Source: Scedosporium boydii (lineage: Eukaryota > Ascomycota > Sordariomycetes > Microascales > Microascaceae). From it: a stretch of DNA of 64,000 nt. The notes below the pieces were generated by a model. It saw only the letters and a list, made by a program, of their open reading frames with translations. It was not told the origin of the DNA and did no database searches. Positions 1 through 64,000 of this stretch are shown here, one piece after another; within the stretch, counting starts at the first letter, position 1, and each line of letters begins with the position of its first letter. The position numbers and the translations under genes are program-made. The stretch covers positions 62,001 to 126,000 of the forward strand of contig NJFT01000087.1 of assembly GCA_002221725.1 (NCBI GenBank). Direction: 5' to 3'.

Positions 1-1442
1 GAGGTTCTTAAACTACTCCTCTTATTTTTTAGTAATCTAGGTTACTTATTATTCCTAGTCTTATTTTTCTAACTTTTATTAGTATATAAACTACTAGAGT
101 AATCTAGGTATCTAGTAGTATTATTTATAGGCCTTATTATAGTATTCTTAGTAGGATAAATCCTTACTAGTAAGAGTATTAAACTTTTATAAGAGTTCTT
201 CCTTAGTTTTTTAGATTTATTCTATAATCTTTAAGATCTTAGTAATCTCTTTTCATTTTATTAATCTAAGTATCTATAGTTTCTTTAGGTAGTAGCTAGC
301 CTTATTTTTATCACTTTAGTAAGTAATATAGTTGTTATTGTAGTATATAGTCTATAATAAGGACCTGTAATTAATAGTGCTAGCTCCTAGTTGTTGGGTT
401 TTTCCTTCTAGTATAGGCTTAAATCTAAATTTCTTTCTATTAGGCCTTTTATAGCCTAGCTTAGGCTTGTGCCTTGTTTAATATTCCCTTATGTAGTGGC
501 TATAGTATTTGTATTTATAGTATTTTCCTAACTTTTCTCTAAGCTTCTTAGAGGTAGCTTATTTTATAGTGCTAGTACTAAGTTCTATAGGTCTTATATA
601 GGTTCCTTATATAGTGGTTTTGTAGGTAGGCTTCTTCTTGATGTAGGATTGTCCTTATCTTTATTTTTCTATATGTCGTTTATATTATTGATTATTGATT
701 TATACTACTATAGTGATATACTTAGATAAGTCTCCTAGTTGATCTATCTTATATAATTTATCTTTAACCTTGTCTTTAAGTCTAGTATAGAATTAGGCTA
801 TTAGAGGCTTATCTTCCTAGTTGAGGTAGGATACTACTTATTAGAACTTAGTAGTATATTAGGAAGTAGCTCCTTTCTAGTATAGGTTTTTAAGTTGCTG
901 TTTATTAGCTTGTTCTTTATTTAGGTTGCTAAAGGTGCTCTTTAAGGCTTACTTAAAGTCTTTATACTTTCTAAAAAGCTTTTAGGTTTCTTTATCTTAG
1001 TTTCTACTTAGAGGGTTTTCTAGGAAGTCTCTTATCTAGGGTTTGAACTAGGCTAAAGTATCCCTAGTGAGGAATGTAGTGATGGTAAGTACCTAGTCCT
1101 CCTCTTTGGTGAGGTTAAGATGGTAGTATAGGAGGTAGGCCTAAGCCTATGTTAGGAATCCTTAGAGTGCTCCCTTCTTCCTATTATAGGGCTTAGGGGG
1201 TAGGATCTTATACTGAGGGTAAGTAACTTGGTCTTCTAGCTACTTAATGTAGTTACTACTAGTAGATAACTGATCTTTAAGTTACTTCTTTTTAGCCTCA
1301 AGCTAGTCTTTTTCTCTCTAAAGGGCTATATAGGCCTTTTTTATATTTTCTATAGAGGTAGTACTTCCCTTAGCAGTTGATATACTATTTATTAGTATAT
1401 TACTAGATAGAGTTACTTACTAAATAGGAGTAGTTAATATAT
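1..1442 (-). pseudogene. RIP-degraded gag region of a Ty3/gypsy retrotransposon
   Basis: This AT-rich stretch reads on the minus strand as the gag region directly downstream of the 5' LTR at 1443-1879. The leader just after that LTR (rc of about 1410-1442) is the same as the leader after the plus-strand LTR at 49629-50057. The gag body resembles the degraded gag at 50058-51045, including a Lys-rich segment and a repeated Leu/Lys helix. Every frame is broken by TAG/TAA codons of the CpA-to-TpA type. The pol part would lie to the left, outside the window. The family (Ty3/gypsy-type gag-pol) is inferred from the related copies with a reverse-transcriptase motif near 61.5 kb. Confidence 0.6.
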
Positions 1443-1879
1443 TATAATCTTAATATTTTAGGGTTTTAGCTAATTAATAGAATAGGAAAGTGCTAAGGTA
1501 GTAGGTGCCTGTTTAGAGATAAGTAAGGTAGTCGAGTAGTATTTACAATAATAGATGCTGAAAGTATATATATAAGTATAGGGTGTAAGTACTACTTATA
1601 TTGACTATTAAAGAGTCTAGAAGATAACTAGACTAGTAGGAGACATTGTAGCTTTATATAGACATTTCTTCTATCTATCTTTAGCTTCTTATTATAGTTG
1701 ATCGAGTCCCTGCTCGATCGCTTAGTCGATCTTTAGTTTGACTAGCTGGTCGGTTGGATAGTTGTCCAACTAACTTGTTAGATGTCATGCTGCCCGATTC
1801 TGTGACTAAGCTATTCTGATTCTGCCGTTCCTCGCTCACTACTCTGCTCATGTAATGTGGCCGCGGCCAGCCCGTGATA
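1443..1879 (-). repeat. LTR family A, 5' LTR of minus-strand gypsy element
   Basis: A 437-bp copy of a family found three more times at 49629-50057 (+), 51046-51477 (-) and 61703-62133 (-). On the minus strand it starts with a RIP-altered TGTCACG (TATCACG) next to a GC-rich GGCCGCGGCC box and ends in ATTATA (from ATTACA). The first 150 bp keep a near-normal base composition, while the rest is RIP-mutated. Confidence 0.75.
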
Positions 1880-2639
1880 ATATATAGCCTATAAAGCTAA
1901 GCTATCTATACTAAATGCTATCAAATAAATATTTATAAATTCTTTAAAGCCTTTAAAAGCTATATAAATACTCTCTAAATAAAATATAATTTACTATTAA
2001 AGTATTAAGTACTAGATATAGTCTAAAATTTAATATATTCTATAGAAAAATTATAAATAAGGAAGACTATATTATTATTAAATAAATTATTCTTCTAAAA
2101 GATATATATATAAGTTATAGTCGCTATATAATACTATATAGTATAGCTAATATCTATAAAGAACTTTAGTATTAGAAATAACTTTTTTATAGCCTACTAC
2201 TTTATTAGCTTCTATATCCTCTCTAATTTAATAAAGAGCTCTATAGTAAGGCTCCTTAGTCGAAGCTTAGAATAATAGGCTAAGCTATTATATTAGAAGA
2301 GCGGGCTCTATAAAGAAGATCTAGACATTGATCTAGACATTAATCTAGATATTAGTCTAAGGTTATATAAAATATCGCTCCTATACCGCCTCTTCTATTA
2401 TATTAGAGGAGATTATAATACCTACTAGCTCGATTTTAACTAAACCCTATTAGCAAGTTAAAACCTAGCTATTATCGTAGACATTTTTTCAATCCCTATC
2501 CCCTCTACCCTAATAAGATTTAATTATTTTAATAATTAAAAGGTCTTTAATACTCTCTTATAATATAAGACTTACAAGGGGAGAAAATTAGACATTATAG
2601 TACTTAAAGACTAAGTACTTAAAAGTATACTAATAGGGG
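1880..2639. other. AT-rich RIP DNA without recognisable gene
   Basis: About 760 bp saturated with TA, TAG and CTA. There is no open frame and no similarity that I can see to other parts of the window. It is presumably an older repeat relic; its last five bases (AGGGG, 2635-2639) are the target site of the element that follows. Confidence 0.5.
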
Positions 2640-2885
2640 TGTAAAGGTTCTACGAAGTAGTACTACTTGATAGAGGCCTATATATAGGAAGGTTTTAATA
2701 GAAAGGAAGAAGGGAAAATGAGATCAATTAGAAAGGGGTTAGAGAATATATCCACGTTGGTGCTATTACTGTAGTGCTGCTGTTCGGGGCACTGGCTGGC
2801 CTGTGCTCGATCTGTCGCCACGGCGCCGGTGTGGCGATCGGCTTGGGCTCTTGCCGAAGCTACATATATGGCGCAGCCCGTTATA
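2640..2885 (-). repeat. 3' LTR of the 2640-8939 gypsy element (family B)
   Basis: 246 bp, colinear with 8694-8939 over its full length. Read on the plus strand it runs from TGTAAAGG to CCCGTTATA (originally ending in CA). The inner part, with CGCCACGGCGCCGG, has kept its GC bases. Confidence 0.88.
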
Positions 2886-2907
2886 TTATCCCCCTCCTTC
2901 TCCTTTT
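2886..2907 (-). other. Polypurine tract of gypsy element B
   Basis: On the minus strand this is a purine run (AAAAGGAGAAGGAGGGGGAT) immediately upstream of the 3' LTR. This is where plus-strand priming takes place in LTR retrotransposons, and it fixes the orientation of the element. Confidence 0.65.
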
Positions 2908-3134
2908 ACGCGGGTTCCTCTCTGCGGCAGCTGGTTAGCGCTCAGCGGCCTATGACGCTCTTTATAGTTATCTAATGCTGCTATATCTAGTACTTCTTCC
3001 AGTGGTTCCCAGGTCGGGTTTATATACCTAGCCCACTTGACTTTTGCTTACTGTTAGCTATATCTCTTATATATCTCTAGTATCTCTTCTACATACCATT
3101 CTTCTTCTCTATTGATGATTACTGGGGATACTAT

Positions 3135-3655
3135 TGAAACGGAGTAGTGCAGCCTACCCGCACATCGCAAGAAAAAGAAAATAGTTCGGTCAATGGTTTG
3201 TGGTATTTCCTGCAAGAAGCTGCTGCAGAACCCCTGACAGGAATGGACAGTCGTCGGAACTGTTGATCAATGGGAATAGAGCCAGATCAGAAAGAAGAAG
3301 GCCTCCAAATAGGGGGAGGTTGAAGAATCATGTCAGTGCCCAAAGGAGCACCCTGTGACATATGTCAAGCCGGAACAAGCAGCAGGACGTCACCAATGAT
3401 GAGGACCCGATAGAACTGGGTAAAGGAAGTCAAATAGAATTAAAGAAAGAACTAATAATGATGAAGAACTTTTTTGAGGATTTTTTTAATAATCGCTTAA
3501 GAAGAAGAAGAAGAAGAAGAATTTCTTCTAGAAGAAAAAGAAATGAAATGACTATGGCCCCTGTCATCGCAAAGGAAGAAAGTTCTTCCGCCCTACCTTG
3601 CGGTCCATGAGAGAACTACACCAATTCTACTACAGTTACCTTTTTCCCCGTCACA
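3135..3655 (-). repeat. Solo LTR-like repeat (family D), nested in gypsy element B
   Basis: 521 bp flanked by CTAT/CTAT (3131-3134, 3656-3659; ACTAT if one more base is counted). On the minus strand it runs TGTGACGG to CCGTTTCA, so it has the TG...CA ends of an LTR. Two more copies are at 26911-27362 and 63434-63925; all share the end GGCTGCACTGCTCCGTT and internal blocks such as the sequence around GTAGCTTCTTG. It holds an 82-codon frame (3362-3610) with an Arg-rich run from an AGA/GAA microsatellite; I do not regard this as a gene. It is much less RIP-mutated than its host element, which suggests a later insertion or weaker RIP. Confidence 0.75.
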
Positions 3656-6600
3656 CTATATTGTCCTAGTACTAGTTTAGAAATAGGTTAGAGGCGGTTT
3701 GCTATATAAGGTTAATATAGAACACTAGGCTTTTTACTTTAGGGGGTATATCTAGTTTTATAATATATATACTAATAATTTCAATAATAGTATATTTGCT
3801 ATTAACTTAGTTAAGCTTCTTTATAGGCTACTCTATTATAAAGTTCTTTATATATAGCTAGACCTTATCTCCAACTTAGAACTAATTAGCTAGCTATCTC
3901 TATATGTTCGTATACTGTTCCTATTTTTCCTAGGCTATAGCTATAGTAGCTTAGGCGACCTCTTGTATATATTTCTAGTAGGTGATTAGGGCCTCTCTTT
4001 ATATTCTTATAGACAGCTCCTCTTACTTTACTATATCCTTAGGGTAGATATTGATTAGTAATATATTATACTTATAGGTTATAAAGAATAGGCTTATCTT
4101 GATTGATGCTGCTAGCTGGTTGTTAACTGCTAGTATGGCTATAGGTAGGAGGCTACTCTAGTTGTCCTAGAAATAGGCGGTGTACGCTTGGAGATAGCTT
4201 TCTAGTACTTAGTTTATCTATTCTATAGTGCTATTAGTTTCCGGGTAGTATATTATTGATAAATATTAGGTAATGTATAGGAGTTAGTAGGCTTATTCCT
4301 ATATTCTATTTATAAACTAGGTTCCTTGATTAGATACTATTATATATAGGGGGCTATAATAGTAGATAAGGTACTATATTAGTACTTCTACTATTACCTT
4401 AGTAGTTATCTTATATATTAGTTTAAAGATAATATTCTTACTTAGCTGATTAGTAATTACTAGGATTTTTATTACTGTGTGTAGTCTATTTGGAGGTAGA
4501 TCTGTAATAAAGTCTATTAATATCTTAGTCTAAGGGTGATTGGGCACTAGAAGGGGCTTAAGAACTCCCTTTTATATATCTTACTATATTACTCTTCTTC
4601 TATAGGACTTGCAATTCCTTATAAACTATTGTACGTTATTACTAAGCCCTAGCTATATATAGTTCCTTACTAATATTATCCTTATTACTTCCTAGCCTAG
4701 GTAGTCTGTGATTGGAGAGTTGTGGAAGTCTTATATTAGCTTAGTCTATAGTAGCTTATAGTTAGGAATTTAAATTTACCCCCTCTATCTAAGCTTATTT
4801 ACTTTATCTACTATATATTCTAATATTAAAAGTAGTATCTTAAGACTAGTAGGGAAGTATCTAAGGCCCTATACTATATACTTTCTAGTTATCTAATACT
4901 AGTTATTCTCTTATAGAACTATCTCCTATAATATTGTAAGTTTATTATTATAGAAGGAAGAGGTAAGTAGGTTAGTCTTAGCTGCTACTATATCTCCTAT
5001 ATAGTCTATATTGCACCTTAGCTCTTGGGTTGCTTAAGTGTCCCTGGAAGGAGTCCTTTTAAAGTTTCCTTAGGAGTCCTATATAGTAGTAGAGAGAGGA
5101 GAAGCTTAGATTACTTTCCTATCTTTCTATAGTATCTATATAGTCTACTCCTGCAGCTAGTTATTGTTAGCGTTCCTAGGTATATCTTATTCTCTCTATG
5201 ATAGGGTATCTAGTACTAGGGAGGCTTTCCCTAGCCTATATATTATTTTAAAATTATATTAGCTTATTGTCTCCTACTACTATATCTACCTTTTAGAAAG
5301 TTACTAGTAAGTAGTAAAGTATATAAGGTTCTTATAGTTAGTTAAGATAGTAAAGTATCTAATAGATCTTAGTTTACTTTACTATTGCTCTAAGTATTAT
5401 ATTATTACTAGTAGCTTCTTATTATAGATAGGGTAGTTTACTTTAGTAGGGAATATCTTCTTTAATATATAGGTAACTAGCTGGAGTCTGCTTATCTTAT
5501 CTTTTTATATTAAAGTTCCCCTTATAGTATATCCTAAGGAGTCTACTTCTACTACTATTTCCTTATTAGGGTTAAAGTATACTAGGATAGGGGCTCTAAT
5601 AAGTCTTAAATTTAGCTTATTAAATACTTACTAGTAGGCTTTAGTTTATATAAATATATAGTCCTTCTTTATTAGGTTATTTAATAGTTAGGTAATTATA
5701 GAAAAATTAGAGATGAACTTTCTATAGTAGTTAGTAAACTCTAGGAAGCCTCTAACTCCTTAGATTATAGTTAGTACTTCCTATTAGGCGATAGTAGTAA
5801 TCTTTTCTAGATCTATATAGATACCTTTCCTAGCTTTTATAATAAAGCTTAAATATTTAACTTCCTTAGTTTTAAACTTATATTTATCGATATTAATATA
5901 TAACCCTACTTTCTATAGCTTAGTAAGGACCTTCTATATCTTCTCCCTATAGTCTATAAGTATCTTTCTTAGGTAGATTAAGATATTATTAATGAAGGTA
6001 TATATAAAGTTGTCTAAGAACTCCTTTAGTATTAAGTTAATATACTATTAGAATATTACTAGGGCTCTAGTAAAGCTAAAGGGTATAATAAGCTACTTAT
6101 AAAGCCTATAGTATATTTAAAATACTATCTTCTACTTATTACTCTTCTTAATCCTTATCTTATAGAAGGTAGCTAAGATATTAAGCTTAGTAAACTACTT
6201 AGTACTAGAGAGCTATTAGAGAGTTTCTATAATTAAGGGAAGTAGGTAGTAATCCTTCTTAAAGATAGTATTTAGGCCTTAGTAGTTAATATAGAATTGT
6301 AGCCTACTACCTGGTTTCTATATAAAGAGTATAAGTATGGTAGCTAGTAAGTTACTTGTATATATAAAGTTCTTCTTAAGTAGCTTACTAAGGTTTTTCT
6401 ATAATATTAAAAGTTCTTTTTAAGATATATTATATAAGGGTTCTTATAAAATAGCTTTCTCTTTTTTTTCTAAGTCTCTCTTAATCTTGATAGTATAGTC
6501 TATTCCTAGGTAATAGGGTAGTAACTGGTTAGTATTAGACTTCTAAAATAGCTTTAAGAAGTTATAGTACTATAGTAGAAGCTTAGTCTTTAGGTTAGTA

Positions 6601-8693
6601 ACTATCTTGTAGGCAAGCACCCTCTTAATATTAGCTATTAAAGTAGAGAATATATAGGCTGTAATCTTAGTTTCCCTAGTTAGTATTCCTTTCCTTTTCT
6701 AATATACTTCCTCTCTTTATAGATAATATACTTAGGTAGTAAATATAATAGCTAATACCTAAAGGGGTTTCTATTTTCTATCCTCTTCCTTTTTACTTTA
6801 AATTCTTACTTAAAACTACTAATCTAATACTAGCTTACTCTTACTTATATTAATAATTGCTTTCTATAACCTTATCTACTATAGCCCTAAGATAATATTA
6901 TCTACTTAGCTAGGGACTATATAGAGGAAAACTTACCTCTATTTATATCTATCTATATTAAAGCTATTATATATAATCTAGCTTATAATAGTACCTCTAA
7001 TAATAACCTCTTAGAGGGGTTAGAGGGAAATATTAATATACTTTATCTCTATTTAATCTATAAAAGCTTTACTAATAATATTATAGGTTAGGTACCCTAT
7101 ATTAATAAAGGCTTGTATATAGTATAGATTATTTATTCTAAAATTAATATAAAATGACTTTATATTAAACTCTAGCCTTAGTTCCTTTAGTTCCTCTTAT
7201 AAAGACTTCTATTCTTACTAGCAACTATTAATAAGAGCTATTCTTTTTCCTCTTCTTCTAAGTTATTACTTTAATTATTTTATAAATCTTTATCTTCTTT
7301 AATATTAGCCTAGTAAACTACTATAAGTTTAGCCTTACTAATATATACTTAATTTAGGTTCTTAATAGGCTTTAGAAAGTAGATCTTAACTCTATACTAC
7401 TACCTTCTATACTTAAAGTAGTAGTTTTCCTATTAGTAGTATTTACATTTCTTCTAAGTTATCTACTTTATTCTTTTCCCTCTAAGTATATTATCTTCTT
7501 TCTTTAAATACCTTTATTAAAAGTATATTCTTAGCAATTAGTTAGTATATAGTTGGCGATAAGATATAATAGTAATTATAGGTATAGATTCCTACTTTAT
7601 CTTATCTATTACTAGCTTTAGTAGTTATAAAGGTAGTTATTAGCGCCCTTACCCTATATAGAAGCTTTCTAGTTATAAGCTAAGCTTCTACAGGGCTCTA
7701 ATATAGTTATTATAACTATCTAGTATTATAATCTAGTTAGTAACTACTCTCTACAGCTACTTATTAAGGGCTAGCTTTAGGTCTACCTTCCTTACTTAGT
7801 TACTCTAAGTTCTACCCCTAGTATTAGCTAGTATAACCTTAAACTTTAAGTAAAAGTAAGTAAAGGGCTAGTTATTCCCTTACTTAAGCTTCTTAAGGTT
7901 ATTAAAAGCCTTTTCTTCCTTATCTAAGTCCCTATAGTAGTTATAAAGGTATTTTAAGAATACCTTTAAAATCTTCTTAAAGTTGTTAAGCTTAATATAT
8001 ATGGTATATATTTACTAGGGGGCCCTATCTAAGTAAGAGAATATATAATTAAACTAGGCCCCTATATTGCTAATAGCTTTAGTATTAATATAGAGCTTAT
8101 TTTTTATTTCTATTATCTATATATAGAACTAATTCCTTTACCTATTAAACTTCAGGGAGTTAGGTAAGGTAGCTCTAGGTCTCTATATACTCTATAGAGA
8201 AGGGGTACCCTTCCTATTATCTTCTTTATACTTAGTATAGAATATATAAATTAGGAGAGTAATAGTTTAAAATGTAAGCTAAGTTATATTTACTTATAAT
8301 ATCTAGATCTAGGCTTTATATATTTCCTTCTACTATACTTATTCTATAGTAATTAGTTAGAGTTATTATATAATTGCTATAAGAGGGTCTATAAGTTAGG
8401 GGGTGTTTCCTAGGGCTATATTTCCTTCTATTATTATTAGCTAATAGTATCTTTGTTATTGTCGGTCTTTTAGTAATGTTATTCTTCCTATCTTTTTAGA
8501 GTAAGGCTCTAATTTGTTGTTATCACTATCATTTAGTAGAATCCTTATTATTACTAATTAATTAATAGTATCTTTATTGTCGTTAATTGTTTAGTAGTAT
8601 TCTTCTTCTTTAAATTGTTTTATAAATAGGGTTTTATCTTTAATTTATTTAGAGAGTAGGGCTCTATCTATAGTTTTAGTAATCGAAACCTAA

Positions 8694-8939
8694 TATAAGG
8701 GTTCTATAAAGTAGTACTATTTAATAGAGGCCTATATATAGGAAGGTTTTAATAGAAAGAAAGAAGGGAAAAGGAGATCGATTGGAAAGGGGTTGGAGAA
8801 TATATTTACATTGGTGCTGTTGCTGTAGTGCCGCTGTTTGGGGCACCGGCTAGCCTGTGCTCGATCCGTCGCCACGGCGCCGGTGTAGCGATCGGCTTAG
8901 GCTCTTGCCGAAGCTACACACACGGCGCAGCCCGTTATA
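8694..8939 (-). repeat. 5' LTR of the 2640-8939 gypsy element (family B)
   Basis: 246 bp matching 2640-2885 with scattered C/T and G/A differences, followed by the AGGGG duplication at 8940-8944. The LTR pair differs mainly by transitions, as expected after RIP. Confidence 0.88.
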
Positions 8940-8944
8940 AGGGG

Positions 8945-9287
8945 TTTTTAGTATACTAGACTTCACTTATAATATTAAATAGAATATTATAAAGTTAGTA
9001 AAGCTTTTTATATAGGAAAATATCTTTTAAACTTTCTAATTTTTTTACTAATATAAGATAAAATATAAATATACTATTATATACTATTACTTAATAAGAT
9101 CGAGAATAATATACTACTTCTTCTCCTCTATATCTTTATTTAATTAGGTAAGTATAATAATAAGAGGATTAGTAAGTAGCTTAAGTTACTAGAATAAATT
9201 TATCTATATTAGGAAATAATAATAGATATAATTATCTACTAACTCCTAGACTAGGTAGTTCTTAGTATAGCTACTTTAGTCTACTAT
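8945..9287. other. AT-rich RIP DNA, no gene recognised
   Basis: TA-saturated sequence that hosts the solo LTR which follows; CTATA at 9283-9287 is its target site. No coding signal was seen. Confidence 0.45.
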
Positions 9288-9511
9288 ATATAAGGTATAA
9301 GCGAGAGCGCACTGTAGCACGGGACTTGCCGTTGGATGACTCAGCTGCGGAACCCGGTCGGAACACGGTCGGAGACAAAAGGGGTTCTCGGCAGCATAGA
9401 AGCTAGACTAAGGGGCAAGTTGAAGTTTTGATCATCAATTGAGTTTTAGTTAAGCATATACTTCTTAGTGACACTAGTCTTTCCTCGAGCTATACACAGT
9501 ATATCCTTACA
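9288..9511 (+). repeat. Solo LTR (family C)
   Basis: 224 bp with ends TATAAGGTATA (from TGTAAGG) and TATATCCTTACA, which are inverted complements of each other. It is flanked by a perfect CTATA/CTATA duplication (9283-9287, 9512-9516). A second copy lies at 52977-53198. The centre, with blocks such as ACGGGACTTGCCGT and TTTTGATCATCAATT, is hardly RIP-mutated. No internal region is attached, so this is a recombined solo LTR. Strand is arbitrary. Confidence 0.82.
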
Positions 9512-9516
9512 CTATA

Positions 9517-12500
9517 AGTATTTCTATAATATACTATTTCCTTTAAAGGTTCTTAATTATACTAGGTAGGACTTTTTAGTTAAGGAGGCTACTTAGGGCC
9601 AACTTAGCTTATTATTACTTAAGGTTAATGACCTCGCATATTATACCTAGCTACACACTCTCCTCGAGGAGGCTATTTACTAATAGTTAATACTACTTAA
9701 CAATCTGAAGCTAGTAACATTCTAGAAGGAAGTATTAGGTAGTAAGGACTAGATAGACGCTTTAGAAGCTATATACTAGAATAATAGTAAATAGATCCTA
9801 GTAGAAGGACCCTATAATGATTATATAAGTAAAGATAGTAATAAGACTACTAAGATGGAGAGGGTATTAGAAGTAGTAAATTAAGCTAGATAACTATTTC
9901 TTTTATTAGAGTAGAACTGATTATTTTCTTTTGTCATCAGAGATATAGACCTACAACGTAGCCTATAAAGTGCTTATAAAGCTTATCGACTATCTTAGAA
10001 GATTATTAGCGAAAATTTAGGTAAACTCGTATTACCCCCCTTAGACAAGCTAGACGGATTGCGTCTAGTAGTCGACGTCGGGCACCTCTACTAGACTAAT
10101 CTCCACTGTCCAATCAAAGGAGTATAGTTAGCCAGGTCCCTTCCAGAGGCAGAGTTAGGTATCCGTACTTAGCTATTATACCTAGGAGTATTAATTAGCA
10201 TTATTAGTTTAGCTTTATACCCTATTAGATATAGGAGGGTAGATCCGAGTACAGGGGCGAAGAGCTACGTACTTAGGCCAGGCACTAGTAAGTATATATC
10301 CCCCCAACTACTACTTTTTACTTCTACGCGTACTCCGTACCTGGTCAGCAACCTCAGAAATAATCCTACCTAAGGAATCCTAAGTTTTACATCCTAATTC
10401 TAAAGCCATCGAAGAAAACATTCCAGCAGCAACGCTATTAGATCTCGGGGTAACTACAGGCTCTCGACATCTACAAGATGCAGGTAGCACTTGTATAGTT
10501 AGTTTGCAGGAGTTTAACTTTAGTCGAGCAGCCACAGCACTCGGCTTGTCGAGACACCGCGATATAAGCCCGCATCACTAAGTTCTTCTCATAATGTAAC
10601 CAGGCCTAAAATACTACAATACATATATCATATCAAGTTTAACAGCTATGCGTACTTTTTTTACCCTAGGGGTATCCGTAGTGCAAGGAGTACTACCTAC
10701 AAGAAGCAAGTAGAGAATACCCTCTATAGGAAGCCATAATCCGCATCGCACTGTGTGACGCCGAACAATGTACTAACATCGCCAAGCTCCATTCCACCAC
10801 TACTATAAAGACACCAAAATAGCAACACAGAACTCCATACAACCCAAAAAATAATACTAAGCGACTACATCCTAGTTATATTTCTATACACCCAAGCTAA
10901 GAGTAAGTACATATATACATAATACACTACTAGCATCAAGCAAAGGCATATACAGATTACCAATTAAATTTAAATAGTAGTCCGTAGTAATTAAACCTAG
11001 CTTATATTATTAAGATATCTACCTTTCCAGGCTATAAATAGAAGGTTTATAGTAAATAATAGTTATATACTAAACCTCTACTCTATTAGCCTTATAAAGC
11101 ATTTACTATAGTAAGACTATAGAGAGCCCACTAGTTTTCATTAAACTAATCAAATTCTAAACTATAAGATACTATAGATAGAAGCTCTAATAGCCTATTA
11201 GAAAAGGAAATTGCAATAAGTAGTAGCATATTGCAGACAACTATTAGAACTATAATAACTCCTGCGCATAGATAACTATAGCGTTCTACAAGACTTTCTT
11301 AAAAGGAGGATCAGAGAAATATATAACGATATTATATCACATTTAGTTCCACTTATTACATTAATACTTTACTTTAACATATTACCCCTTACTACTATAT
11401 ATAAACAAACTAAATAGTTTTATATACTCTTTTACTATATATCTTTATAAATTCTAGCCTACCTATAGAACCTAATAAGTAAATTAATAATAAGTTACTA
11501 CTTCTATTTTATAAAAGTACTTTATTAACGACCTCAACCTAATTTTTATAGGAGCTAGTTCTAATATAATAGTTAACTTATAATAAGATCTCTATATACT
11601 AAAATTCCTACTTTATTTTTCTTTATTATCTACTAGTAGATTATATAGGTTTTAGAATACTAAGGGCTTAAGTGTAAGGTAGTGCTCAGCTTCCTAAGTA
11701 ATTGCCTCTAGGAATTAGAATTAATAACTACTACGACGGGATAATATATAATATGTAGATACTATACCTATTTCAGTCTTTATATAATAGAAATGACCTA
11801 GACCTAAATTATAATTCTATAGGTTACTTCTAATATCTTTCTAAATATATCTCTTAGATCTTAAATTGAGGAATATATTCTAACTAGAGTAAGAGTATCT
11901 TAAATTTATATATATAAGTAGGTTTTTAACTACTTTTAATATAATATACAAGTTACTTATAAGATAGTAAGTAAGGTATAGAGTTTTATATTTATATTTA
12001 CTACCTTGAGAAGGCTTAATAGTAGTATACTGACTCTTATAATTTAAAATATCTATATTTCCCTCTTCTCTATATATCTATTTCTAGTATTGATAATAGG
12101 TTAGCTCAAATGATAAATTAATACTACTTATCTACTAACTTGTATTATAATCTATTGAGATAGGGGGCTGGATTGATCCTATTTAGTCAGCTTTCCCCTA
12201 TGTTTCTTAATAGTAGTGAAAAAGGCTTATTATTTAACTTTAGTAGGGGAAGGAAAGGTTGTATTAATAGCTACTAAAAATCGTAAGCACTAGCTAGTGG
12301 AAAGTACCTATATATTATATACCTTTTTGTAGTATCTTAAATCTATTCCCTAAAGGCAAGTTCTTTACCTAAGATATACTGACTAGGGAGAGGACGTGTT
12401 TGTAAAGATAGAAGCTAAGTTCTTTAGAGATAGCTAAATCGATATTCTATTACTTAAGTAAGCTAATTTTATTACTTAAAGCTTAACTAGCTTTTAAGTT

Positions 12501-12882
12501 AGCTATTTCGGTATCAATTTATTTTTTAGAGGGGCTACTTATAATTTTAGGTTTAGTAATTTAGGGACTAATTAAAAGTTACTCTAAGGTTTTAATAATA
12601 ATAAACTAAGGTTATAGTTATTAAGAGAAAAAAGAGATAGAAATAGTTATTTTATACTAAGTTAAGTTAGGAAAGGCTAGAAAGTATAACTAACTAGTTA
12701 TAAACAAGGTAAGTAGCTATTTATACTATAGTAGCTAATAGTAATATAAGTATTAGCCTCCTTAATTACCTTATCCCTAGGCCCTATATAGACTTACATC
12801 TCTATATAATATTAGGTTCTATATTCTAAAACCTAGATATACTATACTATTAAGAAATAGCTTACGATCTAGATAACTAGTA
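9517..12882 (+). pseudogene. RIP-degraded retrotransposon internal region (gag/protease)
   Basis: AT-rich block with weak plus-strand coding traces. Around 10.3-10.9 kb the DNA is less mutated and reads as a Gln/Ser-rich, gag-like segment. At about 11.55 kb the frame reads FIGASSNIIVN-like, which resembles the D-[ST]-G-A-[ST] active site of a retroviral-type aspartic protease with Asp lost, followed by a LYIL...PYF-type stretch. No LTRs belonging to this part could be paired. The assignment to gag/protease is an inference from one degenerate motif and the surroundings. Confidence 0.4.
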
Positions 12883-13375
12883 TGTTGGTGCGTGGGGCGG
12901 CTGGCGGCGGCGCCGCCACATTACTGATCGGTGACGCCACCGGAAGCCCAATATGCCGCACATCTAAACCTCACTTATACATAAAAGGATGAGGGTCCCC
13001 CCCCAATTTTCATAGACTAGATCCTAGAGGGAGGACAGCGCAGAAGCAGACGAAGGACAGTATCGCAGTTGATAGCGATCAGATGTTTCCTGTCGGTCAG
13101 AGCGTTATCGTAGAAGACATTCTTTACTATTCTTTTCTCAATATTACTTCTTTTCCTATCTTTAAATTCCTTATCTCTTCTTTAGATATAACATTCCACG
13201 ATGCAGATTCCGACTAATCATCCACTTCTCGATGTCCTACTTGACTATTAGACTATTCCGACAACTATTGGACCATTTCGTCTTTATAGTATGGCTCTCA
13301 GCTACTTCTGATTATTCTATTGAGTGGGCGGCATAGTCTTGTTTGTGTTATTAGTTGTACTGCCCGGCTCCGACA
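12883..13375 (+). repeat. LTR of a plus-strand retrotransposon (family E)
   Basis: 493 bp with inverted ends TGTTGG...CCGACA, a GC-rich start (GGGGCGGCTGGCGGCGGCG) and a TATA-like ATAAAAGG about 90 bp in, followed by a C-run (12998-13006). It stands out from RIP DNA on both sides. The sequence to its right has a plus-strand gag-like frame starting with MVATE-type residues near 13470. I found no second copy in the window. Confidence 0.55.
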
Positions 13376-16300
13376 AACTACTAAAGTAATATAGCAAAAG
13401 AGGTCCCTATAAAAGCACCTATATCTTAATTAGATTTTATAGATATAGTATATACTAGAATAGATAATGGTCGCAACAGAACCTTAGCTATAAGCTTAGC
13501 TAGTAGAAAAAACTTAGAAAATAATTTTATTAAATATTTAATATATTAAGTTAAAGAGTTCTAAATAAAATATTAATTAAAGATAATTAATAGGTTTACT
13601 AAGGAAAATATCCTCTTCTATTAACTTATTATTACTTATTAGAAATACTAGTCCTAGACAATAGACCTCCTCAAGCAATCCTAATATATCTTATTAGTAT
13701 TATAAAGAATACTTAAAAGTTATATTAATAATAAAATAATAGTTAAGAGAAAATAGTTAATATTTTAGGGAATTTAAAAGGATTCTATTTAGCTTCTAGA
13801 ATATTTTCCGGAGGGATAGATTTAAGCTATCTTTATTACTATATTATAAAAATTTACTCTATATTAAAAATTAAGTATTACTATAGCTAATATATACTTA
13901 AACTACTAAATATATTACTTTTCTTCTTATAATTACTTTTAATAATTAGCTAGGAAACTAGTTAAACTAAGCTAAAAATGTAAGTTAATATTCGATAATT
14001 ATATCCTCTTTTTATTAAGTAGTAGTAGAGCTATTATATAGACTATTTATTAATTTTATTAACTAATAGAGGGGCTAGGCTACTATAGAGTAGGATTAAA
14101 TATAATTCAATTAATTTCTATAATCAGCTCTAAGTACTAAGTATAGCTACATAGAAGTACTTAAGTCCTACTAGATACTTTATCCCTTAGTAATAAGGTT
14201 ATAAATCTTTCTAATATCAATACTACCTCATTATTAGAGGCTTAGATTAGCCTAATCTTTCCAGTTAGACTAAAGAGCTATACCTCCTCTAACTTAGGTA
14301 CCAGTCCTATTTTATTTAAGTCTAGGTTTATATTAGCCTAATAATCTTACTAAAGCTTTAATAATAAAGCTTTATACTTAATAAGCTTTTATAGAAAACT
14401 AGAATTTTTACAAGAAGTTTTATTAATATAATTAAACAATAGATAGTCTAAAGACATAATAGGCTTATCAGTCTACTACTTTACTAATAAAGAAAAGAGA
14501 AAGAACTTTATTCTTTTCATTTAAACTCAGGGCCTAAAAGATAGAACCTAGGAGCTAAAAGGGGGCCAGGGGTAAGGGGACTAGGGGTAGGGGGGGGGGA
14601 TAAGGTAGAGCCCTTAATTACAAAATAGAAAAATAAAACCTGTAGGTAGTAATATAAAACCTGGGGGCAGTAAAATAGAGCCTGGGGGCAGCAAAATGAA
14701 GCCTAGGGGTAGCAAAATGGAACCTAGAGGTTAAAAATAAAACCTAGAGCCATAGAGCTCAGGAGCTATAAAATAGGCCGCAATATTTAGAAAAGGAATA
14801 ACCTAGCACTAAACCTTAAATTAATCCAGGAAACACGAATTAACAGTAATAGGTCTAGATAAAAAGAGCTTAATATATAATCTAAAAAGCTTTATTAACT
14901 TGAAGCTAACAAACTTAAAGTTATCTAGATATTATATTATAATAGACAAGGTCGCTAAGATATTATATAACTAGAATATATATTAACTAAAAAATAATAT
15001 CTAGAGAACCTAGTACCTATTTCTTCTAGAAAATTATATATTTAATTCCGAAAACAATCTTACTAGCTAGGCTAGTTTAGAATTTCCTACCTAGAAATAA
15101 GTAGAAAATTTCGATTAACTACTAGATCTTAAGCTTAATTAGGGCCTTAATTAAGCTATTATAGACAATTAAGCTATCTAGGTAGAACTCGACACTAGGG
15201 TCACAGTCTTAGAACTTTAAGAACAAGTTATAAAGCTTTAAAAGTACCTAGAGAATAAAGTATCTAAGTTTAAAGAGTACCTAGAGAATAAAGTATTTAA
15301 GCTTAAGAAGTATCTAGAGAGTAAAGTATCTAAGTTTAAAGAGCACCTTAAAAATAAAGTATTTAAGCTTAAAAAGTATCTAGAAAGCAAAGTATTTAAG
15401 TTTAAGGAGTACCTAGAGAATAAAGTATCTATGCTTAAAGAGGGTCTAAAAAGTAAAAGATTTGAAGATAAAGAAAGAGCTAGAAAATATTAAAATAAGT
15501 AAGTTAACTTTAGAGATTAGGGCTTCTAAAGTACTAATAGTAATAAATAGATTTAAGAAGATAAATACTAACTTTTATATTAATATAGATACTTATATAA
15601 AGATACTATAAGAATAGGTAAATGACTTTAAATAACTAGTTAATAATTTTATAACTAATTTATAAAGATAGTTAATAGCTGAGATAGCCCCGAGCAATAG
15701 GTATTACTATCTTACTCGTTTTTTAAGTATATACTATTAAATCTAAAATAAGATTTAATAAAATACGTTTTTCCGTACGCTCTAATTTTTATAATATAAT
15801 ACTTATATATTAATAATAAATTTACTTACTAGTGATAAACTTCTATAATATTACTATTACTATAATATACAGTAAAAGGTAAAATAAGTATTGTAGATTT
15901 TAATAGTTTATAATTTAAGTAGGGTTAGTTCCTAGAAATCTAGATTTCCGAATTTGCGCATTTATACAATAGATATATAAAGCCGTATAAACAAAGTAGC
16001 GGAAGCTAATTTTACTACCTGTAAATATCTTTCCCTCTTAAGTAAATACTTAGATTATTAACTAGTAACTCCTTTAGTATAATAATAGTCTACTATCTAA
16101 TATATAGCAATTGTAAGCAAAATAAAAGTAGATAAATCTTATCTTTAGGCTAGGATATTATAATCTCTTTTATAATTATTATTTTAAACTCTAATATCTA
16201 TAGGCCCTAAAGTATAGAGGGGAGTAAAGAGCACCTTATAACTAAGCTCCCCCTACATAACATAGCATCATAGTCTACTGAAAGTAGAATCTATATAAGG

Positions 16301-19190
16301 TATAAAAGTAATAAATCTTAAATAAGAAAAATCAGGCCTACTTAATTACTATACTTAGGTAGTTTATAGATCTAATTTCTTAGACTAAAAACTAGGCTTA
16401 TAGTGTATAGCTTATAATTAGAATGTATGGTGGGCCTAGTTCTAGTCTACTTTATTAAGTTTAAGGTTAGAGCTATATATAATAATCAACACTTAATATC
16501 CTCTCAAAATGGCTTTATTAAGTTAACATATCACTAATATCTAAAATAGTTTCTAAGCTACTTCCTAGCTAGGTAGTCCTCCTATTTGCAAAAATTTTAT
16601 ATTTACTAGCTTAGAAGTAATTTCTAACTTTTAAGTAGGTTAATAGTAGAAGTATAAGAGTAGAACCTTTACTAAATATTTAGTTAAATGCAGTAGCAAT
16701 ATTCCTTTTAGATATATAAAGGAAAGTATATAAAATAATCTCCCTAGTATAAGAAGTTTATAATTTATTAGTTATATATTACTATAATATAAATACTTTT
16801 AAAATTATATATTAATAAGAATATTAAAAACTTAGCAAAGTCTTTAAAGTAAATAAAGCCTTAGCTCTACATCTTAAGAAGGCTTAGTTAAGGAACTACT
16901 ATTATAAGTATACTATAATTCTAAACTACTACTATATAGAAAACTCTCTTTAGTCCAAGCTTAGGGCATTTTAGAAAAACGGCCTGTTAGCTACTACTAG
17001 CTAGGGTAAAACAACTGATAAATAAGCTTAAGTTAAGTAGATAGTAAGAGATAATATATATTTAAGTCTAGAAGAATTTACTAGTAAACTAAAGTAGATA
17101 AATATAAATAAAATAGATATTATAGAAGAAAATATAAAGAAATAAAGTAATTAAATAAAACTTAAGTATATAGTAGAGGAATATCTTAAATAATTTCTAT
17201 TATATAGTAAGTTAAACTTTAAGTCTAATTAAACTTTAGTAAAGTATTAAGCCTTTAATTACTTTATATTTTTCCTAGTTTTCTACTTGCTTAGAGCTTC
17301 TTCAGTCCTACTATACTAATACAAAGACCCCCATTACTCTATCTAAAAAAGATGTAATTCGAATAGTTAGACACATTACCTTTCCTAGTATCTCATTTTA
17401 GGTAGCACTACTACTCCAACTATAGATCCCCTACTTCACATCCTAGTCCTTTACTAAATAATATAGCCTTATATAGTATCTAACTTTACACTTAGTCTCC
17501 TTAAGCTTAAGGTTTAGAAGTAAGCTATACTAGGTATAAGGAGGCCTTACTACTATAAGTTAAAGAAGTAAGAATATAATAAACCTAAATATAATAATAT
17601 AAATTAAGAAAATATAAAAATAGGCTATGCCTTTTAATAGTAAAATAGTCTCTAAGGTAGATACAACTAAACATAGGGTATTAAGGTATAATGTATCCTA
17701 AGATTGCAGCCTATAAGAATATATAGCTATATTATCTTCTATAAGCCTCCTGTAGGATACTATAGAGTAAGTATATAGTCGGAGGAGGCCTTTTTACTAT
17801 AATAATAATACTTTTTAAGAAGCTTTATCTATATTATCTTAACTTTAATAAAACTAATTAGATTTACTAGCAAGGCTAAATACTAGAATAGGCTAGTAGT
17901 AAATAAGGTATTAAAGCTAAGATGTATTAGGAATTAAATATAATATAACCTCAAACTACCTTAGAAAATTTAAATCTATAAATATAGAAACTTATAATAT
18001 TAGATTAAGTTTATAAAATATATAATCAAGTCTAATTACTAATTATAGCTAGAAGGATAGTACTAAGGTAGCTTACTAGTTAGTTAGTATTACTAGTATA
18101 TTTACCTAATATATAATATAGAGGAAGAAAGTATATATAGGCAGAGTTCTAACTCTATAAGCAGGCTATTATAGATTTACTAATATACTAACCTAGTAAC
18201 AACTTAGGCCCTATTAATAATAGGCAGGGAAATATAACTCTAGCTAATAGGTCCGTACAGTAATATATATAAAGATAGACAATAATTATTATACTCTCTC
18301 TACTACTCTTCAATACTTATTAAGTAATAATATCTAAGTATATTATCAACTATATAGCCTATACTTCTAGCTCTACTACTATAGTTTAGTTTCCCTACTA
18401 TAAAGTCTCTTTAGAGGTAGAGTCTCAACTATACTACTACTAATAATAAAGTACTAAGAGATATTATACTATCCTAAAGAGGGAACCTTTTAAGTCTAAA
18501 CACCTTCTACATAATCTTAGCTATTTAATCTAATAGCTTATTCTTATACTTCTACTAACTACCCTAACATCATCTCTAATTTAAAGTCTATTACTAAAGT
18601 TACTAAGCCTACCTATCTACTTTAAAAGCTATACTAACAGCTACTAGAAATAACAAACTAATATCAAGTTAATACAAGATTCTACACTATATCCTACCAG
18701 TAAATACATATCCTCTTTAAAGCCCTAAGTTACAAACCTTTCCCTATACCCCACCCCCTCCTTCAATACTACTAAAAATATATAGCTATAAAGTAAGATA
18801 TTTTTAACTTAGTTCCTACTAGATGCTATTAAGTAAGAGAGCTAGACTATTATAAACACCTTACTTTACTAATATACCTTAAGCTACTTCCAGCTACTTA
18901 AGTAAGGTAATATACTTTTAGTTTATAGAAGTTAAATATTATTATTAGCCTCTAATTATAGACAAAGTTTCTTTAGAAAATACTTTTATTATTATAGTCC
19001 TACTCTACATAATTTAAGAAGGCATTTAAAGTAGAAAACTAGAGTATCCAAGTTCGACCTATAAAGTTTATAGTAGAGCGGCCTAAACTATATAATACTA
19101 AAATACTTAATACCTTAAAACTAGCCTAATCTAAATCCTCAATCTAATAATCCTAGATTAAGACTTTAAAATACCCTTAATAATACTACT
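13376..19190 (+). pseudogene. RIP-degraded internal region of a retrotransposon (gag-pol)
   Basis: About 5.8 kb of AT-rich DNA following the LTR at 12883. Short plus-strand stretches look like gag (about 13.47-13.9 kb, Lys-rich; 15.2-15.5 kb a repeated LeuLys/Glu coiled-coil-like unit around KVSKFKEYLENK) and pol (about 17-19 kb). The segment at 15220-15470 has a visible tandem repeat of about 60 bp encoding that helical unit. Stops are everywhere, and no catalytic motif could be read with certainty. Confidence 0.4.
14520..14780. repeat. GC-skewed imperfect tandem repeat (GGGG(G/T)AG(C/T)AAAAT-like units)
   Basis: A local run of imperfect short repeats, with phrases such as CCTGGGGGCAG, AAAATAGAGCCTGGG and AAAATGAAGCCTAGG, plus a G9 run near 14591. 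It lies inside the degraded retrotransposon and is not coding as far as I can see. Confidence 0.5.
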
Positions 19191-19304
19191 ATTATTAGAT
19201 ATCGCCCGCATATTCTTTTATATCTTCCCTGGCCCTATGTCCCTCCCCTTAAGGGTTTTAGGCAAGCTACTTCTACTAGCTACCTTCTCTTTAACTAGTA
19301 GTAG

Positions 19305-21476
19305 GAGCATATCAATATCAAAAAGGAGAAAAGGCATGACTTTGAGGAAACCATCTCTGCCATCATCCTCCAAGAGGAGTGGACTTGTGATAATCCCAAC
19401 CTCAAGTTCAAGGCCAAGGTCGATGCCATTTGCACGGCCAGTATCAAAATGTCAACATCATTCGGCTTCACCTTGATCACTACACTCGGGCCCAACATGG
19501 ATCTCAGTAATTCCTTCCTACACTTTAGTAACGAAGGTAATATCGAGGCTATATTCACCCTTGATGCCCTGGCAAGCGTGGACTGGGACTCTGACGTCTT
19601 CTCGCTTGGAGACCTTCCTCTACCAGGTACCATATTCAACATCCCCGGCATTGTTACCATTGGGCCTACCTTGAGGCTTGACGCACGGTTCAAGGCGGGC
19701 ATTGCCGTCGAGGGGAGGATCGAGGCTCGTGTGACACTCGCAGACTGGGAGATCAGGCAGACATACCCCCAGCAGAATAATGACTACAAACCACTGGCTG
19801 AGAATGAGCCCGAACGCGGTTTCGATATCAACGGGCTATCAGCGCCAACATTCGATTACAGCCTCCAGGCAAGCGGGTATGCAGAAGCTCACATTATCCC
19901 CACCATTAGCTTTGGTATCAACTTCAACAAACATTACGAGATCGACTCGGCCGCCGTCGAACTCGCCGGAGACGGTTGGGCGCGCATGCGTGTCCACTCG
20001 GACCTTGCTGGCGGGACCTGCGCCTTTGGTTACGCTGTTGACGCCGGTGCCCAGCTCCAGGCGCGGGCGAGCGTACCCGAAAACTTTGGCTGGCAGCCAG
20101 CTCCGCTGGCAATTGGGAAGATCGACAAGACGCTGATCCCGAGACACGGCGGTGAGTACCAATGCGCCTCCGGTGGGTCGTCCATGCAGTCGACCGACAC
20201 TAGTGGAGACTGGAGCTTTGCTACGACCGCGAACGAGTCCCTCACGGCAGGCCGGCTACAGAGGCGGCTCAGCAGCTACGGGCCCTTGATGTGGATCCCC
20301 GGGGAGAAGCAGCTCTGCCCGAGCAAAGGCGGTACGACCCCGCCGGGTGACTGCCTAACACAGCCGACGCTCCCAGGGTTCTGGGACGACGTGGACAGTT
20401 CCAGCCATGACACTAAGCGTGGCATTGACGAAACCGAGCAAGATGTTGAAAATTTGAACGCGGTGGGGTATCTCAATGGCACCCATCACATCCTTAAACG
20501 GACGGCGATTGGCAAGAAGCTTATAGTATGCGGGGGGTTCATGCGTTTCTTGGCGTGGGACCATATCCCACTCCCTCAGGTCTGGGATAATAAAGAATGG
20601 GGGCAATGCAATAATTGTGAGTTCGGTTGTGAAAGTCGCACATTCTCCCACCCGGCCTCTGCCGTACACCTATGCTTAATGGTAATCTCTGTGCTTAGCT
20701 AACTAAACATTCCTTGGATACCAGATGAGTTCGGCATTGTGACAGAGCTAAAAGCTCCAACACCTGACGGCGGAATTCAAAAATACCCCGTAGAACACGT
20801 TCTTGAGGCCCACCTTCTAGGGGAATTCGCAAAACGTATGGGTCATTGCAAGGCACTGAAGAGCGGCGGCTGGGGGAAAGCCTACTATGGCTTCCCTGGC
20901 TACGAAGAGGAGGGGCTCAGGCCGTGGGACTATGTTGCCCGAGCCCTTCCCCACGACGGCTTCTTCGAAACGGAGTTTATCCGCGTTGCTGAAGAAATAA
21001 ATGTTGCTAAGGCGAACGCGTTCAAGCTACAGAAGATGAGCGGTGAGAAAAATATAGAGGGATACTTAGATAGCGAAGATAAGATCGACATGCCGATCCG
21101 CTGGATGAAGATGGTGCTGCTGGTGTACAAGTACATCAGCGAGCCAACCATCGTCAACATCTTCGTTGCTCAGAGCAACCGCGTGGCAGAATACTTTCGA
21201 AAAGCAGAGGAGACGATAGCGAACAACAACCCAAAATATACGCACATCGATCTTGAGGACAGCTGGAGGCGCTTTATCCGAACGAGGTACGAGGAAACGA
21301 TGACACACATAGAGAACAAGCTCACGTCGTACATGACGAGAATCGAGGCTGTTCTAGCACCGTACGATCCAAGCGGCGATGCGAAGGTGCCTGGGAGGGT
21401 GACGAGGAGAGAGAAAATACAGATGTTGAGGGCCGCTATTGATGGGAGACGGCGATGGCAGAACCCATTCACATAA
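19305..21476 (+). CDS. Chitinase-associated (GH18 C-terminal/DUF7223-type) protein, 5'-truncated
   Basis: Two exons, 19305-20616 and 20725-21476, with a 108-nt intron (GTGAGT donor, GCTAAC branch, CCAG acceptor). Splicing joins CNN to YEFGIVTELKAP in frame. First ATG in the frame is 19449 (639 aa from there), but the frame is open back to 19305, where three consecutive TAG codons (19296-19304, probably CAG-to-TAG RIP) separate it from RIP DNA. The first half has DWDSDVFSLGDLPLPG and IPGIVTIGPTLRLDA, typical of the long C-terminal part of secreted fungal killer-toxin-like GH18 chitinases. The second exon has YPVEHVLEAHLLGEF, seen in the same architecture. The GH18 catalytic domain, LysM domains and signal peptide are absent. 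It may be a remnant or a stand-alone partner. Family assignment comes from recalled motifs. Confidence 0.6.
20617..20724 (+). other. Intron in the chitinase-associated gene
   Basis: Donor GTGAGTTC, branch-like GCTAACTAAAC, acceptor TACCAG. Without splicing the first frame stops at 20700-20702; with splicing the frame runs on to 21476. Confidence 0.75.
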
Positions 21477-22184
21477 AAGGGACACTAGATACATGGACAC
21501 CTGGAAAGGTTGGGGAGTCGTAATAATAAACGAGTCGGTTTTCTGGCAGATGAGCCTAATTAAATCACCTCATCAACATTCTCCCATATCTTGTGGATGA
21601 ACACTGACTCAGACACTTTGCGACGATAGCTACTGGTGATGCCACTCTCTTCACACATATTCTCTGGGTGGTGACTGTGATGGTCGTTCTTGTTCGAGAT
21701 GCCGGTCTGAATGCCACCTTGAGACAGCCTTCCCCTTACCTTGGTCAAGCCTGCAATAGATTGGATCATTGACGCTGAGAAGACGAGCCTCCGTGAAGGT
21801 AATGGCATGCAAGAGAAGAAACAATGTAACAGTTTGCGAACGAGAACTTTTGAACTGCGCCTCGATCTAACAGTTCTTTCCGATGTCGGGGAAATACTGA
21901 TGTTAGGTGGGTTTATCCCTTTCCTAGACGCAAAAAGGGTTTCCTTGGCCGATGTGGCGTTTCCTTCCCACTCGCTCGCTCACATTGGTTGATGTCCCAA
22001 GTCTCGTACGAGGAAAGAATAGGATGTTGCAAACCCGACACGTGACCACATTTTTCGCCACGTCTTCTCTTAGGCTTGCACTTTCCCCAAACGATGTTTT
22101 CAACACCATCTCCCCAACGCAAAACAGCAGCACAATTTTTACCTTTTTTTTTTTTTTGATCTTTTTATAAATTTTCGCGGTGAA
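21477..22184. other. Intergenic region with the F-box gene promoter
   Basis: About 700 bp of normal composition. Only short unsupported frames are present. A T-run (22144-22158) and a TATA-like TTTATAAATT (22164-22173) lie just upstream of the ATG at 22185 and may be core promoter or 5'-UTR elements. Confidence 0.45.
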
Positions 22185-23949
22185 ATGAGTAGCCTAGCAC
22201 ACGCCGGACCACCGGATGAACGGGAACCTATAGGGACTGGAGACCTGCCCATTGAGCTTTGGTTTGAGATCGCCCGCCACCTCGTTCTTGAAGATTTCAT
22301 CGCCTGCGCCCAAGTCTCTCAGCAATGGAACGCAACATGGACTCAACCGGCCATGGCTGCAGTGCTATGCCAAAAGTTCTTCCCTATCAGCACACCGCAT
22401 ACACCCCAAACATTCGCCACCTTCCAGAAGGCATGCCGCAAGTTCTTCCGTCGGCGGCATGGGAAGCATACTGCCGTGGTGGACGTTACATGGAAGGACT
22501 GGGCGGCAGGACTTCCATGCTATTTTGAGCCTGATCCTATCGTTCATCCGAATGGCCAATGTCCGGAACGAGGAACAGAACAATCGAATATTTTGGCCTA
22601 TGGAGAGGGTAATATTGTATGGGACGATGATAAAGAGTTGGTCTTTATCGATAATCTGTATAATCGGAAGCGGAAAGTCCTACGGGGAGCTGACTGGGAC
22701 TGGTATACCTTCCGGGCTCCTCCCCAAGCATGTGCTGTCGGCAACTTGCTGTTAGTTATGCAGGTAGCGCACATAGATCATAGTGAGGACGGATGGCCGA
22801 TGTAAGTTAAATTTCTACTCCAACGATCTTATTAAAGTAATAATACTTAAACAATGCCTTAGATTTATATACCATCTTACCACGAATGTTGGGGTTAAAT
22901 ACGTATTCGAGGAGACCGGGCAGAACCGCCTTGATGATTGGCTAAGTATTCGCACTTGGGGTGAAAAGGCTTTCATTGCTACTGGCCCATCAAGTGTTCA
23001 TATATTGTCACATAATGGAGCCAGCCTCTCGCTCGTCCACATAATTAACCCCTTCTTGCCTTTTGGATGGCAGAGGTTGACCTGCAAAGATGGGGGTCCT
23101 CGAAACCAACATCTAGCTAACTTCCTCCCTCATCCCTATGACCCAGATGGGGTATTCATTGTTCTAGCTGCATCGAAATCTGGGTCTGAGCTTGATGGAG
23201 CCAACTTCTTGGTCCGCGAATTTAGCGGTACTACGCACGTAGCGACCTATACGTGTGACATGTGGGAAACTATGCGCTCGACAATGGAGGATGTATTTGG
23301 CAAGGATAGCCAGTTTACCCAGCAGGAGCTTGAAGCAGCGAGAGCCAGGCCAGGAAGATGGAACTCTGACTGGGAAAATGAGCAAGACGAGTGGCCCGGA
23401 GTCTACGGCAGCGACGAGGGTGTGTACGAAGTGTTCCGTTTTGTCTTCAAGGCCCACAATGTTGCCAGCGCCGACCGCCCCCTGAGTGACTGGGTAACCC
23501 ACTACCAAGTCTCGGTTACTTTCAGCACGGTTACGAAGCGATGGGGGTTTCAGCAGGCATTTATCGATGATGGAGGAGATTGTACTGGGGATGATAATGA
23601 CGAGTGGATCCCGCGGGCTTCAAGGCTCAGGAACCAGCAGCTTATCCGGGCGTATTACGATAGCTATCAATGGAGAGACGCAATGCCTATCATCACGACC
23701 CGAGATGTCGACGTCAGTGAGGAGAAAACAGGCAGAATGCTCGGCAAGCGCGACGACTTGTATCCGTTGAAACATGAGAATAAGGGCTGGTACGATCGAT
23801 GGAGCCGGCACATCCACCTGAGCTTTTTCCACGATGAGGACTTTACGATTCTGTGGGACACCATGGAGGGGGACTACGTTGTCTTTGACTTTAGGGAGCC
23901 GGAGAGTGAAGTTGTGGGTGGGCAAGTGGGTGAACAGGTTCAAAGCTGA
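22185..23949 (+). CDS. F-box domain protein
   Basis: Two exons, 22185-22801 and 22863-23949, with a 61-nt intron (GTAAGT donor, TTAG acceptor); the total of 1704 nt gives 567 aa. An N-terminal F-box is visible at residues about 21-50: LPIELWFEIARHLVLEDF followed by a Cys-Ala-Gln-Val-Ser segment and a Trp. F-box proteins recruit substrates to SCF ubiquitin ligases through Skp1. The rest (about 500 aa, rich in Trp and Asp) has no motif I recognise, as in most fungal F-box proteins of this kind. Start chosen as the first ATG upstream of the F-box, 12 bases after a TATA-like box. The reading frame is intact with no RIP-type stops, although the intron and its border are AT-rich. Target and regulation are unknown. 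Confidence 0.85.
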
Positions 23950-24465
23950 GGTTTGCGCATCGAAACGGAGATGCCTTCTTCAGGTAGCCGCATCACGGCC
24001 CCGGTAGCTGCTGGAAGGTCAGCAATTGATACGCAGATTGCTGTGCTTCTTGTAGCCGAGTATTCTCTGGATCGGTAGCTAGTGTCAGCGTTGATATACA
24101 CCGGGATGAAACGTCAGCAATGGGGGGTGTTGAATGGCAGTGGTTTTCGTGGGTCTGTAACTCTAAGTATTTGCGAAAAGCTGCTGTGAAACTTAGCTTG
24201 CGAGAAGAATTTAATCTGCTTTGTTTCGTCTTGTAGGACCGGGTCAAGTATCAAAAATGATGATTGCGTTCTTCGTCACCACCGCCACCATTGCACTCAC
24301 TTACTTCATCATTGTCTCCATCACTCCTCATCCGTCCGAAGAGGACACGGCGTCGAAGGATATTAAATGTGGATACCACACGGCTTCCATCGATAAATAG
24401 CTCTTTAAACAATTAGCTAGGCGCCCTGGGGCTGATATATGTACACAGAGTAAACCACACTGTGA
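23950..24465. other. Intergenic region between convergent F-box and DUF3176 genes
   Basis: The F-box gene and the DUF3176 pseudogene converge here, so this should hold both 3' ends. It also contains the small frame at 24257-24400 listed separately. Nothing else was recognised. Confidence 0.4.
24257..24400 (+). CDS. Possible small hydrophobic-N-terminus protein (47 aa)
   Basis: A 48-codon frame with a favourable A-rich start context (ATCAAAA before ATG). Residues 3-22 are hydrophobic and begin IAFFVTTATIALTYF, compatible with a signal anchor. The polar tail contains one Cys and ends in Lys. A TTGTAG acceptor-like site lies upstream, so it could be the last exon of an unannotated gene. There is no family match and it may be chance. 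Confidence 0.22.
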   Translation: MMIAFFVTTATIALTYFIIVSITPHPSEEDTASKDIKCGYHTASIDK

Positions 24466-26620
24466 TCATGTGGCGACAAGCCTCAAATTCCCGTCTTCGT
24501 ATCTAAGCAATCTCGCTTTCGTCATGCTCGCCCTTTCGCTCATCTCCCCAAGCTTCTCTAAACTAGTCTGTTCCGCCACCGTCTCCCCGCTGAGCAGATA
24601 GTACAGATACGGCAGGATAGACGACTTCCAGACCTGGCCACGACTAGCCCTGTTGACGAGGATAGTGAGGAGAAGAAACACGGCAGCCGCTAGAACCACT
24701 CCAGCTGGTAGGATGAACCACGGCCAGCTCACGCGGACATATGTCTCCTCGCGGCACGATATCCCCTCAACCGTGACCGTGGTCGCATCGATCTCAGCAG
24801 CGACGTCGTTTTCGGTGCCGCGGAGGGCAATTTCTCTAGGCGTCACGCTGCGGATGTAGTCGGTCATGCGGTCGGCTAGGTTGCCCATCAGGTGGGATAA
24901 GTCGGCGCTGTGGAAGAGAGTGTTGGAGATGTCGAAGCTGCGCTGACCGCGCCCATCCGAGGCGCTGCCCGCGGCGTCGTCGGAATACAGGGTGGTGGTG
25001 AATAGGGCGACGAGGGTGGCAGAAATAGCGTTGACGTCTGCGTCGTTGATCACGAAGTTGTTAGTCAGGCTGTCCGCCGCGGGGAGAGTCCCATAAACGG
25101 CGTAAGTGACAGTGGGGGCGTTTTTGGCGAAGTAGTCCAAGGCCGTGTTGATATCCCGCAGCTCGTAGGAGGGTGTGTCCGGTGATCCGCCAGTGACGCT
25201 AAATTCTCGATATGTCCGCTCACAGAACCGGATGCTGCACTCGGAGACGATCCGGTCGGAGCTGACAGCTCCGCCTTGCTTATCCGGGGGGCCTTTCATG
25301 AGCGCAAAACTGGCGAGGCTCGCCGAACCGTTTCCACGAACGGCAGTCGCATCGAGGTTGGTCCAAGAAGAGGTTGCGGACATTCCCTTGCCGTATGTCG
25401 CTGACAGGTTGAATCCGCCTGGAGTCGTGACGTCGTGACATTGCAGGCCGAGAGGATGGATGCTCCGTTTCCAGGGGCGCACTTGCTCTCCGATTCCTCT
25501 GTGACATCCTCGCAAGATGTGCAGACACCGAGAGTGGACAGGCTGGGGAATGTGCAGTTTCCCGTGGGGCAGGAAAAGAATGAATCGCCGGCCTTTCCGT
25601 AAATCCCCATCAGAATGGCTCCCTACATCCCCGGCTTAATTTGCTGGGCTGTGGAAGTGTCAACTCGGCCATCGCAGTAGGAACTAAACAAAGAGGAGAG
25701 GGAAAAGAAAAAGAAGACTTGCCTCTGGCAAAAGTTGGGCGGACTGTTGTACCAGAGTCGTAGGCCTGGGCCCTGCGTATCCACGCTGTAGCGTCATCGC
25801 TGGGGACGGTTCGAGAGGGAAAGGAGACGATCTGCTGAGCAAATGGATCTATAGCTAAAGCTAAAATGGTGACGATGCAGCCGATGATCACTAAGGCGTC
25901 CCCTCTCCTAGAGTTCCACAAGAGACAAAAAGACCCCCAGGGCCCTTGGCTTGCGTCATCGAACTGTTGCATGTCGATAGTCTTACAGGCATCTCAGCGG
26001 AAGTATAGCCACTTGAATTGGCTGATGCATTCAGCGACTGGGTAGAGCAGAGCCGCTTTTGCAACTGTGGCAAAGATGGAGATCAACGTGTTGGGGTTGA
26101 TGGGCATACGCCATTGCGATAACGGCCTGTCAGCCGTAGTGCCCAGGACAGCAGCGATTGCGCCCATGCACGCGATGCTGAGGAGGAGACTGAGGCACTC
26201 AAAAAGCCAACTGTCCTCGCCGACATTGACGTCGAGGCAGGAAACTGACTTCGTGGGGTACGGTTCCTCCTTGTGGGAGGAGGAAGATGTGTCTATGAGC
26301 GGATCATAGTCCGGGTTGGAAACTTCAAGTCGCCGGGTCCCATCGGGAGGGACATGTGCTGCGGCGGCGTGGGGATGTGCTGGAAACAGCGGCTGGGGCG
26401 TCGGAAGGCCTGATAGCGGGACAGACCCGAACTGCGCGGGCTGGTTCATTGTGTAATAATAGCCGTAGGGCTGGGACGGATTCAACTCGACAAAACGGGC
26501 TCCGTCTTCGCTCACTTGGCCGGACACGGGCGGAGAATGATAGGGCATGAGGGGCGGTGATGCCCCTTCTCGTGAGGACATCATCTTCCTCGCTGGCAAA
26601 TGCGACGCGCGAAACGGCAT
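24466..26620 (-). pseudogene. DUF3176 family multi-pass membrane protein, disrupted
   Basis: Minus-strand gene with exon 1 at 26620-25723 and exon 2 at 25663-24466, joined by a probable 59-nt GC-AG intron (AG|GCAAGT donor). It shows the DUF3176 layout: a Pro-rich N-terminus, membrane helices (SLLLSIACMGAIAAVL; a second near LISIFATVAKAALLYP; a third near DALVIIGCIVTILALAI), the FDDASQGPWGS signature, a Cys-rich CPTGNCTFPSLSTL motif, and a C-terminal helix (WPWFILPAGVVLAAAVFLLL). Three lesions are present: TGA at 25994-25996, TAG at 25623-25625 (inside IKPGM-x-GAILMG), and an 8-bp tandem duplication at 25424-25439 that shifts the frame inside CNVTTPGGFNLS. Removing one 8-bp unit makes the two exons sum to 2088 nt, exactly 696 codons, which supports the model. 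Molecular function of the family is unknown. Confidence 0.85.
25424..25439. repeat. 8-bp tandem duplication causing a frameshift
   Basis: GTCGTGAC occurs twice in a row (25424-25431, 25432-25439) on the plus strand, equal to GTCACGAC twice on the coding strand. With one unit, the frame reads NVTTPGGFNL without a break; with two units, it shifts. Confidence 0.85.
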
Positions 26621-26905
26621 TTACCGGGACTTCCTACTCATATAAAAGCGAGAGATGATGACGCTGAAAAGCTATAGTTCATGGTTTGGAGCGAAGCAAA
26701 CTGCTGCTTTTGTTCTGCTCTCAGGGTCCTGTCCCAAGAATAAGATTGGGGGCTGAAACTGAGACGTATGCGCAGGCGCAGGCGCGCCAAGGTCCAATCA
26801 GGAAGATGGCAGTTAGTCGAAGGAATGGAGGGATTGAGCTCCGCCACATCCTCAGGGCTGGTGGTGTTGATGAGTTTATTGCATGCCATGCCGCATAGAG
26901 CATTC
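26621..26905. other. Upstream region of the DUF3176 gene
   Basis: About 285 bp with normal composition, probably the DUF3176 promoter and 5'-UTR. There are short unsupported frames only. It ends at the GTACT target site (26906-26910) of the solo LTR. Confidence 0.35.
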
Positions 26906-26910
26906 GTACT

Positions 26911-27362
26911 TCGTATTTAACAATTAAATCGCTATCGATTGATATTTTTCAACGGGGGATATCATTTTCTTTATTTCCTCTCTTCTCAAGAGGAGGAACA
27001 AGGTCATCATCATAGCTTCTTCACAGTTCATTTTTACAGCTCAATTAATTCCTTTTGGGGTCAGTTCTCATGGATCACCCTAAATGGTAACTTCCGACAA
27101 CTTCTCTGCTTGTTTCATGTGTTCCAGTGTCCTGCATTATACACTTGCATGATTCTTGACTTCCCCCTATTTACTTCGTAGAAGTCTCCTTTTTGCATGT
27201 TCTGCAGTCATTTCCACTGATCAACAATACCGACATCTGTCCGTTCCTGCCTTGGAGCTTTGCAGCAGCTTCTTGCTGGAATTGACTAGGCCACTTGACT
27301 ACCCATTTGCTTTCCATGTGTGTGATCATTGATGAGCGAGTAGGCTGCACTGCTCCGTTTCA
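26911..27362 (+). repeat. Solo LTR-like repeat (family D) inside the gene island
   Basis: 452 bp flanked by GTACT/GTACT (26906-26910, 27363-27367). It is related along most of its length to 63434-63925 and, inverted, to 3135-3655. The right end GGCTGCACTGCTCCGTTTCA is shared; the left end has lost the TG. CpA and TpG are still common, so this copy is not RIP-mutated, or has been little affected. An 80-codon frame inside it (26939-27181) is judged not to be a gene. Confidence 0.65.
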
Positions 27363-27367
27363 GTACT

Positions 27368-28333
27368 TTGCGCACTAAGCACATTAGCATAATTGTATTA
27401 GGAGGCACAGGCATCATGCCCATGTACAAGCTCATCTAGGCCATCTGCATAAACCAGACAATATTAAGATTATTTTGCTTCATGTGAATAATACGGAGAA
27501 CAGTATCCCTATGAGAGATGACCTTGATAGCTGTATATTTTAATATCCTAAGAAGTTTTAAGTATATTATATTTTGTCAGAACATCTCAGAGCCAACTTA
27601 CGGGAAGCTTGGTATGGAAGTTGCCCTGACCGAGCTGGACGTAGGTATCGTCCCTCATGTCATAGAGAAGACTCTTGCTCAATAGAAGCGCGACTGCTAC
27701 TTCGTATACGCCCTACGAAGCAGACAACCCTCGAATCTCCTCGCCTACATTTGCTTATGAAGCTCATATCCCTACCGAAACCAGACTATGACATTGTCCA
27801 CGCACCACCAGCAGAAGGCGTCAGAATGTACGAGCCGATGTTAACTTATTTTGGGACCATAATTTGGACGTCCTCGGTTCTGTTCCCCCATTGATCAACC
27901 ATCATCAACGCATTTAATTCTCCTCCAGTCAGGTCACCATTTTGGTTCAGTGACAAGGTGGGGGGCCGTAATTTCGAAACAGCAGAACACGAGGATCCGG
28001 CAGTCGTCCCGCATTGCCGAACAATCAAAAGAGTAACCCCCCCCCCCCGCACCCGCCCGGAAGCGGCGAGCGAGAGCGATGCTAATGGGGAATTGGGTCG
28101 ACGAGATTGAATTCCTCAGGGGGTCGGATTACAGTCTCTCGGGCATGCTATATAACTCCTCCACACATCTGTACCCCCCAGAGCGATATCTTGGGGCCTC
28201 TTCTCCCAACCCTCACAGATATCTAGTTGCTGCCGTGCCCTCGTCCCTCTACGGCGCCTTGTACTACTTGATTCACGCTTGATTGCTCACCTTCAAACGC
28301 TTTCACCATCTTAGTTCTCTCACCGCCCTCATT
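27368..28333. other. Intergenic region between solo LTR and CE1 gene
   Basis: It holds the possible GH10 scrap at 27574-27760, a C12 run (28037-28048), and a TATA-like GCTATATAAC (28147-28156) about 180 bp upstream of the esterase start. No intact gene was recognised. Confidence 0.4.
27574..27760 (+). pseudogene. Possible remnant of a GH10 endo-xylanase
   Basis: In one frame the sequence reads GMEVALTELDVGI, close to the strand that carries the catalytic nucleophile Glu in GH10 xylanases (ITELD). It continues to EKTLAQ-stop-KRDCYFV-A, similar to the LAQQxxDY segment that follows in GH10. Just upstream, in another frame, HLRANLRE fits the preceding helix, so a 1-nt shift would be needed. The rest of the barrel is absent. 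Its position next to an acetyl-xylan esterase fits a former xylan-degradation pair, but the evidence is about 40 residues. Confidence 0.35.
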
Positions 28334-29277
28334 ATGTTGACTGCACTTGCTGCGTCGGTGGTTACGCTACTTTGTATGGCCAATGGCGCTGCCTCCAGAG
28401 ACCTGACTTTCATATCCGACTGGGGCGAAAACCCAACCGGTCTTGAATTGCGTGCCTACTTTCCGGATCCTCTCCCCGAGAGTCCAGCCATTATTCTCGC
28501 GGTAAGTTCTACCCTTCGTCACGGCGTGGCGATGCCTGGACGCTGACACAAACATCATAGCTCCACGCCTGTAGCCTCTCGGGGATCCAGTATGAGGAAG
28601 AGAATAACTACACCGCCTACGCTGACGAGAGGGGTTTCATCGCCCTTTTCCCCAGCTCCTTGAACCAAGGCAATTGTTAGGACGTTGCCAGTCCCGAATC
28701 GCTGACGCACAGGAGCGGTGGCGGCGACAGCGCCGGCCTCATCAACATAATCCAGTGGGCCATATCCGAGTACAATGCCGACCCGGCTAGAATTTTCGTC
28801 ACCAGTTCCTCATCCGGCTGCATGATGACCAACGTCATGTGCGGAGTGTACCCGGATGTTTTCGCTGCTGCTTCCTGTTACTCTGGATTCCCTGCTGGCT
28901 GCCTCGCGGGGGCAGCTGGCTCAAGCGCAGAAACAGGCAACACAGCCTGCGCCTGGGGCGAGGCCAGGTCGAGTGAGGAGTGGGCTCAGGCGGTGTGGGA
29001 CATGTATCCCGGCTATAACGGGACATACCCACGGACAATGATCTGGCATGGCACAGCGGATGACATGATTCTGTACCCAAATCTGGCCGAGACCTTGAAG
29101 CAGTGGTCAACCGTTTTTGATCTGTCATTCACGAAGAATGTCATGGATGACCTGCACCCGGGGTACACTAAGATGATTTACGGCGATGGCATGCAGCTTC
29201 TCAGGTATTCAGCGGAGGGTGTTGGACATACTGTCCCTGCAGATGTGGAAGTCGATCTTGAATGGTTTGGCCTCTAA
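28334..29277 (+). pseudogene. CE1 acetyl-xylan esterase (PHB-depolymerase-type), one premature stop
   Basis: Exons 28334-28501 and 28561-29277 (59-nt intron, GTAAGT donor, ATCATAG acceptor), 294 codons. Residues 1-21 (MLTALAASVVTLLCMANGAAS) look like a signal peptide, pointing to secretion. The fold is that of fungal CE1 esterases that deacetylate xylan: LHACSL after the intron, GGGDSAGLINIIQW, nucleophile region VTSSSSSGCMMTN (usually TGSSSG; the first Gly is Ser), the Asp loop IWHGTADDMI, and the His loop EGVGHTVP, ending EWFGL. A TAG at 28678-28680 replaces the Trp of the family motif NCWDV. TGG-to-TAG is a CpA-to-TpA change on the other strand, as RIP makes. Otherwise the frame is complete, so the break is probably recent, or a sequencing error. 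Confidence 0.85.
28502..28560 (+). other. Intron in the CE1 esterase gene
   Basis: GTAAGT donor, CTGACAC branch-like site, CATAG acceptor; phase 0; splicing joins AIILA to LHACS. Confidence 0.8.
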
Positions 29278-30814
29278 AAGGCAGTCATGTATGATAGCCT
29301 CGCCCTAGCTGGGACTATGATTAAAAACGGAGCCCACTATAGATACATATGGAGGTGGTCCACCAGTCCACCGTTTGTCGGCATCCCCATGTTAATAGAT
29401 CCCTTTAGTTAGTAGAGAAACTATCGAGTGGCCCAGGGTGATGAGTTACAATTCCGACAATGCGCTCGAGAAAGCCTCAACTGAGACGCGGTTTTCGTAG
29501 GCCGTCCGTTCGAAACGGGCAGCCTTCTATTTTTGTCCTCCTAATATAAACCCCGCCCTTAAATTGCGGTGCGAACCAGATGGTTTTTGCTCTACCAAGA
29601 AGACCGAAAGTGGCAGGATCTGCTTCGACACCTGCGCTATCCTTTGCTAGACGTACAGGGAACAGCATTTAACAGCTCTCGAAGACATGAGGCAAAGATC
29701 TACGCTTGTTGTTGGATTGAGATGGACAGCGAGGATTCTATTCTTCCACTCATCTGTTTCTTCAAAAGACTGTCGTGGGCGGGCCCGGGCAGAGCATAAC
29801 GGGGAAAAGGCCAGAGCCGAGAGAACCTGGAGGAGAAATTTCGGCAGCATCTTGAAAAGAAAGGGGCGATAATCTCGAAACCAGTTGGTTATGCACCTAG
29901 ATGGCGCTTTTGCTAGGAGGGCCCTTCTAAAAAGTGCGCAAGTTTTTTTTTCCCCCTTTATTACGTCTGAACGGGGAATCGACGTCGACCTATTCTTGCG
30001 AGGATGATACACTATAGCGGCCTTGCATCTGACGTCCAAGGGAGTATTGCGCATACCGGATAAACATCATGCGGTCCGAATTAAATTGAGTGGAAAAGGG
30101 AGAGGGTGGAGCCATTGAGGATTAATGCGACGTACATCTCCCGTCTCAACGGTCCGACCCCGCAGGTGTAATATTATGGCAAAGGGGGCAAAGCCACAGT
30201 CCCAAACTATGGTCTTGGGCTCAAAATGACTGATCCCCTCAGCGTTTACCGTTATATGCTGGATTGTGGAGGATTGTGAAAAATCAACGGTGCAGCTCGG
30301 CCTTGTTTGGTGAGTCTTCACGGGGGTCCTTTCTTGGCAAAACCCCTCCCGATATCATCCATAGTTTGGGAGTTCCTGGCCTCGCTTCGGCGTTCTTTTT
30401 ATGTAGTATTCCAACTGTCATTCTGTGTTTCGAACAAAAAGCGGAAGGATATGTATTTCCCCCACTCTTCCGATCGTACAATTATCCCGAGAGCGGGCCC
30501 AGGATATCGGTCTTCTCTGGTCAGCGGCCTATTCACCTCCGCCAGACCCCCAGTTTCCCAGCCGATGTGCCAGGCACACTGTCTTCGATGTTCTGCTGCC
30601 ATGGAAGCCCGGCACCTATCACGGTCCTCCGAAGCCGCGGTTTACGGATGAACGCTCGCAGGCGTAAAGGGCCACGTCACAGCCGGCGCCGCTTTGAGAT
30701 ATCTCTTCACATAGAGAATTCTTTTGTAACCGCCGCCACCCGTGGCAGGCTTCTAGACCCGCGTGTACTGATCAAACGCCGCCCCCCATGACCCGAATCG
30801 CCACTGATTATCCA
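29278..30814. other. Intergenic region, no gene recognised
   Basis: About 1.5 kb of normal composition between the 3' ends of the esterase and acetyltransferase genes. The longest frame is 175 codons (30264-30791) with an unnatural, Arg/Pro/Ser-rich composition and no motif. A pyrimidine run lies near 29946-29959. Confidence 0.45.
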
Positions 30815-31605
30815 TCATAGATCCGGCACTTCCTTCACCTTCTTCACCACCCTGACAGGAGACCCCATCGCGACAGAGAAATCTGGAATGTCTTTCGTAA
30901 CAACGCTGCCAGCACCAATGGTGCATCCCTTTCCAATGGTGATCCCAGGCATAATTGAAGTGTTTCCCCCAATCCAGCAATCGTCTCCAATCGTAACGCC
31001 TCTTGCATATTCCAATAGGTCTCGCCGTGATTGCACATCCGTTTCGTGGGTTGCCGTAAAAATAGAGACGTATGGTCCCAACAGAACGCGCTTTCCGATC
31101 GTCACAAGGCCACAATCAAGAATAACAAGGCTAGAGGCGCACTCAGTAATCCGTGCCGAAGTATTTGGAAAAAGGATTCCACCCTGACGGGCTGGCTCAG
31201 CACACCCACCCAAAATTTGAATAGAAGCCATCTCCAATGGCGATATTACACCCGTAGTCGATGCTCATGGGTGGCTCGATGAAAGCCGTGCCCCCGACTC
31301 GACCAAACATCTGTTCGATCATTGCCTTCCTGTCCGCGAAGAGGGAGTCGGGAGTCGCGTCGTCTGGGAAGTAATTGTTGTACTTGTGAGTTAGTTGCCT
31401 GGCCCGGAACCGTGCCGCGATAAGTTCAGGCGCTTGATCATTATACCTAAAGACATCTCTTAGTTAGCACATAGGCCCAGGTACGGCCAGGTGTGGTGAC
31501 ATACAAGATGCCGGATATCATCCTCTCGTACGCTTCGCCCCACGGCACGTTAACATGGCTTCTTGCGAGCTGAATCGCGGTAGGGTCCTTCTTATCGCTG
31601 ACCAT
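30815..31605 (-). CDS. NodL/maltose O-acetyltransferase-like hexapeptide acetyltransferase
   Basis: Three exons on the minus strand: 31605-31505, 31446-31210 and 31130-30815. Introns are 58 nt (GTATGT donor, GCTAAC branch, TTTAG acceptor) and 79 nt (GTGGGT donor, CTAG acceptor). Total 654 nt, 217 aa. Residues about 12-70 form the maltose-acetyltransferase (Mac) domain (VPWGEAYERMISGILYND). A left-handed beta-helix follows: SIDYGCNIAIGDGF, LVILDCGLVTIG, the catalytic His in FTATHETD, VTIGDDCWIGGN, and IGAGSVVTKDIPDFSVAMGSP. Such enzymes use acetyl-CoA to acetylate sugars in the cytosol. Without the second splice the frame stops, and the splice restores the conserved SNFGLVILDC join. The gene is intact, unlike most neighbours. 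The physiological substrate cannot be told from sequence. Confidence 0.9.
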
Positions 31606-32414
31606 CGTGTCCAAATAGAGCTGCAAAAACGTGGGCGTAAGTAACCGATCCAGCCAAGGAGACTAGTATTTGGGGTTGAAGAGCAGGGCGCTTCGCTTCT
31701 CTATAGGTAGGTATACTGAGCAGGAATTCTACCCTAAAAGGACGCGCGGAAGTAATTGACCGACTCCGGTTAACCCTTTAGGTTCACATCGTTCATCAGC
31801 CGGAATAGCGGGCCGAGACTGGTCCTGATTGTTTACCCATCGGTGGTCGTCTGGATACTCGGCCGAAGCCACGTTGCGGATCCGGTGTGTCTTCCAGCTG
31901 CAGTCAACTGTAATGCCGAGTTGAGAAAAACTAACCCCTACAGAGTACATACGAAGTTGGTCCTTAACATTGTGACCGCGTTGGCCATATCGATATCGAT
32001 TACAGATCAAGTGTTGAGAAAAGGATCTCTCATCTGCATTAATTCTTCCATTATCCCTTGCGTCAATATTCCCCCTCTTTTCCCCTCTTTAGACCTTCAC
32101 GATCGAATTGGCCCTGTTGGTCCTGGGTGGACCGATGGGACTGCAGCAAGCGATCCTATCAGGTCTCCTCTACCCGCCACGCTACACGAGAAGCCATTAG
32201 TCGAAAAAAGCACCTTCTCCCCCGCATCCTCATTTGCTAGAGCTGACGACAAGAAGGTCTGTAGAAATAATCGCGCGTGATAAGAAAGGGCCTGGCCAGT
32301 AAGTGAGTCTCTCTCTCCCCCCCTCTCTCTCTCTCTGCGCGAAAGCCCTGTCGCGGGAGTTGTCTACTAACTTCGTAACAAAGCATCCCCAGCTTCAAGC
32401 GGGATTTTATCACC
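31606..32414. promoter_or_regulatory. Shared upstream region of two divergent genes
   Basis: About 810 bp between the acetyltransferase start (minus) and the acidic-protein start (plus). A CT-rich tract at 32309-32336, a frequent promoter/5'-UTR feature in filamentous ascomycetes, lies 80 bp upstream of the ATG at 32415. Short frames here are unsupported. Confidence 0.45.
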
Positions 32415-33269
32415 ATGAGCGACAATGAAAATGAATCGGACAACTACTCTATGGAGGAGGAGGAGGAGGAGGATGAGGACTCCGATCTCCCGACCTACTC
32501 TGCGGAGGAGATCGCCGACATCTTCTTGGACTTTTACAAATTCCTCACAACCCTCCACTACAATCCGGCTGACCTCAAAGTTGCTCCAGAGGAGGGATGG
32601 GGTCAGCTGATCCCCGACAGTTACGCTGAGATCAAGTCTGAGGAAGTCGTCGAGGTCCTGCGCCGACTCCCCTACTTCCAGCACAATGACCAGGCGTTCC
32701 ACTACAAGTCGTACCTAGTAGACTATACAGCCATCAACCAGGGCTTCTTTAGGGAAGAGGATGATAGAATGGAGTACCTAGAGATTTGGTATAATGCTAG
32801 AGAAATTATTGACCTAAAATACTATATTCATATCGCTTGGGGCTATGAAAGTTATAGTCACAAATTCATACTAAATGTCCTCCACAGCAAGATCACAGAG
32901 GACATGATCTACATACAGCAGCTTGATTATAAAGATATCCAGTCCTTCTTTAACAAATTGAAAGAGTAGTACAGGACTCTTTAACTGATCCTGTACATTA
33001 GCATGGAGACACTTGAAGCAGATAATGTGCCGGAGCAAGAGGGTGAGGTCATAGAGGAAGAGTTCAAGGCGCAGACAGATTCCCACTTCCCTATAGACTT
33101 AGACATCTACTACATTCAGCAGCTCTACTGCAAGCATGGCTAGCCCAAAGCTTTCAGAAGGGAGGAATGCTCCAAGGCCGTGAAGGAGCTGTTGGGCTCT
33201 TTACGAGCGCAGGGGCGAGATAGCTGGCCCGATGTATATCAGTCGGAGATCTATCTAAGGCGGGGTTGA
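32415..33269 (+). pseudogene. Uncharacterised fungal protein with acidic N-terminus, interrupted by three RIP-type stops
   Basis: The frame opens at ATG 32415 after a CT-rich leader. Residues 1-28 are very acidic (SMEEEEEEDEDSDLP), followed by a helical domain with DFYKFLTTLHYNP and RRLPYF. The open part ends at TAG 32967-32969. The same frame goes on without indels through TAA 32982-32984 and TAG 33141-33143 to a TGA at 33267-33269. It still reads like protein: ETLEADNVPEQ, FKAQTDSHFPIDLDIYYIQQ, and KAFRREECSKAVKELLG. All three inner stops can be explained by C-to-T at CpA (CAG, CAA, TGG). From about 32740 on the codons are visibly AT-biased. I recall similar fungal hypothetical proteins, but no function. 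Before mutation it was about 284 aa. Confidence 0.65.
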
Positions 33270-33593
33270 AGTTGGAGTCTGGGTACAGATGAGCAGTGAG
33301 GTAGTTATAAAGATAGAGAATGAAAATTGCCTTTATGACTCCCGGGCTGAATTTGGGGGGAGGGAGTATGGTCTGCTCACAGGGCATTAGGAGGGCAGCC
33401 CTCATTACAAGAGAAAAGAGTGCACACTAATATGATCGTAACTTCTGGTGAGAATGCCCAAAGTTGAGCGTGGATACAGTGAGACGAATATGGAATTAAT
33501 AACTAACGTCCTCGTACAAATTACCAGAAAACGTAAAATTGAAATGTTTATTATACTCTTCGAAACCTTTAGAAGGGAGGTTTCTACTCGCCA
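33270..33593. other. Short intergenic region between convergent broken genes
   Basis: The acidic-protein gene (plus) and the membrane-protein gene (minus) converge here. Composition is near normal. Nothing was recognised. Confidence 0.4.
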
Positions 33594-36118
33594 TAAGGAC
33601 TCATGGGGATGCCTGGCTGCATAAGTAGCGCTTGAGGAGCATAGCCAGTGGCGGCAGCAAAGGGTCGACCAGCGCTGCTAGCATTAGCGTTAACGACTAC
33701 AAGCTTGCCTCCATTAGAAACTTGCTAGTCCTTACTTAGTATAATTAAAGTACTAGTCTCCAGATAGAGGAAAGTGGTATAGATCCTGCCTGGAGACACC
33801 TGTCTAAGTCAGCACTAAAGCTTTTCCAAGCTTGCCTTACTGAGGCACAGAGACATAAGTAAGAAGGCTCTAAGCGTAAGGAGGAAGAGAGCAAAGATAA
33901 AGGCAGAGATGCTATAAATGAAGTTATATATGACTCTATAGCTGATCGGATGGATAGAGACCTTTATTGCCTTAGCTTTATTGCTGTTGTTTAGTGAGCT
34001 GAGGACGCCTCTAGTACTGATGACAGTAGATACTAAGATATTAGTCTATATAAGGTTGAGAATTTTAGTAGCCTCCTCCTAGCTAGTTAAAAGGTGCTGC
34101 TATTAGGTAAAGATTACTATACTTACTAGGCTAATGAGGTTAAATGGCCACTTAGCATTAGAGATATTAAAGACTTAGTTTATTACTCTAAAAGTAAAGT
34201 CGCTGCTTAGGATGTTCTAGGTTATGTCTTCTATTATAGATGGGGAGAATATACCCTAGTAACCTAGAAGATAGAAATAGGGCTAGTAAATACTAGATAT
34301 ATTAGTATATAAAGTATATTTATTACTTATTAGACCCTAAATAGAATTAATACTATTAATATTTAAGCTAGACTCCTTAAAATCCTAGAATAGGATATCC
34401 TTTTTATTATTATACTCTTTTAGCTTAATCTTATTAACCCTTAGGCTCATAAGCCTATTGCTCTCTATTCTATTATATATAAAGGTAATAGTCTTAATAA
34501 TAGCTTAGATAGTTATAGTATAAGTATATATTAAGCTAGACTATTTTAACCTGTGCTTGAGTAGAGATAGAGAACTGCTATCTATCTACATTAGGGCACT
34601 ATATAAGAGACTGTAACTAGTATATATATTAGTAATATTTGTAAGATTAAAGCTACTAGAACCTAAGTAAATTGTCGTAATAGAGTTAAAATTATTCTTT
34701 ATAATATTATATAGATTTAGATAATTAGGTATATCTAAAAATGATAAGTTAGCTAGATCTAAGTAAAGGTCTTTACTAAACTTACTTAATAACTCTAAAG
34801 CCCTATAATTGTCAAGGGTATTTATAGGTATTTTAAATCCTTTTCTAAGTTCTAAGTTTATATAGGAAAAGGCCTTTAACCCCTTCTCCTTATCATTTTA
34901 GTTTATAATATTAAGGACTAATATAGTTTATATATTATTAAGGTATATAGCCTTATAAGCCTAAGTAATGAGATCAGGATTACTCTAGGTATTATTATAA
35001 TTATACTCTAGATATATACTATTAAGATTAACAAAGCCTCTACAGTCGACTAAGCGAAGGTTACTAATACTAGAGCCGATTTCTCTATAAGTAATAGTAA
35101 AGTTAAAGGTTAAGTTAGTATTTACATAGGCAGCCTCTAGCTTAATAAACAAGATATCCTCCTACTAAGTAGTACCTCAACTAAGACTAGTAGAGATAGT
35201 ATAATTCCGGAATCTAATACTACTAATCTTAGTATCAATTATAAGTTCTTTAATGACCTTATATTTGTTATCGAGTATAAAGGAGTCCAGCTAGTAGTAT
35301 AGGCCTATATTATATATCTTATTATTATTAACATTCTTATTGATAGTAGTAGAGAGCTATCACTATTTAATATTAAAGTAGTTAGAGATTATTATCTACT
35401 TTCCCTTAGTTCTACTTAAGAAAATCTCCCTAAGAATATTGGGGATAAATAGAGACATTTTCTTATCGGGGAAGTAGTATATAACTAAACTGTTATCTTG
35501 ATTAACTATTATAATATCGCTAATATAAGGACAGCTGATCAGGCTAGATATAAAATTAAAGCCCTAGGAGCAGACTTAAGTTAACTAAGCCCTTCCTCTT
35601 TCCGAAGTTACGAAGCCATAGGGGCTGATGTCCTTTAGGTATTTGAAACGACTAGTTGTAGACGATAATTAGTAAAGCTCCTCTCCTAGTCCCAGAGGTA
35701 TAACGATTCCTGCGACAGTAAGAAGAATCGCGATGATGGGGAAACAAGTAGAAAGGATCTTGATAATGAAACGAAGGTTACGAGATCCACCAGAGACATC
35801 GTTTCGAAGGAGAGTGGGCCACAGCGTCGTGGCCAGTCTCTGGTTTACTTTGGTCCTAAAGAAATCCAAAGTCTATCAGAGAACGCTCATCTTCGCGGAG
35901 GATTGGAATGGAACGAAGCATACCATGTACTTGCACTCTCAGAGTCACGGAGATAACCCGCGAGCAAAAGTCCCAAAACGAGAGGAGAAATGAGTTGAAC
36001 TGCAGTTTACCTTTGCGTTAATCGACGGTCTTCTCAGACAGAAAAAAATGAAAGTCTTACCAACGATAAAGATGAAGGCGATGATACCCGCGACTTGACC
36101 AACAGTAATGTCCGCCAT
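33594..36118 (-). pseudogene. Large uncharacterised fungal membrane protein gene with RIP-mutated middle
   Basis: Minus strand. The 5' end is clean: exons 36118-36061, 35999-35924 and from 35855, with 61- and 68-nt introns, encode MADITVGQVAGIIAFIFIV, VQLISPLVLGLLLAGYL, and TLWPTLLRND followed by a helix and GIVIPLGLGEEL. The frame stops at 35669-35671 but continues through RIP-type stops with SRFKYLKDISPYGF and CPYISDIIIV, which fit the ectodomain of a family I recall among fungal membrane proteins. After about 1.7 kb of RIP DNA the 3' end is clean again: a helix (ISAFIFALFLLTLRAFLLMS), KASLEKL, VSPGRIYTTFLYLET, GGKLVVVNANASSAGRP, and MQPGIPMSPYGE before the stop at 33594-33596. So a single multi-pass surface protein of about 800 aa was destroyed in its centre. 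Function is unknown. Confidence 0.75.
33900..35640. other. RIP patch confined to the middle of one gene
   Basis: Base composition switches from normal to TA-saturated at about 33.8-34.0 kb and back at about 35.64 kb, both inside the membrane-protein gene. No LTR, TIR or target-site duplication was seen at the borders. Confidence 0.65.
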
Positions 36119-38883
36119 GGCTGTGGGTCTGAAAAGAGAGTATGTGTTCACCACAGTTCAATATCAAAACGACTGGCTTGCGGGCTGAACAGTGACAGAA
36201 GGGCCTTCACCCTTTCGACTGAGGGGGGGGAACAGATGGGGTTAAATGATCACAGGCCATGGCTCATTTCTTCGCAAAATGCCTATCTTTCCCCGGTTAG
36301 CATGCGGGCGGGATCTCTCCAAAAAAAAAAAAAAAAAAGCCGTTGCGCTAAGTTAGTCAAAACTGGTGCTTGCATCTTTTCCGCATGCTCGAGGTAGAAG
36401 CATTGCAAGCTTACTTAGTACACGACTTCGGACTTCGGAGGGCCCTCAGGGGTTCTCGACAACACCCCTGACGCCATTTTCCCGTCGCGCCAAGGATCTC
36501 CTCACCCGACAGAGTCTGCGGGCCGTGGCCATTGGCCAGCCCTAGAAAGTGTCCTGGTGTGACAGCGTGCCACCCCTGTCCGTAAGCCACGGACGAACTT
36601 TAGGACGACCCGACGATCTGAGATCGAGGATCCTTTCCTTTCTGGAATGGGAGAAAGGAATCCCAAGAACCTTAATATCCTCTCTCCAGCGTGGGAGTGG
36701 CTGTCCAAACGAAGAGAGTCCACTCACTTCCAACGGCCGGCCATCGCGTACCGATACCTTTGATTAGCTGTAGAAAACAGCATCTCCGTTGGTACATTTG
36801 AGCAGAAGCTTGTACTCTGCACCCCTTTTTCAGAATCTCGAGTGCCGATAAACAACTCCATGGATAAAGATTGACGTTTTGCTTCCCCTTTTTGTGCCAG
36901 GCCAAGACTTTTCATCTGTCCAAGTCGCAGTCGATACTCTTTTAGGATAAAATCCGACACCCTGGACCGGTGGGACCCAAGAAAAACGCTTTGGACAAAT
37001 TTTATGCTCCCCCCCTTGAGATGACGCATGCATCATCATTTCCCAGTTGTTCTCGTCGACAATTTGCTTCGCATCCCCTTCCCCGATCGCATTTCTCCTC
37101 GCGTGTGCAAAGGTACAGCGAAGTAGTAAGACATCTAAAGCCTGAACGAGCAGGACGAAGGAGTTTACGATGCCGTCCATGTATGAATCCGATAAGGGCT
37201 GGATGGGAAAGGCATCCGGGCTCCCACTAGCCTCTTACCCCTGCCCGCTGGGGGCAAGATGATCGACACTGCGTTGTCTGTCGGTAATACTTCGTACTCT
37301 GATCTCATCTGTGCAACAACAGCGTCACCAATGACCCGACCCTGGGCTGGGCGAAGTAAGGAGCAGAAATACGAAGAACGAAGTCCACCCATCGCGAAAA
37401 CCAAGGAGACATCAAGTCGGGAACTGTTGGCCCTTGTTCGTAGGGCTGGATCCCTGCCCATAACGCGTCCCCAAGAATTACCGCGCACCCATTCTCATGC
37501 TGCCTGCCAAGCTGTCCCAGCGCCTAGATCTGCCAAGGCTGGCTGTGCAAGTTAATCCACTGCCCCCCCCCCCCCCCCCCCAGTAATATTAAGCTTCTTC
37601 ACATAGGGCAGAAGTGGAGCCAGTCCGACGTGTAGTTTACTCCAGATTTATCCGACTTGCAAAGTTCAGTCTCGACAGGTCTCCATCAACTGCGACAGTC
37701 AAGGAGGTCGCAGCGAAGAAAAAAGGGCCAAAGAAAAGAAAAAAAAAAGTGAGTTGGCGTTTCCTTGAATTTTTTTTGTAATTTCTGAAACGCCCTAAAT
37801 CACATTGATCTCGATGTCGCGACCGCGGGTCCTCCAAAAGTTCGTCTCCATAACTATCCACAACTCATTTTCGTTAGCGTTCAGCCCGCCGTGGCCCTAA
37901 CTGACGAGTTTAGGCTAGCTTAGGGTGAGGATCGGCGCTACACACATGAAGTACAGAAACGAAGGAAGTTGAAGTAGAAATGCGAATACGTAGTGAGGAG
38001 GTCAGCGGCTAGCAGCCCTATTGGGCTCCTTGCAGCACCTTGACTCACAGGTCGACGTGAATTAACACTCACAATGTAACCCTTATGCTTTAAGCCCTTT
38101 AATTCAAGGAGTCGTCTCCTAATTCCGATAACTTGCAGACGCACTCGGTGATTTCTCCAATACGAAGTACCTTTGTAATCTCTTGAATATCCCAACCCGT
38201 TGATCAAGGGTAGACCTTCAGCTACGGGCTGTTGTTGCCCCGGCCATTATACCTCCAAGCCGCGGGGTCAAGGATTGGGTGGTGAAACCAGTGGTATAAC
38301 TACCGAGAAAGAAAGGCAGAGTATGCAGCTTACAACGCCCTGGTTACCTATTCTGAACATATGGCCTTATGACATGATGCCAGAGGGGTCTGCATGTTGT
38401 GTCAATGCTAGGCAGCAATGAAATAGTAAAAGTTCCTCGTCGATCGGATGAGTGCCTTGCAAATCCTGAACTCGAAGAGGGGTGGCATATCACAACATTC
38501 CGCAGAGTGGCTTTTGGGGACTGGGAGGCGGTGGCGTCCTCGGCAGCCTTCGCCACGACCTTCTGCTCGTTTGCGGAAAAGGAGGGAGCCCACGTTCTTT
38601 CACCCAACTCGGCCAAGAACCAGTTGTCCCGTGTTGTTTGTCTAGTATTCAGAGACATCGTGTTATTTGGCAAGAGCTTTGTCGATGGCAGGGATATTAG
38701 GCCGTCTCAAAGGAGCCTAAGTTTCGGAGTGAGAGTCGGTTTCGTCTTGTCATGTGAGATTAGCTAGTCCGCATGGAAGAACAGCTGGGCGGAGAGGCTA
38801 TACAAGACTTGTCAAGTGATGCTGGTCGCGACACTTGGAGCATCATTTTTATTGTAATAAGTTGTTGCATCTGATTCTACGGA
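36119..38883. other. Gene-poor spacer with homopolymer runs
   Basis: 2.8 kb of normal composition. It should hold the promoter of the membrane-protein gene (minus). It contains A18 (36321-36338) and C19 (37563-37581). Frames of up to 122 codons (38399-38767 plus; 36830-37180 minus) overlap others on both strands and show no motif, so I do not call them. Confidence 0.45.
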
Positions 38884-39018
38884 ATGGAGGCAGCTGCCAA
38901 TGGTACAGATCTTACTCTTTATTCGGTCAAGCAATTAGCGATAGCTTACAATTCGAGAGATCCAAATGACGCTCCAGCACCAATAGCCTTACCAGCAGGA
39001 TCAAGCTCCTACAAGTAG
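38884..39018 (+). CDS. Possible N-terminal fragment of a gene at the edge of RIP DNA (44 aa)
   Basis: ATG at 38884 opens MEAAANGTDLTLYSVKQLAI followed by an Asn/Asp/Pro/Ala segment ending SSSYK, then TAG. The frame after that carries several TAG/TAA codons and leads straight into TA-saturated DNA. The composition is protein-like. It may be the start of a gene, or of a retrotransposon gag, whose rest has been lost to RIP. No family recognised. Confidence 0.25.
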   Translation: MEAAANGTDLTLYSVKQLAIAYNSRDPNDAPAPIALPAGSSSYK

Positions 39019-40476
39019 ACGAGAACAGTAAAATAGCAGCTCACAACTCTTCACCCAATATCGCTATCCATTCCTCCTCGTATAAAGTAAAACATTACTT
39101 TCATTCCATCCAGCTAGAATCTATCAGCTATTTATAATAAACTAATATTTAGCTCTTACCTTTTTTTCTCTAGTTATTCTAGCTTAATTATTTTACTATT
39201 TAGTTCTCACCTCTTAGCTAGTAATAATATCCAAGATCTCCTCCATTCTCAGGTTAGTACATTTAAACTTAGCAAGCTGAAAATATTAAAGGATTTTATT
39301 ATAGTACTTATAAATTTCTACACTTTTAATATCAAGCTCCAAGCTCTACAACAAAGTATAGCACAGGAGCAGTAAAAGTCCAGGTCATAGGTCTAGGCCA
39401 TAGTACCAGATAATTTTAACCTTCTAAATCATCTCCAAAGTCTCTTATCAAAGATTCTATAAGAAAAGAGGAAGATCATCATATATATAGAAGCTAAAGC
39501 AGAAGGTTTTCCTTTAATAGACAAGCCCACATATAATATTACTAAGAGGTTTATTTAATAGTATTAAACTACATACTTCTTAAAATCAGTTCATTTCCCA
39601 GTCATTAAGTAGTATATAGTATACTATAACCTCATATTTAGTAAATATAAGATACTAAAGAATCTCAAATACAATATCCTAAAATATAAATTCAAGTCTT
39701 ATATTAAGCATATTAATATACTTAGTAGGCTTATTAGTATATACTCTAGCTTTAGGGATATAGAGAAGATAAGAAGGGAAGTAAAAGGAAAGTAAAGAAA
39801 AGGGAGAGGGAAGAAAAGAAAGAGGGAAGATAAGGAGCTCTTATATACCTAAATTTAAATAAGGGCTACAACAAGCCTAAATAATCCCTATTAGAAAGTA
39901 AATAAAAAGTATCTTAAGGTTTTTCAATACTAGTCTAATTGTAAAGATATACCTAGAAGTGGCTGGATTCCGCCGCGATTAAGAGGGTTCTTAAGTGAAT
40001 GTAAGGGGCAGTTCTAGCCATGTGGCGCTGGAACTGACGGATCTTTTGGTCTATTGGGCTAATTGTCACCCCTTGCAATTATCTTACACTAATATAAATA
40101 GGGCATACTAGAAACTAAAGAAGTATCTAGGGCTATACCTTAGGGTATACTCCTATTTTAAACTATAGTTATATTTATTAACTAGGCCTTAATTAAATTA
40201 TATAATAAGATTAATTAAAACTATTAGTAGGACTATAAGTAAAGTATATAAACCTCTTTATATATAATTCCCTTAAAACCTTTACTAAAAAGTTTTATAT
40301 ATATATACTTAATACCTATAATTAACTAAGCTATTACTAGCTCGAAGCTTAATAGGACTTAGGCAGTTAAAGTAAAAAGGGGAATAGTATAACTAAAACA
40401 TCCCTTCTAAAAAAAAGCTTACTTATATTATTATACTATAAAGCTTTAAGTTATAGTTAACTTACATCTATCTAAA
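39019..40476. other. AT-rich RIP DNA with a small GC-normal patch
   Basis: Mostly TA-saturated. A patch at about 39955-40077 has kept normal composition and contains the inverted-end sequence listed at 40000-40077. A purine-rich run (GGAAG/AAAGG) lies at about 39770-39835. No gene was recognised. Confidence 0.45.
40000..40077. repeat. 78-bp sequence with inverted ends (TGTAAGGGG...CCCCTTGCA)
   Basis: TGTAAGGGGCAGTT and AATTGTCACCCCTTGCA are near inverted complements at the two ends of a short GC-normal patch in RIP DNA. It could be a small MITE or one end of a larger element; there is no convincing target-site duplication. Confidence 0.3.
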
Positions 40477-41886
40477 ATGCTAGACCTTCCTAGCTCCGTT
40501 TAGCAATTATAGGACTACATTATTTAGTCCTATATCTATTGTAATTACAATAAGTTTATTTTATCTATCTACAAAGACTAAATACTTTAGCTTACATCAT
40601 CTTACTACAATAGAGATTACTATAACTTCTTTAAACTACCTTACTATAGAAGCTATAATATATACTATTTTATATATTTTAATAATAGAAAGAGATAGGT
40701 TATATATATTTAACTAGCACCCTACCTTACCTTTAATAATAGAAAGCTTAAAGAGGAGATTATAGTAATATAGTAAGCCTACTTCTATTCCTCTCTATAT
40801 TATAGGTAATACTAACAGCACCCCTTCTAGATTCTAATTCTAAAGATAATAATATATACTCTTATTAATAGCCCCGAGCCACTCTTATCATTCCTTATAC
40901 TAGAATACCTTAAAGGTAAACAGCTTATATATACCTAACTATAAGATCTACTAGATAAGTAAGTAGATCGCATTTACAAGTCCCTAGCTAATATATATAT
41001 CCAGTTAAAGAGGCTCAAGTTTCCTTCTATTAGATACCTTTCACACAACAACAATAGTTACAGAGTACAGAGCAAAACTATATCTATTAATATCAACATA
41101 CAGGAGTTAGAGGGTCTTCACCCCTCAGTGATTTAAGCCTCTTATTACAGCAATACAGGACTCCTTACATCTACTAACAACTATATGGAAATGCTCTTAG
41201 ATCTTACAGATAACGCCTTTATCAAGAGCTATAGCAGCATCTTCAGCGAGGAGGAGGGAGAAGATACACTCTACCATCTCAAGATTTTCTACAGGTATAC
41301 TAACAAAAATTAAGTAAATCGCGACCTTAACTCTAGACCTTTCATATTAGTCTATAGAGACTTAGAGCTCCACAACTTAATATTTAATAAGAATATAGAG
41401 ATCATCACTGTCCTCAACTAAAAATAGAGTCGCATTATCCCGCTCTAATTCTTTATTCCTCCATTATAGCTTAGAATCCCAGATACTACAAAGCTAGCTT
41501 ATAAATTTATTTACTCAGAGTATATAAGATACTTTAACCGGTTTCTAGGTATTATAAGAAGTTAAGAACATAACAGGTTCAGAGATCAGCAGCTTACAGA
41601 TAAGTAGGAGAAGGCAAAGAAGCACAGCAGGTTTCTCATCGCCAATATACTAGAAAATTAGATAGATATTAACTAGTTTACTAATCATTATATTAACTAG
41701 AAGTACTATAACAGCAAGGATAATCTTAAAAAGCATATTTAAGAATTCATAAACAAGGACCCAGCTCAAAAAGCCCTCATCATAGCAAAAGTAAGTTAAA
41801 GTACTAACTACCTAGCTAAAATCACTCACCTTAAGGATAGCCTAGATAAAAGTACCACAGGGGCAGGCCTTCCTCATTGCCCATAG
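40477..41886 (+). pseudogene. RIP-killed phosphotransferase (APH/choline kinase-fold) family gene
   Basis: A single frame of 470 codons, ATG 40477 to TAG 41884, with many RIP-type stops but no indels noticed between the start and the active site. Legible pieces: LSFLILEYLKGKQL (hinge), DLTDNAFIKSYSSIFSEEE, then VYRDLELHNLIFN at 41350-41388, where HGDLxxxN of the phosphotransferase catalytic loop has become YRDLELHN. Next is VLN-stop-K-stop-S (family LDWEWS; Asp to Asn, both Trp to stops, Glu to Lys, all G-to-A) and PL-stop-FFIPPL. Near the C-terminus NKDPAQKALIIAKV is readable. Members of this fungal family are usually uncharacterised; the name aminoglycoside phosphotransferase denotes the fold, not proof of drug resistance. 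No intron was needed. Confidence 0.72.
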
Positions 41887-42989
41887 TTTAAGTCTTTACA
41901 TTCAATCTCCCCTAGATTAGTCTTAACTAATATAGTAGTTGTCTTAGTCAGTATATTATACCTTATTAGGAAGTATAGTATCTAACTGCCCTTCTATTAA
42001 CAACTTCATTAGCTCTTCAAGCCTACTTAACTCTATCTCTACCTTAGCAAAGTCCTCTTCTAACTACTTAATAGTAACATTAAGTAAATCAATAACATCC
42101 TAGTAATCAAGGCTAGATGATACCTTATACTAAGCTCTTTTTACTATTTTCAAAGATAATAATATTTATTCTTAAGTCTTCTTATCTATAGAATCTAGTA
42201 GTTACTATATAGTATCTCTCTTGTCCTAGATTTTCTACTATATCTTATTTTTTAATCCTCTTAACCTTCTTAGCTTATTAATTTACTAGTTAGTTATAGC
42301 TACTAAAGGTAGTTAGTAAAAGGTTAACATTTCTAGAGGAGGCCTTATATTTACCTATATAATAGTACTTTTTACTAGACTTTATATAGCACCGAGCTAT
42401 TAGATATATAGAAAGTAGCCTTAAGTTACTTATAAGTACTAATAAGACCATCTAGCGACAATGATTATTATTACTCTTCTAAGTTCTACAGCAAGAGTAT
42501 AGAAAAAATATTAATTAGACTCTCTTCTTAGTAGTAGGCCACTTAGATTTATTTACAAGATAGTTAACTACCTGCGCCTTCTTCTAGCTCTTCGTATAAG
42601 TTCCGGGGGCCTACACTTATTCCATCTATCAAAAGTAATATACAAAGAGTAAAGCACTTTTATATCTATAGGACTAACAGACAGAGATAGTCAAGGACTT
42701 AAAGTATCAGAATTCTTATAGGCTTCTATCTATAATTTATCTACTACTATACTATAATTTTAATAATATCTTCTAGTACTTAGGTAGGGTATATTCTAAT
42801 ATTTCTTCCTATACTATATACAAGTTAAAGTATATTATACTACATTAAGCATCTAAACCTTTATATTACTCTAAATTAATATCTAAGAAGAAACTTTTAT
42901 TTAAAAGATAACTATAGATATAAAGAAAGAAGCAGCTTAAGGTATCTAATCTAACTAGTAAATCCTTTAAGACTACCTACATAGTTTAC

Positions 42990-43628
42990 AATTTAAAGTA
43001 TAAGAGAAAGTAAAAGGCAATCTAAATAGATAGACAGATCACAGGAGGTATAATATAGAGCTACTATCATATAACCTTCCTACTAAACTAGAAAGTACTA
43101 GCTTACACTTTATAAAATAAAGATCCTCCATTCCTCTATACCTCTTTATACTAGGAATCCTAAGTAAAGTATATTCACTTACATACTCCACAAGACTAAA
43201 GCTACAACAACTAATACAATTTAGTAAGTCAGTAGGGCATCTAGTAAGAAGCTCCTCAGGAAAATTCTTTCTAGCCCTCTTTAATATCTAATAGGTCTCA
43301 TTATAAGGCCCATCCTCTTCCAGAGACTACATCGTATTTCTTAGTCCCTAGTTTAAGCCCTCTAGAAAGCATACTACAAGGTAGGCTTACTTATAAAAGC
43401 TCGAACTAAAACCTTTAAATATCTTATATAACTCTATATATTTTAAGTAGAAACTACCTCTACACCCTAGCTACATCCTTTCCAGTAGCCATACTATATT
43501 TCCTTAGCCCCTTAGCTTAAAGCCCCTTCTCCTATATTTACCTAGAGCATTTATCCTTCTACGTTCCCGACTTAAAGGTTTCTAGTTCGAGGACTTATAG
43601 TTCTATATAATTTCAGCCTTCGACACCA
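42990..43628 (-). pseudogene. RIP-degraded unknown reading frame
   Basis: From ATG 43628 the minus strand reads like protein with few TAG/TAA breaks. Legible parts include MVSKAEII, NALGKYRRRGFKL, GNIVWLLERM, ARKNFPEELLTRCPTDLLN, and VEYVSEYTLLRIPSI. Breaks are of the CAG/CAA/TGG-to-stop kind. Composition (charged, several Cys) is better than on the opposite strand. No family recognised; it could be a host gene or part of a transposon. Confidence 0.3.
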
Positions 43629-46600
43629 TAATATCATAGAATATATTACTAGACAGAAGTAAAGTAAAACTAAGATATCACCTAAAGGTAACTTAGGGAT
43701 ATATTATAGCTATAGTAAACTATAAATTATACCTTAGATAAGCCACGCTTAGTATATATACAACTTATAATTATAGAGAAGTCGCCTTTAGCCGAGGCTA
43801 TAGATAGATTCTCCTCCTCTATTATAAGTTCATCTCCAAACAGAAGTATATAGTTAAACTCCTTATTACCTTTAAGTACTATAATCTCTCTACTATAGCT
43901 AAAGCAAAGGACTTAACTATAGAACTTCTTAAACAATATAAAGAAGTACTTAACCTCATCTTTAAGATTAATAGTTTTAAAGAGGTCAGATACCTCCCAG
44001 CTAATAATATTTTAGACTTCTCCTACTTTAATTTTCATACTCTCTCTATCCTCTCTTAAAAATATCCTTACTTAGTCTTTTAGAAAGTCCTACTCTACTC
44101 TAAAGTCCTCTAGAGCCTTAAGCATCTTTACAACACACAGTAAATATCTATTAATATAGAAATCCTAGTCAGATTCCTCTTTAGCTAAGCCTAGAACAAA
44201 AAAGTCAAGAGCTCAAGATCTACTTAAAACACAGCTATTATCTACTATTACTACAATAAGGGAAATAGAATTAGAAAATACTAAGAAGAGATAGACTACA
44301 GGATTAAGCCTATCCTTTACTACTACTAACAAACCAGGGGACATCTAAGTAATAGATCTAGTATCTCTTACTATAAGTCTCCCTATTATATTCTCAAAGA
44401 TCTCTATAGGGAAGGATTTAAGTAAAAAATAATTAATAAAGTATATATAGTAAGAAGCTAGAACTAGCTCTAACTAATAAATATTATTACCTTCTTTAAA
44501 AGCTTTTTTATATTATTAGTAATATTTTATAAGCTCTTTTATAAAATACTTAATAGTAATATAGGGAAATAAGTTATTTAAATTAAAAAGGTATTTATTA
44601 ATCTAAAACTCTAAGATAGCATCAATATATTTCAAATATATACTAGGGGACTTAGATTTTAGTTCTATTAATACTTTTCTCTAGGCCCATTCAGGACAGT
44701 CATTTAGAATAGTTACAAGATTATAAATATTATTTTTATAAACCCTTAGAATATAATAGATATTAGATTACTCCTATATTATATAAAGTATATTATAAAA
44801 ATTTAATCTATTCTAGTATATAAAGCTAAGATCTAATTTATACTATAGATTATCTAGATAGGCTATATAAAGAGAATTTATCTTATTATAGACTATATTA
44901 AAAATTACTAACTTTTAAATTAGTATAGTATTAAATAGTAGAATTAATAAAGATAGATCTTCTATTTAATAGATAGGACTAGTCTATAAATTTTATCCTA
45001 TTAGCAGTACCTCTTTAGAATAGGCACTCTCTTTAATTACTACATTAGGATCTATCCCCAGGGGCCATATTCTAAGATAGACTATATTATATATTATCCA
45101 ACTAGGCTATTAGCTAGGCTATATTCTAGGTCAAGTTTTAGGATTTAATAGGCTACCTCTAAAACAGGCAGTCTATAGACTTATTTTAGGAATAGTAAAA
45201 TAGGTAGGCAGTAAGTATTTTAAAGATAAGATAGGTAGGTAGTAAACTTTAGTAAGAAGAAGATAAAATAAGTAGGTAGTAAATTATTAAGATTATTTAA
45301 CTAAATAGCCCCAAGTCAGGTATTTCACCTTAGCAAACCCTAAAATATTCTTAAGTTTACAAATAAGAATTTTACTTTTCCTAGATTAGTTAAATTTCCT
45401 CTAGTAAATAAATAACTTAAGTTTATTTTATAGTAAGTAAATTATATTCTAGTACTAAAAGCCTACTAGAATATCTAAGCTACCTTCTTATTTAACTATT
45501 AGTTTATAAAGGACTTATATATTAGATTTTCATATAGGAAGCTAAGCATATATACATTAGTATACAAAGGACACCTTTAACATAAAGGAAAGCAATAAAT
45601 CTTCAGAAAGCTAAACCAGCACTATAAAGTCAAATGCGATTATACTGCCTAGGTTCTCCATCTCGATTTAATATATCCTTAGTATAGTACATCAGTTCTT
45701 AGGTTTTCTAGGATTAGAAACACCTTTTCAAGGCCTTAAAAACAACTAGAAACATAGCTTCTAAGTTTATTTATATTATCTTTATAGCTTCTAAGTTAGT
45801 CCTAAAGTTATTAGTAGCAAATCCGAAGTTAAAGTACTTCTTCTTCAGCTGTCTTCTTATATTTCAATTCAAGTATTACTATATCCTTCCACTTACATAG
45901 CCTTTTATTAAGTTTATTATTTTCTTTCTCAAGTTAATTTATCCTTATATTAAAACTTATATCTTAGTATTCTACTTATAAGAAAAAGAGTTAGACAATA
46001 TTTCTAGTCAGTAAGCTTATCATTATATATACATTTAAGAGTAAAAAAGTAAAATCTAATAGTATATTCAATACAGCTTCAAAGGTTACCCCAACATCTT
46101 TATAAAGTAGCTTATAAGTACTAATAGAATAGTTACTTAACTTTTTCAAGAACACATTATAAAGAAATTACTCCTTCCCTAGCAAAAACTTTTATATATA
46201 TAAAGATTTAAGTCGAATTTCTAATAGCTTTATTTTAAATCCTAACTTATTATCTTTATTAAGTTAGTAGAGTTTATAAAAGGAATTAATTATCTTTATA
46301 AATATAGTTCAATAATAGCTCTTAGCATTTCTACCTAAGTCATCTATATTCTACCTAAATATTTTCAGTAGCTAGTTACCCTTACTACCTTACCTTATAT
46401 AATATAACTCTACTAATATCTTTTTTCAAGATTACTTAGTTAAACCTAAATTCGCCCTCTCCTTTAGGATACTTTATCTTATAGGCCTTTATTGCCCCTA
46501 TTCTAATATCTTTCTTCTTAACCTAGCTATTATTACTCTCTAAGTAATCTTTCTACTTTACTTTATACTATATTCTCCTACTAATTTAACTCTTAGCGAT

Positions 46601-46754
46601 AAGGTCCTCAACTTCAAACTTATTATTACTTTAGTCAGAGGCCAATCTCCAACTACTACTACTCAATATTCATTACTAAGATACTCTCTACTAAACTTAG
46701 AATCTAGTTTAACTTTCCTATTAATACCTCTTACAAGAGAACAAATTAACTTTA

Positions 46755-46945
46755 ATAACTCTAATAACCCCAGGGCAATGAGAGTATAGTCGTGGACAGT
46801 ATTGTGAAGATATACCGTTATTCTCCAGTTTCCCGATATAGCCTTAGATATAGCCCTGCTAGTTCCAACGTATTTTGAACTGATATATCTATACCAGTGC
46901 TGGGAGATTTTCGTCCCTGAGGTAGAAATCTCTCTATTATAGGAC
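46755..46945. other. Patch of near-normal composition inside RIP DNA
   Basis: About 190 bp with frequent CA, TG, CG and CC (for example TAGTCGTGGACAGTATTGTG) between TA-saturated flanks. It is not similar to the LTRs in this window and has no clear frame. It may be part of an LTR or an unduplicated insert. Confidence 0.35.
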
Positions 46946-48834
46946 TAATATTTTATTTTTTTATAGTATAATTTTCAAAAGCTTATTAATAGAGTTATAG
47001 TCTCTAAAGGCTTTATATACTAAGAGACAGGCGAGAAGGGAAAGCATAAGGTTAAAGTAGAGAATTCTAGGTTAATTATTTTTATTACTTTTATATAATA
47101 TATATTATAGTCTATAATACTAAGATTAGAGTAAAATCTTTAAATATAAACTTTACTTCTTACCTCTTATATAGTATATTAGTTATATTTTTAGTATTGT
47201 AAGTAAGCTAGATAGTAAATTCTAGTAGTCCTACTTTATTAATAAAAGTAATAAAGATAAAATCTTTATTAAAGTTAGTTAATACTAATATACTCTTTCT
47301 AAATAGACCTTTAAATAACTTACTTTAAAATAAAGGTCTCTACTTATACCTCTTTAATAGTTAAATTTAATATACTCTCTAATATAAGAAGAAGAATATA
47401 TATTTACTAAGAATAGACCCTAGATATTTATAATTATTTCTAGATACTTATATTTAATTTAATTCTCTATAAAAAGCTATCTTATATAATTTAGTAATAT
47501 AGTTTTTATTATAAATTTCTTAGGCTATTTAATCTTAAATATCTCTATTTCTTCTACTAATAGCTTATTAATAAACTATTAATAAAGTTAACTTCTACTT
47601 TACTAGATAAATAAGATATTAGGAATAGGATTTATATTTATACTACTAAATTTACTATTTCCTTTAATATTAAGTTTTTAGGATAGAGGTATTAAAAGGT
47701 AGCTATAAAGTTATTCTAGGTCTTTTATATAGTTTTTAAACTAGAGATATTAATACCTTTCTTATTATTAATTATGTATATTACTTTCTATATAATGTCT
47801 TTTAGAAATATAAGATTATATAGTAAAAGTTTTAGATCTTAAGAGTTTTCTTCCTTTTACTATACTTAAACTTATAAAGTAATAATATATACTAGTATAA
47901 TATAAATAGTAATAGAAATAATGATTAACTATTTAAAATATATTACTATCTTTAGAAATTCTAATATATTACCTAATATAAACTACTTAGGATAGTATAA
48001 TAAGGGCATTGTCTATAAAACTAGGCTTAACTGTAAATCTTTATACCTTATAGACTAGAATAGAGATAGTAGATATAATATTATTATTATTTCTAAGTCT
48101 AATAAAGCCTTTAATATTTAATATATATTCTATAACTAAATAATAAATATATTTAGTTTTAATACTAAGACTAAGATAGTATTATTTATATATATATAGG
48201 GCTAGGGAGTTAGTTACTATAACTTAGGTATAAGATTTTTAGATATTAAGTAGGTATTATTATAAGTTTTAAAATTAAAAATACTAATTATTCTAAAAGT
48301 AATAATAGTAGGGTAGACTATATATACTTAGAGAAAGATAATAAGATTATTAGTTAGCTTAATAAGTTAGGGGGGCTTTAATAAATAAATTAAATTAAGT
48401 TTAATATTAGTAAAGACTAGGCTAATTATTTTTAAGCTAATATAAATAATAAGCTATACTAATATAGTTATCTTAAGGCCTTAATATTTAAATACTTACT
48501 TCTAAGCTCCTATACTAAGTAGTAGTAAAGATAACTTTATATAGATTAATAAGTTTATAGATAATATTTAGTATAATATAGGCCTTATAAAAATTTCAGG
48601 TAGCTTATTTTAGTAGGATTATAAGAGGCTACTATATCTAGGTTTATTCTCTAGGCTAAACCTTTACTTCCTAAATTTAAGTAGAGTAGGCTAAGTAAAT
48701 ATAATAGAGGTTAATCTTAAAATAGCTCTTAGTTAGACTTAGTTTAATAGCTACTTATAAGGAGGAAATAATAGCCCTATTACTAATCTAGGTATTCTAT
48801 AGTTCTAAGCCCTAAGGCTACTAGCGATCGGTAA

Positions 48835-48855
48835 TAGTAGTAGTAGTAGTAGTAG
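48835..48855. repeat. TAG trinucleotide microsatellite
   Basis: Seven uninterrupted TAG units inside RIP DNA. Confidence 0.85.
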
Positions 48856-49628
48856 TAATCTATACTTATAACTAATACTTAACTACTACTTCTATAATAA
48901 TAAATTCTTCCTTCTACTATTTATAATTAGTAGCTAAATAAGTAATAAGCTATTTTATAATTCTATATAAGGTTATAGTATAATTATCTATAGTATAAAA
49001 CTATAGTTTAACTCTAAGGTCGTTTATAGCTTCTAGTTTACCTACTTAGATAATATATAGTCTCTAGTATAAGATATATAAAATCTTATAGGTTATAATA
49101 TAATTTCTTAAGATCTTTTTAAGGTAAAGATAGAAGAAATATAACTTATAGGCTCTTACTTCTAGCCTAGGCTAGGTTATATTTAAATAAAGTTAAATAA
49201 TAAGAGATTATTTAATAAAGATAGTAATATAAAAGCAAGATACTTATAATTATTATATATTATAACTTTTATATATAATAGCCTAGTTATTTAATATTAA
49301 GTAAACTTATACTTTATTAGTTATATAAATATTCCTCCTAGCTTTTATAAATTATATAAGGTTAATATACTAATAGCTTAGCTCTCTAAGACTAAGCTTA
49401 TAAATAGAAAAAGAATAGTTAATATAAACTATTAATAAAAATATTACTTCGATTTTATATTAAAATTAGAATTTACTCCTTATATATTATATAATAATTA
49501 ACTATAAAGTAATATAAATAATAATTATATAGAGGTACCTCTTATATTAAGTTTTCTAATTCTTAAACCCCTCCTGTATATAAAGTATTAACTTTTAATT
49601 ATATTATAATAATATTATTACTACCTCT

Positions 49629-50057
49629 TATCACGACCCGGCCGTAATTTAGGCCGCCCAGGGCGGCGAAGGATAGTAGAATTAGAACAAGGTCACGTGG
49701 TCGCTCCTTGGTAGTGCGACTAGGCGGTCATACTAGAAGCGACTAACTACATGTAAGGAAAGCGACTAAGTAGTTGCTAGGAAAGCGATTAAGTACTTAA
49801 AGAGCGACTATATACTAAAGATAGATAGAAGGAGTGTTTATATAAGGCTATAATATTTCCTATTAGTCTAGTTATCTTCTAAACTCTTTAATAGTTAATA
49901 TAAGTAATAACTATACCCTATACTTATATATATACTCTTAATACCTATTACTATAAATACTACTTAACTACCTTACTTATCCCTAAACAGGGCCCCCTAC
50001 TATCTCTATACTTACCTATTCTATTAACTAGCTAGAATTTAAAGTATTAGGATTATA
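49629..50057 (+). repeat. LTR family A, plus-strand 5' LTR
   Basis: 429 bp, start TATCACGACCCGGCC (from TGTCACG), end GATTATA. It matches 1443-1879, 51046-51477 and 61703-62133. The first 120 bp are GC-normal (GGCCGCCCAGGGCGGCGAAGG); the rest is RIP-mutated. It is followed by the same leader (ATATATTAACTACTCC) as the other 5' LTR. Confidence 0.78.
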
Positions 50058-51045
50058 ATATATTAACTACTCCTATTTAGTAAGTAACCCTATCTAGTAG
50101 TATATTAACTATAAAGTAATATGTTAACTACTAAGGAAAGTACTACCTTTATAGAAGATATAAAAAAGACCTATATAGCTCTTTAGAAGGAAAAGAACTA
50201 GCTTAAAGCTAAAAAGAAGCAACTTAAATATAAGCTATTTACTAGTAATAACTATTTAAGTAGTTAAAGGACTAGGTTACTTACCTCTAATATAAGATCC
50301 TAGCCCCTAAGCCCTATAATAAAAAGAAGGAAGTACTCTAAGGATTCTTAATATAGGCCTAAGCCTACCTCCTATACTATTACCTTAACCTTAATAAAGA
50401 AGAAGATTAAATGCTTACTATTACTATATTCCTTACTAGGGATATCCTAACCTAGTTTAAACCCTAGATAAAAGACTATTTAGAAAACTCCTTAAGTAAA
50501 AACTAGGATAAAGAAACCTAAAAGCTTTTTAGAAAATATAAGGACTTTAAATAAACTTTAAACGATACCTTTAATAACTTAGATAAAAAATAAGCTAATA
50601 AATAATAACTTAAGAACCTATAATAAAAGAAAGCTACTTCTTAGTATACTACTAAGTTTTAATAGGTAGCATCTTACCTTAATTAGGAAGATAAGCTCCT
50701 AATAGCCTAATTTTATACTAGACTTAAAGATAAAGTTAAAGATAAACTATATAAGATAGATTAACTAGGAGACTTATCTAAGTATATTACTATAGTAATA
50801 TATATTAATAACTAATAATATAAATAATATATAGAAAAACAAAGATAAGGGTAATTTTATATTAAGAAAAAGCCTACTTATAAAATTACTATATAGGGAA
50901 CCTATATAGAGCTTATAGAACTTAGTACTAGCACTATAAAGCATACTATCTTTAAAAAGCTTAAAGAAAAGATAGGAAAATACTATAAATATAGATACTA
51001 TAACTATTATATAAGAGAATACTAGATGAAGCACAAGCCTAATAT
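50058..51045 (+). pseudogene. RIP-degraded gag of gypsy family A, truncated
   Basis: Plus-strand gag downstream of the LTR at 49629. It includes a Lys-rich coiled segment (about 50.16-50.24 kb), a retrotransposon-gag-like helical region, and near 50980-51030 a remnant of the CCHC zinc knuckle in which each Cys has become Tyr (YYKYRYYNYY...), as TGT-to-TAT changes would give. The gene is cut at 51046 by an LTR of the same family in the opposite orientation. Confidence 0.6.
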
Positions 51046-51477
51046 TATAATCCTAACACTTCGGGTTTTAGCTAATTAATAAAATAGGTAAGTACTAAGA
51101 TAGTAGGGGCCCTATTTAGGAATAAGTAAAGTAGTTAAGTAATATTTATAATAATAAATATCAAAAGTATATATATAAGTATAAAATATAGTTATTACTT
51201 ATATTAATTATTAAAGAGTCTAAAAAATAACTAGACTAGTAGAAAATATTATAGCCTTATATAAGTACTCTTTCTATCTATTTTTAATATATAATTACTT
51301 TTTAAATATCTACCTAATTACTTTCCTAATAACTACTTAATTACTCTCCTTATATATAGTTAGTTACTTCTAGTATAACTACTTAGTTATACTACTAAGA
51401 AGTAACTACATAACCTTATTCTAATTCTACTATCCTTCGCCACCCTAGGTAGCCTAAATTACAACTAGGTTATAATA
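51046..51477 (-). repeat. LTR family A, minus-strand 3' LTR
   Basis: 432 bp, inverted relative to 49629-50057 and parallel to 61703-62133. On its right lies a minus-strand polypurine tract (rc of about 51478-51495) and the 3' part of pol, so this is the 3' LTR of a leftward-reading element. Confidence 0.75.
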
Positions 51478-54400
51478 TAATTTCCCCTCTTCCTTAATCT
51501 TTATCTCTAAAAACCTATTAGTTCTCTCCTCTTTTTTTTAGTAAGTCTTTATACTATTATCTCCTTTTTATTATACTAACTTATATTTCTAAATCTTATT
51601 TTTGAATAATTTCCTTTAAAATAAACTATAAGTATTTTATTTAAGTAGTAGATAATATCCTTTCTTATTAATATCCTTTTAAGATATTAAAGTATACTAC
51701 TTACTTTAATTCCTATACCCTTTATAAATATATTATATAAAAAAAATAGTTTTATTATAACTATTATATCCTTCTTTATTATACTAATTATAATATTAAG
51801 AGAATTATAGATTTTACCTATTAGTCCTCTTTTCTTCTAGCTACTTTCTTTCTTACTAATATACTTCTTAGTTAACTACTTAAAATAAAAGTAGTTCTAT
51901 ATTATAAAAGAAGAATAAGAGGTAGAGGTAGTACTTTAGGCTACCTTATCTTATATTACGAAAATTTACTAGGAGAAGGAGCTTTATAAAAAGAAAATAT
52001 TAGAGATTATTAGGCTAGGGATAGAGTAGGTAGCTAAGGAGGATACTATAGAGAGTACTACTACCTCTATCCCTAGTTTAGAGATTAATTAGAGTTTATT
52101 AATAGATCTAATACTATTAGATCTTTTAGTTTTATTAAGTTTCTCTAGTAATGGTCTATAAGGAGTTATAGGCTTTCTATTAAGTATTTAATAGCTTTCT
52201 AAATATTATTACTTTCTTTATAGTTTTTCTATTTAACTAAATATTTAATAATATCTTTATTATTTTATAAGTTAGTAATTCTTTTTACTTTAAAGATTTC
52301 TTATTCTTTAATTTTAAATTAAACTAATTTCCCTAATAATATATTTTTATAAGCTAGTTTAAGTAGTACTATATAGAATACTAAATAGTTATCTATACCT
52401 TCTAGTAATTCTAGCTTATAGTTAACTTCTAAAATTTTCCTTTTAACTAAGAAGAGTCCTAATTTCTAATAATTAAGTTTATTACTTAATCTTATTATTT
52501 TAATTTAAAGGTCCTTAGTCCCTAGTTTCTTTTATAATAACTAGACCTTATTTTCCCTCTTAAAAATTAGTCTCTTAAGCTACTTATTATTAGTATAGTA
52601 CTTTATTTTCTACTAAATAAACTATAGTTCTTCTTTTAACTATCTATATAATTCCTTTATTTTATCTATTATAAGGATTACTTATTTTACTTATATTTTT
52701 ATACCTATAAGCTTAAATCCTATCTATAGTTTAATATTATAATTAGTATAGAATAGTAATATTTTAAAGCTTTCTAATATATTAATATTATAAGCTTTCT
52801 AGGCTAGAGGTAGTAGTAATACCTAGTTATCTTACCCTTAGTTAATATAGTACTATAAGTATATTTTAAGTATCTAGTTTATCTATTCTATTTACTTTTA
52901 TATTTCTAGATAATAGATAGTAGATAACTTATAGTTAATTCCTATTCTATCTAATAGGCTCTACTAGAAGTAAGAGTATAAGGTATAAGTAAGAGTATAC
53001 TATAGTACGGGACTTGCCGTCAGATGACTCAGCTGCGGAACCTGGTCGGAGCACGGTCGGAGACAAAAGAGGTTCCCGGACCGTAGAAGTCAGATAAGAG
53101 GGCAAGTTAAAGTTTTGATCATCAATTAAGTTTTAGTTGAGCATATACTTCTTAGTGACACTGGTCTTTCCTCGAGCTATATACAGTATATCCTTACAAG
53201 GAGATAAATACTTTACCTCTATCTAAGTTAATATTTTCTAATAGGTTATAGTTTACTACTATAGTTTATAGGAATAGCTTTATAAATTATAGTACTTTTA
53301 TAGATTTATTATAAAGTATAAAGTAGGTATACTTTATTAGCTTATTAATTACTACTATAATACTATTATATTTAACTCCTATAGCTAGATCTTTTAACTT
53401 TAATAATTTAATAATAAAATTAATAATAATCTTCTACTATAGTATTTTTAGTACTAGTATAGGCTATAGTTACCTATAAGGCTTATAAAGTTAGTTTTTA
53501 TTTTTTCTATACTAAGGGTATCTAGTTATAACCTTAGTAGTTACTTTTTTAAAATATAGGATATAATATCTCTTTAATACCTTCTTTATAGTTTTTATAA
53601 TTCCTAAGTACTTATTATATAGTACTTTATAGATTGCTTAGATAAACTTTTCTATTAGGTTTAAGGGCACTGTTGTTTATATTTGCTCTTAGGTTTCTAT
53701 TTAGTCTTATAACTTAAGGTTTATATAATAGTTCCTAATTTCTTTTATAATTAAGTTAATCTATTATATTTAGTAGCTTATAGCTAGCTATTATAAGTTT
53801 CCTTCCTTATTATAGTAAAGGAGGGTATTTATTTCTCTTAGTACTTTTTAAAAGTAGTCTAGCCTCCTATTAAGAATATCTACTCTTCTATTTTCTTTCC
53901 CTTTAATATATATAATTCTAAAATTATACTTAGATAGTTCTTTTACCTATTATACTTATTATCGATTAAGTTCCTTTATTATAGTAAACTCTATAAGGTT
54001 CTTACAGTTAAAATATATTATAATTAGGTATTTAGCTTTAGTAAGGTAGTATCTTTATTTTTTAAATACTTTAATAATAGTTATTAGTTCCTTATTAGGA
54101 ATAGTATAGTATAGTTTAAGTCTACTAAGTTTCTTTAATATAAATACTACTAGGTAGATTATACTATTCTTATTTTATTATCTTAATTATATACTTAGTC
54201 TATAATCTAATATATCTATTTCTATTTTAAAGGGTTTTAAGAGGTCTACCTAGTAGAATATAAGTTATTTATATATTAATTACTTAGCTTTTTAGAATAC
54301 TTCCTATTCTTCTAGTCCCTACTAGAATAGTTTATCTTTCTTAGTAAGTTCTATAAGAGCTTATATATAAGTACTATAGCCTTCTAGGAATTTCCTATAG

Positions 54401-54514
54401 AAGTTAAAAAATCTAAAAAATCTTTTAACTTCTATAATATTAGTTAGTACTAGCTATTTTAAAATAGCTCCAACCTTTAGTTCTTATATCTAGATTTTTC
54501 TAGGCTAGATTATA
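51478..54514 (-). pseudogene. RIP-degraded pol (integrase, RNase H, part of RT) of gypsy family A
   Basis: Minus-strand pol, reading leftward into the LTR at 51046. Near its right end (54330-54514) it reads KVGAILK, TNIIEVKRFFRFFNFYRKF and EGYS, the conserved stretch after the RT core. The sequence parallels 62134-64000. It contains the family C solo LTR (52977-53198). The RT frame is cut at a TA (54515-54516) by the Tc1/mariner-bounded insert and resumes at 61369. Confidence 0.65.
52977..53198 (+). repeat. Solo LTR (family C), second copy
   Basis: 222 bp, same ends (TATAAGGTATA, TATATCCTTACA) and core as 9288-9511. The flanks AAGAG (52972-52976) and AGGAG (53199-53203) are a duplication with one G/A difference that RIP would explain. 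It is inserted in gypsy A pol. Confidence 0.8.
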
Positions 54515-54516
54515 TA

Positions 54517-54607
54517 TAGTAAAAGATAAAATAGGTGTCGCTTTTTTTTAGAGTTAACTTTTTTAGTACTGCGAGGTAGAGCTATTTCCTAAATCCTGGA
54601 TGTAGGT
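54517..54607 (+). repeat. Left terminal inverted repeat of the Tc1-bounded insertion
   Basis: Pairs with 61276-61366; shared blocks include AGGTGTCGCT, GTTAACTTTTTTAGTA and TCCTGGATGTAG. The outermost bases TAGTAAAAG follow the TA target. Confidence 0.75.
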
Positions 54608-54752
54608 CACCTTGTACTAGAGAGGTACTAAGTGAACGAAACCTAACAAATTGTCCAAAAGTATTTTAAATCGTTTGCCCCCCCATTTTCCTTCCTCTCC
54701 ATCTTCATCTTCTTTTATCCCACTAGTAGTACGCTTTATATCAGTCGCAATC

Positions 54753-55730
54753 ATGGCGCCACCACTTGATCTAGCATAGCATCTCCTAATCAAAACCCTG
54801 CTTAAAAAAGGATTTAATACTAAGTTAATAGTTACAAAAGCGTCATGCAATATTCGCACTGTTTAGAGAATCTAAGAAAGACTACAGTGTAAGGTGCACT
54901 CCTGAAAAAAAGCTTGCCTTAGTCGCTGTAGCTGCATTATAGCACCTATGCAGGAAGCCCTCTATAATATACTAATTGAATGGCTAGGAATATATTAGTA
55001 CGAAATAGTAGACTTCTTCTATTATAAATTTGAGAAATAAGTATTAGAAAAAATAGTCAGCCAGACCCTTCGCTTAATTAGCTGGATGAGAAAAACGATC
55101 TATCGCATCATATAACAATAAGATGCTAACCTTCACGATCATTATCTACATAGGATATCATAGTATAAGTCCTACTAACTTATCTTTATTGATGAGTCTG
55201 GCTGTAATAGAAGAGCTAGGTACTAGTGATAGAGGTAGTCTCTAAAGGGGACCTACCTTATTAAGGTAATAAAGTTTAGTTATAGAAAAAGATAACACAT
55301 TCTTCTAGTATATATATAAGATAGTATCCTACTAAGGCGAGTATACTAGGGCTCAATAGACAGTAAATTGTTTAAGGACTTTATAGCCCAGCTACTACAT
55401 TACTGTAGCAGATATCTAGAGCTAAAATCTATAATTATAATAGATAATACTACTTAGTATTATTTAGAGAATATCTAGTAAATATACTAGGAGGTAGGAG
55501 TAGTTATAGAGTTCCTATTACTGTACTTACCTGACTTTAACCCTATTGAGGAGTACTTTGGGGTGTTAAAGTAATTTATTAAGAAAAAATGGTATGAGAA
55601 TAAAGATTTCATTGTAAGAGAGTTTTAGATGTTTCTGGAGTGGTGTGTCGATGTAGTGGGTGATAACGCGGACATGGCGGAGAGCTACTTTCGCTACGCG
55701 GGTATATATATTACGCCCATTCTAAAATAA
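54753..55730 (+). pseudogene. Tc1-type DD34E transposase, RIP-inactivated
   Basis: A single frame of 326 codons without indels, closed by TAA at 55728, but with about 20 internal TAG/TAA codons. The N-terminus MAPPLDLA...LLIKTLLKKGF and CNIRTV-stop-RI form the helix-turn-helix that binds the terminal repeats. The catalytic triad is visible: Asp in FIDESGCN (55191), Asp in IIIIDN (55443) and Glu in PDFNPIEEYF (55548), with 34 residues between the last two (DD34E, the Tc1 spacing). The C-terminus FLEWCVDVVGDNADMAESYF is typical of fungal members. The 5' flank (54608-54752) is GC-normal. Enzyme role: cut-and-paste transposition at TA sites. Inactive as it stands. Confidence 0.85.
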
Positions 55731-57009
55731 TATAGATACTTTAAAATAGATCTAAGATATAGAAATTCTCTCTCCTATACTTTAAAGGTCCTTTCCCTCT
55801 TGTAGGAATTTCTTGATGTTGCTTATAAATTGCAATATAATACCTGGTTTTACGCTACTTTTAACTATCAAATTTATAGTAATATTTAGGTACTGTAAAG
55901 TAGAATTTAGTTTAAGGAATTGATCTAATGTAAACTAATTTGTAAATTATAATGCCTCTCTCTATCTGTTGCTCTCGACTTGTTTTAGACTCTAGTTATA
56001 GTACTCCTCAAGTTTACCCTACCTATCCCTGTCTATATCTCGAAGGTCGATACTATAAGTCCTCTCGGCTATATAGTAGTAACTATACTAGGCTAAGATA
56101 TTTCTCTTCTGCTTCTAACTACTATCTAGAACCTCCTTTTTGATATTTGGTAGTATCTTAATTGTAATATCGACCTTATCTTCTATATCCCCTACTTATA
56201 TATTTCTTTAATATGATTGCTAATAGCCTCTAGATGTCTTAGTAGTAATCTATAGTAATTTCCCTATCTATCTAACTAGTAGTGTAGTCCTCCTTACTTA
56301 TAGGATTGGCGTTAGTAATAATAATACTTGTAGACCCTAGTCTAAAGACTAGCTATAGTATCTCTCTAGAGCCTCTAAGCTTTAGTTATACTTTTCTTTC
56401 CCTTCTTATTCTTTACTATTATAAAGTTACCTATAACTTATTTATAAATAAGCTTTATATTAAAGGTAATTTTTCTCTCCTTTATAAATAAGTTACTAAG
56501 ACCTTTAAGATAGTAATCTATAATATCCTAATCTATCTCCATTTTTAGGTATCGTTCTAATATACTATATTAGTAGCTTTTTTTAATAGATATCTTAATA
56601 ATTATTTCTTTATATATATAACTCTCTCCTAGGAATTTATTTTTATCTTTTAGTAAACTTTTAAGTTATACCTAGAACTTATCTTACTAGAAATTACCTA
56701 GAGCGAGGACGAGATTAAGGTAAGTGCCTAAACTAATATACCTAGCTCTAATATTCTTATACTAGGAGACCTTCTACTAAAAGTTATAAAAGATATATTC
56801 TAGAGTATTTTTATTATAATGCTTATCATGTTCCTAGTTATCTAGCTGGAGGAGCGGTAATAGGCTGTTACTATTTGGCTGATCGGGTTGTCTGGCGGCT
56901 GGGCTGGTAGCAAGCTAGACAGCTATACTACTACTAGAAGTTAGAATCTTAGGGGTTCTATAATTAAAATGATTATTATTAAATAAAGAAAAGTTAATAT
57001 TCTCTATAA
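55731..57009. other. Unassigned part of the insertion, left of the NLR gene
   Basis: 1.3 kb. Part is only moderately RIP-mutated and has Tyr/Ser/Leu-rich frames (55952-56143, 56306-56491) without motifs. A GC-normal patch lies at about 56830-56930. No second copy of the transposon end was found here, so the transposase has no nearby right end of its own. Confidence 0.4.
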
Positions 57010-57200
57010 TAATATACCTCGTAGTTAATAAATTTAAACTTTTAGGTATATATTATTAGTTTACTCGTCCTACCTACTAGGTATAGAAAGAGGACACGTG
57101 GCATTTTCTTTAACTATTTCTACGCGTTTCTAAGAGCTTCTATAGATCTATTATTTATTAATTATATAACTTGATTACTAATTAGTACTACTTACTAAGC
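57010..57200 (+). repeat. Inner inverted repeat, copy upstream of the NLR gene
   Basis: Matches the reverse complement of about 60855-61030. Shared blocks: AGGTATATATTATTAGTTTAC, TTTCTAAG-GCTTCTA-AGATC and TTAATTA-ATAAC-TGA, with C/T differences typical of RIP. It ends about 140 bp before the NLR start codon. Borders are approximate. Confidence 0.65.
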
Positions 57201-57342
57201 TATCTAATTGCGAGGCTAATTTTATCTTAGGAATATTGGTACTGGGAACGGACTATACTGTAATAGGTATTGCCCTTTTTAATAGACGCTTTGACTAGAG
57301 CTCGTTAGTGGTAAGGAGGTTGCGGCATCTGACTACCCTGTT

Positions 57343-60300
57343 ATGTCTTCTTCTAGTAAGAGAACCCGACACTAAACCATTCCTAGAGCGGACCATTTCC
57401 CTAAGCGACTAGTCATCTCTGTATAAAAGAATGCGACTCTTGATGCATGACGAGAATAGAGAGCTCCACTTAATAGGGGACCTATTTGACTACATCCCCC
57501 TATATATAATACTCTTATATACCTGGAGTTAAAATACGACCTAAGAGGTTACCTTCGAAGATATAAAAAAAGGTATAGGGAAAGATAAGGTAGGCTATAG
57601 TAAGATCGAATTCTATATAAAATAAGTAGAATAAGATAGGTTATAATACTTCTAAGTAGATACTTACTATATCGATAAGTTATCAAGCTATAAGCTCTAG
57701 GTATTAATAAATTCTATATTTTAATAGTATTATAATACTACTTAATATTATATATACTTATCTAATATCTTAAAAAATAATAATTAATCTGACTACTTAT
57801 AGAAAGTAGCTTTCTAAAATAGCTAATAGCTAACTAGGAGCTAGATAATCTAAGAGCTTCTTATTCTAGTATTAGTAAAGTTCTTCTTATAGGAGAGGAT
57901 ATAATTTAGTAATAAATAATCTCTTAAGTAGCTTATTTATAAATAAACTAGGATATTTATTTTAGTAATTTAAAAGGAAAAAGCCCTTTTTAAGTTTACA
58001 GTTAATAAGCAATTCTTATAAGCTAAGGTATATTATATTAAGCTTATAGAAGATAGGGTATACTATCTTTAAAGTATTTTTAGTATATTTATACTACTTC
58101 TCTATAGTAAGGGAAAAGATAATATACTATACTATCTTTAAAAAGAGATTAATAATACCCTAAAGTACTAAGGTTTATCCTTATACTTATACTCTTTAAA
58201 AATATAACCTACTAATAATAAATAAAATAGCTCTAGAAACTCTATACTTATCTATACCTAGATCGTAAAGACTAAAATCTACTATAAGCTAGAGAAATAT
58301 ATAAATAGTTTATAAACTATCCCCTCTTCTAAACTTAGCAGCGAAGTAGTATAGCTAGCTTACTCTAGGTATCTACTAACCCTAGATATAGGAAGTCGGT
58401 TCTAGCGAAGTACTTAGTAGATAAGGTAATACTAAGTACTATAATGAGAATGATATGCTACTTCTTCTTTAAGGAAGACTTTAAAGACTAGAGATCTTTA
58501 GTAACTATACTATACTTAATATTATATTAAATCTTTAACTAGTATCTAGCCTCTTTTTTAGCCTAGATCCTTAAGAAGTTTAAAGATAAAGGAGATAAAT
58601 TGCTAATATCTTTTAGTAATCTCTAGGATATTCTTATCTCTACTATAACTAGCTATAAGTATAGAGAGATTATCTATATCTTTAATACTCTAGATAAATA
58701 TAAGGCTCTAGAGTAAAATTAGGTAATTAATATTATTAGTAAGTTCTACTTAGATATAATAACTTATATTCTAGTAATAAAATTTATCTTAATTAGTTAG
58801 CCTTATTTAGATATTAAAGTAGGACTTTAAAAGTTAAAATATAAAATACCTATAATATACTTAAATAGAGAAAGCAAGGAGGAAGTAGGTAAAATTTCCT
58901 ATAAAATTAATATAGTTATTAAAAGTAGAATAATAGGAATAGATAGACTTAGTAAGAAGGAGTAGGCTATACTTAAGGAGGAGCTTACCTAGGTACTAAA
59001 CTATACTTACCTCTAGATATATCTTATCTTTAATAAGATTTAGAGAGCTATTCTCTTCTCTCTAATAAAAATTCAATTAGAGGTTTATAATATTCCCTAA
59101 ATAGTTAATAAGGTATATAAGAGGATCTTATTAAAAAGTTAAGATACTTACCTTACTAAAAGGCTTCTCTATATTATTATTACTATAGTAAGGCTACTTA
59201 CTTTATAGGAGATAGCTATTACTTTAATAATAGCTCCTATATATTATTTATTTAATAATCTAGAGCTAGTATTAGAGGTATAATTCTATAAAGATATTAG
59301 GAAGCTTTATAGACTTTTTATAGTAGTAGTTAATTTAAAAGTCTAGCTCCTCTATTAAATAGCCTGCGAATTTTTAGTCTACTAACTATTATTATAGTCC
59401 TTGCCCTCGCCTTTACCTAGTAGTATAGCTTTATAGTAGAAGTTTTTACTTTACCTAAAAGAATCTAATTATATCCTAGCTAAAATCTATCTACTATAGC
59501 TCTCCCTCTTAGATTTTAGCCTCTAAAGCCTTTAAGTAAGCCTAAAAAGGGAATAATATATTACTAAATATATACTTCTAGGGTATATAGCGTGTTTCTA
59601 GGCTAATTACTTTTATAATAGTAATTAGGAGAATTTAGATAGAATAGTAAAGAAGGCATTATCCTATTTTAATCTAAAATTACTAGCTTCTTTAACATAG
59701 TTTAAAATATATTAAACCCTTATAATAGAAGTAAGACTGCGGAGCTTTATGCTACTAGTGATTACGTACTATTTTAGGCTTAGCATTATAGTATAGCAGC
59801 TTCTCGAGGCCAGCGCCAATGTAAACGTGAAGGAGAACGATGGCAGGACGCCTCTTCACTACACTAGTAGGAACAGCCACGATGCTGTGGTGTAGCAGCT
59901 TCTCGAGGCCGGCGCCGATGCGAAGGCTAAGGCTAACTATAGCAGGACGCCCCTCCACCGGGCTTGTGAGAACGGCCACGATGCTGTAGTGCAGCAGCTT
60001 CTCGAGGCCGGCGCCGATGCTAACGCGAAGGCTAAGGATAACTATGGCAGGACGCCCCTCCACTGGGCTTCTGGGAACGGCCACGATGCTGTGGTGCAGC
60101 GGCTTCTTGAGGGTGGCGCCGATACAAATGCGAAGGCTAACGATGGCTGGATGCCCCTTCACTGGGCTGGTGAGAACGGCCACGATGCTGTGGTGCAGCA
60201 GCTTCTCGAGGCTGGTGCTGATGCGAATGCAGAGGCTAACTATGGCTGGACGCCCCTTCACTGGGCTTCTGGGAACGGCCATGATGCCGTGGTGCAGCGG

Positions 60301-60459
60301 CTTCTCGAGGCCGGTGCTGATGCGAATGCGAAGGCTAAGGATAACTATGGCAGGACACCCCTTCATTGGGCTTCTGAGAACGGCCATGATGCCGTGGTGC
60401 AGCAGCTTCTCGAGGCCGGCGCCGCTTCCGGAGCGGCCACGACAACTATAGCGAAGTAA
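57343..60459 (+). pseudogene. NOD-like receptor (NACHT-ankyrin), RIP-mutated
   Basis: One intronless frame of 1039 codons from ATG 57343 to TAA 60457. The ATG, the P-loop and the repeats are all in the same frame, so there is no net frameshift. N-terminal 340 residues: no domain recognised, many stops. NACHT: P-loop at 58387-58410 reads YRKSVLAK (from CGKSVLAK by G-to-A), Walker B-like IFNTLDKY at 58678-58701 (from DALDE-type), a sensor-like IS-stop-PYLDI (TSRPYPDI in relatives), and further NACHT-tail motifs to about 59360. From 59788 there are six 33-35-residue ankyrin repeats (GADANAKA, GRTPLHWAS, NGHDAVVQ) and a short cap. Fungal NLRs of this kind act in non-self recognition and incompatibility or immunity-like cell death. 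As it stands it is inactive. The ankyrin part keeps normal composition with only two TAG stops (one at 59893). Confidence 0.8.
59788..60440 (+). repeat. Tandem ankyrin-repeat array of the NLR
   Basis: Six complete units of 99 or 105 bp (the longer ones with the insertion KDN), nearly identical in DNA and protein, followed by a truncated unit. Variable residues cluster at few positions (for example NDGW, NYGW, NYGR after KA). Composition is GC-normal. The first two units carry a few C-to-T changes, including TAG for CAG. Confidence 0.88.
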
Positions 60460-60854
60460 TAAATGAACTTGGACACCTCAAGTAATTATATTATTTCTAT
60501 TCTCTTTGTAGAAGAACGTGTCTGGGGATATGTTACTTATATAGTTTGCCTTTTGATGGGGCGAATATTTATATAGAAGATGGATGATGCTGGACATAGT
60601 ATCTAGTAAGAACTTATGATATTCTACATATGTATCACCATCCGCTCAGACAGGGCGTACGGGCTTTGTTAGACCAACTGAACGCAAGCCACATTCGTAA
60701 TCAAGTATACGAACCTTGTACTCCGCAAATGGCGTCGCGTTAACGAAGCAGTCGGTATACAATGGCGGGTCATCTCGCCTCAATGAAATGGCGCGACCGA
60801 CTTGTACAGCATTTTACTTCTTCATTTTCTTCTCATAATACCGCAGAAGTAATT
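60460..60854 (+). other. 3' flank of the NLR gene, not RIP-mutated
   Basis: About 400 bp of normal composition after the NLR stop. Probably its 3'-UTR and terminator. No further gene seen. Confidence 0.5.
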
Positions 60855-61030
60855 TTTAATTTTATTCAGGTTATGTAATTAACGAACGAGGGATCTGTAG
60901 AAGCCCTTAGAAACCCATAGAAACTGTCCTCTTTTCGTATATATAGTACCTAGATAAGACAAGTAAACTAACAATATATACCTGAAACTAGATTTATCTA
61001 GATTACTATCTCTCCTACTATAATATGATT
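60855..61030 (-). repeat. Inner inverted repeat, copy downstream of the NLR gene
   Basis: Inverted partner of 57010-57200. It is less mutated than the upstream copy (retains CCTCGTTCGTTAATTACATAAC on the minus strand). A 63-codon minus-strand frame here (60879-61070) is not called as a gene. Confidence 0.65.
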
Positions 61031-61053
61031 CTCTCGATGGCGCATACACTATA

Positions 61054-61113
61054 GGAGGCTTCTGAAGCATTTTAATTAAAATACGCTATGCCGCATCTAG
61101 CTGCGGTGCCATG
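61054..61113 (-). pseudogene. Truncated start of a second Tc1-type transposase
   Basis: On the minus strand, ATG near 61111 reads MAPQLDAA-stop-RILIKMLQK. This matches the N-terminus of the transposase at 54753 (MAPPLDLA-stop-HLLIKTLLKK) in sequence and in position relative to the terminal repeat. Similarity ends after about 19 codons, where the inner inverted repeat zone begins. Confidence 0.65.
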
Positions 61114-61275
61114 ATCGGGGCTAGTGCATGGAGCGACTTTGGCGGGGATAGGAAGAGAGGGAGAAAAGGAAGGAAGAATAAGTAAGTGGGGTGGGCTTGT
61201 AGCGAGTTAAAAAAGATACTTTTTGTTAGGTAGCAGACACTATCAGTACTTCCTAATTATAAAAGGTATAAGATA

Positions 61276-61366
61276 ACCCTACAACTACATCCAGGAAACG
61301 GGCCTACCCCACTATACTAAAAAAGTTAACTAAAAATTTTAGCGACACCTATTTCACCTTTTACTA
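61276..61366 (-). repeat. Right terminal inverted repeat of the Tc1-bounded insertion
   Basis: Inverted partner of 54517-54607, less mutated (AAATAGGTGTCGCTAAAATT on the minus strand), followed outward by the TA at 61367-61368. Confidence 0.75.
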
Positions 61367-61368
61367 TA

Positions 61369-61702
61369 TCTAAAAAAAGTCTACTTACTATTTATAGAAT
61401 TTATACTTTACTAGTTCTACTAATAGCTTAGCTTCTTATAGTTTATATAAGACTTTATATATATATTCTTTATATTCTTTTAATACCTTTAAAAAGATAA
61501 AGATATTATCTAGGTATATAATTATAAAGTTATCTAGGTATTCTCGTAAAATATAGTTAATTATTATTTAGAAACTTATAAGGGTATTTATTAATCTAAA
61601 AGGTATAACTAAGTACTTAAAGTACCTAAGATATATTCTAAAAGTAGTCTTCTACTTATTACCTTCCTTAATATAGATTAAGTTATATACTTCCCTTAAT
61701 AT
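61369..61702 (-). pseudogene. Reverse-transcriptase core fragment of gypsy family A
   Basis: On the minus strand around 61480-61560 it reads LDNFIIIYLDNIFIFLK, the YxDD-containing core of the RT (YLDN for YLDD), followed by EYKEYIYKVLYKL and VDFL. This is the upstream continuation of the pol fragment ending at 54514. It is cut at 61703 by an LTR of the same family. Confidence 0.7.
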
Positions 61703-62133
61703 TACACTCCTAATACTTCGGGTTCTAGCTAATCAATAGAATAAGCAAGTACTAGGATAGTAGGGGCCCTGTTTAGGAATAAGTAAAGCAGTTAAGTAGT
61801 ATTTACAATAATAAATATTGAGAATATATATATAAGTATAGAATATAGTTATTACTTATATTAACTACTAAAGAGTCTAGAAGATAACTAGACTAGTAGG
61901 AAATATTATAGCCTTATATAGACACTCCTCCTATCTATCTTTAGTATATAGTTACTCTTTATATATCTACCTAATTGTTTTTCTAGTAATTACTTAATTA
62001 CTCTCCTTATATATAGTTAGTTGCTTCTAATATAACTACCTAGTTATACTACTAAGAAGCAACTATGTAACCCTATTCTAATTCTACTATTCTTTACTAC
62101 TCTAGGTGGCCTAAATTATAGCTAGGTTATAAT
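61703..62133 (-). repeat. LTR family A, minus-strand 3' LTR (second element)
   Basis: 431 bp, parallel to 51046-51477 and slightly less mutated. It is followed on the right by pol 3' sequence of the same family, so it is the 3' LTR of another leftward element that continues beyond the window. The sequences directly at its two sides do not match as a duplication, in line with a nested or rearranged state. Confidence 0.75.
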
Positions 62134-64000
62134 ATAATTTCCCCTCTCCCTTAGTCTTTATTTCTAAAGACTTATTAGCTCTTACTTCCTTTCTTAGTAA
62201 GTTTTTATATTATTATCTCTCTTACTATACTAACTTATATTTCTAAGTCTTATTCCTTAGTAGTTTCCTTTAAGGTAAACTGTAAGTACCTTACTTAAGT
62301 AGTAGATAATATCCTTTCTTATTAGTATCCTTTTAAGATACTAAAGTATATAGCTTACTTTAATTTCTATACTTCTTATAAGTATATTATATAAAAAGGG
62401 TAGTTTTACTATAACTACTATATCCTTCTTTATTATACTAATTATAATATTAGGGGAATTATATATTTTACCTATTAGTCTTTTTTTCCTAGCTACTCTC
62501 TTCCTTATTAATATACCTCCTAGTTAACTACCTAAAGTAAGAGTAGTCCTATATTATAAAGGAGAAATAAGAGGTAGAGATAGTATTTTAGGCTACCTTA
62601 TCTTATATTATAAAAATTTATTAAGAGAAGGAGCTTTATAAAAAGAGGATATTAAAGATTATTAGGCTAGGGATAGAGTAGGTGGCTGAGGAGGATACTA
62701 TAGAGAGCGCTACTGCCTCTATCTCTAGTTTAGAGATTAACTAGAGTTTACTAATAGATCTAGTACTACTAGATCCCTTAATTTTATTAAGTTCCTCTAG
62801 TAGTAGTCTATAAGGAGCTGTAGGCTCCCTACTAAATGTTTAATAGGTTCCTAAATATTATTACTTTCTTTATAGTTTTTCTATTTAACTAAATATTTAA
62901 TAGTTCTTTTATTATTTTATAAGTTAGTGATTTTTTCTATTTTAAAAATTTTTTATTTTTTAGTTTTAAGCTAAATTAATTTTCTTAGTAATATATTCTT
63001 ATAGGCTAGTTTAAGTAGTACTATATAAAATATTAGGTAGTTATCTATATTTTCTAGTAATTTTAGCTTATAGTTAACTTTTAAAACTTTTTTTTTTACT
63101 AGGAAAGGTCTTAATTTCTAGTAATCGAGTTTATTACTTAATCTTATTATTTTAATTTAGGGGTCCTTAGTTTCTAGTTTCTTCTATAGTAATTAGACTT
63201 TACTTCCCCTCTTAGGGGTTAGTCCTTTAAGCTACTTACTATTAGTATAGTATTTTATTCTTTACTAAATAAACTATAGTTTTTTTTTTAACTACTTATA
63301 TAGTTCCTTTATCTTATAATATTATAAGGATCGCTTATTCTACCTATATTTTTATACTTATAGGCTCGAATCTAGTTTATAGTTTAATACTATAGTTAAT
63401 ATAGAATAGTAATATTTTAAGGCTTTTTAATATTGAGATAGGAAATAAAGTAACTAGTGTGAGAAGAGTTTAGTTCTTATGTAGAGTGGAAGAGCGGCAG
63501 CGGAAGAACTTTCTTCCTTACCTAGGGGGGGAGTATAGTTATTTCTTTTCTTTTCTTCCTTCTCATCGGAGAGGGACAAGTTCTTCTTCTTTAAGTGCTT
63601 TAATTTAGTTCTTTAGATAGTTTAATTGACTTATTTATTTAGGTCTTTTACTGTTCTCTATAATTGGTGACGTCCAGCTACCTATTCCAGCTCGACATAT
63701 GTTATAGAGTGTCCCTTTGGGCACTGATATAGTTCATGAAGTTTCCCCTATTTGGAGGCTTCCTTTTCACTTATTTCTATATTATTCCCATTAATCAATA
63801 GTTCCGACGACTATTCTATTCCTGCTAGGAGTTCTGTAGTAGCTTCTTGTAGGAAATACTACAAACCATTGACCGAACTATTTTCTTTTCTGCGGTGTGC
63901 GGGCAGGCTGCACTGCTCCGTTATAATATATTAATATTATAGGCTTTCTAGGCTAAGGGTAGTAGTAATATCTAATTATCTTATTTTTAGTTAATATAGT
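62134..64000 (-). pseudogene. RIP-degraded 3' pol region of a second gypsy family A element
   Basis: Parallel to 51478-52880 throughout; the two run side by side with mainly transition differences. It is interrupted by the family D solo LTR (63434-63925), after which the same sequence resumes (63926-64000 matches from about 52790). The frame contains stops everywhere. Confidence 0.65.
63434..63925 (+). repeat. Solo LTR-like repeat (family D), third copy
   Basis: 492 bp from TGAGATAGG to CCGTTATA (CA end altered), flanked by ATAT/ATAT (63430-63433, 63926-63929). The unoccupied site can be seen in the parallel element near 52790. Orientation is the same as 26911-27362 and opposite to 3135-3655. 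Confidence 0.75.

Follow-up and report, generated by a model that had tools for sequence, protein, structure and literature searches.

The 6.85-kb insert described here, located in the analysed window (a stretch of 64,000 nucleotides of Scedosporium boydii DNA), once jumped as a single unit and is now mutated and dead. It is probably a composite Tc1/mariner-type transposon, in which two Tc1-type elements around an NLR gene moved jointly and were later altered by repeat-induced point mutation (RIP). The data are best read as a Tc1/mariner family of low copy number whose units carry genes, similar in kind to Pack-Mariner or ToxTA, and by which at least the NLR of this insert was moved.

Results and discussion

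Outer ends and target site

The insert comprises 6850 bp (54517-61366), and its features are listed in Table 1. An earlier sequence-only reading of the window had described inverted ends of about 90 bp, a TA on either side and an outer gypsy frame rejoining exactly across the insert, and all three observations were borne out. The outer ends form an inverted repeat of 74 bp with 78% identity, showing 79% complementarity over 81 nt if the flanking TA is included, and their likeness continues to about 100 bp. The alignment of the left with the right end scored 72, whereas 1000 shuffled comparisons gave 28 at most; together with the empty backward controls, this rules out a chance resemblance.

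About 4 kb beyond the insert, a continuous copy of the gypsy element represents the empty site with a single TA, while the filled site comprises two TA, i.e. a target-site duplication. After removal of one TA, the flanks of the insert (342 bases) matched this copy (L049:1509-1849, identical to C87:127509-127849) with 88% over 342 columns. Since the uninterrupted copy shows an empty site with a single TA, both ends came in as one unit.

Table 1. Features of the insert and its flanks (positions in the window)
Feature	Position	Strand	Basis
Interrupted gypsy-type retroelement, left flank	53000..54516	-	target TA at 54515-54516; matches uninterrupted copy L049; RIP index 0.2
Left terminal inverted repeat	54517..54590	+	78% to 61366-61293; fits end-family pattern
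Tc1-type transposase pseudogene, DD34E	54753..55730	+	DDE_3 E=7e-13; 23 internal stops in 325 codons
AT-rich stretch, origin unassigned	55731..57020	.	56391-56670 resembles C53:181018-181387
Inner inverted repeat, left arm	57028..57177	+	70% to 60997-60863; score 146 vs background maxima 120 and 95
HET-NACHT-ankyrin NLR pseudogene	57431..60459	+	HET, NPHP3_N, Ank_2 similarity; stops counted
Ankyrin array, largely spared by RIP	59755..60459	+	GC 0.58 over 59755-60477
Native 3' flank of NLR gene, common to paralogues	60466..60582	+	75% to C38
Inner inverted repeat, right arm	60863..60997	-	pairs with 57028-57177
Start of second, diverged transposase	61059..61112	-	about 18 codons, then similarity ends; codon-by-codon comparison
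Right terminal inverted repeat	61293..61366	-	counterpart of 54517-54590; fits end-family pattern
Second target TA (61367-61368) and right flank of gypsy-type element	61367..62800	-	compared with L049

Transposase remnants and the type of the two ends

The insert shows the TA duplication, the terminal inverted repeats and the DD34E transposase of Tc1/mariner elements, the latter as a pseudogene. Of the complete DD34E transposase claimed before, the frame with its DDE_3 match and the D-34-E spacing counted from the translation were found, but the frame is dead, and its internal stops rule out an intact transposase in the insert. The claimed transposase start in opposite orientation at the right end was supported by an alignment of MAPQLDAA*RILIKMLQK (right, inverted) to MAPPLDLA*HLLIKTLLKK (left). 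The two starts differ in 22 bases over 19 codons, 12 of them at third positions, and in 7 amino acids.

Compared with the 5' end of a transposase element elsewhere in the genome (C33), the left end of the insert scored 99 and the right end 94, both above the score of 72 between themselves, whereas the other (non-5') end of the C33 element gave only 26 and 36, respectively (shuffled maximum 28). Judged from these alignments, the right end of the insert is a second, diverged 5' end in reverse and no Tc1 3' end, which would make the unit composite. A usual fungal Tc1 is 1.3-2 kb long, and its single transposase is flanked by a 5' end on one side and a 3' end on the other. With 6850 bp and two 5'-type ends the insert departs from this layout, and a plain Tc1 of 1.3-2 kb was rejected because the right end is of the wrong (5') type.

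If an originally plain Tc1 had undergone an inversion or deletion after the insertion, this could feign such a composite structure, and the region is indeed old, RIP-degraded and repeat-rich. However, the target rejoins exactly, and the right 5' end is a different element and no inverted copy of the left one, since 22 bases of the 19 codons and 7 amino acids differ. A later rearrangement is therefore regarded as very improbable.

The NLR cargo and its damage by RIP

The gene in the insert comprises all parts of the fungal NLR architecture, namely an N-terminal HET domain, a NACHT-type NTPase and C-terminal ankyrin repeats. Pfam matches were obtained for NPHP3_N (E=2.4e-8) and Ank_2 (E=1.6e-50), while Pfam missed the HET domain in the RIPed copy, which was recognised via comparison with a paralogue (37% to L043, E=1e-31). 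The paralogue C133 showed 46% identity over 806 columns. The HET and NACHT parts sit in different frames with 23 stops in 192 codons and 39 stops in 511 codons, respectively; counted along one frame, which is off-frame for the HET part, the number of stops is 73. In the ankyrin array (59791-60459) 2 stops were found. Thus, the full-length NACHT-ankyrin gene of the sequence-only reading holds true with respect to its NACHT-type and ankyrin domains, but the gene is dead, and the stops in the HET and NACHT frames exclude an intact NLR.

The NLR retains its start region and its native 3' flank. The region 60424-60570 matched C108 with 81%, and comparisons of the flank with paralogues scored 112-126, compared to 42-62 after shuffling (one shuffle each). 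Altogether, RIP left its mark on both the transposase and the NLR of the insert. Neither RIP nor the HET domain had been mentioned in the sequence-only reading.

The end family elsewhere in the genome

Three genome pattern scans and one local scan revealed 13 ends of this family, distributed over 8 loci; the genome scans gave 11, 11 and 5 matches, and the backward control gave 0 each time. Five of the eight loci have paired ends in inverted orientation, separated by 2.0-6.9 kb; every pair flanks an ORF of its own, and four pairs have TA at both ends. Besides the HET-NACHT-ankyrin NLR of the insert, the pairs enclose an intact SET gene (C365), a GRF zinc ribbon (C33), an ORF of 353 aa (C80), whose sole match, to a domain of unknown function, lies beneath the cut-off of that domain, and an intact NLR of 844 aa (C105), which is only distantly related to that of the insert. 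An empty site is known only for the 6.85-kb insert among the five pairs.

The ends of C365 are alike at 91% over 123 bp. Those of C33 share only 24 bp, those of C80 align over 22 bp with a score of 29, i.e. about the shuffled maximum, and those of C105 scored 51 with each other, compared to 64 and 100 with the end at C53. The left end of C105 has 5 pattern mismatches and CT in place of TA, although a single missing base would give TA. The remaining three loci (C53, C68 and C420) showed one end only, and no partner was found within 6.0, 5.6 and 5.6 kb inward, respectively. One single end adjoins a HET gene; the ORF beside that of C420 matched DUF7587 (E=1.4e-8), and a domain scan of the ORF beside that of C68 gave no match. 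Two matches of the local scans with 7-8 mismatches (L040 near 4900; C80 joined stretch near 4250) were taken as noise.

When the left 244 bp of the insert were searched against the genome, only the insert and its own right end were returned, which is a lower bound since the C33 relative (73%) escaped this search. In a genome search, the transposase of the insert matched only itself and the copy in C33, while C365, C80 and C105 showed none; in a search for transposase relatives in viral contigs, 12 stretches matched a pattern and none was confirmed. As contrary evidence, the sequence-only reading had named short copies (1.3-2 kb) in which the transposase is closely framed by the two ends. None was found; the sole other transposase copy found lies in the unit of 2.68 kb at C33, together with the zinc-ribbon ORF.

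The low copy number, the three loci with a single end and the divergence within the pairs of C105, C33 and C80 would also agree with ends that landed beside genes by chance and never moved together. This is contradicted by the exact empty site of the 6.85-kb insert and by the likeness of the C365 ends, and according to a rough estimate 13 ends in 42.9 Mb are very unlikely to form five inverted pairs within 7 kb. Independent insertions can hardly account for the data.

With regard to the origin of the cargo, the genome yielded paralogues but no close donor. The insert NLR showed 46% (with RIP) and the C365 SET gene 45% at best, while identities of the C105 NLR lay at 52-56% along the greater part of the gene and rose to as much as 67% in its final third. 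Eight stretches (L041-L048; 6-9 kb each) which carry related NLR genes comprised no family end by pattern, and a BLAST of the ends against them gave one weak match (E=0.02). Hence, NLR regions in ordinary positions without these ends, which the sequence-only reading had named as contrary evidence, were found for paralogues, but not for copies; the end-free paralogues fit genes of the donor family. The cargo donors may lie in other strains. Because the C105 NLR lacks precisely an intron retained by the paralogue C38, uptake of a spliced copy could be considered for at least this NLR, although with low probability. The restriction of the empty site to the insert, the deviating left end of C105, the end divergence of C105, C33 and C80, the loci with one end, the poorly matched C80 cargo and the missing donor count against a composite family.

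The inner inverted repeat

An inner inverted repeat, missed by the sequence-only reading, brackets the NLR (57028-57177 and 60863-60997). A genome search with the right arm (E<=1) returned only its own place, and a comparison of the repeat with 16 other stretches gave a best score of 56 (C53; shuffled maximum 39), followed by 53 (C38) and 48 (C108), which is not convincing. In the region 55700-57600, Pfam gave no match in six frames, and a tyrosine-recombinase captain (DUF3435) was not matched in those insert frames that were scanned.

The repeat could mark a nested insertion, in which a Tc1-type element entered the gypsy element first and the NLR followed later, with the inner repeat as the ends of another element. 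The position of the arms around the NLR and the absence of the right arm from the rest of the genome point in this direction. On the other hand, no target duplication was seen at the arms (by eye, with fuzzy arm borders), and their order also fits two tail-to-tail relatives. Moreover, a nested insertion leaves both the 5'-type outer right end and the enclosure of genes by the same end family elsewhere unexplained, and it is considered unlikely. As a possible mark of a separate insertion, the inner repeat counts against a composite unit.

Proposed formation of the unit

The captured-gene or composite transposon suggested in the sequence-only reading is favoured by the empty site, the two 5'-type ends and the other end pairs around genes including another NLR. 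For such a composite unit, two related but diverged Tc1-type elements would have flanked an ordinary HET-NACHT-ankyrin NLR in tail-to-tail orientation, which is the order in which the inner arms are found. A Tc1-type transposase would then have treated the outer 5' end of each element as one boundary of a single unit, and everything between these ends would have moved into a TA of the gypsy element, as indicated by both ends, the duplicated TA and the empty site. Presumably, the NLR was already inside at the time of the jump, and the right-hand element would have retained just its end and transposase start. After the jump, the unit would have been mutated by RIP. The heavy damage of the HET-NACHT stretch beside lightly damaged parts suggests that this stretch was then present in more than one copy, with RIP leakage from the gypsy flanks as another possible source.

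Since ends of the same family enclose other single genes elsewhere, carrying host genes seems to be usual for this family rather than peculiar to the 6.85-kb insert. Two different NLRs between paired ends and a HET gene beside a single end could further indicate a family that preferentially carries immune or self-recognition genes and moves NLR genes singly within, perhaps between, genomes. This is doubtful; because the insert was chosen for its NLR, C105 is the only independent NLR cargo.

Relation to known elements

ToxTA (formerly ToxhAT) is described as a 14-kb element of fungal wheat pathogens, according to its authors likely a non-autonomous Tc1/mariner element, with a Patatin-TPR gene which they place in the NLR family (PMC6737239, PMC12506042). 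By these descriptions it shares with the insert long inverted ends (74 bp in ToxTA), the TA duplication and kilobases of cellular cargo. In contrast, ToxTA is a single conserved element whose cargo is identical in kind across three species, and it rides in Starships (PMC6737239, PMC12506042), while the S. boydii family is low-copy, with diverged ends, a different ORF per pair and NACHT-type NLRs. The Tc1/mariner transduplication reported for Pyrenophora tritici-repentis also places a foreign ORF between Tc1/mariner ends, but there all 46 members of a single family share this ORF (PMC3538342), compared to low copy number and varied cargo here.

Plant Pack-Mariner and Pack-TYPE elements carry coding DNA between mariner ends, and it has been proposed that they arise when two adjacent insertions are mobilised together (PMC8903248), which agrees with the two 5' ends of the insert. 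The examples given there hold short gene pieces with donors of 93-98% identity, whereas here whole genes without a close donor were found. Captured coding DNA between superfamily ends is present in the insert, C365, C33 and C105; contrary to Pack-TYPE elements, the insert retains a dead transposase frame, and instead of a recognisable donor gene the genome holds only paralogues (45%, 52-67% by exon and 46%). Starships likewise are fungal mobile DNA with NLR accessory genes, but are described with a tyrosine-recombinase captain and as far larger (PMC12506042, PMC9594970), compared to DDE-type ends with TA and 6.85 kb here. In the open-access papers covered, a Tc1/mariner unit with a NACHT-type NLR as cargo was not encountered; ToxTA, which holds a Patatin-TPR gene, comes nearest.

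As to the gain, loss and movement of NLR genes in fungi, a survey from 2025 states that RIP should conflict with NLR duplication, and reports only weak correlations (PMC12258605). The 6.85-kb insert illustrates the cost of a move, as the moved NLR was destroyed by RIP, whereas the copy in C105 is intact. Beside the giant Starships, small units that carry one NLR each by cut and paste would offer a simple and testable route, and their cargo would be traceable through empty sites.

Empty site and the family of ends

The window spans positions 62001-126000 of contig C87. The gypsy-type retroelement carrying the window unit has a continuous copy on the same contig, about 4 kb past the right end of the unit. 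After the two flanks were joined with one TA, an alignment of 342 columns to this copy showed an 88% match and a gap of a single base, located in the A run next to the insertion site. The uninterrupted copy is a direct empty site for the window unit, and the single TA indicates that both outer ends came as one transposition unit with duplication of the TA. The empty site alone is not proof that the unit contained the NLR at that transposition. The window copy, itself dead, is the only one with demonstrated mobility.

Coordinates of the window unit, its empty site and the paired units carrying related ends (window positions unless a contig is named)
Feature	Position	Size	Content
Window unit, counted from TA	54517-61366	6850 bp	
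Outer arms	54510-54590 / 61293-61373		79% complementary
Continuous gypsy copy	L049:1509-1849 = C87:127509-127849		
Tc1-type transposase frame	54753-55730	325 codons	DDE_3, E=7e-13; 23 internal stops
Inner repeat	57028-57177 / 60997-60863		flanks the NLR
HET part of NLR	from start codon 57431		frame other than NACHT; 37% over 198 columns to paralogue HET domain, E=1e-31
HET codons	57431-58006	192 codons	23 stops
NPHP3_N and ankyrin repeats	frame 57502-60480		domain match, NPHP3_N E=2.4e-8
NACHT codons	58222-59754	511 codons	39 stops
Part of NLR	59791-60459		2 internal stops
C365 unit		2754 bp	SET-domain protein, 595 aa, E=1.5e-13
C33 unit		2680 bp	GRF-like zinc ribbon, E=4.9e-15, adjoining a broken transposase
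C80 unit		1978 bp	353-aa ORF, sub-threshold DUF7730 match
C105 unit	cargo C105:126389-123855	3708 bp	intact 844-aa NLR: NPHP3_N (5.1e-35), winged-helix domain, ankyrins

Related ends were searched for in this one genome (42.9 Mb, 442 contigs); since only the best candidates are scored, all copy numbers are lower bounds. A 26-base end pattern with at most three mismatches gave 11 matches, as did a second form of the pattern, and an inner motif gave 5, including both C105 ends, while each backward control gave 0. A DNA search with the 126-bp end of the C365 unit found 7 places, every one at loci already in the set. Together with a local scan, the pattern scans yielded at least 13 ends at at least 8 loci. 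Five loci carry inverted pairs, four of them with TA flanking both ends; the left end on C105 is flanked by CT, which would be TA if one base were missing. The ends of the C365 unit are 91% alike over 123 bp. For the single ends on C53, C68 and C420, no partner was found within 6.0, 5.6 and 5.6 kb, respectively. Directly inside the C53 end (L040:188-2763 and L065, C53:176755-180763), a HET gene was identified (E=1.3e-29) that also matches TPR weakly, and a DUF7587 ORF adjoins the C420 end. An AT-rich, partly self-complementary repeat occurs inside the window unit (56391-56670) and again flanking the C53 end (C53:181018-181387).

The NLR of the window unit and its mutation

The HET domain was missed by Pfam alone in this RIPed pseudogene and was seen via the paralogue alignment. 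The window NLR is of the HET-NACHT-ankyrin type, like its paralogues on C69 and C133, the latter having HET in a neighbouring frame; its NACHT-ankyrin part is 46% identical to the C133 paralogue over 806 columns. Similarity to the C38 paralogue's 3' flank covers 60466-60582, and 60477-60863 scored 112-126 against C108, C38 and C10, compared to 42-62 for one shuffle each. By these matches, the window NLR arrived with its own gene borders. An isolated match to its ankyrin end and 3' flank on C108 (L039:2931-3107) is an apparent gene remnant.

The DNA in this region has a high AT content. Measured over 54001-60000 in 1000-base steps, TpA/ApT amounted to 1.4-1.8 and (CpA+TpG)/(ApC+GpT) to 0.09-0.62, with the minimum at 58001-59000, which is the usual mark of RIP. 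The RIP signature and the HET/NLR genes suggest that the genome is that of a filamentous ascomycete. Normal composition and open frames were observed at about 19-33 kb and 36-39 kb of the window; a tandem array with a 33-bp period (15233-15486) lies within RIPed DNA. The RIP index was 0.16 for HET-NACHT and 1.51 for the ankyrin array, and 1.19 and 0.49 for the first and second half of the transposase. Compared to the C133 paralogue, 57652-57801 showed 23 C-to-T and 25 G-to-A changes against 11 other differences, and 60220-60375 in the ankyrin array showed 9 and 4 against 18. In the dead NLR, the ankyrin array (59755-60477, GC 0.58) is nearly RIP-free, while the adjoining HET-NACHT part is saturated.

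Probable composite structure

In the translated transposase frame, 34 residues separate the second D from the E. A reverse-oriented transposase start adjoins the right end of the unit. The two window ends are similar to the C33 unit at its transposase-start end (scores 99 and 94) and barely so at its other end (26 and 36); they score 72 against each other, compared to a maximum of 28 among 1000 shuffled comparisons. Over 19 codons, the right and left transposase starts comprise 5 identical codons, 7 synonymous differences and 7 amino-acid changes, with 12 of the 22 differing bases in third positions. Based on this codon pattern, in a small sample, the window unit seems to hold two distinct coding elements. 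The inner repeat scored 146, compared to background maxima elsewhere in the window of 120 and 95. Searching the genome with its right arm recovered that arm alone and missed even the left one, so this search is insensitive. Relative to both 5' ends, the repeat is positioned downstream and in the same order, which would be expected if it were part of both transposase elements. The main alternative is that the arms, which enclose the NLR, could be the ends of a separate inner insertion.

Cargo lineages and comparison with known systems

The C105 NLR was absent among the 14 matches listed for the window NLR, and the window NLR paralogues on C38 (C38:74648) and C69 are only about 26% identical to it; it therefore represents a different lineage. 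The best paralogues in the genome reach 45% identity for the SET gene, 46% for the window NLR, with RIP, and 52-56% over most of the length for the C105 NLR, whose last 198 residues show 67% to C134. No recent donor of the cargo genes was seen within this one genome; this would fit old captures, a donor since moved or lost, or genes that came from elsewhere. The C105 NLR (L063:2256-4038 and L059:1-752) precisely lacks a GT...AG intron that is kept in the C38 paralogue. Judged by coordinates only, several further paralogues have a split at this point, about residue 435, and the more distant C231 paralogue shows no split there. This thin evidence from one intron fits a possible spliced-copy origin.

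Gene carriage by Tc1/mariner-type ends is already known in kind. ToxTA, likely a non-autonomous element, measures 14 kb, has ends of 74 bp and TA duplications, and carries cargo that includes a Patatin-TPR gene classed among NLRs (PMC6737239, PMC12506042). In Pyrenophora tritici-repentis, transduplication has been described for a Tc1/mariner family whose 46 members share one ORF (PMC3538342); Pack-Mariners, together with a joint-mobilisation model of neighbouring insertions, are known from plants (PMC8903248). The apparently new features are a fungal family of low copy number whose five pairs each enclose a different ORF, two of these ORFs being NACHT-type NLRs, and an empty site that can be demonstrated for one of the two.
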